DNA of 64,000 nucleotides, taken from assembly GCA_029204225.1 (NCBI GenBank), contig CM055113.1, positions 16,435,745-16,499,744 of the forward strand. Direction: 5' to 3'. The translations under genes were made by a program, and so were the position numbers. Under the pieces are notes generated by a model. The model was not told the origin of the DNA and searched no databases. It saw only the letters and a program-made list of their open reading frames with translations. Source of the stretch: Diphasiastrum complanatum. Lineage: Eukaryota; Streptophyta; Lycopodiopsida; Lycopodiales; Lycopodiaceae. Shown in pieces: positions 1 through 64,000 of this stretch (position 1 is its first letter; each line of letters opens with the position of its first letter).

Positions 1-1007
1 GCTATCCTAGTTGTGGTTGACATACTCACGAAAATGGCTCATTTTATTCCAACTAGTAATAAGATTGATGCACCTGGTATGGCTGATTTGTTTATATAGC
101 ATGTATTCAAACTTCATGGATTACCTAGATCTATTGTGTCTGATAGGGATTCTCGTTTTATTGGCAACTTTTGGATTGCAGTATTTGAGAAGTTAGAGAT
201 GCAGTTGGGAATGAGTAGTTCTAATCATCCTGAAACAGATGGGCAGACTGAGAGAGTTAACCAAACCTTGGAAGACATGCTTAGGGTGTATGTGAGTGAA
301 AGGCAAACGCAATGGGAATGTTACCTACCATTGTTGGAGTTTGTCTATAATGATAAAAAGAATGCTTCCACGAAGATGAGTCCTTTTGAGCTAAATTATG
401 GTTTTAGACCAGCCAATCCAATTACTATAGGTATGCCTCATAAGACACCTAGTGCTATGGAATTTCTAATTCACATGCAACAGATGTTGGAGTTAGCACA
501 GGAAAATGTAAAAGCAGCGATGGATCGGGCAAAGACATATGCTGATCTGGATCATACGCCAAGAGAGTTTGAGGAAGGAGATATGGCATTTCTCAGGATT
601 CCAAAGGACTCAAAAACCCTAAAGATAGGGAAGTGTTATAAGCTGTCACCTAGATACTGTGGACCTTGGAAAATTGTTATAAAGATTAATAGCGTTGTTT
701 ATGAACTGGATTTGCCTGTTGGTTGTAAGGTTCATCATGTTTTTCATGTTTCACGCTTAAAGAAGGTTTTACATGACGGTGATAACTTGTTGGCTGATGG
801 CCTTGTATTGTTTCAGGAGCATGGGGAGGTGATGCATGGACCAGCGGAGTATTGGACCGGAGGCAGAGACGGTTGCGGAATCATTTGCTCCGTGAGTACT
901 TGGTTGCATGGCATGGACGACCTCTCAGTGATGCTACCTGGGAGACCGCGCATGGGTTGCATGTACAGTAAGTATCCAGACTTTGCCATGGAGGACGATG
1001 TCATATG
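1..1007 (+). pseudogene. Ty3/gypsy integrase C-terminal half (relic)
   Basis: This is the 3' part of a Ty3/gypsy pol. It begins inside the integrase core (DILTKMAHFIPTSNKID, then SIVSDRDSRFIGNFW and HPETDGQTERVNQTLEDMLR). It continues through the integrase C-terminal domain to a chromodomain-type tail (SPRYCGPWKIV, VHHVFHVSRLKKVL). The reading frame runs from base 1 to a TGA at about 1006, broken only by a TAG at 97-99. The frame therefore continues off the left edge of the window. The core Asp of VSDRD and the region before the catalytic Glu are present. The product would insert retrotransposon cDNA, but the stop makes this copy inactive. A polypurine tract and an LTR follow immediately, so this is the natural 3' end of the element. 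Confidence 0.9.
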
Positions 1008-1020
1008 AGGAGGGAAGGGA
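1008..1020 (+). other. Polypurine tract of gypsy element
   Basis: A run of purines (AGGAGGGAAGGGA) lies directly before a TGTGACATG LTR start. This is the expected position of the plus-strand primer of a Ty3/gypsy element. Confidence 0.8.
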
Positions 1021-1680
1021 TGTGACATGTACTTTAAATCCCTTGCCCAATGTAAATGGTAAATTGTAATTATCAAGTTGTAAATGGGTAAGTCACCGGC
1101 CTGTGGAGACAATTGTAAATTGCAATGTAAATATCTGCTAGAGTGACTAAATCCGAGATGGCCAAGGGGGTACTGGGTCTCATGAGAATCTGCTGGACTG
1201 ACCTCCTAAAAAAGTAAGAAGGCTTGACCGGTCAACGTGACACGTGTCACATGCTCACTGGGACAATTGGTCTAGTGCATGAGTGACACTTGTCGGACGG
1301 ACGGGTCAACAGGACTTGTGTCATATGCTCATTGGCACACTTGGTCCAATGCATGAGTGGCACGTGTCAAAATTGTCCACCTACTAGCTTGCCTATGTGT
1401 CAAGGTACTGCCAAGTGGCGAGTGTCGATTGTGCATGGAGTTTGCCATGTGTCGACGCTAGGATGTGTCAGGGTTAAGGGGTGCTTGAGGGGATATAGTG
1501 TGAGCCTTGTCAGACATTCCTCATTATGGTACTCCTATGCAGCTATGGTTGGGAGGAGACTTGCAGCAAAGCTCTCATGTTTGCTAGTTGATCTATGTAC
1601 ATTTGCTTGAGATTGATAAAGTGACGGATTTGTTGGGTAATTATGTGTATTTACTTAGGGTTTGTGACCTTGTGTGCAAC
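1021..1680 (+). repeat. Gypsy 3' LTR (right edge approximate)
   Basis: The LTR starts with TGTGACATG right after the polypurine tract. The right edge near 1680 (ending GTGCAACA) is my estimate, because no second copy is in the window. It contains an imperfect tandem pair with a 74-bp offset (about 1239-1312 and 1313-1369), each with ACGTG/CACATG palindromic boxes. RT sequence of another gypsy copy starts only about 20 bp downstream. Confidence 0.65.
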
Positions 1681-1699
1681 AATTCACAAGTGAACTCCC

Positions 1700-3690
1700 A
1701 TCTATTCTATAAGATTGAGTTAATTCCTGGATCATCTCCTGAGTCTGAAAGAGGAGGAAGAAGTGCAAAGCATGATTGAGGACTATCTTGCCAAAGGGCA
1801 AGTAAGACCTAGCCTCTCCCCATTTGCCTCTCCGATCATTCTAGTAAAAAAGAAGGATGGGTGGTAGAGGATGGGTGTTAGAGGATGTGTGTGGATTATC
1901 GAGGCTTGAACAAGATAACTGTTAAGCATCGATATCCTATGCCACATACAAATGATCTTTTGGATGCCCTTCATTGTGTTACAGTGTTTAGCAAAATTGA
2001 CATGAAGAGTGGTTATCACCAGGTGAGAGTTCGCAAAAGGATGTCTATAAGACTACCTTCCGAACTCGCTTTGGACACTATGGATTTCTAGTTAAGCCCT
2101 TTGGATTAATAACGCACCAACAACATTTATGATATTAATGAACGATCTGCTTAGACTGTCTATGGGCAAGTTTGCGATTAACTTTGTTGATGTCATACTT
2201 GTTCACAATCGTGGTGATGTTGCACATGTGAGTCACCTTAGAACTATGTTGTCAACTTTGAGGGAAATCATATTATTTGCTAATAAAAAGAGCGAATTAT
2301 TTAAAAGGGAATTGCACATTTGAGTTTTATAGTGTCAGCTGATGCTATAAAACTAGATCCTCAAAAAGAATTTGTTCTTCTTGCTTGGCCTGTTCCTACA
2401 AACTTGACAGCATTAAGAAGCTTTCTTGGATTAGCTATGTTTTATCGTAAAGGTGTGAAGACTATTCACACGTAGCTGTGCCATTGACCGATATGTTACA
2501 GAAAATTAAGTGGAATGAATGGACAAAGGTTTAGTAGCAAAGTTTCAATGCTTTGAAACAAGTTGTGACTGACTTTGTTACATTACAAATTGTTGACCCT
2601 CATAAACCATTTGTTGTGGAAATGAATGCAACTGACATCATTGTTGGGGCAAATCTGATGCAAGAGGGTAGACCTATGGCCTTTGAGAGCAAGAAGCACC
2701 TTGCACAGAAGAATTATCCAACTCATGAGGAGTTGTATGCCATAGTCCACGCTTTGAAGGCATGGAGGCATTATTTGTATGGTGCGGAATTCTATGTGTA
2801 CACCGACCATAACACTTTGAGATATTTCTTCAACCAGTCGGACCTTAGAGGGCGTCAAGCTTGGTGGCGGGCTGAGTTGATGCAGAATTTCACATGGAAA
2901 TTTGGTACAAAAAAGATGCCAAAAATCGTGTGGCTGATGCTTTATCTCATATACCCTTTCAAATGTCTTTTGTGGTCAGTAAAAATGACCTAATTGCTAA
3001 GATTAGACAGGCTCATCAAGAGGATCCTCATTGTAAGGAAATTGTGAGAGAGACAAATCTTGTACAAGTAGAATCTCAAGAGGAGAGTTCTAGTCTAGTC
3101 TTTTTGCTCACACTTATGTCAAATATACCATAGAAGATGGTATGGTTAAAATAGAAAACTTCTCAATCTAACTTGTGAGGAGCTGGGCAAGAAGATTTTC
3201 CATTTATGTCATGATAGCTCGAGTGTTGGTCATCCTTTGTGGATAGGACCTATGAGCTAATCCTATGTAAATTTTGGTGGCCTAAGCTGAAAAAAGTTGT
3301 TTACCATTATGTGACGCACTGTCTAAAGTGTTAGGTCAATAAAGCCGAAAGGATCAAGATTCCTGGAATTTTACACCCACTACCTGGGCCAGGAGGATGG
3401 AAGAGTATCTCCATGGTCACCAACTTGCCTCGTACACAGTTACAGCATGATTCTATCTTGATCATAGTTAACAGACTCACTAAGATGGCTCATTTTATTC
3501 CAACGCATAAAAAGATTGATGTGTTTGGAGTAGCTAGCCTATTTATCGAGCATGTGTTTAGACTTCGTATAGTGTCTGACAGAGACACTTGATTTACTGG
3601 GAACTTTTGAACGACAGTTATGGCTAAACTAGAAGTCCAATTGAGAATGAGCAATACGGAGCATCCTGAAAGAGTTTGATTTTGAAGACA
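1700..3690 (+). pseudogene. Ty3/gypsy RT-RNaseH-integrase relic
   Basis: A second, heavily broken gypsy pol. RT motifs appear in order: YLAKGQVRPSLSPFASPI at about 1780, MCVDYRGLNKITVKHRYPMP at 1885-1945, and KIDMKSGYHQVRV at 1990-2030. The catalytic YLDD position reads FVDVILVHN (2170-2210), so the second catalytic Asp is lost. RNase H follows at 2600-2900 (RPMAFESKKHLAQKNYPTHE, then YTDHNTLRYF). Integrase pieces lie at 3180-3690 (TKMAHFIPTHKKID, then SDRDT), joined only by frameshifts. No gag or 5' LTR is visible. It abuts the LTR of the preceding element, so the two may be nested or recombined copies of related elements. Confidence 0.85.
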
Positions 3691-4400
3691 TATTTATGTT
3701 CCTACACTATCACACTTGAAATGTACTATTTTGTTCTATATATTTGTCTTACTTGATATCTCTCACCATTACTCATTCCTCAGTCCCGCATCCCATCATC
3801 TTGGTTAAGTCTGATAGGGTCGATATCCATTTTGGTTTCGCCTTCGTGATAGGTCTAAGTGGAAGGATCCTAACTACAAACTTTTTGCAAATATATGGAC
3901 AAGAGTCAACCTCACAATTGCCCAACTTCTTGCTATGCATATTGGTTGGTTTTGTGAGCACAATGCCCTCAGATTTTATGAATGACTTTACTTTGCATTG
4001 ATATCTTATGGATGAATTTTATTTGGCGTTTGGCTACATTGGAATTTTCTTTTTATGATGTGATGGATGGTCAGGCTGGTCTACCTTTCAACGTTGGCAT
4101 ATTATATAAGCATGTATTGTTCGGAATGAGTAGGCTTGATTGATATTTGGGGAAACGGCCCTAGTACAATGCCATTTAAAACGTCGGGGCAATAAAAAGT
4201 ATATAATAACAATATGCTCTTCAAAAAATATGCTTGATTTTATGAGGTGAGTGCGATTCAATTTAGTTGGTGGGAGTGTCACATCTACAAAAGTTGGCTT
4301 TGTGAGTGTTATGACAAGGGAGTCGAACCTCCATTTGTGGGATAACTTGGAGCACTCTTGTCGCGATCCCTACTAAGAAGATGAACATATTGAGGCCCAT
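3691..4400. other. Unassigned stretch
   Basis: No gene recognised. One open frame (3744-4001, plus) encodes a hydrophobic peptide without known motifs. I see no element boundaries. Confidence 0.4.
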
Positions 4401-4411
4401 TAGACAAAGAA

Positions 4412-4663
4412 GTGTACTTTAGTTGCAATCCTCATTTTCTAGGCAAGATAAAACAAAGAGGCATGCGCTTGAATGAGGTTAACTTCGAAAAAGACATTCT
4501 GTGTGAGAGCAACAAAGAGTGGTCATCGAACATTGAGAGGGTTCAAAGAGTTGAGGGTGAAGCTCCACATGCTTTTTTCGATTCTCAAACTCCATCGAAG
4601 CTACCTACAACCTTGAAATTCTCAGGACCTGTCGAGTTTGATCAGAGGAGCAACTCCGAATGA
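4412..4663 (+). CDS. Possible terminal exon, unknown protein
   Basis: An 83-residue open frame with a polar, low-repeat composition (for example KEWSSNIERVQRVEGEAP and TPSKLPTTLKFSGPVEF) ends in TGA at 4661-4663. The following sequence is T-rich and looks like a 3' untranslated region. It reads more like protein than neighbouring frames, but it has no recognisable domain and no clear upstream exon. It could also be a fragment of an unrecognised transposon. Confidence 0.2.
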   Translation: MYFSCNPHFLGKIKQRGMRLNEVNFEKDILCESNKEWSSNIERVQRVEGEAPHAFFDSQTPSKLPTTLKFSGPVEFDQRSNSE

Positions 4664-5273
4664 CCGTATATCTAGTCTAGATTTTTGGTATCTGCATCTC
4701 TGTAAAAGGGTGTGTATAATTTCAATTTGCAATGCAAATATTCTTGACTGAAATGATCGCTGTTCTTCTCTGGATAGTTTTTGTCTAGCTTTTGTCTGGC
4801 TTACTCGCTCTTAGAAATTTTATATTAGTACCAGCCTTGAAATGATTTTTATCAGCAAATTTTGTTGGCTTGGGGCTGGCCATTACAGATAATATCCAGG
4901 AGAGATTCTCATGATGCTGAAGAGCTCTAGTACATGAAAAATTTGTGACTCATTGGTTAGTTCTTCACAATTTCCTAAACTAGAATCTACTTTGCCATGA
5001 TCAAATGTAAAACTATTTTTCTAGTTTGAATTTGCAATGTATTGTATAATTGTTGTGTTGAATGGATGAGAAATACGATGGTCTAATTTTGTGTTTGATC
5101 TCGTCTATTCACAATGCACTATAGTACTACATTGGTACTTAAATAACTGAGAAGCATAGTACTACTTTGGTACTTAAATAACTGAGAAGCAGTCTCATGT
5201 AGATGTATTTGACCTTCTTGCTTGCGCATTTATAGAAGAAATTCCTCAAAGCCTCAAAAAGGCATAAACGTAC

Positions 5274-5855
5274 CAACTCCTTAGCGCGTTGCGCACGTCT
5301 TCGCAGTGATCGGTAGAGCAGCACGGCAATGGCACCTGTCAGAATTACACTGCCAACTAGCTGGATAGGAGAAGCCTCGGGAATTTCGAATGGATCTACC
5401 TCCCTGGGAAGCTGTATCGGTCCTCCTCCTCCACCTTCCCCTTCAGCCTCCGCCGATGTGACTTGCATTTGGTCTAGCGTGTCCTCTGCCACTACATGAA
5501 GCTCACGTCCCCGTAATTTTGCAGCAGCAGCATCAACCGCGTATCGTTTGTTTGGAGAATGAAGACAGACATGGCAGAAGGATGATGCAGCTTTTTGAAG
5601 CTTCATGTACGGCCTGTACATTCCAGGCGGAATAACACAAGACGAACAGTGATGCAGTCTGGAACGATGACAAGAAGCAGGCTCCTGTTGGGTTGAGAGT
5701 GGCCTCTTGTGGGCAGCAAAAGATCCATAGACAGAATCAAAATGGGATGGCAGGTGGTGGAGGTGATGAAGAAGAAGAGGTGAAAGAGCGTTGAGGATTG
5801 GGGGAGTGGTGATGGTGGTGTGAGAAGCCCACGGAGTAGCAAGCTTGTTCTGCAT
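5274..5855 (-). CDS. Predicted plastid single-pass membrane protein, 5' exon
   Basis: I chose the Met at 5855. Upstream in-frame codons come only from a GAGAT repeat and are unlikely to be coding. The first ~100 residues are rich in Ser, His, Leu and Arg with few acidic residues, as in a chloroplast transit peptide. A Gly-rich linker (EGEGGGGGPIQLP) follows, then one hydrophobic segment (IQLVGSVILTGAIAVLLY) and a basic cluster (RSLRRRAQRAKEL). The frame then meets a good donor, TTG^GTACGT, at 5274/5273. Read through instead, the frame stops at 5139, giving 238 residues, but that tail looks intronic. The layout resembles plant plastid proteins whose later exons encode DUF3082; no such exon is visible here, so the gene may be truncated or extend past the window's left edge. 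Confidence 0.5.
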
Positions 5856-5888
5856 TGATGCAGTGTTGCTTCTTTTGTTTCTGCCTTC

Positions 5889-5955
5889 ACATAAAAGATG
5901 AGATGAGATGAGATGAGATGAGAATCTATATGAGGAGATGAGATGAGATGAGAAT
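5889..5955. repeat. GAGAT pentanucleotide microsatellite
   Basis: Two blocks of (GAGAT)n separated by an AATCTATATGAG spacer lie 35-100 bp upstream of the predicted start at 5855 on the minus strand. They would fall in the 5' leader or promoter of that gene. Confidence 0.85.
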
Positions 5956-5969
5956 CTACTATACATTTA

Positions 5970-7076
5970 ATTTTACGGTCCTTTTTCATAAGACAACTCC
6001 TGTACAAAATTAACACCATAATATCTAGAGGAATGAAGTTTTTTTTTCATGATTCAATGCACTTCAAACATTTGAAATAAAATTCCAACACATCCTTTAT
6101 GTGTTTTCTATGTTTTTTTATTTTTGGCCTTGCAAAGCCGATTCTACTCAACAGGTTGTGTTTCAATTTAGAGAAAGGAGTTGAGTTCCCTGGGCGCTTT
6201 TACATGAACCTTTGCATCTCCCCTCAACCCATACTTGGGTGAGGCGGTATGCACTATTTTGTTGTATCAATCCCTTATCAAAATAGGTTTGTAAGTCATT
6301 CATGAAGAGCAGTGTGACCTGCTCATCTCAATCATGGCTCATTATTGTTAATCTCAGCTCTGTTTGGAAGGGGTTGCAAAATCTCAACATGTGTTTCACC
6401 CTATTACCATGCTTCTCACTCGTTTGAAAGAGCGACCTTCAAAAAATTGCCTCCTCTTCATAAAAACACAAACAAAACATCTCCAGTGCCAATAGTTTTT
6501 ACCATTGCATTGGACTTTATTTGCACAAGCAAGCACAAAAAAATTTGATGTTCGAAAGTGGAGGAAGCTACCGGTGGATTCTTGTTACATACCCATAAGG
6601 TCATGTAACGATTGCCTAGAGGTGACAATCTTGTTGTATGGGATGGAACATGATTCGGAGCTATAGATCAATTTGCTGCCACACATCAATGTCCTATTGG
6701 CACCCTTGGTTGTTGACCCACGACAATGTGTTCTACAAACCACGTTGATGGTCCAAACATGGATGTGTTGGTGGAGATGACTATACTATGTGAGGTGGAT
6801 TTCCATGAGATGGGCATTCATTCTACTAGAGGGTGGATGGTCCATCTCACATGGTTAAGCTAGTCCAATATCTTAGTCTCAAGATGTAGGTAAGATAGGA
6901 GGTGGTGGTATGGGACTTCGTGACCTAGTGGAGGCTTGAGCATGCTTGATTGGTGTTCTATAGCTCCAGTGCATAGGGGTGAGATGACAATGTCTCTATG
7001 GAAATGTAACAAGTTTGTCACTGATTGTGTGATTACCTTACCTTGGTCGGCTTCAACAATAAGAATTCATAACAAT
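5970..7076. other. Intergenic; probable Copia LTR remnant at right
   Basis: No gene is seen. The last few hundred bases before 7077 probably form an LTR, because a primer-binding site begins there. I cannot find the LTR's left edge or a second copy. Confidence 0.4.
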
Positions 7077-7089
7077 TGGTATCAAAGCC
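7077..7089 (+). other. Copia-type primer-binding site
   Basis: TGGTATCAAAGCC is close to the TGGTATCAGAGC complement of initiator-Met tRNA used by plant Copia elements. Nothing recognisable as gag follows (7090-8330), so this is an isolated LTR/PBS remnant. Confidence 0.5.
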
Positions 7090-8330
7090 ACCAATCATCG
7101 TTATTAAGATGCAATCGTTCTAATTCTTTTTTGGTTGTCTTGTACTTCATAAAAGTGTCTTTTTGAAACTTGTCTTCCATGGGCCAAAGGACATTAAAGT
7201 GTTTGCTTTTTGTGTGGCTGAGATTAGACATGTTTTGGCTATATAATGTCCCTATCAATCCTAACTTTTTTTCAGGTTCAAGAAGTCTCTTCTATTTTTC
7301 AATCAGCTATTTTTTGGCTGAAGCCATAATTGTTTTATGCTATCCAAGTTTTGCACACATAATTGTCAAAAAAGTTTTGTTTTCTGACATCAAAAGAAAA
7401 TAGTCCAATTTGACTCTTTTTGGGTCTTATAAGAAGCCGAAACTAAAAAAAAAAAACCTTTGAGTTTTTTTTGTTTGTAATAGAAACTTTAGTGGTTTTA
7501 AAGAAAATTTCCCACCCATATTCTACTCCTCTCCATATAGTCTCCATTCGAATGAGGATAGGACCCTCCTCAAGATTTGCACCCATGCCAACATGTTGTG
7601 TAGGCAACCCCAAGGAAGGGAGGGGACAGGTAACGGAAGGGAGGAGATTTCTCTTATTCCTATGAAAGTAAAAGAAAAGAGGGGATGTATCCAAACCTGT
7701 GCAAGGCTACATGGCCTCCCCGGGTGAAAACTTATGTTTAAAAAGAAAACAAAGATATTGTAAAATAGTGTTGCTAGATTCTTGGGGTAGGAGTTGATTC
7801 CAGAGCAACAATATAGTGGAGAAAGTCTAAAATTGGCCAATATTAGAAGTAACCATTGGTCTAGCATTATGCAAATGTGACTCCAATTTGTGAGCGTGTT
7901 GGACAGTTGTGCTTGCTAAATGCTTTTTTATTAACTTAGATTCTAAAAAATATCAAGGAAAGTTATGAAACACAATGCTAGTTGATCCAAATGAAATAAG
8001 ATGATAATCTGGATCCATACGAGTAATGGTGCCAAATCTATGTTGCATGTATAAGAACAAAGAGCTCGTTCTCATATGTAGAGTACGTACATTGAGCAAA
8101 CTACAAGTTTTTGCTTTTAAAAGCTACTAGTCTACTATCTTAATAAAGGACTTTTCCTACGTAATCAATAGCATTCATCTTAACAAGGTACATTTTGTTC
8201 AAATTGACTATGTGTAGTATGAGTACATAGACACACAATGCTTTAAGCTTCAAAATCATCATTCCACTGAGTAAGTGGGCTGAGTTTTTTATGATTGTGT
8301 TTAAACATTCTCTTAATTCCCTTAAGAAGA
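7090..8330. other. Unassigned AT-rich stretch
   Basis: No gene is supported. Short frames on both strands (for example 7443-7694) show no motif. Confidence 0.4.
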
Positions 8331-9200
8331 TTCGTTAGGGACAATGCCAACAAAAATTCATTGTTTTAAAATTTATGAAAGAATCATGTGAAGCCCAAAA
8401 TATGGTTTTTGAGATAGGCCACTGTTGTACCTTATGGAGAAGATTGTCATTGTTTGTTGACAAGTTGTTTAAGCATTCGTGAGTCCGAATGGTAGAACTA
8501 AAAAATTCAATGTGGTCCTATTTTGTACCAAAACCTACTTTTTGCATGTTTTCATCTTTTACTCTAATTTGATTGTTATCCAATCTAAGGTCTATCTAGG
8601 ATAAATACCTTGCACCATTCAGACAATCCATTAGATCATCCATTCTAGCTAAGGGATAACAATTCTTAGTAATCATTCTATTCAGCTTGTTAAAATCTAA
8701 ACACAAGCATATGAATGCCTCATATTTCATATTGACTAAAAATATTGGTGCCTCCCAAGAGGATTTACTAGATCTCACATGGCCCATATGTGAATAGTTC
8801 TATAACTGGCTCGCATCGTTATCTGCTTTCTTCAAACTCATCATGTATGAAAAAACAATACATGATAATTGTTGAGAAGAACTTCTATTTGAATATCTAC
8901 AGTCCTAGAGGGAGGTAGACTCTCAAGCAAGCAAGGTCTTTCTAAGACTTTTGAAAGAATAAATTTTCACAATTCTCTATTCTAGGTTTATTTGAAGATA
9001 TAGAATTAGAAAAATGCAATAAATCAATGGAACTTTTTTTAATAGCAACACTATTCGTCTTTCTAAATAACAAGGAAAACCTTGGTACTCAACAAAAATC
9101 ATCAACAACAAGATCCTCATCTATTGCTAATGATGAACCAAAATCAATATCTTTGACCATCTCTATAAGATTTTCAATAACATTGGACATATCATCCGTT
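8330..9200 (-). pseudogene. Ty3/gypsy reverse transcriptase relic
   Basis: Read on the minus strand, 8787-8596 gives a degraded RT N-terminus: SSWEAPIFLVNMKYEAFICL, then LDFNKLNRMITKNCYPLAR and MDDLMDCLNGARYLS. These correspond to the usual SPWGAPVLFVKKKDG, DYRxLN and DxLxxAxxFS blocks. Traces of the upstream EVEKQ-type region extend toward 9200 and of the downstream palm toward 8330, both with many stops. The catalytic motif is not readable. Confidence 0.6.
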
Positions 9201-9740
9201 TGCACTAGTATAAATTAATGAAAAACCGATTACTTTTTATTTGCAAATACAATCTAGTTATGAAATTTTACAAGCATGAAAAATCTTAAAATTTTAAAAA
9301 CAAAAAAGTGCACCTATGAAATGTGGGATTTCTCATTGTGTTTTCCACATCGAAACTCATGATCCATGACACTGTGCCTTAGTTGAATTCTTAGTTCCTT
9401 GCATTGTTTACACTTGCATAGTATCTTTTCTTCTAAGTGCCTCAAATTAATGGGGATTTATTACTCACATTTATTTTATTTTTGTCCAATTTTTTTCTTG
9501 CAAAAGATGACCATTTGCTCATGTCACGATTTTGTTAGCCTAGAGACCTTTCTTTCTGTCATGGGATTTTAGCTTCATATTTCAAGAGGATCACGTCATT
9601 GTCATGTTGCTTGCATTGTCATTTTGTTCACGATTTTCTATAGTATCTCCTTGTGCCTTAAAATTTTAATATACATAATTCATATCAGATGGCGTGTCTC
9701 AAGAGGGTATAATGAATATACCATTTCTTTGACACCTCTT

Positions 9741-10648
9741 TGCTAGGAAAATGGAAGGAATGAAACAACAGAAGTCGGACGTGTTGAACGAATCGGATCG
9801 GAACGATCCTACTAGTGCTCGAAGGTAGGTTCCGACAAATTCCTTGGTGCATGCAAAACTGATAACTAAGTAGGCGAACACAATAATAAATTTAGAGCTT
9901 AATGCGCAGTAGTAGCGGAAGCAAGAGCAGACAATTAGACAAGCAATCAAAAAGTTAGACAGAAAGTGGATAGCATGCAATACTTGCAAAATCAAAACGC
10001 AGAACCAGACAGTAATATATTCAGACTGAATGTAATGAAATACAAGTCAGTGATGCAAGTGAGCACAACATAATTGTGGGCGAAATTGTGTGCTCACAAA
10101 GCTAACTACAAACTGTAAAAGCTATGAGCTTATTGACAATCCATTTGAGGAAAGAATTGATGCATGAAAGCATCTACAATGTCTGCCTCTCTATTTCATT
10201 TTGTATGTATAGATTATAATGATTTATATACAATGTTACATTTATGCAGATGAAAAGTGTGGAGCCGTTATGTTGTCTGTTAGAGATCATGAGTGGCTGT
10301 TGTCATTGTCATTTCTGTTTGCACAGTACAGGAGCAAGCATGGAATACGACATTTGACTATGAAGAAATGGCTTCAGTCATTTTGCAAAAAATGCAAAGG
10401 TGTCACAAAATGCCGAAGGCCGAAAAAGCCGAAGGTTTGCTTTGAGAAGACTTTGATGTCAAGGAAGTCACTGATGTGGAAATCGAGGACTTCGATGTCG
10501 ATCGAGTTTGATTTATAAGAGCTCCATTTTGAACCTTCGACGATCGTCGAAGACTTTGGACAAGGAAACGTCGGACAAATCGAAGTGAAGGAAGGTTGTC
10601 TCGGCTTTCCATATATTTCTGCAGACTGTGTGAAAATGCGAGTAAAAA
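9741..10648 (-). repeat. CP1 3' LTR (U3 end truncated)
   Basis: Aligns with 12589-13540 throughout, sharing blocks such as CTGATAACTAAGTAGG and GTAGCGGAAGCAAGAG. Similarity stops at about 10648, where integrase-coding sequence begins. The outer end is TGCTAGGAAAATG. It contains a degenerate run of GA(A/G)GTCGAGGACTTCGATGT units. Confidence 0.85.
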
Positions 10649-10673
10649 ACACCATTGTCGAATCTCAGGGCTT

Positions 10674-11126
10674 TCATCTGTTACCAGTCTCTTTCTCTGC
10701 ATGCTCCTTGAAGATTCTGAAGCGATTGAAAGCTTCTAATTTTTTCTTAATAAAATACATCGTAGTTCTTTTAGAAAATTCATCAATAAAAGTCATAAAA
10801 TACTTTGCATTCTTTAGTGAAGGATTTTGCATTGGGCCACAGATATCTGTATGTACAACATCTAGCAATCCTCTAGCAGTATGCTGATGGCTTGATATAA
10901 AAGGTTTCCTGGTCTATTTACCGACTAGACAGTCTTGACAAACAGGTAATTCGACTTTCTTATCAAGATAGTCCACATCAAGGACAATGGATTGCTTAGA
11001 CATTTGTTGTATAGAAGCATGATTCAAATGACCAAGTCTATAATGCCAAAGTAAACTTTTATTGATTTGAATAGAAGTACTAAGAGCCTGACTAGAGGTA
11101 GAAAAGCAATGACTTAATCTATGCAA
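10674..11126 (-). pseudogene. CP1 GAG-pre-integrase and integrase fragment
   Basis: Frames at 11126-10914 and 10868-10674 encode the Copia GAG-pre-integrase zinc region (LLWHYRLGHLNHASIQQMSK, then CQDCLVGK) and the start of the integrase core (VVHTDICGPMQNPSLKNAKY, then FMTFIDEFSKRT). The HHCC-type His and Cys residues and the first catalytic Asp (HTDICGP) are visible. The core ends at KEHAEKETGNR, the usual start of the second-Asp region. A frameshift or stop separates the two frames, and the rest of integrase is deleted. Confidence 0.85.
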
Positions 11127-11379
11127 GTATCCATGCCTCTTTTTGAGTGCTAGGATCTTGCATGTCCTATCGACTAATTTACATTGATCACATTAGAATT
11201 CTACTTTATGTCCTAGATCTGTAATTTTGCTAACAAAGAGCAGATTTGGCGACAGATTCGGTACGTGAAGGACATTTGAAAGTAAATCACATTGATCATT
11301 GGCAAAGCTTAATCTTATTGTACCTTCACCTTTGATAGCTTGTGTGCTATTGTCGCCAAGGTAAACATATCATTTGGTA

Positions 11380-12303
11380 CTATAAGGCATATAGGACTCG
11401 AAGCAACCGATATGGCTGGTCATATGTTGTGTGGCTCCAGAATCCAAAAACCAAGAGCTGTCGTTGGATGCTTCTTGATGGTTTGTCATGAAGACATCGT
11501 GATCCGATTCTTGAATAGGCTGTGGAGCCTTTGCAGTTGCATTTGCCACTTGATTCTACTATTCCTTGGTATTGTTCTTGGCTTGTAGTATTCAACAATC
11601 TTGGATCTCGTGGTTGGACCGCTTGTAGTATTTGCAGAACAACTTCTTCTTTGTCAGCTAATTCGACTACTCTTGATGTTGTGTCAGCTTTTGATCTTTT
11701 TTCGATGACTTCATATCTTTCTTCTTCTGCTTTGTCAAGCCTCTGTTGGTGTATAAGGCGTAAAAGTCGACAGTCAAGGAATTGGAGGCTTCGTTCCTTC
11801 GAGTGTCTTCTTGCAACAGCATTATGATGACTCTTGAAAGAGTCGTTCAAGGTGTGTCTATCATCATCACCCAGCTATCATGTGAGCTTAGCAAGCTTGA
11901 TAGCAGTGTCATTATTGCGTCTTGATCGTCAATAAGTGATCTGACCACGACCATCCATTTGCTTCAGCGGGTTCTTGAACTGGTTGATGTAATTATGCAG
12001 GGAATCACCATTTGTCATCTTGAGGGAGTAAAATTTCTTCCTAAAATGTAGCTTGGAAGCTATATCTCGCACTTCGTATAATGTGCTCAAGATGTCCCAG
12101 ACTTCCTTGGATGTTTGAGCCTCAGACACATGGCCGATTTGCATGTCTGATATGTTGAGGATGATCAGTGCAAAAGCTTTTCCATCCTTCAGCTTCCATC
12201 GGGAGATTGCAGCATCATCGGCTTCGGGTCTTGCCTCTGCACCTATAACAATGTCATAAAATTCCTTAGCCCTTAGCACAGTTCTAATCTTAAATTTCCA
12301 CAA
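11380..12303 (-). pseudogene. CP1 gag fragments
   Basis: The frame at 12303-11929 is the UBN2-type Copia gag N-terminus: WKFKIRTVLRAKEFYDIVIG, ISRWKLKDGKAFALIILNIS, AQTSKEVWDILSTLYE and NQFKNPLKQMDG. It leads toward the primer-binding site as expected. A later frame (11850-11380) covers the weakly conserved gag C-terminus and linker. A clear CCHC knuckle is not readable. Stops and frameshifts separate the parts. Confidence 0.75.
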
Positions 12304-12574
12304 CTAGTAATCATCAAGCTTGTCCATAATAGGACTGGTTTTTCCTTAGGAATCCATGTGGAAGATTAGTCTAAGTGATAGTAGTAACTATCAATGACTT
12401 AAGAATAAAAATCTAGTGCAAACTTACAGAACAAGAAAACAAGTATCATGTTGGTTAGTAGGATCAGGTTTTGTGGGAAGCTTATCAGGCTATAGAAATA
12501 GCTATGACTTAAAACCGCTTGAGAAATCAGATGAATTTTGATATCAAGGCTCTAAAGAATCAGAGAATAGTAAA

Positions 12575-12588
12575 CCACACTGATACCA
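12575..12588 (-). other. CP1 primer-binding site
   Basis: On the minus strand the LTR ends ...TTTCTTAGCA and is followed by TGGTATCAGTGTGG, complementary to initiator-Met tRNA. This fixes the LTR's inner edge at 12589 and the element's orientation. Confidence 0.85.
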
Positions 12589-13593
12589 TGCTAAGAAAAT
12601 GAATGACATAAGTCGGACGTGTCAGACAAATCGGATCAGGACGATCCTAATACTGCTCGAAGGCAGGGTTCGACGAATTCCCTCGATGCGTGCACTACTG
12701 ATAACTAAGTAGGTGAACATAATAATAAATTTATAGCTTAATGCGCGATAGTAGCGGAAGCAAGAGTAGACAATTAGACAAAGCAATCAAAAAGTCAGAC
12801 AGAAAGTGGATAATAGCATGCAATACTGACAAAATATGAACGTAGAACTAGACAGTAATATATTTAGACTGAATGTAACAAAATACAAGTCAGTGATGCA
12901 GGTGAGCACAAGACAATTGCGGGCGAAACCACGTGCTCACAAAGCTAACTACAAACTGTAAAAGTTATGAGCTTATTACTGACAATCCGTCTAAAGAAAG
13001 AATTGATGCATGAAAGCATCTACAATGTTTGTCCCTCTATTTCATTTTGTATGTGTAGATTATAATAATTATATACAATTTTACATTTGTACAAATGAAA
13101 AGCGTGGAGCCATTATGATGTCTATTAGAGATCGTTGGTGGTTGCTGTCATTGTCAATTTTGTTTGCACAGTACAGGAGCGAGTGTGAAATACGACATTC
13201 GGCTATGAAGAAATGGCTTCAGTCATTTTGCAAAAAATGCGAAGGTGTCGCAAAATGCCGAAGGCCTAAAAAGCCAAAGGTTTGCCTTGAGAAGACTTCG
13301 ATGTCAAGGAAGTTGCTGACGTGGAAGTCGAGGACTTCGATGTTGAGGAAGTCGAGGACTTGGATGTCGATGGAGTTTGATTTACAAGAGCTCCATTTTG
13401 AACCTTTGACGATCATCGAAGACTTCGAACAAGGAAATGCCGAACAGGTCGAAGTCAGGAAAGTTGAAGGAAGGCTATCTCGGCTTTCCGTTTATTTCTG
13501 CAGACTGTGCGACAATGCGAGTAAAGAATGCAGCAATGTGAATGGAAATAGATTAACAAGGAATTCACGAGAGAGGAGGAGATAAATCCAACA
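12589..13593 (-). repeat. CP1 5' LTR
   Basis: 1005-bp LTR with TG...CA termini, bounded by the primer-binding site on one side and the CTCTT target duplication on the other. The long open frame inside it (13010-13585, plus) is antisense LTR sequence, not a gene. Confidence 0.85.
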
Positions 13594-13598
13594 CTCTT

Positions 13599-14130
13599 CA
13601 ATTCCCAAAATGTAGACCATTCTTCAACATCTACAAGCCCACAAGAAAAAGGGTGAAGTTTTTTTCAATAGGGATAAAATGTCATACTAACCTTACCACA
13701 ATCCATGGGCCATCTAACACAACAAATTTTCACAATTGCTATCCAAAAGCCAGCATTGCCACTTAAAGTAACTAAATCTTTACATTTAAGTGTAATAGGT
13801 TAGTTCACATAGTTCTAGTACCTTAACTAGTCAACAATTGATGTAATGCTAAACAATAATAAGTAGTAAAATAAATCTCTATATTTAAGTGAGATAATAA
13901 TAGGTCAGTTCACATAGTTCTAGTACTTAACTAGTCAACAATCGATATAAGGCTAAACAATCTAAGGTGACCATTGTTTTTCTAACACTCCTCCTTAATG
14001 TTCAATTTACATTCTACCAATCCTAATAATGAGCAGAACTTTTCAAATTTACTTTATAACTAAAAAATTTGTGAGAATGTCTACTACTTGATCATAGCTC
14101 TTGTAACTTCTCTCTAACAAAATGAGATGA
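13599..14130 (-). pseudogene. Copia RNase H tail and LTR start (CP2)
   Basis: Minus strand 14130-14000 resembles the Copia RNase H terminus (HFVREKLQEL, then a decayed VVDILTNFL block). A polypurine tract (AAGGAGGAG) and TGTTAGAAAAAC, which looks like an LTR start at about 13987, follow. The LTR runs left toward 13600 and includes a ~105-bp-offset tandem duplication (about 13767-13965). Its far end is not visible. Confidence 0.5.
13767..13965. repeat. Tandem duplication, 105-bp offset
   Basis: AGTTCACATAGTTCTAGTAC, ACTAGTCAACAAT and GCTAAACAAT each occur twice at a 105-bp spacing (13802 and 13907). The copies differ at several bases. Confidence 0.8.
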
Positions 14131-17056
14131 ATTATCCATGTCTTCAAATTCAGATTATAATCCTAAATCATTTTCTGTATACTATGGCAAAAAAATAGTC
14201 TTTTCATTTTCATTTATTAAAAAAAAATTCTATTGTTGTATTTTGTCACAGCTATCGATGTCTTCTTCGATTTCAATGAAATTTCGAAAAATGCATTCTA
14301 GAAAATATGAACAATCAATATTGTTTTTGCTTATTAATTCTTCTTCATTACAATTTTTTTTTTATAAGAGATTAAAAAAGAAAGCTTCTATACGATGTGA
14401 CGGGTAATAGTCAATAAATCTTATAAGCCTAGTGCTCTTGTATAAATAATTTCCTATTTCACATATAATCAAAAGGGATGTTCATTTTGGGTTTTTCCCC
14501 TACATTATATGTTTTCTAAAATTCATAGAATGTTAAGTTCTCTAATTGTATAGGTCTGAAACTACATAGGTCAATTGGATGAAATAGCAATGTATTATTT
14601 TGAGTTTGTTGGCTTTGTTAAGATTGATGTTGTAATTAGTTTCAGCATGTTGCTATCTATGTGGCCCAATCCTATTTCTTCTATTTTTAAATTCAAATGT
14701 CTAGATGGTTCGGATTTCATAACATATTTCAAAATTTAGTATGACTGATTTGTGCTAGAAATCCTTTGCAAGTTCATTGTGCTTTTCAAAGAAAGAGTAT
14801 AGTGGGTGGTATGGTACTATATTCCTATCCTCATACTTAGGTTGATAATACATCCAATTTCTATTTTTGGGACTTACATGTGTTGGTAGTGAAGATAGTT
14901 CAAACGGAAATTCATATTTGCATGGGTTTCTTGTATTGTGTTTTAGTGTGCAATTTTTTTTTCACAATAATGGATTTGTTGTTTATGACCACGTTGTATA
15001 GTTTTTGTATCGAATTCATTAATAGGTTCTTCAAATTCTTGCTATTCTTCATTTTATTTTGTTGGACACATGCAACAATTTCATTTTTTCCAAATCCCCT
15101 TCTTGAATCCACAACATAATATGTGCAATGCTAATAAGAATATGGTGTGAATAAAAAATGTTATCTCTTCTCCATTTTGAAATTATAAACATAGATTTAC
15201 ACATACATCTTAAAATTGTTGAAATAGTGTCAAATGGATGAAAACAATCTTCTCCAAATGGTTAGTAGCTGCTATAGTCAAAGTCAATATGAATTTGTTG
15301 GCATCTTGCTTCCAAGAGGCGACAATTTTCCTTTTTAAAATTTTCGAGAGGAGATTTTTGTCTCCTTGCAATTTCGTAATATGCAGTTTGAAATTTGAAA
15401 TCTTCCAAAGAAAAATTCATTAGCATCTAGTTGACATTGTTCCACCAATTGGAAATGATTGGTCCATTATGGATGGTCTCACGACCTTTTTTATCTAGAT
15501 CATCCGTTATGGAGTCTGTTACTAAATTTTTCCATACATTTTATGTTCAAATCAAGTGGTTATAGAACAAAAACAATGCAATCACATTTATAAAGAATTA
15601 TATAAGAAAATTTAGTACATATTAAAACTAAGAAAATTATGAGGTATCATTTTGGAACGTGTTTTGGAATGTCCTGGAATGGGCAACTATGTTTCAAGTA
15701 TTCATGCGAGCGGAACATAGGAAAATATAGTGGCAATAATGCTTTTAGATTCCACATCAACTATTGAAGTCCAAACCTCTGTGAAATATTGTCAACATTT
15801 ACTTGACTACTATTGGCCATTTTAGGCATTTTAGAGGCCAAACTTGTAGATAAGGTTCACATGGTTCTCTCACACTGTGTAAAATCTGAGTACATCACTA
15901 TTTAGTGATTTCACATTCAATTGCTCACTTTTACATACAAAGAGTTCAATTTTAGAGGTACTTGAGAAATTTGGCCAAGTGGTGGCTAAATTAGGGATAA
16001 GGCTCATAGAGAGAGGAAAGAGATTCATCTTTCATGACTATAAATAGCAAGTTCAACCCTGAAAAACTTCTTTTGTCATTTCATTATGCCTTGGTCAAAT
16101 TTGGTGGAGTTCATTTCTATTCTTCTCTCTTCTCTACATTGGTGTAGTGTGAATGTTAGTTGCTCGATTTTGATGATCTTAAGGTTGATTAATATAGTAT
16201 ATTTCCAGCTATACAATAGGGCCTAGTATGCACAATTTTTTTTTATTTTGGTTGAAGTTCTTTGTCTTTTTATTGAAGGTCTTCATCAAACTAGCTTGTT
16301 TTCAAGCAAAGCAACTTCACTAATGGTGAAGATGATATTTTGTTGATATTGTTTGATGTCTTCAAGTCTCATCTCAAGTGAAAGTGACAAAGAGTCATGG
16401 TGGACATGAAAAATTCAGATTCAAAATGTCATTAATGAATCTATTGATCTTTAACTAAATTTGGGTGCACATATCTTTGCATCAACAATGTAGAAGATAT
16501 GCATCTAGCATGATAGAACATGAAAATTAATGCATAACTCATTAAGAGACCTAAGATCCAATAGCCTATTTTCCCTTTCCATACTACAACAGTATGTACA
16601 GTACCTTCACATGTGTGGAATCAAGTACAACAAGAAAATATTCATTCTACACACTCAAATTGACAATATCAAGGGGAGAAGAGATATAAGAAGACAATAA
16701 CATTGAAGATGAATGTTTTCCACAAATAGAAAGAACTATTGAATATTTTCTCCATTCTGGTAAAAATACTTATAGCAAAATAATGTCACTTGGCCCCTTG
16801 ACAAATATTTCCCTAAATTGGTAGTTTCTAGGTACTAACCAAAAAATATAGTTTTACTTGACTAGATGCAATGTATCTCCATCAACCAATAGTGATAGGT
16901 CCAAATCCGACCTTATCACTTTATCTAATTGCTAGATATAGTAATGAAATTATTTTAGACCTTATTGACATAAAAAAAGAAGTCTCTAAGCTGAAATTTT
17001 ACTTTGGCCTCCAAATTGCCAAATTAGACCAACTTAACTAGTTGACAATTTTCACA
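14131..17056. other. AT-rich intergenic; probable LTR sequence
   Basis: No gene is supported. A possible LTR starts with TGTGAAATATTGTCAAC near 15779 and holds a TATA box (CTATAAATAG, near 16040). The stretch just left of 17056 is the 3' LTR of CP3 (minus strand, start TGTGAAAATTGTC). Confidence 0.35.
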
Positions 17057-18770
17057 CTTCCTCTTCAACTAGTTTTACCACACTACTTTGATCCATCGTA
17101 AGAATGACCTCCTCTCTATGGCCTTTTAATGCTCAAAATAGAAACATTCATAATTGATATAGATAATTGTGTCCATGTTGGATGCTTCACTATTTCTTAC
17201 ATCAATTTTACATCTCAAGATGAAACTAGTACATGAAGAAAAACATACAATGTAAAGATTATGTCCCTCCATGCTTCCACCTTTATATCTTTGGAAAATA
17301 ATAGCAACCAAACAATAAATGTGAGTGATCAACAAATGCTTGCATGCCACTTTCATATTTCACTCCATTTGAATTGTATGTGTCCAAAACTTCCACTTAT
17401 GAGCCACCGTAGCCTCCTTTGACATCACATAGCTCAAACATGAAGTTAGGTAAGTAGGTGAGTTTAAAACATGTGAGTAAAGCAAATTTTGTACCTTCAA
17501 CTTGCTTACCCTTCTCATCATATGTAAGCCTTGATGTATTTTGCCTTTGCCTTGAGGATCTTCTTAGAATTTGACTTGGAGAGGCATCTCCACCATCACC
17601 ATCCAAAGAACCATCTTCATCACCATAAAAACGTTAGATCCATCAACATCAACAACATCAAGCTTATCCACAATCTCCTCTTCAAAGACAACATCTAAAG
17701 AAATGTGAACTTTCTTTGAATTAGGAATGTAAGCCCTATAAGATAAATTACTTACTTCACTATATCCAACAAAGATTCTCTTCAAGAATCCAAAAGATGA
17801 GTTGACATAGCAAGTACTACCAAAGATCTTCAAATGCTCCAAGCTTGGTCTCTTACCAAACAAAACCTCAAATGGACTGTTAGTAACATCAAATCCAAGT
17901 CTTAATTTGACCACCTATCGTAAACAAAGTTAGCACATATCAAAGCTTCTCCCCAAAAAGACTTAGGAAGATTTGCACTCACCCACATGGCTTTAGCTCT
18001 TTCACAAAGATTTCTCTTCCTCTCTTCGACTCCATATGGAACCTTTGAGTTTGAAAGCTCCCGCTTGATCCCATGTGCCACACAAACCTCTTTGAACTTT
18101 ATTGATAGGTCTCCATTTTCCAACTTCAAGCACTTGATCTTCACGTTGAATTGACTCTCCATAGCATTTTTGAACTTGAGAAAAATATCAAGGACTTCTT
18201 TCTTACTCTTTAGAAGATAGATCCAACAGTATCTACTAAAGTTATCAATGCAAGTCACATACATATTTGCTCCACCATTACTCAAAGCACTAGTACAAAA
18301 TGCACATCCAAATGTACTAAATGAAAAGACATCTTAGATTTTGAGCTACATCTAGAATAAGACAACCTATGTGACTTTGTGATTGAATAAAACTCACCAA
18401 TTTGCTTCTTTTCCTTCAAACCACCATGGTTAGAAATAACACATCCATCAAGTATGTAGAGCTCACCTTGTCTCTTGCCCTTGGCAATCAAGGTTCCATC
18501 CTTTTTTATCAAGCAAGAATCACCAAAAAATTTCACTTCAAGCCCTTTGTCAACCATTTGACATACATTAATAATATTCTCAGTAATGGAAGGTATGAAC
18601 AACACATTCTTTAATCTTGCTTTCCTATTTGTGGATGAGAGAAAAATATGAATAATACCAATGCCCTTGATAACAACTTTACCACCATTGGCCATGTTGA
18701 TGACTTTCTTCTCTCATTCATTAGTCACCAAATAAGTGTAGTACTCTTTGTGACATGCCATCAGAAGTGC
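17057..18770 (-). pseudogene. Copia protease-integrase remnant (CP3)
   Basis: Minus-strand pol pieces. 18770-18282 covers the end of protease and GAG-pre-integrase (NGGKVVIKGIG, then LKNVLFIPSITENIINVCQM). 18285-17902 is the integrase core (YVTCIDNFSRYCWIYLLKSK, a KLENGD block for the second Asp, then KAMWVSANLPKSFWGEAL). 17914-17564 is the C-terminal integrase (FEVLFGKRPSLEHLKIFGST, then IFVGYSEVSNLSYRAY). RT and RNase H are missing, although a polypurine tract (17066-17057) and LTR start (17056) follow only ~340 bp after the last coding piece. Several frameshifts are present. Confidence 0.85.
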
Positions 18771-18779
18771 ATTTTTCTC

Positions 18780-20040
18780 AAGATAAAGATGTGCTCCCAT
18801 GTAAGAAAATAGTCTCAAATGAGGCTTTGTATGTTTCTAGATTTGTAACAACAGTTCTTCATTATCTAGAAATCAGCTTATTTGTAGAAACATGTATTTC
18901 AAATGGTGCTAACTATTTGCATGTAAGCTTTCTTGAAACTATGAAATCAATGGGCTTTGAAGTGGGTGCAAGGTATTGTCATCTAACACATACCTAAAAG
19001 CTAAATTTCCAATAACTTGTTTCAATTATTGCCTTTCTTATTATCTAGCAGTTTAAGCAGAAGTACTAGGAAGATCTAGTTTATTTTGTAACCCAATACA
19101 TGTACAATAGGGTTACATGCCTTAATATGATGTCCAAGTCAATTACTTAAGTTTCTTTATTTGAAGCTTCATTAACAGTGGTCCATCATGTAATTGTGCC
19201 TATGTGAACCACGTCTTAGGTCATTTTGCAAAGTCATAGTCTTTCTTGGTTTCTATCCTAGTGAAACATTTACGCTATGTAAATCAAGGTATCACAACAA
19301 AATTTGACACCTTATTGAAAAGGTTTATTATATGAGTATATCATATATCTAAACATTGTACATTTTGATGGCTACCCTTGTTATTGTGCCTGCAACTATG
19401 AACCTTAAACTGTTTGACAAAGAGCAATAGCTACAAACCAATCTATGCTATGTCTGGCACGCATTATTAGACATTAGACCTCAACAACAGTAGCATTGTT
19501 CTAGACCCTCATCTACAACCCTAATGAAATGTTATAATATTGGAAAATGAATTTGAAATGTTGTTTCTAAATCATTGTACACCTACTCATAGGCCTTCCT
19601 ACGTCCCCACTATACTCCTGCTTATCTGCCACAACTAATAACTGCCCATGGCTTAGCTACCACAACTAATTACTGCCCATGGCAATCAATGCAACATATC
19701 TACATGCAAGCTACAAGCCATAGATTAGTTGTAATCACTCATGGAGAAGTTGGATTTGAAATTTGAACTGCCCCCAGTCACTGCCCACTAGACCCTAACA
19801 TTGCACGTGATTTCTTCACAAAAATCAACGAAAATCCATTGTTTGGCCAACAATTTGTGTCAAAGGAACCTTCTAAACCTCTCTTGCCACCAAATCCAAC
19901 TTCGGATACGGATTTAGACCAACAAACTTTTTGACAGCCTTTAATTGTGAAAAGAATGCTAGAAACAATCTTGACATTCCACAAGTTTCTACTAGGAAGA
20001 GAGCCAAGCCTCTTTCGTTGCAAAGACTCATATTTTCATA
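18780..20040. other. Unassigned stretch
   Basis: No gene is supported. A short imperfect repeat of CACAACTAATnACTGCCCATGG occurs at about 19629-19683. The frame at 18755-18997 shows no motif. Confidence 0.35.
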
Positions 20041-20290
20041 AAAATTTCCACTAGAAATTGATGCAAATCCACTTGATAACTAGCGATTTTCTACGGCAAA
20101 TTTATTTTGACTACTATCTCTGCCTTAGTTGGCTTCTCACAACCTTAACAAACTGCCAAAAACAAAATTTCCACTAGAAATTGGTGCGAATCTACTTGAT
20201 AGCCAACGATTTCCTACGAAAAATTTGTTTTGACTACTATTTCTGCCTCAATTGGTGTCTCACAACCTTAACAAATTGGCATACAAAAAA
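20041..20290. repeat. Tandem duplication, 123-bp offset
   Basis: AAAATTTCCACTAGAAATTG begins at 20041 and again at 20164. TTTTGACTACTAT and GTCTCACAACCTTAACAAA-type blocks are also repeated at the same offset, with moderate divergence. Confidence 0.85.
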
Positions 20291-20902
20291 TTACCAAACT
20301 TTTATCTAAACTCATGTCAAGCCAAAATGATGCAAGAATTAATCCAATTTATTGTAATAGATTAGTTAATATGTTGGTTAACCATATTCTTAGAAGTAAA
20401 CAAAATGTAATCCACTAATCTCTTTATGGGAGGAGGGCCTAGGCGGAAGGCCCTTCCCATGGTGTGCCTTTTGCGGCGTGAAAACTTTTTTGACTTTTAT
20501 TTTTTTTCTTTTTGTTGCCGTAAATTTTTTTTAACATGCACCTTATGCACAAAAGGTCATGTAATTTTTTTTGTACATGCACTTTTCGCCTCTCGGAAGG
20601 TGCATGTAAATTTTTTTGGAATGCATAAATTCTATTCTATGAGGCACCTCCTTTTTTTTCATGAAAAATAAAAAAAATGATTTTACGTCAGGCAATATGT
20701 CAAGTAACTCCTATTGTATCAATAAAAACTAGACGTGTGCGTGGATCTACCTATCGAGTTCTCAATTAAATGAGATCTACACAAGGAAAAACACCTGCTA
20801 CTCATTGGTTTAGCATTCCGAAAACACGTTGAGATCTAGATATAGGTTTTAAACCAGGTTCTAGATTAGTGGATGCTGCCAAAAATAATGGTAGTGTTGT
20901 CC

Positions 20903-20975
20903 ATCGCAGTGGGGTGTACTGGTAAAGTTGTTGACTACCACCGGAAAAGTGCAAGCTCGAATCCCCACCATGACC
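20903..20975 (+). repeat. tRNA-derived SINE-like head (A and B boxes)
   Basis: GGGGTGTACTGGTAAAG (about 20911-20927) fits a pol III A box. AGCTCGAATCC (20954-20964) fits a B box, at normal tRNA-like spacing. The stretch does not fold as a complete tRNA. A 3' body with duplicated TCTAAGGAGCTTACCTTCAT units follows. It lies about 320 bp upstream of the Rossmann gene's first Met. Confidence 0.55.
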
Positions 20976-20986
20976 ACTCTCTAGTG

Positions 20987-21067
20987 ACATCTAAGGAGCT
21001 TACCTTCATAAATTGCCAAGTTGTATTCTAAGGAGCTTACCTTCATAAATTGCTTAACATGTATTAC
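20987..21067. repeat. Short tandem repeat, ~39-bp unit
   Basis: CTAAGGAGCTTACCTTCATA followed by AATTGC occurs twice in tandem at about 20990 and 21029, directly downstream of the SINE-like head. It is probably the body of the same element. Confidence 0.75.
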
Positions 21068-21292
21068 GTGGGCTTAAAAGTAAAGCCTGTACAAAGAGAG
21101 CTTTGCTGTGACTACATTGAAGGAAGGGAAGAGTGATCTTCTATCTGAAGCTTTGGTCCTCAGGATTGATGCCTACAGCTGAATTAGTTTGCAACGTTGT
21201 CGCAAATTTGAAGCCGGATCAGCCTGGATAAGAGATGGCGGAATGCGTGAATGAGAAGTAAGCCAGGAGAAGGCTTTTCCTTGTAGGAGAAG

Positions 21293-24200
21293 ATGATTGT
21301 AAGCCCTTCTGCCTATGCTCCACGGAGGGAATTGTGTGTGTGCGTCGCGGCCAAGAGGATCGTCACACATGAGGGGTCACCAATAGCTTCATCATCCTGC
21401 ACTCTGCCAAGTAAAGCAAGGATGAATGATTGTCTTACAGGTCTTTACGATCAAAGAATCCAATGTTTCCAGTTCACGGCCAGAATGTCTAATGCAGCAG
21501 GAGTCATGGGTGTTCTTTCAACACCTAGGAACAGGGATGGCGATACAGATAACAAGAGGATGTTTTTGTTTGGGTTGGGATATACAGCTACCAATTTTGC
21601 TGACTGCCTTAAGAAGGACGGTTGGTAAGCCTGCATTTCCAGCCATACCATTATTTGAGGTATTTCAAATTATGCTGGATCCTTACACTGAACAACATAG
21701 AGCTCAATATAAATACAGAGTTCAAAATAAATATGTATAGTCCTGCAAACACTACAATATGTAATGCAATACTTTAGTCACGTTTGAATTCAACCTCTCT
21801 TTGTAGTTTTTGCTGAAATTTTCTTCAGAACTCTCTCTCTCTCTCCCCCCGCAATTTCTAATTCATAAACCCTGGGCGCTAAACCATGAAGCTAGTAAGC
21901 TAAGCCCCTTCTACCCTAAACCCTAGCTCACTCCACCTCTCTCTGTATCTCGCTCTCCTCATTTTCGTCCTAACTTGATGGGCTGTCCTTGTGCCTGGAC
22001 TTGCCTTTGGGTGTGTGGGCTTCTTATACTTATTTTATTTTCCACATTAGCTTCATGTAAGTTTCAATCGTTCCTATAGCCCATTGGGTTCAAGCTAGAC
22101 TTCTACCAAACTCACATTTTGGAGATGGGTGCGATAGGCCACTTGTTCATGTTTTTGTATTTGGACTTGGAACTATCACACAAGCTGAATTTGGGACAAC
22201 TTAGAGCTCTTTGTACCAACGACATGTGGAGACTGGATGATTCCTTAAGATACCTAGGAAGACGAGATGTACCAATTATGTACTATGGGAGATGTTTTTC
22301 TTGTGGAGAGATTTATTTCATAGTACCCACTCCATTATGTGGGATTCCCATTACCTCCTTTTTCTCTAGATGCCGTCCTCAAGCAGATATAGAGTTAGAA
22401 TAAGAGGATGAGGCGATCTTTCCCTGTAGACATTGAGATTGGAGACAACGTCATCAACAACAAGCAGCTTAAACAAATTCGTAAATTTTGTACATGCCCT
22501 TTCAAGTTCACACTAGTAATTAAACTAGTAATCGAGCTTGAGTACCCTTTGGAAAGCATGGGTATGCTTAGGGGGTCTGACACCATTACACGACTCTTTT
22601 ATGGGTCCACGGGTTAGCATGGCATGGATTTGCCCTGATACCGTTGTACGTGTGTCCTTGCTCAACTCATAAATCTTTTTGTGACAACATTCTGCACATG
22701 TTTATCATGCATCCTTTCACGTATTTTATTTATGATATAAAGTTACTTATGAATTTTGCCAATCCAAAAGTTGCCAAATCCCTATGGTCCCCAGCCGTAC
22801 GATCGAATTCAAGTCCGCTCTTACCTCCTTCAAACTTTGGAGCCTCCCCACTGTGAATTTCCTTGCTCCTATTCCCATTGAACTTTGGACCTTGCTTACT
22901 CACCTCACTACAAATGAAGTACAAACTTGTAAACTTGCCGCTCTGCATAAAAACTCTGCTCTAGAAACTCCTATTGCCTTTGATACCATCATACGAATGA
23001 ACAAGTTTGAACCTTCACGCTGTTCTTCCGAGCAAACCTGGGCTAGGGTCAGAGGACACTTTGAAACTGGTTTCAACCATATGCACCTCCATCAAGCCCT
23101 CATATGGAATTGGAAAAGACCCTTCTTCAAATTTCATTGTGGAGATAAATGCAAAAGTAACTCTTCTGTTATCTGGTTTGACCACGCAGTTTGCTTAATG
23201 ATGAACAATCTCAATAAATTCTTTCCTGGTGCTTCTTTGCTAAATCAAGTCAATGCCTTTTTCCTTTGGCTACACAAGCCTGCTAGAGATGTGTTAAAGC
23301 CCACCTTACTTTTCTGTTCATCCGCCAACACATGCTTGATGCCTCTATTGAGTTATGCAAGGATCCTAATACCAAGATACTTGCCAACCTAGGTGACGTG
23401 GAAAATATTCGTGAAATTGAACGTCTCCTAAAAAGCCTAGCTTTTCCACTCTACAAGACAAATACTTCCTAAACCCCAATAAAAGAAGTGGCTCTTTTAA
23501 CCTCAACAATCCTTCTTCGGTTATTTCTGGACAGGGCACGTTTAAAAGAAAGAAGTTTACTACTAAGGGAAATGATGAACAAGGCACCAACTCGAAAAGT
23601 GATCTACCAGTGAAAAAGTTAAACTTCTTCAGGGATTGACATCGATGCAGGACTTCGAGGAAAAGGAAAAGAGGAATATCATCACCAATCCAATCGGCCG
23701 ACGACAACTTAGTACTAGCAGCAACAAGGGAAAGCTTTTCTTACAATTATGCTATCGCAATAGGATTTTTGAGACTATCCATGTGAAGCAGTTTTACGCT
23801 CACATTTTGCTATAGTTATTTGGTATTGTTCACGACTCTTTTCATGATATTACATTCGGCTGGTCTTATCTTCTTGATGCCAAACATGATTGCATTCTTC
23901 TACAGGCAAGTCTCCCTTTGAGATAACCTATGGAAGGTCTCTTCCAACCCCACTTGTCAAGACTTTCGCTGCTGATGAATTTTGTGCAGAATTTCAGACT
24001 TCCTATGAACACGTGAAGAAAGCCATTTTGAAGGCTCAGGACAAGCAACAGGAGGCAGCAAACAAAAGGTGCAAAAATTTGGCTTTTGAGGAAAACCAAT
24101 GGGTTCACTATAAAAAACAATCAGGACAATATTATCTGACAAAAATAGGGTTTCTGCAGTGTTTAAAATATTCCTGGACAATCACCATCAGATCCCCCAT

Positions 24201-27200
24201 AAAATTTCCTATGTTTTGAGACCCATATTTCAACAAAAAAAAAACAGCGTTCCTGAACAACGTTCCTGGAAAATTCTAGGAATGTATTCTTGAACCCATT
24301 TGTTATGCTTAGAAATAGCAACAAACAATGGTCAAATAATCAAATTTTTGTCATTGTTCGAAGAGGAGCTACTTTCATCAAGGGCGTGGTTAGATAAGAT
24401 TCAACTGTAGGACATTTTCACCTCTCTTGCTCTTGGCTGGACATATGCTTTATATATCACTGTACATTACATTGCATATAGAAAAGTATGCAAAGATATC
24501 ACAGATACTTTTTCATAGCCTTTTGTACATAATAATGTGGAAACATTACATGCAAACATTTAAATACTAAATCTCTAGCAAATGAATGTCATTCATTTCA
24601 TTGAGGTTTTTAACGAGTTTTAAATTTGCCTATTGATAGACAATGCTTGATATAGCAAGGCTTTATGTTGGTTTCCGTGTTTCCATCTCTATGTCATTTT
24701 GGTGTATAAACATTGCAAATGCACATTGAAAAAGAATGTTGTATCATTTATGTGTTTGAATAAGATTATTTCTATTTAGCTCTTGAGAGTTTGGTCTGCA
24801 ACAGCCAAAAGTACATGTGATCTAGCAAATTTTACTTGTTGCCTTTCAAATGTGGTTATGGAAGGGCGAAGAGATGTATATAAGTTGTAAAATGTTTGAA
24901 TAGTTGCAATTCTTCTTAGGTTTTGTAATTGCATTTTTAGGCACATATCAGGAACTTGTCGTAGTAATGAACGGACGAAATTGATGGAGGAGCATGGCTT
25001 TGATGTTTACCATTTTGATCCTGAACATGGTGGAGAAGACCTGAAGTAAGTGAGTTGCTTCACGTTTATACATGTTACATGCCTATGGTTTTCAGTAGTA
25101 AACGCTTAACTTACTTTCTTTGAATACAAAACTTCACATCATTCTTCTTTTAAATTTGCTTGTACATGATCATCTGTGTAGGACATACTTTATCACAATC
25201 ACATATGATATGATATTACCTCACAAGAGCAGTATGTAGCATTTAATAATCTGTAAGTAACTTAGATTTGTGTCTCATGTTCCATTGTTCCTCCTTGACT
25301 ATGAGTGAAACTTTTTATGAAAGAAGGCTCTTATCAATAACTTGATATGTTGACTAAAATTGTTTTGTAGCTATCCAAATTTGATGAGCTTGTTTCAAGC
25401 ATTATCAAGACTGTGTTTCTAGATTGTTTGGTGTCTATCATCAAGCATCATTTAGCAACATCTTGGGTTACCTTCTTCATATGGTGTTAGAGCCTTGTTA
25501 AGGCTGATTCTAAGATCAAGAGCTGAATATGGAAAATAAGAAGGGAATGACTTTTGGTAAGTAATGATTTGATAGATGTTGTGCTTGGTATTGAGGTGAG
25601 ACCTCAAGTTGCACAAAAAATTATAAGTACAACGAGAGAGCTAGACTAGCTTTACATAGGGATGAATAAGTCCAATGAGCTTTGGAAGGAAGTAAGGGCA
25701 TGTTTTGCAGCCAAGGATGCATGGGATACCTTACAAAGGACCTATGAATGTAAGAACACATCTACAAACCAAACCATTAATTGTATAGATTGAATGATGA
25801 AGATGTTGACCTTAAGAAACCCAATCATCAATTATATATATTGAATGATGAAACTTCTCATGCCTATGTGTAAAGAATCAAATCTCTTAATGTAGAACTG
25901 GATTGCATTGTTTGATGGCGTGAAGGAAAAAGAACTCATCTAGATCCTCCTAAATGGACTTGGAGAAGGCTATGAGAACTTTATAGCTATGCAATCCAAA
26001 GCGGGATACTATCTCACTATCTTCTACCGAGGCCAAATACAAAGCACAACTGCATATAAGGAGGCACTATGGATCAAGAAGTTGCTTATTGAGATCCATA
26101 TGATTGATCCCAAGGCTACACCGACTACTTTTTGTGATATTATTTCAGCTCAAAGCAAGGCACACAACCCAATTTGCCATGCCCAGCAAGCACATTGAGA
26201 TCTCTCTAGACTTCATTCAAGAGAAGATTCTTGCCAATTATGTTCTTCTTCAACATGTACCTCTTCCAAGAAATGCGTTGTCGATATCTTCACCAAACAT
26301 TGGGCAAGGATTTGATTTTGAAGCATAGATCAAGCAAGGTGTTTGTTATGGCCATATTTGGTTAAGGACCTGGAATAGTCCTAATATGGTAGACTGGCCC
26401 TCCAGTGTTCGAGATTATTGGTCACTCCGTGTTTTAATTCCATGTCAAGGCCTGTTTGTGACTAATTAACCTTGAGAGGACCCAGACACTCTAATTGAGA
26501 CATATGGAGTATTGCATGTCGGTGTGACGGATATAGGCAGGAGGATTGCATGAAAAGATGTGATCTATTTATAGTTGACTTGCATGGAGACTACATGGTT
26601 ACATGCACAAGACTCTACTCTCTATATAATGAGGTGGGGATTCTCCCGTCGACATATTAAGTTTAGGTTACCAGTTTCTCTCTTCTCCTCTTGCTTCACA
26701 TGGCATGGCTTGGGGGCTAGATCCAGGTTTGATCTAGGATTGGTTGGGCGGTTTGGCTCCATAGTCTCTCCTATTGTGTTCTCCTATCCTCCTCTTAGGG
26801 ACAATCCTTGAGGGTCTTTATATTGGTATACTAAGGATAATGATATCTTACTCTGAATCTATCCGAAATTACTTTCAGACCAAATCTCATTTCTATACCA
26901 CAGTTGGTTCTTTTCAAAAAAGAGGAATTCTCTAGGGATTGTGTGGACAATCTGGAACTAGAACAAGTTTGAAAGTTGAATCATTACCTATAAGTAGTAC
27001 GGTAACAGGTCAAAGGTTAATAATTCCATTATGATTGGAATTGAAGTAAATTTGATCAAAATCTTGAGGGTCTTTATAGTGTTTATCGCCTATATTGATG
27101 AGTTAGAATGTCTGCTTTACCTCCACTGATAGTAGGAGACCTTCCTTGGTTTACTTAAAACATGTAGATATGAGTACCTAAAACTTCAAGAGCTAGTTGT

Positions 27201-30200
27201 AGAAAGGTTGTGATAGTAATCATTCAAGCTTTCACTTTACTAACATCTACAACCTTTTTCAGCTTGATATTTTCATTTTGGGATAAGCTTTTAGTTTTGT
27301 ATGGCATGTCTTTTGCTGGTGCTGATCAATTTGGTTGATTTATGTGGGCCTTTCAGGCGAGATGGTTTGATGGCATTGTGGAATGCAACTCATGTTCTGA
27401 GCACAATTCCACCAACAACAAATAAGTTTTGTGATTATGTATGCCTATATCCTTACGAAGGTCTTTTTAGTGATTAAGAATAATCGTAGCTTATGATATT
27501 TTCTACACTTAGACTGGTTGACTTTTGTAGCTTGCAAGCTTGGTAAGTGTGGAATTTGTTTTTGTCCTTGTTAGCATGTAATTCACTTTCTTTCACTTAT
27601 TTGCAAAAGGTTTTAGGAAGTCATGCCGGTGATGTGGAGTATGCAGCTCGTCATAGGAAACTCTCCTGGATTGGATATCTTTCCTCAACAGGTAGTACTA
27701 GACTCTTTCTAGAGTAGCATGCTAAACTTGTTATGGAGAAGTTCAAGACAAAGTCAAGTTCTTGTGAGTACACCATGAAGTTGTTTTTAAATGAAATGAC
27801 TGGATCAAGCGATACATTCTGAATGCCAGGCACAAGGTGGACTCAAAAAATGGAAGCCTCCTTGTCAGGCAATTCCAATTATTGAAAATTGCCACTTGAG
27901 CTTAGACATTAATACTACTACCTTATTTAAGTTTCTAGTTTTGATCGATTTTTGTTTGTTTGTTTGGAGCTCCTCAATCTGATCAATCTAAAGGCCCGCA
28001 TTATTCATCTCATTGAATGCTTTTATTAATCAATGTCAATGCAAATGCAAAACATGTTGTGGTAGTGATATAGTATCATCTAGGACCTTATTATTTGTTA
28101 TTTGAAGCCCTTATTATTTGCCATTACCATAGGATTCAAGCTAAGTACTATATAGCCATATGGCCTACACACCATTTGCATAAGGTCGTGACATAAAGAA
28201 ATGGATATCTTGAAGATATAAGAAATATGCCTATCGATTAGGAGTTAAGAAAATACTTTTAACACACAAGGTGCGTGTTTGTAATGATGTGAATAGAGCT
28301 CTACTAGTACCTGGGACTTTATTGATTCATCTAGACCCTTTCAAGTGGCTAATTAGTGGTCACTGGCAGTTAAGTGCAAATCACATAAAAGATTTAATAT
28401 AAAGAGGCAAATGCAAATATATTGGTAAAGCATTGGAGAACAGTTGTAATTAGTAGAATACGAATGATTTACAAAAGGATTCCACGATATTAGAAACTAA
28501 ATAAGCTGATCTGACTAAGCGTTGATACTAAATCAAGTTTGTTTGTAAACTATTGAATTAAAAACTAAGTTTTTCATCTATCAATGCATGAATATGAGGC
28601 TCGAAGGCCTATTTATTTTATTCTTGGTTGGCTATGGCACAAAAATCACCATATGAATGTTGTTAATAAGTGTGAAATAATACATGACAAGCCCAAGGCC
28701 CCAAATATATGGTCCAATCGACAAATAATAAGATCGTATATATTGGTTTTTTGTCCACAATATTTGGCATATGATTCTTTGTCTAAAAAAGTTAGTCTTT
28801 GGTTTTGATCTAGTGAAAACACTACAAGTACAAAATGAAACTGATGGAGTTGGACAAACTAAGGATATTGATGTTGCGAAATAAGATGATATCTCCAAAA
28901 TGCTTAGACTAAAGGTGAAGCCTCAAGAATGTTTACGCCGAAGAAGAAGCCAAAAAGCACAAATGCAATATCAGTACATGCATTGAGTTGCAAAAATGTA
29001 CATATTGAAGAAGTAAGTGGAAGACTAGCATGATACAAAATACTTGCTCACTATGGATCACCATGCTAGAGATAGTAGGAATGTCAAAGAAAGTATCCAT
29101 GTGAACAACAAATGCACAGCATTTTATAAGACCTCTACATGTTATGGTATCCCATGCCAACCTAATAGACCATGAGTGCCATGTGGATTTAGTAGACGAC
29201 ATACCACATACTATTGACAATGGATGCAACGGATTGCGATCTGTTGCGTCCACGATCTGGAATGCACGTCCGACAGTGAAACACTTTCCGTAATATATAT
29301 ACATTTTTGAACTAAAACCAGTTGAATTAATGACATGTTTGTAAAGTAGTTACGGGTACCGGATCTCATTTAGATTTTGTTGGATCGACTTCTTGAAAAG
29401 TAATAGTTGATCGGTCAAAGGGATCCATGTCCTATTATGTGTGACATTGACGAACACATGACAGACACTGTGTTAGAGCAACTTTAGAAACTATTGCATT
29501 CCATAGCTGTGTTAGGGCCCTACCAGGTGGCACAAGCTGGTGATGGATGGCATGTGTGACATCAAAGAGATTGAGAAGTTAGAGACATGAGGAATGAGAG
29601 AGGAAGGAACCATAACATAGTCAAGTACACTATGATCGCCTGTGTGGGGATGGCAAATGAAAGTCTCACCAAAGGAGGGCCACCTAGAAAGGCCATTGTA
29701 AATGGCTAGCTCATGGGATTCACCAAGATGAAGCAAGTAGTCCCCATAAGGGGTAATTGGACCTGCCTTGTCCAATGCAGATCTCTGAATATGTGACATC
29801 GAGTGCCTATTAGTGATAGGATCTAAAGTCGTAGTGACCAGGGAACGTGGGAGCGCGACTTTTTAGATGTGCCATGCGTTCCCAGACTTACTCTGGTTGG
29901 GAACATGCTCGGGAATGTGACATGGGAATGTGTTCCCAAGGGATGGGAACTGGATTGGGAACACATTCCCTGGTCACAGTTTGTGCAAAGACTCAAAAAC
30001 AAGATAGATGGAGGAAGCCTTGGGAATGTGTTCCCTGGTCATAGTTCCTACTAAGACCTAAAAACAAGATAAATGAAGGAGAAAACAAAAAATCAGAGGT
30101 ATTTTACATATAATTTGTTTATACAATAGTGGCATTGCATAAATACAATACTGATCCTTTGTTTTGTTTATATTATGTGTAATTTCAATATACAAAATTC

Positions 30201-33200
30201 TATAAATTTCAAATTTTGATGTATTTATATGTTCTTTTTATTACATGTTTATTATGTTGACATGGCATTCCCGTTCCCGTTCCCATTTTTTCAGGGATGT
30301 TCTCGTTCTCGGTCCCATGCTCATTCCTGTTCCCTGGTCACTATGGGTAAAGTACCAATCGTCTTATCTTTTTCATTTTTGGCAAATGGTAAGAATATTT
30401 TTCATGTGGAGGTGGAGGTGGTCACAACTCACCATATATAGCTTCCAGTGTCTTGGCTTCGGTGTCTAGGTTGATGAATACACTGTTATTCCTATAAATT
30501 ATCCTACCTAAGAGTTTCACTCTGCAAAGTTGCTGCTAAGTTTCCCATTTCAATGCGGATATGTTGGACTATGAACCATGGCCGTCACAATGTTACATCA
30601 CGCTTGGCTTATGATATTGTAATTATGTTCTTAAATTTACTCCACCACACAAATGAGCAAACTGAACCAATGAATTTTTTTTCTATGAAATTTGGAGGGT
30701 GAATCTTGTTTTCCTTCTGGCATATTTTCAACTTCATTTTCTAAAACCTGCTGTTGTTGATCCCTCTTTATTGTTGCTTGTGAAAGTATGATGGCTGGTT
30801 AATTCTTTTTTAGCAAAAAATATGAATGGATCTTTTGAAATTCAGAATCGGACATTTCCTGTTGAGTTAAGCAATGTAAGTACAAAGATAAGCACCATCA
30901 TAAGAATTCTTGATCACCTTTTCATGAATGCCATGTAACATGTTTTGGTGGTTTATTTATCGAGGGTCAACATATCCACTCTTGTGATAAATCTTAGTAT
31001 GGTAAAAATGGTTCACAGAATTGATAATAAGGTTTTTGGATGATAATAATGTGAGTGCCAATGTCTTTTATCTAGATTGATGTTCAGCTTCTTTGGATTG
31101 TAGGAGTTTATGGAGATTGGCAAGGTGAATGGGTAGATGAAGAGTAAGTCAAATCTGGTCATCATGCCATGTTACATGCTAGTGGGTTGTCTCTATTCTA
31201 TGATCATCTTTTACTCTTTTGGTAAATCTTTTCATTTGTGTCGGTCTCCATTTTCAGTAAAAGTATCAAACATTTTCTTTCTAATTCCAGGTCTGAACCT
31301 GTGCCTTTTGATAAGAGCGCTGCAACACGACTAGATGCTGAGAGATCTTGGCTTTTGTTGGGTGAGAAATCAAAAGTTCCAGTGCATGTATTCAGACTAG
31401 GAGGTATCTATGGACCTGGGCGAAGGTTAGTGGACATACCCTGATACTGTGGCTCGGTTGTGGTTTGTTGAAAATAGTACCTCCAATTTGATTTTAGCAG
31501 TTGTTCTAGGGTATCTACGAAAAATCCCGTAAGATGAATAACTTTGCAGAATTGAACTAATCAAGAATCACTTGCAAAACATTATCTTTTTTGGACTGGT
31601 CAACATGTTGTTGGCAATGTCGTTGGCATGTCAAGGGTGTTGAGGAGAATGGTGCCTTGGGATTTCTATGGCCTTGATGCCTGAAGATGAAAATCTGGGC
31701 CAAGCCTAGCTCAGATCACCTACAAGAGACCTGCTTGGAGCGCGTGCACAAGCAAACCCTTTCCAGCATGCTCTATGAGGCTCCTTCGGCGTTTCATCGA
31801 GCTCAACTTCTTTCTTGTGTGGGTCCAGGTGCGGGGGCTTGGCTGTCAACTCGGCCTGTTATTCCTTCCTTTCGGTTGTCTTCGGCCATCTTTACCACTG
31901 CTCTTCGTCATCACTTGGGGCTATCACATCCTTCGGTCTTGGGTCTCTCCAGGTGTGTTTGTGGTCACCCTATTGATGCTCTTGCTATCCACCTCCTCCA
32001 TTGTCCGTCTGGGAGTGAGCGCACAGCTACGCATGATGATGGAGGTTTCCATGTCCTCAGAGAGCAGTCTCATGTCCTTCCTTCTACCGCGTCCCATTCT
32101 TCCCGCAGGCGTGTTGTCCTCTCCCGGGATGGCCTTCGTACTTTGGCAGATGTTGTTGTTGCTAATCCTATGCGTAGTGACCTACTGCCTTGCTCTGCCT
32201 TCACACCAGGAGAAGCGGCAGGCGTGGCAGCTCAAGAGAAGGAAAAAAAACTACTCCAATAGGCACCCTACTGATGCTTTCATGGCCCTGGCACTTGAGA
32301 CTTATGGCACCTTGCATCAACGCTTTATGATTTTCTTCGCATGTGTTCTCATCAGGCGACTGAGCGTCAAGGTTTTCCAGGTTCTATTCTCGTGCCTTCT
32401 TTCAAACAACGTATTTCCATTGCCTTGCAACGTGCTCAAGCCCTTTCAATCCTGCAACGGGCGACGGTGGCTGGGTCTGCTACATCTCATCTCCCTTCAT
32501 TAGTCGACTCACCACCTCTTCACTTTTCTGATCTGCTGCAGTCAGTTGGCAGACTCCCACTGACATCACCATAGTTTTTGCGCCTTTATGTTTTATGCTA
32601 GGATCTGGATTAATCTTAGTTTTAGTGCAGCTTCGCTCTTGTTTGAGCTTACATTTGCTTAATTAAACTTCCCCTTCAGGGTGTATATATCTTTTTCATC
32701 AATGTACCTACTAGTTTTTTCTATGAATAAATGCACCAGGGTATTTCTTCTATCACACATTCTACTTCACGTAAACCATAAAGAAAGTGTTTGGAAATTG
32801 ATAACCTCCATTTCGATAATCTCTCATCTAGTTACGTGGATGTTCCTTCAACTTACGTGTTGCAAAGCATTCAGAGCTCATATTTTTCCTTTCCACTCTT
32901 GGTTTGAGGAGATAGCATAATGGGGGGACACCCATACAATTCCTTTTCCCTTACAGGTTCCAACTCACCTTTTTGGCCTACTTTTACTTGCATGCGATTT
33001 TGAAGTTCTTCTCATCCACGAACTCCATTGCAGGATATCCAATGCTAGTCTCTAACAACTGCATATGCAGGAATGTGAATGCTATAGACAAAACGTCGTG
33101 TTCAAGGAAGATGCATTTTGTCTCATTACCTTGCATTTAGTCTATTGCTACTGTTTAGTCTATTGTGAAGGTGGAATCCTCCAAGGTTTTCTTTTCCAGA

Positions 33201-34145
33201 ACTTTGTAATAAAGACCAGTTTCCTCTTGAGTCCCTTCACATATATGCCTACCCATACAAGTTGCAGGATGAATTGGCTGACTGAAGCTGCACCATGTTG
33301 TTCATACTTTGGCTATTAAAAGCTCACAGTATTGTTGATATTTGGACTAATAAACTCTGATGTAATGCAGTGCTCTGGAAACAATTCGCAGCAAAAAGCC
33401 ACTCACTTTGCAACAAAAAATGCGTGGTAGTCGCTGCTTTACATCCCGTGTTCATGTTGCTGATATTTGTCAAGTCATCTTTGCAAGCATGAACTCTCCT
33501 TATGCAGGGTGAGGATTGTTATTACCATAATGTATCAATGATAATGTGTTTTTGTTGTTAGTTGTTATAAGGATTTTCTTCTTGATGATCTATGGCTTCA
33601 GTTTCTTTTTAATCTGGTCTTTTGAGAAAGGCTGAGAAGCATGTTCATCAAAAGTTCCATAAGTCAACTCTACTCAGGAAGATTGCTAATCAGGGGCCTT
33701 GTACATGCAAACAAAAACAGTTCTGTTGATCACAAACTTTGTGCTAGTTGGGATATTTTGGTAGTTCTAACATTCACTTGCTCTTTCACACAGGAGAATA
33801 TACAATGTTGTTGATGATGATCCAGCTCCTCGAGCAGAAGTTTTAGCATTTGCTTCAAATCTTATTGAAAAACATTTGCCAGCACATTCAGAAATTGGCT
33901 GCAGTTTGGTTTCACATGCTCTTCAGAGTCAGAAGGCTGACAATGGAAGTAAAATATGTTCTGCGTCCAATTCAGGTGATGCCCTGCTCAAGTTCACTAA
34001 CAGGTGTGAAACACGAGGTGTGAAGGTCCCTGAAAAGAGGGTTAGTAATAAACGGATAAAGGTGGAACTTCAAGTGAGACTTCAATATCCTACCTATAGG
34101 TCTGGACTGGAGGCTATTCTGATCGGAGAGTCCACATGCCCTTGA
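21293..34145 (+). CDS. NAD(P)-binding Rossmann / epimerase-like protein, 8 exons
   Basis: Exons are 21293-21624, 24941-25045, 27357-27438, 27610-27691, 31104-31143, 31291-31425, 33371-33508 and 33794-34145. All introns are GT-AG and every junction keeps frame, giving 421 residues. The first ~65 residues look like a plastid transit region. The dinucleotide-binding turn is FLFGLGYTAT (Gly94, Gly96). The SDR-type Ser/Thr and Tyr lie in YLSSTGVYG (Ser198, Ser199, Tyr203). RLGGIYGPGR, SRVHVADICQ and IYNVVDDDPAPRAEV follow, then KRVSNKRIKVEL and YPTYRSGLEAIL near the C-terminus. This is the family of Arabidopsis At1g19690, a Rossmann protein whose substrate I do not know. Met 21293 is the first in-frame start; Met65 (21485) is a shorter option. 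The coding sequence appears intact although four introns carry transposon debris. Confidence 0.9.
21625..24940 (+). other. Rossmann gene intron 1 with retroelement debris
   Basis: 3316-bp intron (donor G^GTAAGC, acceptor TTTTTAG^GCAC). At 23890-24150 it contains a gypsy integrase C-terminal piece: HSSTGKSPFEITYGRSLPTP, then AQDKQQEAANKRC and FEENQWVHYKK. Plus frames at 22784-23392 and toward 23750 read as continuous protein-like sequence without a motif I know, perhaps the gag region of the same element. A CTCTCT run lies near 21831. Confidence 0.7.
25520..26335 (+). pseudogene. Copia gag fused to RNase H tail (CP4), in intron 2
   Basis: Decayed Copia gag (AKDAWDTLQRTYE, then ILLNGLGEGYENFIAMQSK, up to about 26000) runs straight into the RNase H C-terminus. 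That part reads SSTEAKYKA, EALWIKKLLIEIHMIDPKAT and HIEISLDFIQEKI. Protease, integrase and RT are all absent, so the two parts were joined by a deletion. A degenerate primer-binding site (TGGTGTTAGAGCC, about 25480) precedes gag. Probable LTR sequence follows 26335. It lies inside intron 2 (25046-27356) in the same orientation as the gene. Confidence 0.75.
29512..29799 (-). pseudogene. LINE endonuclease C-terminal fragment
   Basis: The minus-strand frame has the shape of the C-terminal part of a non-LTR retrotransposon AP-endonuclease: GDYLLHLGESHELAIYNGLS, GETFICHPHTGDHSVLDYVM and VPSSLIPHVSNFSISLMSHM. These match the LxxLCxxxxLxIxNG, TF and SxIDYxxxS blocks. The terminal SDH catalytic motif is altered (SHM). 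The fragment stops without RT sequence. It lies antisense within intron 4. Confidence 0.6.
29830..30345. mobile_element. MULE-like element with GGGAACG subterminal repeats
   Basis: Inverted ends: left GTAGTGACCAGGGAACG, right (reverse complement) ATAGTGACCAGGGAACA. Many GGGAACG/CATTCCC repeats fill both ends. Flanks ATCTAAAGT and GGGTAAAGT match at 6 of 9 positions, a weak target duplication. A ~75-bp internal tandem copy (TTCCCTGGTCAYAGTT) is present. It has no coding capacity. The ends match those of the 34373-34651 element. Confidence 0.6.
31426..33370 (+). other. Rossmann gene intron 6
   Basis: 1945-bp intron (donor AG^GTTAGT, acceptor AATGCAG^TGCT) containing a LINE 3' fragment in sense orientation at about 31680-32350. 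Nothing else is recognised. Confidence 0.8.
31687..32345 (+). pseudogene. LINE ORF2 C-terminal fragment
   Basis: The 191-residue frame contains AWLSTRPVIPSFRLSSAIF, then TTALRHHLGL and a Cys-His region (CVCGHPIDALAIHLLHC). This pattern follows the RT in several plant and animal LINE-type elements. A TLADVVVANPMR block and an Ala/Glu/Lys-rich GEAAGVAAQEKEKK block resemble the C-terminal nuclease-like tail. After a frameshift the text continues as PTDAFMALALETYGTLHQ. RT itself is absent. The overlapping 242-residue frame at 31775-32503 is a shadow. Confidence 0.65.
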
Positions 34146-34372
34146 CTAGTGCAGGCGAGAAGATAATGGTGCTTCTTTGCAGCCTTCAACTGTAGCAGAT
34201 GTGCAAGTGTAAGTATCGAACTAGCAGCTTGTGCAACACCATATTAGCTCAATGAAGTATGCATTGTTTAAGGTTTCTCAAGGAACAAATATTGAAACGT
34301 AGTCTTATTTCCCTTGGTAAAAATTAAAACTAGAAGGAAATTAACTTGCAGTAGACAGTAGGGGATATTGGC

Positions 34373-34651
34373 CATAGTTGCCAGGGAACGGGAACAAAAT
34401 GGGTGACGCCTGGGAATGGGAACGTGGGAATGCCACGTCATTAAATATACGTTTGAAACATAGTCCAGGAAAATCGGAAAAGTGTAGGAATGGAACCGGC
34501 CTTATTTCTCAAAAACGAGTATCTTGATACTTTTGATGGGTTTTTATATAGGCATATGAACCCTTTTATGTATAACAGTCAACAAAAAACTGAGAAGCTT
34601 AAAAAAAAGCAGGTTTTATGGAACGTCGGGGATGCATTCCCTGGTAACTAC
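34373..34651. mobile_element. 279-bp MULE-like MITE with 9-bp target duplication
   Basis: Flanked by GATATTGGC on both sides (34364-34372 and 34652-34660). Inverted ends are ATAGTTGCCAGGGAACG and, reverse complemented, GTAGTTACCAGGGAATG. GGGAACG-type subterminal repeats lie inside both ends. No ORF. It sits about 230 bp past the stop of the Rossmann gene, possibly in its 3' untranslated region. Confidence 0.85.
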
Positions 34652-34660
34652 GATATTGGC

Positions 34661-36041
34661 ACCTGAGCTAGAACATATATCACTGATTTTGTAGCTAGTT
34701 TTGTTCTAGTTGTTGGATTGTTGATATGTACACATGGTCAGGTCAGATCTTGGTCATATAACAATCTCAGACACAAAAAATTAGGGTACCATTTGGTTCT
34801 TCGAGATGTTAGGTCAATGCATATCAAACCTGCAATCATGAGATGCGCAAAGAAGAAATTAGCTGAAAGAGCTAGAAAATGAAAAGCATCGTCACATTTA
34901 CCTTGAGAATCTCATAAGCCTCAAGAGAAACTTTAGTTATCCATAGCTTTTTCGAATTTACTTCAATTTGTTCCCTTCAAAGTTGTAAAATCTCCTTTCG
35001 AAAATCTCTCAAAAAAATTGCTGAAGCATTCTAGACTATACTCGAGCCTCTCCCAAAAGTACTCCAATAAATAAGTCAAGCTTATCTGGGAATCTAACAA
35101 ATGAGCATTGAACTCGGTATTAGGGCTAAGATACCTATTTTTTGAAAATGGGCCGTGGAAATTTGCCATTATCTGCCAAACACGCTTACAATCTCCAATT
35201 TGCATAAATCTCTCTTAAACAAACAAGTAAATGCTTCATTGAATTCTTGCAAGGGGTTTAACGCACGGTGGCTGGTTACTGACTATAAGCAATACATGAA
35301 TGGTGATGGCACATAGAACCCCTATGTTAACAATTTGCAGGGCAATAAGCAACCTCTAAGAATGCTATATTGAACCATCGTCTAGTTGCATTCAGTATCA
35401 TTTATTGACTTTCAGGGTAGTAATCGAAATTGACATATTTGCTGAGTGATTTGTGCCTATGCCAACAAAAAAAACTTCATTTGCTGTTACTAGCTGAAAG
35501 TAGCAATTATTGTGTCAAAGAGAGATTTAACCATTTATACTAGGTGAAAATACATTGTGTGCACACATTCCCAGTTGGTGCCACTATCTTCCCCCATTTC
35601 GGATTCTACAGTCAACTGCAAAAGGGGTAATTTCATAGAAAAATCGAAAACACTGCACCTGTCCGCTCTTGATGGCTAATACTACCTCTATGCTACCTGA
35701 TATTTATTTTTTTGGATTATTACTAGAAAGGAGTTGCTTCTTGTATCTTAAATCCTAGCAGATCACATTTCTGATAACACTACTTGCATTGTGGATGTTG
35801 CATTATGATTTCGTGTTGTGGATATGCAATTGAGTAGTTGATTTAGTTTTCTCAGGAAGAGTCGTAAATAGCTTCTTTGAAACAAACTTCTTGTGCACAT
35901 CCACATGTCTGATGGGACATGTTTACCATGATCTCTATTCAAAAGGCTTTTTTTTTCACGAACTTGCTTGGGATTTGAATCTTTGTCCAACTCCTAGAAT
36001 TTGAAACTATTTTAAAACCCTATTATGTGTTCATTCAAGGC
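34661..36041. other. Unassigned stretch downstream of the Rossmann gene
   Basis: No gene or element boundaries recognised. Confidence 0.35.
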
Positions 36042-36998
36042 ATAGTTGAACTGCGATTCTGGAAACCCAGTCCAAAAACGCGTTTCTGAATTCTAGTAGC
36101 GATTCTCAGAAACGGGGTTTTCTTTTTTTTGTGGGCAATATGGGTATCAGATGAAAGCTCTAATTAAGAGCATTACATCTGTATAGTTTGGATCATATGT
36201 ATGATTGTATCTATACAAGTAAATTGGCTTAATACGTATTTGTATTGCCAATATGGGTATCAAATTAAAGCTTAAATTAAGGCCATTATTTTTATGTATG
36301 TTGCCGAGCATTTCTGATACAATTCGGTCAAGTTTAGGTGCATTAATCCATGCTGGGTTCTATCAAGGATAAAACTTCAAAACTAACCTCTAGCCTATTC
36401 GTTACGATCACAGATGGTTCTAGTGGGACAGGGACAGAGACAGAGAACTATAGAGCAATTGTACCTCGCTTTTTGCTTCGGGAGGCGTTGCCCCCTGATC
36501 CCCCTGCCAGGAGGGGCCTAGGTAGCTGTCGCCGGCCCCCCCTGGACCTGCCCAGCGACAGTAGCAGGGGTGGCGCTGCCCCCCTTGCACCCCCCGTAGA
36601 TAAAAATGGGGGTCCAAATGCGTGCCGATAAGGGCCCAATATTTATGCTCCCAACTGTGTGCACAATGCACTCACATCTCCACTGAAATGATTGCAAAAG
36701 TGATCATCATCCATAGGGTTGATAGCCTAAACTATAGCATTAACAATTACTGAGAACCAGAGCAAATAACAACCAAATAGCTATTGCAAATAAGATCTGT
36801 TTGTGCCCTATCTACTGCGCTTCTGGGAGGCAAAACGTTGGTTTGACCATTGCTCCCCTAAAAACATTTCAGCCATAAGCTATTTTTCCAAAAAAAAAAT
36901 AAAATTGCGATTCTGTATCAGAATCGCGTTTCTCAACATTTCTAAGAAATGCGATTCTAAAAATGTGTTTGCCTAGAAACGTGTTCTGTGCAACTATA
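36042..36998. mobile_element. 957-bp MULE-like element, sister family
   Basis: Flanked by ATTCAAGGC on both sides (36033-36041 and 36999-37007). Ends are ATAGTTGAACTGCGATTC and, reverse complemented, TATAGTTGCACAGAACACG. Subterminal repeats are GAAACGCG and GCGATTCT rather than GGGAACG. A GC-rich core at 36480-36610 (GGCGTTGCCCCC, CAGCGACAG, GGCGCTGCCCCCC) can form hairpins. No transposase is encoded; the frames at 36350-36671 are artefacts of the core. Confidence 0.85.
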
Positions 36999-37923
36999 AT
37001 TCAAGGCTACATGTTTGAATGCTAGGAGCATGAGGTGTAACATTAAGATGTCTTACGGGTAGTTCTATGTTGATTCACCTGATTCTCACGAATCTTTAGC
37101 ATAACTATTCCTTGAGGTACATTGGTCACTTTGAACCTTTTTAAAAACTTTGGAAACTTAGAATCTGGTTGCTAATGTATGCATCTACATGTATGTCCTC
37201 ATCCTACGGCTCATGTATGTGTGGTTCTTACCAAGTGTACAATGTTTTTTAGGCAAATGATTTTCACACCTTAATGTTTTTAATCTCTTGTATTTTCATA
37301 ATTGCTAATGAGATTTTTTGCTGCCATTCTTAGTCAGTTTATCAAGAATTGCATCAAGAATCTACCCTGATTTCATTGCATCTAAAGAGATTTAGAGCAA
37401 TACTGATAGTCAATCAAATTCATGTTAAGTATTCAATGTTGTGTCAGGCTGCCAATTGTTTGCGACGCTGCATATTCATTAGGAGATATTAGAACTCAAA
37501 ATGGGCCCTTTGTCAAAATGTTTTTGACTTCGCACGCTTTCAACGCTTATGTGTCCCAATGAATGGTGTCCATCTATGACGAACTGTAACAGTGGTTGAC
37601 GAACGGAAATTGTATTTAACTTTCCTGGCCAAATTTTCGTGATTTTCAAATATCCGTCGAGCAGAACAAACAATTGTGATTGGACTACAGTTACTGCCCG
37701 AATACTCTTTTGTTGCTCGTCATTGTACGCTCGAGGTTGATTTGACGTCAATAGTCATAAACTGTATTTAACTAATCCTTGTAGTTTAGGAACTTCTTGT
37801 CATTCATAAGTATACCTCTCATTTTCTTCATTCTATCTCTTATTTTGGATTATCATTCTTAGGTTTACCTCTCAATCTCTACATTCTCTCCGTTTTCAGC
37901 TTGCGTACACGTATTTTTGACTA

Positions 37924-39095
37924 ATGGCTACACATAATCAGAGACCAAGAGGAACCATTGATGCAATCAATATTTGCAATGAAAAATGCAGAAGATCAAT
38001 AGATACCAAAAATATATCGAAAATATCAATGGATCTTGATGCACCCCTCTGCAAAAGGCTCATTCCAAAAAAGAAAAAAATCGGATAACATATATAGAAG
38101 CTCTTGGAAAGGCAAGATAATGGATTTCAAAGTATCACCTATCGATCAATCTATCATGGAAGTTTTAGTTCAGCATGCTTATCTTCACAATGAGCTCAAC
38201 ATTCATGAATCCAAATGATAGAAAAAAAATGCAATTGTAAGTATTTATATTTGATTTTTTTAGAGTTAGCATTTTCTTTAAATTATATTTATCTTGTGAT
38301 ATTTTTGTTGGTTTTGCAGATTTGTATCCATCAAATTTCGTTGAATGGCAAACAGTTCAATCGATTGCAAGAATACTCGATGTCATACATTCGGATATCG
38401 GTATTTTACAATATAAATGTCGTTCTCCAAAATCACTTTTAGAATCGGAAGTTTTCTTTTATAATCACACTTATTTTCCTGATAAAAATGGTTTAGTTGG
38501 TGAATTAAAGCCATATCCTCTACCATATTTTTTGAGTGAGGAATAAATTTTTCCTGATGCAGCAATTTCAAAAAGTTTTCGATCTAGGCTATATATAGAT
38601 ATTCAGAATATATTAAAATGTAGCACTGGATCAAAGAATAATAGATTAAGTTGGTATTTACATTTTACTATTTTTGTTGATTTTTTTTTCAAATGCAATG
38701 TTCGGAGAACGACAACAAAGTTCATTTGTAAGGACTTGAGTGCTAAAATAATCGCCAAATTGTTGGATGATGGTTGGGATACGAAACAAAATCAGCAAGT
38801 TGAGTGCAAAATATGTTACTCATCCATGACATTTCGATATCACATCGAAAAACAAATGCTCACTTTGCTGCTGTATTATAGATGGATTAAATGCAAAAAT
38901 GTTTGAAAGCCACTTGATCAAGATTTTAATATAAACCCTTAAGAGCAACTTCAGACAACAGTGAAAAGAAATGACAACATTCTTGCAATGGTTGAGGTCA
39001 AAAAAGATTGGTGTCTCAATCACATTCGATCAAAACTAGGCATGTTGCAATTCGATCTATCTCAATACTATCAATTTCAATTGAATGGTGTAAAG
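37924..39095 (+). pseudogene. Unrecognised mobile-type gene family 'A', copy 1
   Basis: I do not recognise this family. Four blocks are shared with copies at 44.9-46.4 and 50.6-49.0 kb. Block a (38080-38217): SSWKGKIMDFKVSPIDQSIM, then EVLVQHAYLHNELNI. Block b (38321-38546), after an intron with acceptor TTTGCAG: LYPSNFVEWQTVQSIARILD, then VIHSDIGILQY. Block c (38700-38908): KFICKDLSAKIIAKLLDDGW, then FRYHIEKQMLTLLLYYRW. Block d (38960-39095): VEVKKDWCLNHIRSKLGMLQ, ending at a GTACGT donor. Blocks are separated by stops and frameshifts. Cys pairs occur (ECKIC), but there is no clear zinc finger. A convergent Ulp1-like gene follows. The FRYHIEKQM and SxARILDVIHS motifs should be used for searches. 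Confidence 0.55.
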
Positions 39096-39577
39096 GTACG
39101 TTATGCCATACGAAAATATTTCTTTTTTTCTATTTTTAAGTGAATCAGGTTCAAAAAATATATTAACTAAAACAATTTCTGTTGTGCAAATAAGAGTAAG
39201 GCAGGAAGAGCATATAAAATGCAAAAACATTGGAACATCCATCAAAATTGAAGATGATTTGATCAAAGCTTTGTCGCAACAAATCTAAGTGAACTTATGT
39301 CGCATGTTTGGATTGGTTCTGGCAAAAGAATCGACTAGGTCATCTTTATGAACTTATCCAAAAAAAAACCATGGCAAAGGCAAGGCAGACCAAGGTTATG
39401 AAAAACAAACATGTAGAAAAACCATAGAAATTGAAGTTGAATGAATAATAACCTGAATTAATAACATGAAAGCAAACATGTAAGAACAACCATAAAAAAG
39501 TGTAAATATATTTCTATAAAAATTTTCTGTACATGTGTCTCATCCACATCAAGAGAGACCAACTTTTTATCGGTATC

Positions 39578-40340
39578 AACTTTCTATGATCTCTACATCC
39601 ATATCTCCAATTGGAAGTAGCTTGGGTGGAGAATACTCTGCCACTGCAACTGGATATCAATTTTCGATCACAAGCTTATGGTCTCCTGCCTGAAGTGCAT
39701 TATCTCCATTGGGGAGACCTTCGGACATTTAAATTGAAAAAAAACAAAAACACAGTTTAATGTTATTAATCAAAGATTAGTTATTAGGAATGTGATTATG
39801 AAAAAAAACAAAAACACAATTAAATGTTATTGATCGAAGATTATCTCTTCCAGATTAGGAAGTTCATCTTGTAGTGCAAGCCATACCGTATATCAACCAC
39901 AACTGACAGAATCAACTTGTTGGGAGGACTGTAGTATCCAATATAAACGAAAGTTAATAACAAAATTTTAACATTATGTAATATCGGATCAACGCGCAGG
40001 AGGTTATAATAAAATCTTTAACAGAAACAAGCGCGTGTCGAACCGATATTCAAAAAATATTGTTTGGATATCGGATCAGCGCACACGATATGAAAAAAAA
40101 AATCAAACAATAACTACAAGAGCACGTCGAACCGATATTTATAAATTTTTACCTCTACATCAACCATTTTCGGTTTCGTATATGCTATTGCATGTGGTAC
40201 TGGAAAGAGTTCCAGTATTTTCTGGATATGGCTCTTGGCAATTTTGTGTGTGTGTAATAGAGTTCATTTTTAAACAAACTGTATTACACACACCCTCATC
40301 ATTAAGATGTAAGGACAACACATATAAGCTCCAATGATCA
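39578..40340 (-). pseudogene. Ulp1-like (C48) cysteine protease, copy 1
   Basis: SUMO/ubiquitin-like protease fragment. The exon from 40340 to about 40157 has the catalytic His in DHWSLYVLSLHLND. The usual Asp position reads LKMNS (Asn). After a frameshift KIAKSHIQKILELF continues, ending at GAG^GTAAAA. The next exon (39928-39846) carries the active-site block SSQQVDSVSCG, a stop, then YTVWLALQDELPNLEE; the Gln and Cys are kept. An acidic tail (LPIGDMDVEIIES) ends near 39578. Intron positions match copy 2. The intron between the two catalytic exons contains motif array I. The upstream exon is missing, and LTR sequence of another element lies there. Such proteases are common cargo of plant DNA transposons. 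Confidence 0.6.
39981..40139. repeat. Motif array I: four alternating ~20-bp repeats
   Basis: ATATCGGATCAACGCGC (plus, 39981), GCGCGTGTCGAACCGATATT (minus, 40031), GATATCGGATCAGCGCAC (plus, 40067) and GCACGTCGAACCGATATTT (minus, 40122). Starts are spaced 50, 36 and 55 bp apart. It lies inside an intron of the Ulp1-like copy 1; the corresponding intron of copy 2 lacks it. Confidence 0.8.
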
Positions 40341-40449
40341 CTGCAATTAGAAAACGATATCATCATGCAGACTTTTGAAATCAGGGAAATCAGAAGCAGC
40401 CATGAATTGCAGAGGAAACAATGCTACATCTATAAACAGTGGGGTTTGG

Positions 40450-40915
40450 AAAAATTCCATCCAGTACTAAATTGCCCCCCTCTTACATTGTCCCCTAGTA
40501 TTTTATCCTTACTTTCTAATTCACATGTATCTAATTTAGAAAGGGGAAGACCGGCATTTGTCTTCGGCATCTTAAAATTGTATTTTATACATACGTGTCT
40601 CGAATATGTGAATTTAGGGCTACCTATGATCCATCCATGACTTAACCCTAGTTTCTAACCTAATAAGTCATAAGATCCACCCTGATTGGGGGGCGAGACC
40701 TTGAGATCCAAAAACAATGTAAAAATTGCTTTAGCTCCTAAAAAATCTCTAGCCTATCTATGCACATTTAGGTCTCATTTCCAAATGTGCCATTCCAAAC
40801 CTAGGTTAGGAATATATGAAAAATATCCTATGCTTTTTGGCACGTGTGACATCCCACAACATGGCCACATTACAATTTACAAGTGGTAGAACCAAACTAG
40901 TTTGTGTAAATTTAA
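40450..40915 (-). repeat. Copia LTR remnant of CP5 type
   Basis: GGCACGTGTGACATCCCACA, then TAGTTTGTGTAAATTTAAC, at 40838-40915 match the LTR start beside the Copia at 49460-50040. The opposite edge is not defined. It lies where the upstream exon of the Ulp1-like copy 1 would be expected. Confidence 0.55.
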
Positions 40916-41039
40916 CGAGAACCATTAAAAAAGTTAAGGATTGTATTTTTAAATCAAATTACTAATCATGAATTGTGTACCACCATTGATGTTTTCACAA
41001 TAATGTTTCCTTTAATCCGAGGGTATTCTGTAAAGCCAA

Positions 41040-41442
41040 AGTTGGATATTGGTCAAGATGTCTTAAGCAAGCAAGATCTTGAACCTTTTGATCAATTTGG
41101 GTACTTATCTCATTCATGCTTATATTTTTTTCTACTAATGTAACTAATCAAAACTATTGTTTGCAGCTTATCCTTCTTCATCATGCAACTTATTTTGCAA
41201 AGGAATATGGGAGCTTAAGTATCTGGTCATCACAAGGCATAGAAAAATCTCATTGGCAAGCAAGGGGAGCATTTCATAGAGCTACAAATCATGGAGGACA
41301 CAATTCAAGAAATAGATATTTAGTTCAACTTATTCAATGGTTTTATAGAAGAGCACAATTTAGATATCAAGCTAAAAACTCGCCAAATGTTACGATTTTT
41401 CGAAAGGCATCCAAATTCATAACAATAGAGATATCCTTGTAA
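41040..41442 (+). pseudogene. ORF with SxQGIEKSH motif, putative transposase C-terminus
   Basis: A short exon (about 41040-41098, LDIGQDVLSKQDLEPFDQFG) and a spliced second exon (41167-41442, acceptor TTTGCAG) give LLHHATYFAKEYGSLSIWSS, then QGIEKSHWQARGAFHRATNH and SRNRYLVQLIQWFYRRAQFR. The mixture of conserved-looking aromatic, His and Arg residues with an isolated Glu resembles the final catalytic-Glu region of DDE transposases, but this is inference. I do not know the family. It lies between the Ulp1-like copy 1 and the acidic-protein gene, and may be the 3' part of family A's transcript, displaced by insertions. Confidence 0.45.
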
Positions 41443-41449
41443 TATATCA

Positions 41450-42393
41450 AAAAATTATTTTGAAAGTTTTTCAAATAATGAGATAGAGACACATCCTTCT
41501 CCCGGCTGATACACCGCAAATGCCTCCATGTCTCATACCAAAGTTGGGGGATATTTTTTTTAAAATTCCAAAAATTCATCCTCTGTAAACAAAGTTTTTT
41601 CATAAGTTTTAGATTTTTCAATCATGGCCTCCAAGGCCTCATTGCCAAATTTTCAATTGCCATCTTGATCATAATCTATCTCACTTTCAAGATCATCATA
41701 TGTGTAATCAACAATGTCAAAAAATTCTAACAAATTTTGTGCAAAAATCGAAAGGATTTCATCCTCTCTAAAATTCAACACATCTTCTATATCATTAAAT
41801 AAAATATAGCTCTCATTACTTATAAAATATAAGGGAACATCGAGTAGAGTTAATTGATTAACAGGAGATGCAGATGGAAGAGAATCAGAGAGGATTATAG
41901 AATGAGAGAGAGTTTTCTGATAATCTGAAGCCATAGATGCTTCAGCTTCAACTTCTATATCAGTATCTGCATCATCTACATCAACTGGAGCAGATGCAGA
42001 TGCATCGATCAATGGAACAGTAGAAGATTCATCATCTGCAATTTCAACAGATATGTAAAAGAGCCATTCCTTTGATTAGAAGGCGACATATTCTTTTGTG
42101 GATACTACACTATATATTTCTTTTGAAATGGTCATGCAGGTTAGAGTACTTTCTATTGTGTTTATGCTTAGATGATGGTTGGGAATGCACAAGGTCCTGA
42201 AAATGAACGAAACAAAAACTATCTATATTTAGAACAGGAGTACTAATAATCTGAGGAAACTCATCAAGAAGAGAAATTAAATTATAACGATTCTCATAAA
42301 CTAGCTTATCGATATCGAAGGGAGCAAAAAAAATAATGGAATGTCACTGGCATTCAAAAAAATCCAGAAGTTTGTTATCTGAGGACATGGAGG
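41450..42393 (-). pseudogene. Acidic protein gene, unrecognised
   Basis: Minus strand, from about 42393 leftward. The readable middle part (42012-41653) is strongly acidic: VDVDDADTDIEVEAEASMAS, LFNDIEDVLNFREDEILS and VDYTYDDLESEIDYDQDG. Further in-frame-like text continues leftward (KFGNEALEAMIEKSKTYE, then TEDEFLEF and DMEAFAVYQPGEG) to about 41490 through stops. The N-terminal part (FDIDKLVYENRYNLISLLDE) may end at a splice donor. The composition suggests a histone-binding, chaperone-like or activation region, an inference that gains some weight from the divergent histone-like gene 1 kb away. No domain is recognised. Confidence 0.35.
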
Positions 42394-42412
42394 AACTAGC
42401 CATATTGAACCT

Positions 42413-42573
42413 GATATCGGTTCAACGCGACAGAATGATTTTGGTCGAGGACTGAACAACAGTGCATGCGTTGATCCGATATCGTTTTGACGAGAGAGAC
42501 TGATATCGATTCAGCGCGCCTGAATGAATCCGACCGTGCATCGTATGTGAAGGCGCGCGTCGATTCGATATCG
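42413..42573. repeat. Motif array II: four alternating ~20-bp repeats
   Basis: GATATCGGTTCAACGCGAC (plus, 42413), GCATGCGTTGATCCGATATCG (minus, 42464; 20-bp core), GATATCGATTCAGCGCGCC (plus, 42502) and GCGCGTCGATTCGATATCG (minus, about 42555). Spacing is close to array I (about 51, 38 and 52 bp), although the spacers do not align. It begins about 20 bp upstream of the acidic-protein gene. Confidence 0.85.
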
Positions 42574-43238
42574 TGAGAAAGAAAGAAAACAAAATGATGA
42601 GGGAGTTCAAAATAAAAGATCACGGAATTAAAATATGGAAAGTGGTGCCCATATTTATAGCATATTCCTGTTGATTACAGCCATACATTTGTCAAATAAT
42701 GAATTGAGGAGCGCAATTTATATTTATCCACCAATCAGAGTGAGACAAATTTGTACCTATGCCGAAATACATTAAAATACGTTAAATAGTCTATCACTAG
42801 CCTCACCGAATCATTATTAAACAAACATTAAATGGACATAATTGAAAAGTGTACGAGGACAATTATTACAGTCTCTCGCCCTATTTAAGCACCGTAAAGA
42901 CGAAATTTTTTCTTTTGAGATATTGTTCATTCAGAACATTTTCATAAGGCATAACCTTGTCAATTTCAGAAATAAATTGTAGATGTGACCATACATTTGT
43001 AGAATTAATTGTAGATGTGACCATACTTTTGTGCCATATCGACTAATTATTTTGATAAAGGATGAATATTTAATTGACAACAAGCCTCTGAATATCTCAA
43101 AGTAATTATCAGCGTAATCCGAGCCTCGGAATTCCAAACCACCACGTATGCAATCATTTTGGATTTGAACTATATATACAGATGGACGACGCTTAAATTT
43201 TTTTGCTTAAAGTTCTTATAATTTTCTACTTCCATGCA

Positions 43239-43405
43239 GTATCGATTCAGCACGCCCGAAGCAACCTACCTACATTCCGCTTTTACTCGCGTGCGTCCAT
43301 CCGCTCTCAAGTATATGTTTGGTCTAAGTTCAGGTATCGGTTCGACGCACTCGACCTGACTTTTGATCCCGAGTTCTCCTTTTTTGCGCGCTGATCTGAT
43401 ATTGG
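43239..43405. repeat. Motif array III: same ~20-bp repeats
   Basis: AGTATCGATTCAGCACGCCC (plus, 43239), a decayed minus unit near 43288, GGTATCGGTTCGACGCACTC (plus, 43333) and GCGCGCTGATCTGATATTGG (minus, 43386). It ends 7 bp before the start codon of the histone H3-like gene. Confidence 0.75.
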
Positions 43406-43411
43406 ATAGTA

Positions 43412-43866
43412 ATGGTGCGGACTAAGCAAACAACACGAATTCACCCTGGTGGAATACCAATCACAGGAGAGGGTCAGGAAAATGCACCACCACCTCCTAG
43501 GTCAAGGGACAGACGAAGAGACCCTCCCTGGCTGAAGGATATTCTGAAGCTACAGAAGACCAATAATCTTCTGGTTTCAAAAGCTTACATACAGAGATCC
43601 ATCAGACATGTTACAAGAAGTCTATCTGCAGATGTGAGATGGACTGTAATGGCAATTGAGGCGCTGCACACTACATATGAGGATTTCTAAGTGAATTTTT
43701 TTTTTCAGATGCTGTTGTTGCAGCTGTCCATGCCAAGAAGGTGACTACAATGCCCAAGGATTTCATTATTGTGTTTAGGCTACATGACACATATGACAAA
43801 TTTGCAGAGTACTTTAGACCAGCTCCTTCCTCTCCTCCAAAACAAGATGCAGAGAAAAGAAAATGA
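43412..43866 (+). pseudogene. Histone H3-like protein with H3 N-terminal tail, broken
   Basis: The N-terminus MVRTKQTTRIHPGG parallels H3's MARTKQTARKSTGG. A Pro-rich non-H3 linker follows (QENAPPPPRSRDRRRDP), then a histone fold. DILKLQKTNNLLVSKAYIQR aligns with H3 [20 protein letters not shown], and DVRWTVMAIEALHTTYEDF with the alpha-2 region. The frame is broken by a TAA at 43688-43690 and by a length change in the T10 run at 43696-43705. Past it, AAVHAKKVTTMPKDF matches H3 CAIHAKRVTIMPKDI. A non-H3 tail (FAEYFRPAPSSPPKQDAEKR) ends at 43866. Lys4-type and Arg2-type tail positions are kept; Lys9 is replaced. It is far more divergent than a canonical H3. Array III lies immediately upstream. 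Confidence 0.75.
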
Positions 43867-44578
43867 AAGCAATCTCAACCATCCCGGCTTGTTTTTCAAG
43901 TACAGAGCGGTAGTGTTTAAAAAAAGAGGAGATCTCATGACCCTCCTAATAAAGTGCGAGATTTTTCAAAGCCATCTCCTCTGCATGAGATTCTATCTGC
44001 TAGACAATCTCCTTCTCCTTCAAAATCTCAGTCTCCTCCTACCCTTACAAATATTAGTTTCCCATCTAGAAAATGATTTAGATGATTTTGTAAATGTAAA
44101 GGTAGAATCAATTTTGAATGACAATTCTTTTAGTGGTTTATCTATATTACTTCTTTCACCCCCTTTGTAAATACTCCTCAATATGTACAGTATGACCAAT
44201 TGTTAAACCCATATCTTAAAATTTTAAATCCTTTATGTGATGGATTTGCCATCCAATTATGAGTAAATTTGAGATCTTCCTTCATGAATAGTTTTGCTCT
44301 ACAATTTGCTGGATGATTGCTATTGGCATTTGGTTTTTTGTAATGATTAGAAGGATTGGAGGGTGCTGGTACAATACACAAGATTGAGCAGGCCGTACAT
44401 CCACACGTGTGAAGCATTTTGCATGATTTTGGAGCCATAAAGTGGAGTTCAAGCCAAGATAAACTAGAAATCAATAGATTGTTTTGTGCTCTAGCAATTG
44501 GATCATGATTGAATCTTAATTAGGTGCTTTCTCCATCATTCTAGGATTTATTGGACTTATTTTGCTGCATTTTCAACA
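43867..44578 (+). other. Possible H3-like tail remnants and LTR-like sequence
   Basis: In a frame different from the longest ORF, text such as SPLHEILSARQSPSPSKSQS and PPTLTNISFPS continues past 43866. It may be a longer, decayed C-terminal extension of the H3-like protein or part of the next gene. The right part ends at a primer-binding-site match (44579-44591), so an unrelated Copia LTR may be inserted here. Confidence 0.3.
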
Positions 44579-44591
44579 TGGTATCAAAGCC
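44579..44591 (+). other. Copia-type primer-binding site
   Basis: TTTCAACA is followed by TGGTATCAAAGCC, the same variant as at 7077. This suggests an LTR end at 44578. No gag follows; family A copy 2 sequence does. Confidence 0.5.
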
Positions 44592-44862
44592 AATCCAAGA
44601 AATGAGCTATAAATCTGCTAGGATAATAGATTTTTCTTCATGTGGATAACACCAGCACCTCCAAGAGATCTGCCTCTGGATAGATCAGACCTACCAACTA
44701 CTTCAAGCCTGCCTTTGGATAGATCAGACTTGCCAACTACTTCAAGCCTGAAAAAAGAAGTAGGTTTTTCCTAAAAAAGCTGGATCTCGTAGGCCAGCTG
44801 CTTCCCTTCCTCCTAGAGTAATCCCTGCAAAGCGACCCCGGATCGTCCTAACCACTGAGTCA

Positions 44863-46383
44863 ATGTCTTCGGGTTCTGATTCAGAAATAGAATTAGCTTT
44901 TCCTCCTCCTGTTACTCGTCAACCTCCTCATAAGATTTTTTCGTCGAAGGTGGAGAAAACCCAAGAGGAGCTTGACAAGATAATAGAAAAATCTGTAAAT
45001 ATTGTCTCAGCATCCGTTTTAAACCTTGTACATAACTTTTTTGTTAGAATCTCATATGATCCTCGGCAGATTTATTTTGATTGACATTATATGAATATGA
45101 ATCTTATTTAGCCAATAAAATTGATATGTTCGGCAACTATTTTGTCTTTTTTCTTCTAGATTCAAATATAAGCTATGGATTAGGTCCCAAATTTTGTACA
45201 GAGCTTAAAGATAAAACTTTAGATATTACATATACGATTGTAGAAACCGGCCAAAAATTTTTGCAGCACAATATCAATGTCAATTCTATAGGAAACATTT
45301 TTGTGGTTAGTCCATGGGGGCAATGAAGACAAAAGATGCCACTTTTAAAAGGGCTGTATATTTCATCGATTGTAGTCCAATGAAAAAAATTTATTTGTTT
45401 AGTTCAAGACTACTCTTGGAGGTCACCCTATATCAGAAGTTCTAGTACTAGATGTTTATATGCATTCAAAAATAAAAGTACAAGATATCAATCCTCATGA
45501 TCATCTGAAATGTAATTGTAAGTATATCAAAATGTATGCACTCTACTACAATCATAGGTGTTTTTTTATTGATGCTCTTCAGATTACGATTTAAATTATT
45601 CAACGTTTTTTTTCTTTCAGATTTATATCCATCAAACATAAGTGAATTGGAGCCAACACAATCACTTGCAAGAATATTGGATGTGATTCACTCTAATGTT
45701 GAAAAGCTGCAATACAGAGAGGAAGAACTCCAAAGGAACTTGCAGTTAGTGGTATATATTTTTATGAATCTTCATATATACCACAAACGGATGGAGGTTT
45801 CGGCAAGCCAATTCCATAATGGCCTACTCCTGACATTATTGTTTTTGAATCGTTTAGATGCAAGCTACTCATCGATGTTAGAAATGCCATGAAGATAAGT
45901 TTGGGTTCGAAAATTGTTCACCTAAGTTGATTTATCTCATTGCATATATTTGTTGATTTTTTCTCAAGTGCAAGTGTTTGAAAGACACCAACTTTATTTG
46001 TTTGCAAGGATTTATCAGATAAGACTTTGTCAGATGTCATGGATCAAGGCTGAGATAGTAAAACAAATAATGATATAGAATGCATGATAAAAAAAAAGTC
46101 GTCAATCATCTTCCGTTATCATATCGAAAAACAAATGCTCAATCTCACATTAAGCTATCAGAGATACAAAAAAACTGACGGTACATGGCTACCACTAGTC
46201 AAGACTTCAAACTAAATGGTCACACAAACCGAAAGGAAATAAGCATCATACACAATGAAGAATTGTTGACTATGGTTGAGGTGGAATAGCATTGGATGCT
46301 TGATTTTATCATAGCAGAGTTCATGCTATTACAAACCAATCTACCGACTTATTTCAGATTCATCATCAACAGAAGACTTGTAA
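44863..46383 (+). pseudogene. Unrecognised gene family 'A', copy 2
   Basis: Parallels copy 1 block by block. An N-terminal part (44863-45326) is seen only here: SGSDSEIELAFPPPV and ISYGLGPKFCTELKDKTLDI. Block a (45400-45516) reads TTLGGHPISEVLVLDVYMHS, KIKVQDINPHD. The intron has donor AATT^GTAAGT. Block b (45622-45730) reads LYPSNISELEPTQSLARILD, VIHSNVEKLQY. Block c (45970-46190) reads LFVCKDLSDKTLSDVMDQG, FRYHIEKQMLNLTLSYQRYK. Block d (46263-46383) reads LDFIIAEFMLLQTNLPTYFR, FIINRRL, then a GTAAGT donor. Frameshifts and stops interrupt it. The H3-like gene lies upstream in the same orientation and a Ulp1-like gene converges from downstream. Confidence 0.55.
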
Positions 46384-46745
46384 GTACTCTATGTTTATTG
46401 CCATTTCAAAATAGTAAAAACTAAAGGAAAATGACATAATCGCAATGGCACGCTAAGATTTGTCTTGTCACATATGCGAAAAAGACAGGAGCTGGTAACG
46501 TGCTGCAAAGACAACAATCACCATTGTGGAAAAACAATAGTTTCAAATAAAGTTCAGTAAAATCTGTGTATAGACAAGTCCTTCAATAAATGAAAGCCCA
46601 AGTTGGGCATCAGTACATGTATTTTGGGCTCTCAAATTCAGTAAAATGGAACTGCATTTGATATATAAATGTATATTTTCCTATCAATTCTATACATTTT
46701 CAATCTATATATGTTTTGTGCTATCTATATTTTTCTAGTCTTTAT

Positions 46746-47762
46746 TTAGTATAATAACATCATCTGAAGTACCATCATCAATAGGAGTGGCTGCAGCCTT
46801 GTCCTCGCCAATATGCTCAGGATCATTTCTTGTCTAAATCTGTACATCTGGGCTGATGTGTATTCAGGAAGTGTAAACTGCAAGATACAATATTCACATA
46901 TTAGCTACAATTAGAAAATTTACAAAATAGAAAAAATAATCACCATTCCAAAACCAAAAATAAACAAAATAAATTACCCTTGAAATATGATGAACCACTC
47001 AAAAAATAACTTTGCATTATAGAAAGTGTACCACCCACAGCTGAATGAATCATTTTGCTAGGGTGACTGCAAAAAGTTCAGCACACAAGACATCAATGAA
47101 GGGAAACCAAACAATGAATAGAATACATTAGAATGTTGATTTCAAAATGTTGATGAGAAGCACATAGTTTACCTCCAGCAGACTGACGATTCACCATTCA
47201 ATTGTTTGGGGATTCTCTGCCGGAATATATTTACATATAATCGCAAAGATTTAGTCAATATCCTTATGCGTGTTCCTAGCCGAATTCATCTTTACACAAA
47301 AATGTTTAATTAAATTATCTAAAAATCTCCTTATAGAGATCGGGTTTAAACTCCAATGCTCACTGCAAAATAAAATAGAGAGTCCATTAGCTGCAATTTT
47401 GAGAAATATTTCCAATGATGAAGCTATAAACAACAAGAAGCATTTAAATTGTCTTACTTGGTATGATAAGGCACAAGCAAGTATTTTGTAACTGGTGTGC
47501 ATTCACTAAACATACACTATGACAAGGTGTTGTTGTCTCCTTAATTGCCTGAAAGAAAAAAATTGCTTAGCACCAAAATTTTTCTGCATGAATCCCTTGC
47601 AATGTCAAATTGCAAGAGTGTGACCCCAGACTCTAACACATGATCAGTGATAGAAGCCCGTCTGTTTTTCAGATCCAAGCAATCAATAATCCTATAATTT
47701 ATACTGAAATGAAGTTTCTCTAATCTAAAACAAAATGGAACTCCAATTCTATCTAACAACAT
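46746..47762 (-). pseudogene. Ulp1-like (C48) cysteine protease, copy 2
   Basis: Exons on the minus strand: about 47762-47560 (LEKLHFSINYRIIDCLDLKN, then ESGVTLLQFDIARDS), 47546-47458, 47362-47173, 47066-46978 and 46877 to about 46746. Splicing joins VTKYLLVPYHT with NEHWSL exactly in frame (ACCAA^GTAAG, CAG^TGAGCATTGG), which gives the catalytic His-Trp. The Asp position is again Asn (VKMNS). The active-site exon reads SP, a stop, then QNDSFSCGWYTFYNAKLFFE, keeping Gln/Cys-type SCG. The last exon reads FTLPEYTSAQMYRFRQEM and, after a shift, an acidic end (PIDDGTSDDVIILNKD). In-frame stops at three places make it a pseudogene. Intron positions match copy 1. Confidence 0.65.
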
Positions 47763-48230
47763 CTAATATGTCACTCTCAAATTTAAGATACTCATTCGAA
47801 TCTATATATGTATAAAAATTTGTACGAAGAGGAGGAGGTTTTTCAAAACAAAACAAAGTACTTATCTGTTATTATATTATATACTCTGTACCATCAATCC
47901 ATTGATTTTGCTTTTTTTGTATGATTCAAAATTAGAGATGGCGCTCATATTTTCATTCCAATGTGACAATGGTGCTCATATTTGGAGATGGCGCTCATAT
48001 TTTCATTCTACTGGAAGGAATGTATATTCATACATTTTTCTTTTTTCTCTAATTCGAATTTGGGGATGGAGGTCATATTCTAGATCCAACGAGAAGATTG
48101 CCCTCTTCGTAGCCAATAGAGGGAATGTATTTTTGAATTTAGACAAGTTAGACTGTGAACGATTTAGAGTTGTTAACTGTGACTTTAGACACTATGGTTA
48201 GATCATTGGGAGTTGGGGAGGCCTCGGGAT
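47763..48230. other. Unassigned stretch with short repeated phrase
   Basis: GAGATGGCGCTCATATTTTC and related wording recur at about 47933, 47970 and (as GGATGGAGGTCATATTCTAG) 48062, a degenerate ~40-90 bp repeat. No gene recognised. Confidence 0.4.
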
Positions 48231-48931
48231 TGTGAAAGTACTATACTTTAGGACCATAAACGGATCTACAAAAGATCCACCAGAGTGGTTGGATGCTTGT
48301 TTAATAATCTATCAAAAAACTAGACACAAAAAAGTTGATCTAGATTGGCAATTTGACAAACAACAAGCATTAACAATTAAAAGCATTGATCAACATTGAA
48401 ATCTGAGCCCACACGTGTGTACTACAGGCTGTAGTACTGCCTTCAAGCTGAGAAACAAGTAGAAATTGATTTGGTTGCATTTGGATCACAAAAACTTAAT
48501 GTACATAGTGAACTAGCTTGAGATTGCCAATGAGCTCCAAAAATTTTCTATCTCCTCACTTTGAGAGCTTGGAATACATAGCAAATTCGACTTCCTTCTT
48601 CAAGTTAGGTGGATTTCCAGCATGTAATAAGGAAGTTACTCACTCTTCTTGTCCTAAAATGAAACCCTAGTCTATTTCCTAGAGTTATGCTTGGTAGGTA
48701 GCTAGTTGGTCAAATTTTCACCTTAAACTTAGGTGTAGGTCCTATAAAATAGGGATGACCACCAAATAGACATGACCAACTCTCTTGATTTGACATAACC
48801 TACATTAGGAGTGGATTTCCATGTGGCATCTTGGCCTCGCATGTGTGGAATCCACTTATGTACAAAATTTACATTATACTACATAGTTTTTTATTCAAGC
48901 TAGATTTGCCAATTTTTGGCAATTCTTCACA
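48231..48931 (-). repeat. Solo LTR of CP6-type Copia
   Basis: 701-bp copy with both termini (TGTGAAAGTAC on the left, ATTCTTCACA on the right), homologous to the LTRs at 56813 and 59914. It is the only full-length copy of the three. No primer-binding site or polypurine tract adjoins it, and the 5-bp flanks (GGGAT, AGGAG) do not match. Confidence 0.85.
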
Positions 48932-49003
48932 AGGAGTGGTGGGGGCAAGCAAATAACGATGATGGACATGTAATTTCTGATAATAAATTTCAGTGTTCTT
49001 CTA

Positions 49004-50576
49004 TCAGTTGGATAGTTTCGCCAACATCTCTGCATTTGATCTCGAGCGCCTATCTTTTATGTACCTGCATAAATTTAACACATAGCATGTTACATTTAGT
49101 ATAAAGATTATACGAGAAATTTTTGAAAGAAACTCTTTATAAAGAATAGAGTGTTTACAGTTACTTACGAGTTTACCATTGGAAATGAATCTGAAGTCTG
49201 ATGGTATATCATCTTGTAGGAGCAACAGTTCCTGCCTAATGTAATTTAGGCTCCAATCTTCTTCCACGTCACCACATCTCAAAAGTGTATCATTGTATAT
49301 TTTTTCGTTTAGAATGTCCACGTTGCATTCCAAATCTAGGTTAATAATTTGACTTAGAATAAGGTATTTTATGCTTTTGGCACGTGTGACATCCCACATC
49401 ATGGCCTCAAAGCCATTTAGAAGTGGAATTTATGCAAACTAGCTTGTGTAAATTTAACACTCCTCCTCACAACTGGTTTGAAGATAACATAGACTTGCTT
49501 ATCAACCCTAGGGATGATCTTAACTTCACAAATGCAGCTCTTTGAAGTGGTTTAGTGATGATGTCAGCAACACATTCACTACTTGCCACATGCTCCAAAG
49601 ATATTTTCTTAGATTGCATCTTTTCTCTCACAAAATGATGAGAGATCTCAATATGTTTTGACCTTGCATGTAAGATTGGATTGGTTGCAAGGTGTTGGGA
49701 TGAAATGTTGTCATTGTAGAGAGTTGATGTGGCCAAGTCTCTTATGTCATAGAACATGGTTGGATAGCTTGGCCTCCTCGGCTAGCATCACAACATTAGC
49801 ATCCACATAGGCATCTAGCTTGAACAATCTTCCAAACCTTATGCCTCTAGCAATGATCTTGCGACCCTTTTTATGTTACATGCATTTGTGGTGAACTCCA
49901 CAATAAAACTATTGCCAAAGCAATTGTCCTACACTAAGCAAATTCTTAGTGATACTAGGAATGTAAAGTACTCCATCAATCTTGATCTTCCTTGAAGATC
50001 CCAAGCATAAAGGTATTGGACAGTTCTACCTCTATATTACAACTGTCCAATATTAGTGTGTACTATATCTAACAGACCTGCAAGAGATCCACTTGGCTCC
50101 CATTAGATGGATATAAATCTGCAAGAGAAAAATGATCAGATTGGCAAGTTTAGTAATAGATGATAATGAATGACAAAAATCAAAGTATTGTAATATATCA
50201 ATACTCACTGTTGTTTTTTTTGTGATCCTGACAGTTGAATCCTTGCACATTTATCTCTGAATGCATATATACATGTTGGACTAAAATTTCGATAATAGAT
50301 TTTTCTCCTGATGATGTTCTGAAATCCAAAATTCTGGCCTTCCAATAAGATCAAAATGATAGTTTTGTCTCTTTGCTTTTTTAAAATGTTCCTTTTAATG
50401 ATGGATGCATCAGAGCCCAAGAGTTTTTTGAATGTTTTCTTATCCATTGTCATCTTTCTCATTGAAGAGAAGCACAAAGTCGATTGAGGAGCACAACTTC
50501 CTTGACGGCGCCATTTGTTATGTGCAGGCAAAAATTTGAAACACTGAACTTTGAATCTAAAGATATGTGTAGACAA
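49004..50576 (-). pseudogene. Unrecognised gene family 'A', copy 3, split by Copia
   Basis: Minus strand. Block a (about 50350-50215) in its conserved frame reads SYWKARILDFRTSSGEKSII, then EILVQHVYMHSEINVQ. After an intron with acceptor CTTGCAG, block b (about 50122-50041) reads LYPSN and, one frameshift later, SLAGLLDIVHTNIGQL. Block c is absent. Block d (about 49290-49170) reads VEEDWSLNYIRQELLLLQDD, IPSDFRFISNGKL, ending at a splice-like GTAAGT. A truncated Copia (CP5) occupies the gap between blocks b and d, about 49370-50040. The upstream frame (50576-50400) includes KKTFKKLLGSDASIIKRNIL, so this copy may hold more of the N-terminal region. Confidence 0.5.
49370..50040 (-). pseudogene. 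Copia protease fused to RNase H tail (CP5)
   Basis: Minus strand: DGVLYIPSITKNLLSVGQLL (GAG-pre-integrase/protease end, about 49995-49935) and FGRLFKLDAYVDANVVM run directly into the RNase H C-terminus: NPILHARSKHIEISHHFVRE and ECVADIITKPLQRAAFVKLR. A polypurine tract (GTGAGGAGGAG) and LTR start (TGTTAAATTTACACAAG, about 49457) follow. Integrase, RT and most of RNase H are absent. The LTR is cut off at about 49370, where family A copy 3 resumes. Confidence 0.85.
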
Positions 50577-51200
50577 AAAGCCATGAATCTAAAAATATGT
50601 GTAGGCAAAAATTTGAAACACTAAACTATTTGGCACTATGTGTTAACTCTAGTTAACGTTGTAAACCATGATTTGACAAGTCATATTTATTTTCAATATT
50701 TTTTTGGCCTCTTCGAGCAGTGATGAGTTGGAAGGGCAAGCCTCAACATCCAATAGCATTTCCACATGCTGCCCGACGAAACAGTTAAGTTTTTATTCTA
50801 TTTATATTTGAGAAATGCTATGTTACGTAGAAGCTTGATATCAAGCTTTATATTGGTCCACATGGCTACAAAAATAAGAAATAATAATAAAAAGACATCT
50901 TTTTCAAAGGCCCTCGTCGGGCTCTAAGTTTCTCTAATACTTCAAAAACCGAGATTGAGGTCATCTCTTATCAATTGGATTAAAATAACAAGTTTTTGTG
51001 TTTCCTTCTTTTTCATGATACTCAATTTGTGGAGTCAATCACAAAGAATAGTTTTCAATCATTCAATAGGAAGGTAGCTCAACTCATCAAACAAGTAATT
51101 TCACCCATAAGATACCCTAAAAGTAAATATTTTCGAATGATATTGATCATTTGGGACTTGCACTACCAAGTAGACTACACAGTTTGGTACTTGCATTGTC
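50577..51200. other. Unassigned stretch
   Basis: No gene or element boundary recognised. Confidence 0.35.
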
Positions 51201-51672
51201 ACACATATTGTTTGTTGGATTTACACAAGAAGGGTTAAATGGTTGTAAAAGATTCACATGATACAACGGCTCATGGTATGGCATCCAAGCCTTTATTGTG
51301 ATATTACTAATGAGCATGATGTGAAATTCTTTTATAGTTGTAACACCAAAATTTCTCATCAAGAGCAAGAATTAGTGTAAAACTTAAAACACATGTTTAA
51401 TTACGCTTTTTCTAAACAGCTTCCATATGGTTTATCACACATATTGTTTGTTGGATTTACTCAAGAAGGTTAAATGGTTGTAAAAGATTCACATGATACA
51501 ACGGCTCATGGTATGGCATCCAAGCCTTTATTGTGATATTGCTAATGAGCATGATGTGAAATTCTTTTATAGCTGTAACACCAAAATTTCTCATCAAGAG
51601 CAAGAATTAGTGTAAAATTTAAAACACGGATTTAATTACGCTTTTTCTAAACAACTTCCATATGGTTTATCC
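51201..51672. repeat. Tandem duplication, 236-bp unit
   Basis: ACACATATTGTTTGTTGGAT begins at 51201 and again at 51437. The two units are nearly identical through TTACGCTTTTTCTAAAC and TTCCATATGGTTTATC. The low divergence suggests a recent duplication of gypsy-derived sequence; gypsy RT follows directly. Confidence 0.9.
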
Positions 51673-53490
51673 ATGGACCGTACAATAGACTTGGTACCCA
51701 ATAGCCATCCCATTCTCCAACAAGCATATCAGTTTAGTCAGAGGAAGAGGGATAAGTGGCCATGCAATTGAGGGGTACCTTAGAATGGGACATACTATGC
51801 CAAGTAAATTACCTTGGGAAACATCCGTTCTTATCAAAGATAAGGAAAATGGGGGATTTTGTTGTGTGTGGATTACAAAGGCCTAAATAAAGTTACCATT
51901 AAAAATGAATACCCCCTTTTTAGAATGGATAATCTCATAGATCAGTTAAGTGGAGAGCAATTCTTCATGAAATTGGATCTTTGAACAAAATATCATCGTG
52001 GATGGATACATCCAGATGATGTGTCCAAGATTGGTTATAATACACGATTTGGCCATTACAAGTTGTCTTACCTCTTGATTTTGGCTATTTTCCAAGAAAT
52101 GATGAACGATCTCTTTCGTCCTTTTTGGGAAGATTTATCAACAATCCACGTGTCAAAAAAATTGCTAAAATGGTTCTTGAGACTGAGGCCTATTGCGAAA
52201 AATGAGTCCCAGTTGTGAAACTTGTCAAATATGACTGATGGAGAGCCATTATGTGGAACTGACACATGAATCTTTGGACAACTCTGCTAGATATATCAGA
52301 CTTGAATGCTAAAACAGCGTGCATAGCATCTCCGTACTGTCTTAAAAAATTTAAGACAAGAAAAGCTTTCTACTAAAGAATCTAATTGCGAATTTTTTAG
52401 AAAAGAACTATTTTACCTTGGTCATAAAATTACCACCGATGGGATCGATATTGACAAGGAAAAGACGGTAGTTGAATGGCCTATTTTTTAAACCATGCAA
52501 AAACTCAAGTGATTTTTGGGATTTACAATCTTCTTTCAAAAGTTTGTTGAGAAATATTCAAAGATTCAACACCCCACTTAATCAAGTATTGAAAGGGGAT
52601 GAAAAGCTGGAAAGGTAGGCCCAATCCTCCAATAAAATGGAACAAGAAATTAGATGAGAGTTTTCTTAATCTCAAGCTTCTAAATATCTCAACTCCTATT
52701 TTGAGAACAGCAGCTCCAAATATCACTTTCATCATCAACACCAACACAAGTGATACGACTATTGTGGTGATCCATGTTCTGAAGTCATGGAGACATTACG
52801 CGTATGTTAATAAATTTACGTGAATACGGATCATCAACCTTTGAAATACTTTTGTAATCAAAGTGATCTGAGAGGTCATAAAGATCGATGGGCAGAACTC
52901 ATACAAGAATCTGACTTTGAAGTGCGTTATACTAAAGGAATCACTAATCGAGTGGGGGGTTGCATTTCATTGAATCAGTGAAGTGGACAAATTCTCCTTC
53001 ACCAAAATTAGCACAAATTTATTTTCCTTGAGGGGTCTTTTTGAAAAAGACCTACATTTTGGACCAATTTGCTGGAGAAGTTATGCAGATTCACCAAGTG
53101 AGATTGAGATACAAGGTGGTCAATCCAGGGGAAAGGTTAGATGAGGCATTGATGACTTTTCTGTCTGCAATGGATTTTTGTTCATGAAAGGAAGATATAC
53201 GTGCCCAATATAGATGCAATTAAAAAGAAAATTCTTTACAAATGTCATGACTCAGCTTGTGCGGGGCATCCAAACATACATCATCATATACGTTAGATTT
53301 AGTACATAGGAATTTTTATTAGCCAAAACTCAAATCCTTTGTAAAATCTTATGCGATTGTGTCCAATGTCAAGTTAATAAGATGAAACGTCCTAAAATAG
53401 GTGATCTCTTGCATCCATTGAATATTCCAGATAAAAAATGGGACAATATTTCAATGGACTTCGTGGTTGGGTTATGAAGAACAAATAATC
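51660..53490 (+). pseudogene. Ty3/gypsy RT-RNaseH-integrase relic
   Basis: Broken plus-strand pol. The protease-RT linker reads LPYGLSMDRTIDLVPNSHPI. RT blocks are [20 protein letters not shown] at about 51860-51920, [12 protein letters not shown] at about 51940 and YNTRFGHYKLSYLLILAIFQ at 52030. RNase H pieces lie at 52610-52960 (RPNPPIKWNKKLDESFLNLK, VNTDHQPLKYFCNQSDLRGH). The integrase zinc and core region follows to 53490 with many stops. The catalytic YLDD region is scrambled (about 52140-52200). No LTR is identifiable. Confidence 0.8.
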
Positions 53491-53523
53491 AAAATAATGA
53501 TCCTTAAGCTTATTGACAAGTTT

Positions 53524-53830
53524 CAACGAAGTGTAACCAAAGGTTTAAACAAAAAGCAGTACACTTCAAAGGAAACCTCGTTAATGAAAGTTAAGCATCA
53601 ACGAGTAATAAATTCATGATCTTCATACCCGTTAGTAGCAACAACCATATTGAGGGGATGAGAAGACTGTTCACACGATTTTGCCATTGTTAACATTAAG
53701 AGTGTTGTACAAAGTTTGATCAAAAGAACTCAAGACAGTTCATTCATTGTGATCTTAGTGACAAAAACAAACAAGTAAATCGAGAGCATTTCTTAATTAG
53801 ATGTGTGTGTGAGTGTGTGTGTGTTATCCC
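53524..53830 (+). repeat. Large repeat block R1 (direct copy at 63588-63912)
   Basis: From AACCAAAGGTTTAAACAAAA through GTAGCAACAACCATATTGAG to CTTAATTAGATGTGTGTGTG, this stretch matches 63588-63912 in the same orientation with small indels. Confidence 0.85.
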
Positions 53831-53852
53831 GCCAACCGTCCCACAAAACAAG

Positions 53853-53894
53853 ATAACCACACTAGGCGATGCAACAGGTACCTAGTGTGGTTAT
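53853..53894. other. Perfect 14-bp inverted repeat
   Basis: ATAACCACACTAGG (53853-53866) and CCTAGTGTGGTTAT (53881-53894) form a 14-bp stem with a 14-nt loop. It lies between repeat blocks R1 and R2. Confidence 0.85.
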
Positions 53895-54239
53895 ACCTGC
53901 TGCACACCTGAAACAACATAGGATGCTGAAATAAGAACCACGTGAAGGCAATCATCTCAGGGGATAAGTTTCAAATATAAGTCTCCCTATGGAAGATTTT
54001 TTTGATGACAAGTATTCCCATTCAGGAATGTCTACAGATACTTGCATTTTCTCAAGACCAAATATCAAGTATATCTTGAGAATTTTTAAGATAAACAATC
54101 AAGATATGAAAATAGTTTATCCAAGCCTATTTTCGAACTAGTCTACAATACTTGCCAAATTTCACACAAGTCTAGAAGTAACATAACTGCATGGAAAAGT
54201 CTTATAATCATAATGTAAGCAAGCCGTATGGTTATAAAA

Positions 54240-54900
54240 CCAAGTAATTTCTAATATAAATGGTATGATGGGTTTAGTTATATGACTTGGATTAGACCTG
54301 TTTGTTAGAGTCTATATATACTTATTTGTGGACGGCAATGCCTTGACAATTTGAAATTGACAGTGCAATAAATATTTCTCTAACTTGTTACTTAGGTTAA
54401 GGGATGGTGTTTTGATAAGCATTTTGAAAAGGGTAATGGCAGATAGTTTTTAACTGTACTTTAAAAGTAGTCTGCACGTAATTGTCTACTTTAGTTGTAC
54501 TTTTGTAATTGTTGAGTTTCAAGCACTGATTATACATTGTTAACCTTATAATTTTGTAACTTTGAGTAGAGCTAAAATAATGTTCGAATTTTTACTCATA
54601 ATATGGACAAAATTAGAGTCACCTAACTTGGCAATGACTACTTGTTGCGACATGGATAACAACTGAAAATATGTGTAGACACATGTAGTTCCACAATAAT
54701 GTCTGTGTTCGAACACGGTTGTTGTTGTGGATGGATGCAGGTGAGCATATTCTCCTCAACTCGGAGCTTTTGCTGGTTGTTAGGTTTGGTCAATATGATA
54801 TGTTTGACTGTGATGACTTAATACGAATTTGATTTACTTTAAGATTCGTATGTTTGGTATTGTGGTGATAATGTGCAGTTTTGTTTAGATTTGTTAGGTT
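54240..54900 (-). repeat. Large repeat block R2 (inverted copy at 62240-63585)
   Basis: On the minus strand this matches 63585-63010 and, beyond the Helitron, 62810-62750: for example AACCTAACAACCAGCAAAAG, CATCCATCCACAACAACAAC and TTGTCAAGGCATTACCGTCC. It ends at the CA/GA microsatellite. Confidence 0.85.
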
Positions 54901-54904
54901 CAAT

Positions 54905-55073
<169 letters not shown>

Positions 55074-55074
55074 C

Positions 55075-56690
55075 TTATATTACTAAGCATAGTTGGCATA
55101 TGTTTCATCCTTTCAAACATATTCTAACAATACTTGTCGTGGTTTTCTTAGAGTTATGCATGGTTTTGGATTTAAATGTTGTATTAATATATGTACATTT
55201 GGTTAGTGTCCCTTCTCTACTACACATGCGTTTATTGTAATTATCAATTAAAATGATCCTAGAACTATATGAATTGGCCTTTTTTAATAACCCAAATTCC
55301 TCGGGGCTATTGCTCAGTCTTTAATTGGTGCAAGATTTGGCATAGAACTAGACAAGTTTAAGACCAACTGATAGGCTTGCATGGCTCAAATGCAAAATTT
55401 GTGGATGTTGAAGAGAAGTTCCAATAAGAGTTTGAGAATGCCTTTTGCAAATAATGAGAAAGTTTTATGACGTTCATGGTTTTGAGCATACTTCAGCCGT
55501 AAAATATTTGCTAAGGAGCCAAGGTTTGATGGTATAACTCCAAGTAGTTTTAAAAGAATTGCCTTATCTCGATTGAGAGATTTTTCATCAAGATGTGGAT
55601 CTGGTAATACAAAAATACCATTTACCACAGCTGGCTAGGGTTTCACCATTTAAACCCAATGAAGTGCCCTGCAAACATTTTCTTATATTTGATAATATGA
55701 CTTAGCTATTGGGCAATTATGTTATGCTTGCATCTACATGTGGATAACTCTAGGTGACATAGATGGTGAACCTAAGAAAAAGAGAAAACTCCAAGAAATT
55801 GACTATGGATGAGCTTTATGTAATTGACATACCACTCTAGAATTCTAACGTTCTATGTGATGGACCATTTTGGACCTTCCAAATGCACCTTGGCTTTTGG
55901 TAAATTTTCTAGAGAAGAAATTTGATAGAGAATGCTTAGAAAAAGGTATAAGAGAACCTTGATTGAATATCTTGAAGCCATACATAAAATGCAATTGTGA
56001 AAGAAAAATTAAACAATTTTGATAGCCAAATATTATCGTATGGCTATGCAATATGCTGGATATTGGATAGCTTGATCTGGCTCATTGTCGATGAAAGCCT
56101 AGAATTAAAATTGTTCAACTTCTTGACTTGGTTATCATTGTCATCCAAACCTATCAGGAAAACTTCCATTGTCTACAATTTATGGGTTCTCTAGTACTTG
56201 GTTGGAAAATGACTAAATTTTCTAGAAACAAACATCAAAACCTCTTGCTTTATTAAAATATTTGAAGATCATCCAATTAATTTAAATCCTCAAATGTTTA
56301 TGGACAACCAACATGGGAAGGCGTTTGTCTAACAAAGGAAGGTGGGGAAGAGTAGATGCTAATGGTATACAAAGATTGTCTCATTCTTTTGTACATTTCC
56401 TTTTTCTGGAATGAGTATTGCTCCCCCAAGTTCTTTGTACTTCTATAGTTGATGCTTGAACTGGGCTCACCCATCTAGATTTGATTCTCTTTGATCCCAC
56501 AAAGCATCATTTCCACATCTTGATGATGAAATGTCATTCATGCTCATCCTCTACATGCATCCAGAAGAGTGTATTCTTAATAGCGACCAAAAGATTCATG
56601 TTGATTCTCTACATGCATTTGGAACATCATATCCTTAATAGCGAGTCATAGCAGCCAAGGGATTCAAGCTCTGCATATGAAAAAGCGATT
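55075..56690. other. Unassigned stretch
   Basis: No gene or complete element recognised. The minus frame at 55386-55628 and others show no motif. Confidence 0.35.
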
Positions 56691-56812
56691 TTTTAATGGA
56701 GGTCAAAAGTGTGGAAGAGTGACCAAGGGGATTCATTGCTTCTCCATATGCATATGAAAAAGCGATTTTTTAATAGAGGTCAAAAGTGTGGAAGAGTGAC
56801 CAAGGGGATTCA
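56690..56812. repeat. Tandem repeat at Copia insertion site
   Basis: CGATTTTTTAATGGAGGTCA, AAAGTGTGGAAGAGTGACCA and AGGGGATTCA occur twice in tandem. CP6 inserted in the second copy's GGGGATTCA. Confidence 0.85.
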
Positions 56813-57420
56813 TGCGAAAGTACTGTACTTTAGGACCATAAATGGATTACAAAAGATCCACAAGAGTGATTGGATGCTTGCTTAACAATTTATCAAAAAA
56901 CTAGACACAAAAAAGTTGATCTAGATTGGCAATTGGACAAACAACAAGCATTAACAATCAAAAGCATTGATCAACATTGAAATCCGAGCCCACACGTGTG
57001 TACTACAGGCTGTAGTATGGCCTTCAACCTGAGAAACAAGTAGAAATTGATTTGGGTTCATTTGGATCACAAAAACTCAATGTACATAGTGAACTAGCTT
57101 GAGATTGCCAATGAGCTCCAAAAATTTTCTATCTTTTCACTATGGAGAGAGGGAATACATAGCAAATTCGACTTCCTTCTTCAAGTTAGGTGGATTTCCA
57201 ACATGTAATAAGGAAGTTAACTCAGTCTCCTTGACCTAAAAGGAAACCCTAGTCTATTTCCTAGAGTCATGCTTGGTAGATAGCTAGTTGGTCAAATTTT
57301 CACCTTAAATTTAGGTGTAGGTCCTATAAAGTAGGGATGACCACCAAATAGACATGACCAACTCTATTGACTTGACCTAACCTACATTAGGATGGGTTTT
57401 ACATGTGGCATCATGGCCCC
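56813..57420 (-). repeat. CP6 3' LTR (start of U3 missing)
   Basis: Matches the solo LTR at 48231-48931 from its outer end to about 57420. The inner ~110 bp, including the expected ATTCTTCACA terminus, are gone and replaced by non-LTR sequence. Starts TGCGAAAGTAC, a mutated terminus. Confidence 0.85.
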
Positions 57421-57499
57421 ATGACTCTATTCAAACTATTACAAAAATAGTTATCCAATGAAATTGCTTTATCAACAACAAATGTAGATTTCAAAGCAA

Positions 57500-57896
57500 C
57501 CTATTTCATTATCTTGTCATACAAAGTAATAAATACCATGAATCTTAAAGGTAAGAAACAAGTCACCTCATGTCCACTACTGCTTTCCAAAAAGTATTCA
57601 AAGATAGTAGACTCTCCAATGCTCACCACCCTTGCAAGATGCACACTTGAATGGACAATTTGCATGCAATTTGATGACTCGGCCATTGTCATTGAGGACT
57701 CCCTTGGAAATCTCATGCTTTGAAGCTGATCCTCAAGATATTCCTCCTTTTGATGCTTCTCCTCAATGCAAGCAAGATCACACTTTGCCAAGATCTCCTC
57801 TTGAGTGATCTCCTCCTTTGCCAAGCACATTCTTTCAAAAGCAACACTAGCTTCCAACTTAAACAATCTTCCATGTTGAAATCCTTTGCAATGCAA
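57500..57896 (-). pseudogene. CP6 linker frame after protease
   Basis: 131-residue frame beginning GFQHGRLFKLEASVAFERMC, the same position as GIRFGRLFKLDAYVDANVVM in CP5. The rest (ITQEEILAKCDLACIEEKHQ) is not a pol domain I know. It may be a family-specific insertion or sequence joined by the pol deletion. It ends near the truncated 3' LTR. Confidence 0.4.
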
Positions 57897-57899
57897 ACA

Positions 57900-58190
57900 T
57901 CATTCTTCAAGAATGAAGCAAACACCATGCTTAAAGTGGACATCCAAACCACTTTCTAAGAGTAGACCAACACTAAGCATATTCTTGGTGATTGATGGTA
58001 CATAAAGGACATTTTCTAGATCCATGCATTTTGAGGATTCTAGACACAAAGAGATGGTGCCAACACCATCTATCCTACACTCTTCATCATTTGCAGTAAA
58101 GACAAACTTTTTAGCAGCATTGAAAGAGTGTAAGGTTGAGAAAAAGTCCTTTCGCCAAGACATGTGGGAGCTAGCCCCACTGTCGATCCA
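57900..58190 (-). pseudogene. CP6 aspartic protease
   Basis: Protease of Copia type. The active site WIDSGASSHMS is encoded at about 58190-58158 (Asp-Ser-Gly-Ala codons at 58184-58173). VFTANDEECRIDGVGTISLC and LYVPSITKNMLSVGLLLESG follow, the usual flap and C-terminal blocks. It lies +1 relative to gag, so gag-pol expression would need a frameshift, or the frame is mutated. No integrase follows. Confidence 0.8.
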
Positions 58191-59130
58191 CCAATTTGTC
58201 TCTTGAATTGCTATTGCTTGTTGGTGAGGATGTAGATGCCATCAAGAATACATCTACTTCACCCTCCTCCTCCTCCTTTGCAAGGTTTCCTTGTTTGTCC
58301 TCCTCCACTTGTGCTCTTATCCTCTTGTAGCATTCAGATGCATAATGCCCCTTCTTTCCACAAAAGAAGCATTTTTGCTTTGACTTGTCCTTTGAGCTTG
58401 ATGCATCATCCTCTTCTTTGGCCTCCTTTGGATGCTTCTTCTTTCCATTGGTCTTCTTTTTGCCCTTGAATGAAAAATTGGCTTTCTCATCTCCGTCCTG
58501 CAAAGACAAGGAACTCATCCTAGATTTTGCATGGAGCATCCTACACTCTTCAGCCACTAATACACTGTGAAGTTTTTCTATAGTTGGCAAAGTGTCTTGG
58601 ATGGCAAAACTTTGGACCAAATTTGCAAAGTCATCTCCTAGACCATTAAGAACAATTTGTACAAGCTCTCCATCATGAATCTTCTCTCCAATGGAAGCCA
58701 ACTCCCTATTTAGAGACTTGATTCTGAGTACATAATCCTGTGCACTCTCCTCGCTTCTCTTCATGCTTTGCAAAATCTGATTTCTAAGCATAAGAACTCT
58801 AGAAGTGTTGCTAGACTCATAGATTGATTTTAAAGACTCCCAAGCCTCTTTAGCACTAGTACAAGCTAATACTTCTCTCAACAAATCATTGCTCACATTC
58901 ATCTTTACACAATGAAGTGCAAGTCTAGATCTCTTCTTGTATCTAGCTAACTCCTGTGCACCTAGAGGTTCATCTTCATCTTCAATCAAGAACTCATAAA
59001 GGTCTTGGAGCACCAAGAGTGACTCCATCCTAACCTTCCAAATAGTATAATTTGTAGAATTCAACCTCTCACTAGCTTCTAGAAGGTATGCTCTAGCAGA
59101 TCCCATCTTACTAGTGACTTCTACAAACAA
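58171..59130 (-). CDS. CP6 gag polyprotein, intact
   Basis: 319 codons, open throughout, about 770 bp after the primer-binding site. The N-terminal DUF4219/UBN2-type region is clear: RLNSTNYTIWKVRMESLLVL near residue 23, SAKEAWESLKSIYESSNTSR near 92, and VLNGLGDDFANLVQSFA near 160. A Lys-rich segment (GKKKTNGKKKHPKEAKEEDD) precedes one CCHC zinc knuckle, CFFCGKKGHYASEC, at about residue 254, with spacing C-x2-C-x4-H-x4-C. Gag forms the retrotransposon's cytoplasmic particle and binds its RNA. The frame ends in the protease active-site region, where protease is read in another frame. Gag has stayed open while pol was deleted. Confidence 0.9.
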   Translation of the reverse strand: MFVEVTSKMGSARAYLLEASERLNSTNYTIWKVRMESLLVLQDLYEFLIEDEDEPLGAQELARYKKRSRLALHCVKMNVSNDLLREVLACTSAKEAWESLKSIYESSNTSRVLMLRNQILQSMKRSEESAQDYVLRIKSLNRELASIGEKIHDGELVQIVLNGLGDDFANLVQSFAIQDTLPTIEKLHSVLVAEECRMLHAKSRMSSLSLQDGDEKANFSFKGKKKTNGKKKHPKEAKEEDDASSSKDKSKQKCFFCGKKGHYASECYKRIRAQVEEDKQGNLAKEEEEGEVDVFLMASTSSPTSNSNSRDKLVDRQWG

Positions 59131-59899
59131 GAAATAGATTTGATTGACTTGAAACTCACAAGGGTCTCACACTTGCAGTGTTTCACTCAAATTTGATTTC
59201 TAATCCAACAAATGGACTTATAATCACAGTTCTATTACTCCCTCACAAAGCTGGAATGGAGATAAGATGAAGTGAAAACTACTTTCAAACAAATCTTGCC
59301 AAGAAATGAATTTGATTGTCTCTAGAAACTCACTAAGGTCTCTCTCTTGTAGTTTTTCAATCAAATTAGATTTTTGATCCAACAAATGGACTTATAATCT
59401 CAATTCTAGCACTCCCTCACAAAGTTGGAATGAAGGTAAGATGATGTGAGATCTACTTACAATCAAATCTTGCCAATTTTGGCTATTTTTGGACAAAAAA
59501 AATGACTTAATCTCTTTCACACTTTTTGATGTACTTTCAAGACCTGTAAAACAAGTTTAGAGGACCTGATTTCAGCCTAGATTAATCAGATCTCATGACT
59601 CTAAGTCAAATCTAATCAATGGCACTCAATCTTGGTAGCTTATCCTAAGATTTCCACCAAAAATTACATCAAAAGCTCAGAAATTGAATTTCTTTGGATC
59701 AAATGAATAGCATGCATTAAATGCAGGTTCAGAGGTGCCCACACATGTGGATATTACGGATTTGGACCCCTACCAAGTTTGGGATCAAATCTCCTCACCA
59801 AAATCAAGATTCTAGCTTTGCCCTCTCAATACTAGTTTTTAACACCAAAACTTGCTAAAAATGGATTTGCATTAGATCAATGGCTTATGCTCTTGTACT

Positions 59900-59913
59900 T
59901 GGCTCTGATACCA
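59900..59913 (-). other. CP6 primer-binding site
   Basis: On the minus strand, TTTCACA (LTR end) is followed by TGGTATCAGAGCCA, the canonical plant Copia match to initiator-Met tRNA. Confidence 0.95.
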
Positions 59914-60532
59914 TGTGAAAGTACTGTACTTTAGGACCATAAATGGATCTACAAAAGATCCACAAGAGTGATTGGATGCTTGCTTAACAATTTATCAAAA
60001 AACTAGACACAAAAAAGTTGATCTTGATTGGCAATTTGACAAACAACAAGCATTAACAATCAAAAGCATTGATCAACATTGAAATCCGAGCCCACACGTG
60101 TGTACTACAGGCTGTAGTACGGCCTTCAACCTGAGAAACAAGTAGAAATTGATTTGGGTTCATTTGGATCACAAAAACTCAATGTACATAGTGAACTAGC
60201 TTGAGATTGCCAATGAGCTCCAAAAATTTTCTATCTTTTCACTATGGAGAGAGGGAATACATAGCAAATTCGACTTCCTTCTTCAAATTAGGTGGATTTC
60301 CAACATGTAATAAGGAAGTTAACTCAGTCTCCTTGACCTAAAAGGAAACCCTAGTCTATTTCCTAGAGTCATGCTTGGTAGATAGCTAGTTGGTCAAATT
60401 TTCACATTAGATTGGGTTTCCCATGTGGTATCATGGACTCACATGTGTGGGACCCACTTGTGTACACAATTTACACTATTCTACATGGTTTTTGATCAAG
60501 CTATATTTGCCAATGTTTGGCAATTCTTCACA
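59914..60532 (-). repeat. CP6 5' LTR
   Basis: 619 bp with TGTGAA...TTCACA inverted termini. Relative to the solo LTR at 48231 it lacks about 80 bp (around 60405) that the 3' LTR retains, so the two LTRs of this element differ by an indel as well as by the 3' truncation. Confidence 0.9.
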
Positions 60533-60725
60533 ATTCATTGCTTTTCCATATGCGTCCGGAAGAGCGTATTCCTAATAGCAACCGAGGGTGCTGGAGAGAT
60601 TTAACCTTGATCCAAAGCTGGAGCATCATCAAAGAGTGACATCATCCTACATAGAATACCTTGACGCAATATTTTCTAAAGTGGGTTGAGTTAAAAAGGT
60701 AGCATCATAACTTCTTTGGTGCTAC

Positions 60726-61535
60726 ATGGCATCCACGTATCCGCCTTTCCTTTCTTCTCGACCCCTTCTTCGTCTTGCCTCTTCTTCACCTCTCTCCTCC
60801 TTGATGTCTTCCATTTCTCGCAGCAATCCCTCCTTCCAATCTTTCCAAACTGTAGCTGGATTACAGCACCATAAGCATCTGCCATTTGTCTCACACAATT
60901 ATGTAGCATTCGTTGAACTGTTTGGCAAAGAGTTGTGCTTGCTGCAGCAACAGCAGCCCAGATTTTTGTTTGAATTGCTGCTGGGGAAGGCAACAAGATC
61001 AGGCGTGCATCGGTGCTTGTGTGCTGCTTCTAGGAGGATGGCAACAGCAGAGAGGGAAAAGGTAGGAGCTGGGCAGGAATCTGTGTGGGATTACCCCCGT
61101 CCCCCAAGGCTTGAGCCTGTTGCTGAGCGCATTCGCATAGTTTTTAACTCTCTCACCATTGCGGACACCACAAAGGCGTATCGTGTTTTGGAGACCAGCC
61201 ACCCTCCTGTTTATTACATTCCTCCAGCAGATATCAATCTAAGCTTTCTGAAAAAAGCAGGTGGAAGTTCTTTCTGTGAGTGGAAAGGCAACGCAACTTA
61301 CTGGACTTTATCCGTCAACGGCAAGACAGCTGAGAAAGTAGGCTGGAGCTATGAAAATCCCACAGCTGGGTTCTTGGCCATCAAAGGATACATAGCATTC
61401 TATGCAGGGCCGATGGATGTTTGCTTTGTTGGTGATGAGAAAGTAGAACCGCAGCCTGGTGGGTTTTATGGTGGGTGGATCACCTCCAGAGTTGTGGGGC
61501 CTTTCAAAGGGGTTCCTGGTTCATGGGGTTGGTAG
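60726..61535 (+). CDS. DUF427 (NTP_transf_9-like) domain protein, plastid-type N-terminus
   Basis: 269 codons, one open exon. Residues 1-~105 are rich in Ser, Leu, Pro and Arg with few acids, consistent with an organelle transit peptide; a second Met (MATAEREK, residue 104) starts the conserved part. The DUF427 domain then runs ESVWDYPRPPRLEPVAERIR, ADTTKAYRVLETSHPPVYYI, SSFCEWKGNATYWTLSVNGK and GWSYENPTAGFLAIKGYIAF, and ends GGWITSRVVGPFKGVPGSWG-W. That ending is typical of the family, so the gene looks complete. The Cys-Glu-Trp-Lys block and the Asp/His-Pro positions are kept. The biochemical role of DUF427 proteins is not known to me. It begins about 190 bp beyond the CP6 insertion, so CP6 sits in its promoter region. 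Confidence 0.92.
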   Translation: MASTYPPFLSSRPLLRLASSSPLSSLMSSISRSNPSFQSFQTVAGLQHHKHLPFVSHNYVAFVELFGKELCLLQQQQPRFLFELLLGKATRSGVHRCLCAASRRMATAEREKVGAGQESVWDYPRPPRLEPVAERIRIVFNSLTIADTTKAYRVLETSHPPVYYIPPADINLSFLKKAGGSSFCEWKGNATYWTLSVNGKTAEKVGWSYENPTAGFLAIKGYIAFYAGPMDVCFVGDEKVEPQPGGFYGGWITSRVVGPFKGVPGSWGW

Positions 61536-62116
61536 CTGCTGGCCATTACTTCAAGGATTTGGGGAGGAAAAACTTTGCAACATGCTTGATGACAGTCTTC
61601 ACGGGGTAGAGTTTGATAAGACTCATTTTAAGATAATGCTGATTTATGACTCTTCAATTTGCACTAGTCAGTGAGCATGCTTAACTAGTTGTTTGTTATC
61701 TGTTGCTGCATACAAGAATCTGTCTACTGATTTACAAGCTGATCAGAGCTGTTTGATAATCTCAGCATGTAATCTGAAATAATCATATGCTACAGCTGAA
61801 AGGTGAAGACCTGCTGATACAAGATAGGTTATGTTGATGCCAAAAGTCTAAGGGGGCTTGTTAATTTTCTTTCCTACAAGTAACAAATGAAGAATCATCA
61901 TATCAGCAAAGTGTTTTTAGTTGCAATGATTTGCTGATGTTCTACATTTTCAGAAAAACTGGTTATTTGGCTCAAATAGTCTAGTTCTAGGGTTGCTGCC
62001 GAGTTTCTGCTTGCCCAGCAAGAATTATTTATGATTTTGTAATGCCAACTAAAGTTACTTTCTTTAATAATGCCTCATGTAGTAAGATAAAGTGCATACC
62101 AATGTAAGATAGTAAT
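61536..62116. other. 3' flank of the DUF427 gene
   Basis: T-rich sequence with possible polyadenylation signals. No further gene recognised. Confidence 0.4.
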
Positions 62117-62810
62117 GTCATGTGTAACTTTGACTCAATGAAAAACCAGTATTGATGTCGAAATGGTACTATGCAAATCTAGCCAAGTATGGTTGGATAT
62201 TCAAGAGGAATCCTCTCCAACACAAGAGTGGTGTGTGTGTGTGTGTTTTTGTACCTAACAAATCTAAACAAAACTGAATATAATCGTCACAATACAACAC
62301 ATACTAATCTTAAAGTTAATCAAATTCGTATAGTGTCATCGTAGTCAAAAGACTACCATATTTTCTCAAGGATGATGCCATAAAATATGTCCTAAGATTT
62401 CTCAAAAGCATTCTAGAACTGAAATAAACACTCAGGATATAATAATAGTTTTTCCCGACATAACTGCCTGACAAGCATTTCTCAAGTCGTGCAACCATAA
62501 TGTAGGAGGCTGTATGGTTAGAAAATCACATACTTGAAACTTGTCAATGAAATTACCTTGTCCAATACACATTATAGTGTAGTAAGGGACACGATAAGAC
62601 AAAGTACAAACCCATGTAAGTAGTAATGTCAATAGTAACTTTGAAACACTGAAAACCCAGTATTGTTGGTGAAATGTTACAAGGCAAATCTAGCCAAGTA
62701 TGGTTGGATTTTTTAGGGGAATCCTCTCCAACACAGAGTGGTGTGTGTTATTGAACCTAACAAATCTAAACAAAACTACACATTATAAAGTAAATCAAAT
62801 TCATATTAAA
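62117..62810 (+). repeat. Duplicated segment of repeat block R2
   Basis: GCAAATCTAGCCAAGTATGG, AATCCTCTCCAACACA and CCTAACAAATCTAAACAAAA occur at 62175-62275 and again at 62681-62778. A unique-looking ~290-bp spacer separates them and shares wording with 54190-54235 (CATAATGTA, then TGTATGGTTA). Confidence 0.8.
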
Positions 62811-63012
62811 CTAGTAACGCATGCCCTCCCAACGACGGGCAACGTTGGGCGGGCAAATTCAAATGTGACGGGCAACGCACGGATGCCCGTGTGCAGGAAA
62901 TCGCGAGGGGGCCGGTGGGGGGGGGGGGGTGTGGTTTCCCGGACAGCTCACGCTAGAGCGTGACGGGCAGCGTGAGCTGCCCGGAAACCAATTTTCTTTT
63001 AGTACATATAGA
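62811..63012 (-). mobile_element. 202-bp non-autonomous Helitron
   Basis: Minus strand: it begins TCTATATGTACTAAAAG after a host A and ends GCATGCGTTACTAG before a host T. The 3' hairpin (62823-62854) pairs GCCCGCCCAACG with CGTTGGGAGGGC, one mismatch, 8 nt from the terminal CTAG. There is no target duplication; the related repeat at 54800-54840 lacks the insert. A GC-rich interior contains a second palindrome (CAGCTCACGCT / AGCGTGAGCTG). Confidence 0.85.
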
Positions 63013-63587
63013 TCATCATAGTCAAACATATCATATTGACCAAACCTAACAACCAGCAAAAGCTCCGAGTTGAGGAGAATATGATCACCTGCATCCATCC
63101 ACAACAACAACCGTGTTAGAACAGGGACATTATTGTAGAACTACAGGTGTCTACACATATTTTCAGTTGTTATCCATGTCGCAACAAGTAGTCATTGCTA
63201 AGTTAGGTGACTCTAATTTTGTCCATATCATGAGTAAAAATTCGGACATTGTTTTAGCTTTACTCTCAAAGTTACAAAATTATAAGGTTAATAGTGTATA
63301 ATCAATGCTTGAAAAAAGTCAACAATTATAAAAGTACAACTAAAGTAGACAATTACGTCCAGACTAGTTTTAAAGTAGAGTTAAAAACTATCTGCCAATA
63401 CCCTTTTCAAAATGCGTATCAGAACACCATCCCTTAAGGCTAAGTAACAAGTTAGAGAAATATTTATTGCACTATCAATTTCAAATTGTCAAGGCATTAC
63501 CGTCCACAAATAAGTATATATAGACTTTAACAGACAGATCTAATCCAAGTCATATAACTAAACCCATCATACCATTTATATTAGAAA
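63013..63587 (+). repeat. Repeat block R2', right part
   Basis: Inverted match to 54820-54240. The minus-strand text of the two copies is similar along its whole length with small indels. Confidence 0.85.
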
Positions 63588-63950
63588 TAGTCGAAGTATA
63601 ACCAAAGGTTTAAACAAAAAGCGGGTACACTTCAAAGGAGACTTCGTTAATGAAAGTTAAGCATCAACGAGTAGTAAATTCATGATCATTTCATGGCACT
63701 TCAACTCTTCATACCCCTTAGTAGCAACAACCATATTGAGGGGATTAGAAGATTGTTCACACGAATTTTGTCATTGTTATCATCAAGAGTGTTGTACAAA
63801 GTTTGATCAAAAGAACTCAAGATAGTTCGTTCATTGTGATCTTAGTGACCAAAACAAGCAAGTAAATCATGAGAGCATTTCTTAATTAGATGTGTGTGTG
63901 TGTGTGTGCGCGCGCGCGTGCGCATATGTACAAACCTAACAATACAACAA
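63588..63950 (+). repeat. Repeat block R1' and GT/CG microsatellite
   Basis: Direct match to 53524-53830, ending in (GT)n followed by (GC)n (about 63893-63924). It continues toward the window's right edge with no gene visible. Confidence 0.85.
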
Positions 63951-64000
63951 CTACAATTTGCTTGACATATTAGAACCATACCATTACATTAAAAAAAACA

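Follow-up and report, generated by a model that had tools for sequence, protein, structure and literature searches.

A histone H3-like gene as a standing component of terminal-inverted-repeat DNA transposons in a plant genome

Silencing of plant transposons works through the histone marks H3K9me2 and H3K27me1, and transposons counter silencing with DNA-binding proteins. For example, VANC, encoded by VANDAL21, is a plant transposon anti-silencing protein that binds DNA sequence-specifically. Other parasitic elements carry histones: bracoviruses encode an H4, and the Marseilleviridae encode histones. Among DNA transposons with terminal inverted repeats (TIRs), those of the CACTA/CMC type serve here for comparison.

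The element described here resembles each of these systems in part. Like the histone-encoding viruses, it is a parasitic element with its own histone; here, however, the histone is an H3 and its carrier a plant DNA transposon. Like VANDAL21, it combines motif arrays with an accessory gene proposed to act against host silencing, although VANC is a sequence-specific DNA-binding protein and not a histone. The ends of one family, F1 (CATTAGGG...CCCTAATG), resemble CACTA ends, and the transposase-like protein shows D-D-E-like motifs in which a C-x2-C and an H separate the second D from the E; in contrast to CACTA/CMC transposons, it matches neither Transposase_21 nor any other Pfam family, and the accessory genes are unlike TnpA. 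With core histone H3 (PF00125; host H3) the element proteins share a fold scoring above the Pfam cut-off, loop 2 (HAKRVTIMPKD in FW, the family of the gene reported below), the tip ARTKQT (F1, F3, and FW), and a loop 1 with no insertion except for one residue in F2. They differ from it in lying on multi-copy transposons, in their fold identity to host H3 (38-57%), in the loss of K9, and in a Pro-rich linker and, in FW and F2, a long C-terminal extension. A limited literature search, by title or the start of the abstract, returned no transposon-encoded H3.

The window (the whole stretch of DNA analysed, 64,000 nt) lies on contig C22 of a 1.74-Gb genome assembled in 5,176 contigs. An initial annotation had placed at 43412..43866 a gene with an H3-type tail and histone-fold blocks, broken by one stop and one homopolymer length change and set among repeated mobile-type genes. 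All of this was borne out. The ATG at 43412 opens an H3-like reading frame with the tip MVRTKQTTR (MVRTKQTTRIHPGG at the start), and a Pro-rich linker joins the tip to the H3 fold. The frame is broken by an in-frame TAA (43688-43690) and shifted by a run of ten T (43696-43705), with AAVHAKKVTTMPKDF and what follows in another frame; this second piece runs to EKRK and then to a TGA (43864-43866). The Pfam histone model (PF00125; cut-off 26.4 bits), which the annotation had proposed running on both frames, matches the first piece alone at 35.2 bits (1.6e-8) and the two pieces joined by X at 56.7 bits (3.8e-15); the second piece alone scores 12.8 bits, below the cut-off. The annotation's own counter-case, a stretch with no significant histone match, is thereby set aside.

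The start of the annotated gene stands, but its end probably does not. In two relatives of the same family (L030 and L032) the gene reads through into a C-terminal extension, and a third (L031) stays in the same frame past its own nearby stop; the TGA at 43864-43866 therefore looks like a lesion rather than the true gene end. The extension of the window gene continues up to 44232 and then reappears, inverted, at 40609-40201. Relative to L030-L032, the window copy carries in inverted orientation the half comprising the end of the H3 gene together with the BAH-like and ubiquitin-like genes. The window copy is a dead, rearranged relic. Its parts are as follows.

43412..43690 (+): H3-like gene, first piece, with the tip MVRTKQTTRIHPGG, Pro-rich linker, and first part of the fold, ending in TAA (ORF reading, Pfam).
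43691..43866 (+): H3-like gene, second piece past the ten-T run, AAVHAKKVTTMPKDF to EKRK, with TGA 43864-43866 (ORF reading, Pfam, relatives L030-L032).
43867..44232 (+): start of the H3-like C-terminal extension, one gene with it in L030-L032 (homology to element proteins).
40201..40609 (-): remaining C-terminal extension and a stretch with the motif DHW....KMNS, inverted and displaced relative to L030-L032.
43240..43401 (unstranded): two inverted pairs of TATCGGTTCGACGC-like sites forming an array, spacing 53 bp; 10 bp lie between its end and the ATG of H3.
42415..42570 (unstranded): TATCGGTTCGACGC-like array directly 5' of the REDE gene.
39982..40137 (unstranded): TATCGGTTCGACGC-like array directly 3' of the DHW stretch.
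41179..41439 (+): transposase-like gene, final part (SSQGIEKSH; presumed E of D-D-E).
41734..42403 (-): 'REDE' gene, with the block LYFI.NESYI.FNDIEDVLN.REDEIL, divergent to the H3-like gene; no assigned function.
37961..38209 (+): BAH-like gene, exon 1 (P8).
38316..38636 (+): BAH-like gene, exon 2 (P7).
38772..39098 (+): piece of a ubiquitin-like/PB1-like gene (weak).
45403..47817 (+): second element piece, F2-related, with BAH-like and ubiquitin-like exons (+) and, on the opposite strand (-), the C-terminal portion of its H3-like protein; the histone fold was not matched here.
49163..50428 (-): third element piece, with ubiquitin-like and BAH-like exons.

The window also holds a Copia-type gag ORF (58171-59130, minus strand; Retrotran_gag_2, DUF4219, and zinc knuckle; 319 aa, open); an ORF at 136-1008 (plus strand) that matches Tf2-1-like SH3 / integrase C-terminal and is probably a fragment of a Ty3-type retrotransposon; an ORF at 60726-61535 (plus strand) matching DUF427 (NTP_transf_9; 2.4e-34), perhaps a host gene; and long CA, then GA dinucleotide tracts at 54906-55071.

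The sites of the arrays are 14 bp long and inverted; their 53-bp spacing corresponds to about five helical turns, and two of the arrays flank an element gene at its 5' end. A motif array had been annotated 7 bp before the H3-like gene: the array is real, but 10 bp separate its last site, ending at 43401, from the ATG. The window contains six inverted pairs of TATCGGTTCGACGC-like sites (at most four substitutions), spaced at 53-55 bp and grouped in three blocks; 20 mononucleotide shuffles of the window contained none. An earlier repeat scan of 42900-43415 did not reveal the array. L030, L031, and L032 contain four, three, and three such pairs, mostly at matching places; the array directly precedes H3 in L030 and L031 but not in L032, which has no pair there. 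Such pairs are absent from ten loci of the other families (three of F1, five of F2, and one each of F3 and F4). The array is a putative binding array for an element-coded regulator.

How common are such genes? The Pfam Histone profile, run over the same genome (6,325 first-look candidates, 150 scored), gave 153 matches. Among those listed, 13 score 163.7-165 bits, as canonical H3, and the others 82.8-109.5 bits; eight of the 13 top-scoring loci (L001-L008) all have the canonical tail. The 20 divergent loci fetched (L009-L028) all fall, by DNA cross-homology, into four repeat families: F1 (11 loci), F2 (5), F3 (2), and F4 (2). FW, comprising the window copy and L030-L032, is a fifth, making at least five repeat families with H3-like genes in this genome. 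The window protein found 152 matches from 6,583 candidates (150 scored); those listed are 71-81% identical, and some are free of stops. Counted as near matches rather than intact genes, 36-mers from the fold (at most three mismatches) occur at 300 places for FW, 194 for F1, and 357 for F2, and their reversed controls at none. An open frame is found in one of the 11 F1 loci (L010; 412 aa, from MARTKQTAR through the fold end, RRERN).

These genes sit among other genes of the element. Searching the loci with element proteins (tblastn) revealed a gene order common to F1, F2, and FW: transposase-like, REDE, H3-like, ubiquitin-like, BAH-like. The REDE-H3 block has one orientation in F1 and the opposite one in F2 and FW; the F3 and F4 loci show parts of the shared order.

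The ends of F1 are formed by a perfect 35-bp TIR, TTAGGGCCC... The 35-mer, with at most one mismatch, marks 1,204 ends in the genome (control, none), and of 20 ends read, 18 are preceded by the dinucleotide CA and two by TA. In L033, 8.1 kb separate one F1 repeat from the other. The distance between H3 and TIR was evaluated for the 24 listed F1 H3 places (0-1 mismatch) that lie within the stretch spanned by 100 listed exact TIR places. Eleven of these 24 have a TIR within 10 kb, compared with a mean of 0.16 and a maximum of 2 for random places (2,000 trials). Ten of the 11 are in the right orientation, and the eleventh (C3:934088) is the wrong way round. In nine of the ten, which possibly include some segmental duplicates, the TIR on the transposase side lies at 5,324-5,412 bp; one of the nine also has a TIR on the other side (2,717 bp). 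One F1 H3 place has a TIR on the non-transposase side only (3,207 bp). The place of H3 within the F1 element is thus fixed. Five copies were read across both flanks for a target site duplication (TSD), and a 3-mer matched in one of them, L034: compared with an empty site in L025, AAT fits a 3-bp TSD, and L035 nearly fits. No 3-bp TSD was matched in L012, L016, or L033, and a search of the window copy for an F1-type TIR found none.

Taken together, the repeat families, the shared gene order, and the F1 TIRs at a fixed distance from H3 mark the H3 gene as a regular component of TIR DNA transposons and not a host retrocopy. The annotation's proposal is thus borne out in part. That a transposon here has its own H3-variant gene is supported by related copies that number in the hundreds, some with no stop across the matched stretch, and that are tied to element genes; that the protein marks or packages the element's chromatin would be a further step.

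Two F1-ended sequences, L034 and L035, are about 1 kb long, combine the F1 terminal repeats with internal inverted repeats, and are probably non-autonomous; 12 element-protein queries (a set without the histone fold) gave no match in either.

The partner proteins are less readily named. Four transposase-like motifs are kept (KLDE; [GA]DLK...C-x2-C; VHxxTxHxExR; QGMEKSH), in a D-D-E-like pattern. A motif scan found all four in L022 and L032 and fewer elsewhere; the F1 KLDE was taken from the printed translation, beyond that scan. Pfam matched no family in the transposase-like pieces, Transposase_21 (Tnp2) included, and a scan of viral contigs returned no viral relatives. The BAH-like protein (P8+P7) has no Pfam match either. 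Its BAH identity is convincing by eye, and hhalign places it in the expected register, but with a probability of 0.3% and an E value of 0.17 the alignment is not significant. A Ulp1/C48 protease was considered for the C-terminal extension, as suggested by the DHW motif, but not substantiated: N stands in place of D, Pfam gives no match, and no DCG occurs in the frames printed.

The histone fold itself has a history of constraint. In comparisons between families, pS in the fold is 0.67-1.03 and pN is 0.22-0.47. Synonymous sites are saturated while the fold remains 31-67% identical, so long-term selection has evidently kept the H3 fold. Residues H113, K115, R116, V117, T118, and D123 (H3 numbering) are present in all ten element rows of the fold alignment. 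In 24 copies of FW (20 chosen by DNA 36-mer, four by earlier steps), variation at codon positions 1, 2, and 3 of the fold is 0.096, 0.080, and 0.094; the sampled copies decay neutrally, with no selection seen in them. Within-family dN/dS values (0.34, 0.23, and 0.43) were set aside, these copies having been chosen by protein score or open frame. That the H3-like gene is transposon-encoded and has been kept by selection can be stated with high confidence.

The amino-terminal tip was sought with a scan that demanded R or Q at position 2, K4, Q5, T6, and R8 and left position 9 free; conservation of the demanded letters is not an independent result, and only the presence of a tip and the residue at position 9 are. 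A tip was found in 11 of 11 loci of F1, four of five of F2, one of two of F3, neither of two of F4, and all four of FW; the scan missed L018 of F2 (KRT for KQT) and the F3 tip of L021. By family, a K4-Q-T-x-R8 tip occurs in F1, F2, F3, and FW, four of five, and a sixth tip type shows it as well. The tip is mostly MARTKQTARDP in F1 (with Q2 in L011, M3 in L009 and L026, and G9 in L015), MARTKQTAREP in F3, M(A/V)RTKQT(A/T)R(I/V/G)H in FW, MDRRKQTRRDF in F2, and (A/G)RAKQT(T/S)R(A/T) in the sixth type, seen in L013 and L021. A-R-T-K-Q-T is therefore present in F1, F3 (L013), and FW, partial in F2 and the sixth type, and not found in the two F4 loci. An in-frame ATG lies upstream of the tip in F1 and F3 (MSEEMARTKQ, MTRHKHMARTKQ), so in these families the protein may begin upstream of the tip.

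None of the tips read, from four families and the sixth type, has K9. Position 9 is D in F1 (once G), E in F3, D in F2, and A or T in the sixth type. Across the 24 FW rows, this position holds I ten times, V seven times, G six times, and S once, but never K; position 4 is K in 18 of these rows, and several of the other six are misaligned at the 5' end, and so at position 9 too. Host H3 has lysines before the fold at positions 4, 9, 14, 18, 23, 27, 36, and 37. F2 and FW have lysine 4 only, the K27 and K36 sites being absent. F1 has only lysine 4 within its first 51 residues, with more from residue 94 in its long linker, and ARKS was not found in the F1 tail and linker read. F3 has lysines 4 and 14 within its first 45 residues, although its tip and fold are not in a single open frame.

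These features suggest how the protein might serve the transposon. The element H3 would pair with host H4 or otherwise pose as H3 at the element, offering K4 but no K9; in F1, F2, and FW, K4 is the sole lysine near the tip. Chromatin that contains this protein would be unable to carry the silencing marks H3K9me2 and H3K27me1, and the element might stay transcribed long enough for transposition. Such anti-silencing fits because K4 is present and K9/K27-type residues are absent; it is put forward tentatively, as somewhat less than an even bet. The best explanation as a whole, a standing H3 gene of TIR transposons posing as H3 against silencing, comes nearer to even chances without reaching them. 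More speculative is a full chromatin kit, in which DNA transposons would build silencing-proof chromatin on themselves by encoding an H3 that keeps K4 and is unmethylatable at K9/K27, alongside a ubiquitin-like protein and perhaps a BAH reader; the BAH-like gene would fit such a kit, but its BAH match is not significant.

The protein might instead mimic H3 without entering nucleosomes: its fold would be a dimer or a module binding H4 or a chaperone, and the transposase or the element would draw in host readers or writers of H3K4 through K4 of the exposed tip. The H3-type tip in families with completely different linkers is in keeping with mimicry, as are the long, Pro-rich linker of F1 and the large C-terminal extension of FW and F2. 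Mimicry explains the tip equally well but is a poorer account of loop 2, since all ten element rows retain both loop 2 and the H3-H3' residues, which a pure mimic would not need. It is rather unlikely, if a serious candidate.

Three further accounts concern the origin of the gene. It could be a captured CENH3, an alternative already raised in the initial annotation, used for seeding or hitchhiking on centromeres; its fold is divergent, and FW has W after R in loop 1 (DVRWT), as do the CENP-A/CENH3 rows. Yet loop 1 is of H3 length in FW, F1, F3, and F4 and one residue longer in F2, versus two in CENP-A/CENH3, and the FW tip is ARTKQT. In three PDB searches, the 60 top-ranking matches listed for each were all H3 or H3 variants, with no CENP-A among them. 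Nor does the tree, whose deep forks are weak and whose Arabidopsis row is provisional, join the element H3 to CENH3. A CENH3 origin is thus very unlikely. (The 27 protein relatives of the H3-like protein all have a Pfam histone domain; the best is 36% identical over 32% of the query, and coverage is at most 33%.) A host H3 captured at random (Pack-type) and amplified by hitchhiking would agree with the present neutral decay of the sampled FW copies, but not with the same gene neighbourhood in diverged families, nor with conserved nonsynonymous sites where synonymous ones are saturated; as a passenger, the gene is hardly credible. Finally, the broken state of the window copy recalls a plain host-H3 pseudogene in repeat-rich DNA. 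Hundreds of copies tied to element genes speak against this, and equally against a plain retrocopy of host H3 or CENH3 with no repeated copies, as does the 38-42% fold identity of L030 and L032 to host H3; the chance of such a pseudogene is close to nil.

A standing H3 gene of TIR transposons has a practical consequence: 'Histone' matches in genomes of this kind are not safely read as host genes. If the anti-silencing reading is true, a selected histone among the genes of a transposon would be a different weapon from the DNA-binding proteins with which transposons counter silencing, one aimed at the substrate of silencing itself. Moreover, this natural series, with K4 kept and K9 gone, would allow a direct test of which H3 residues silence transposons.
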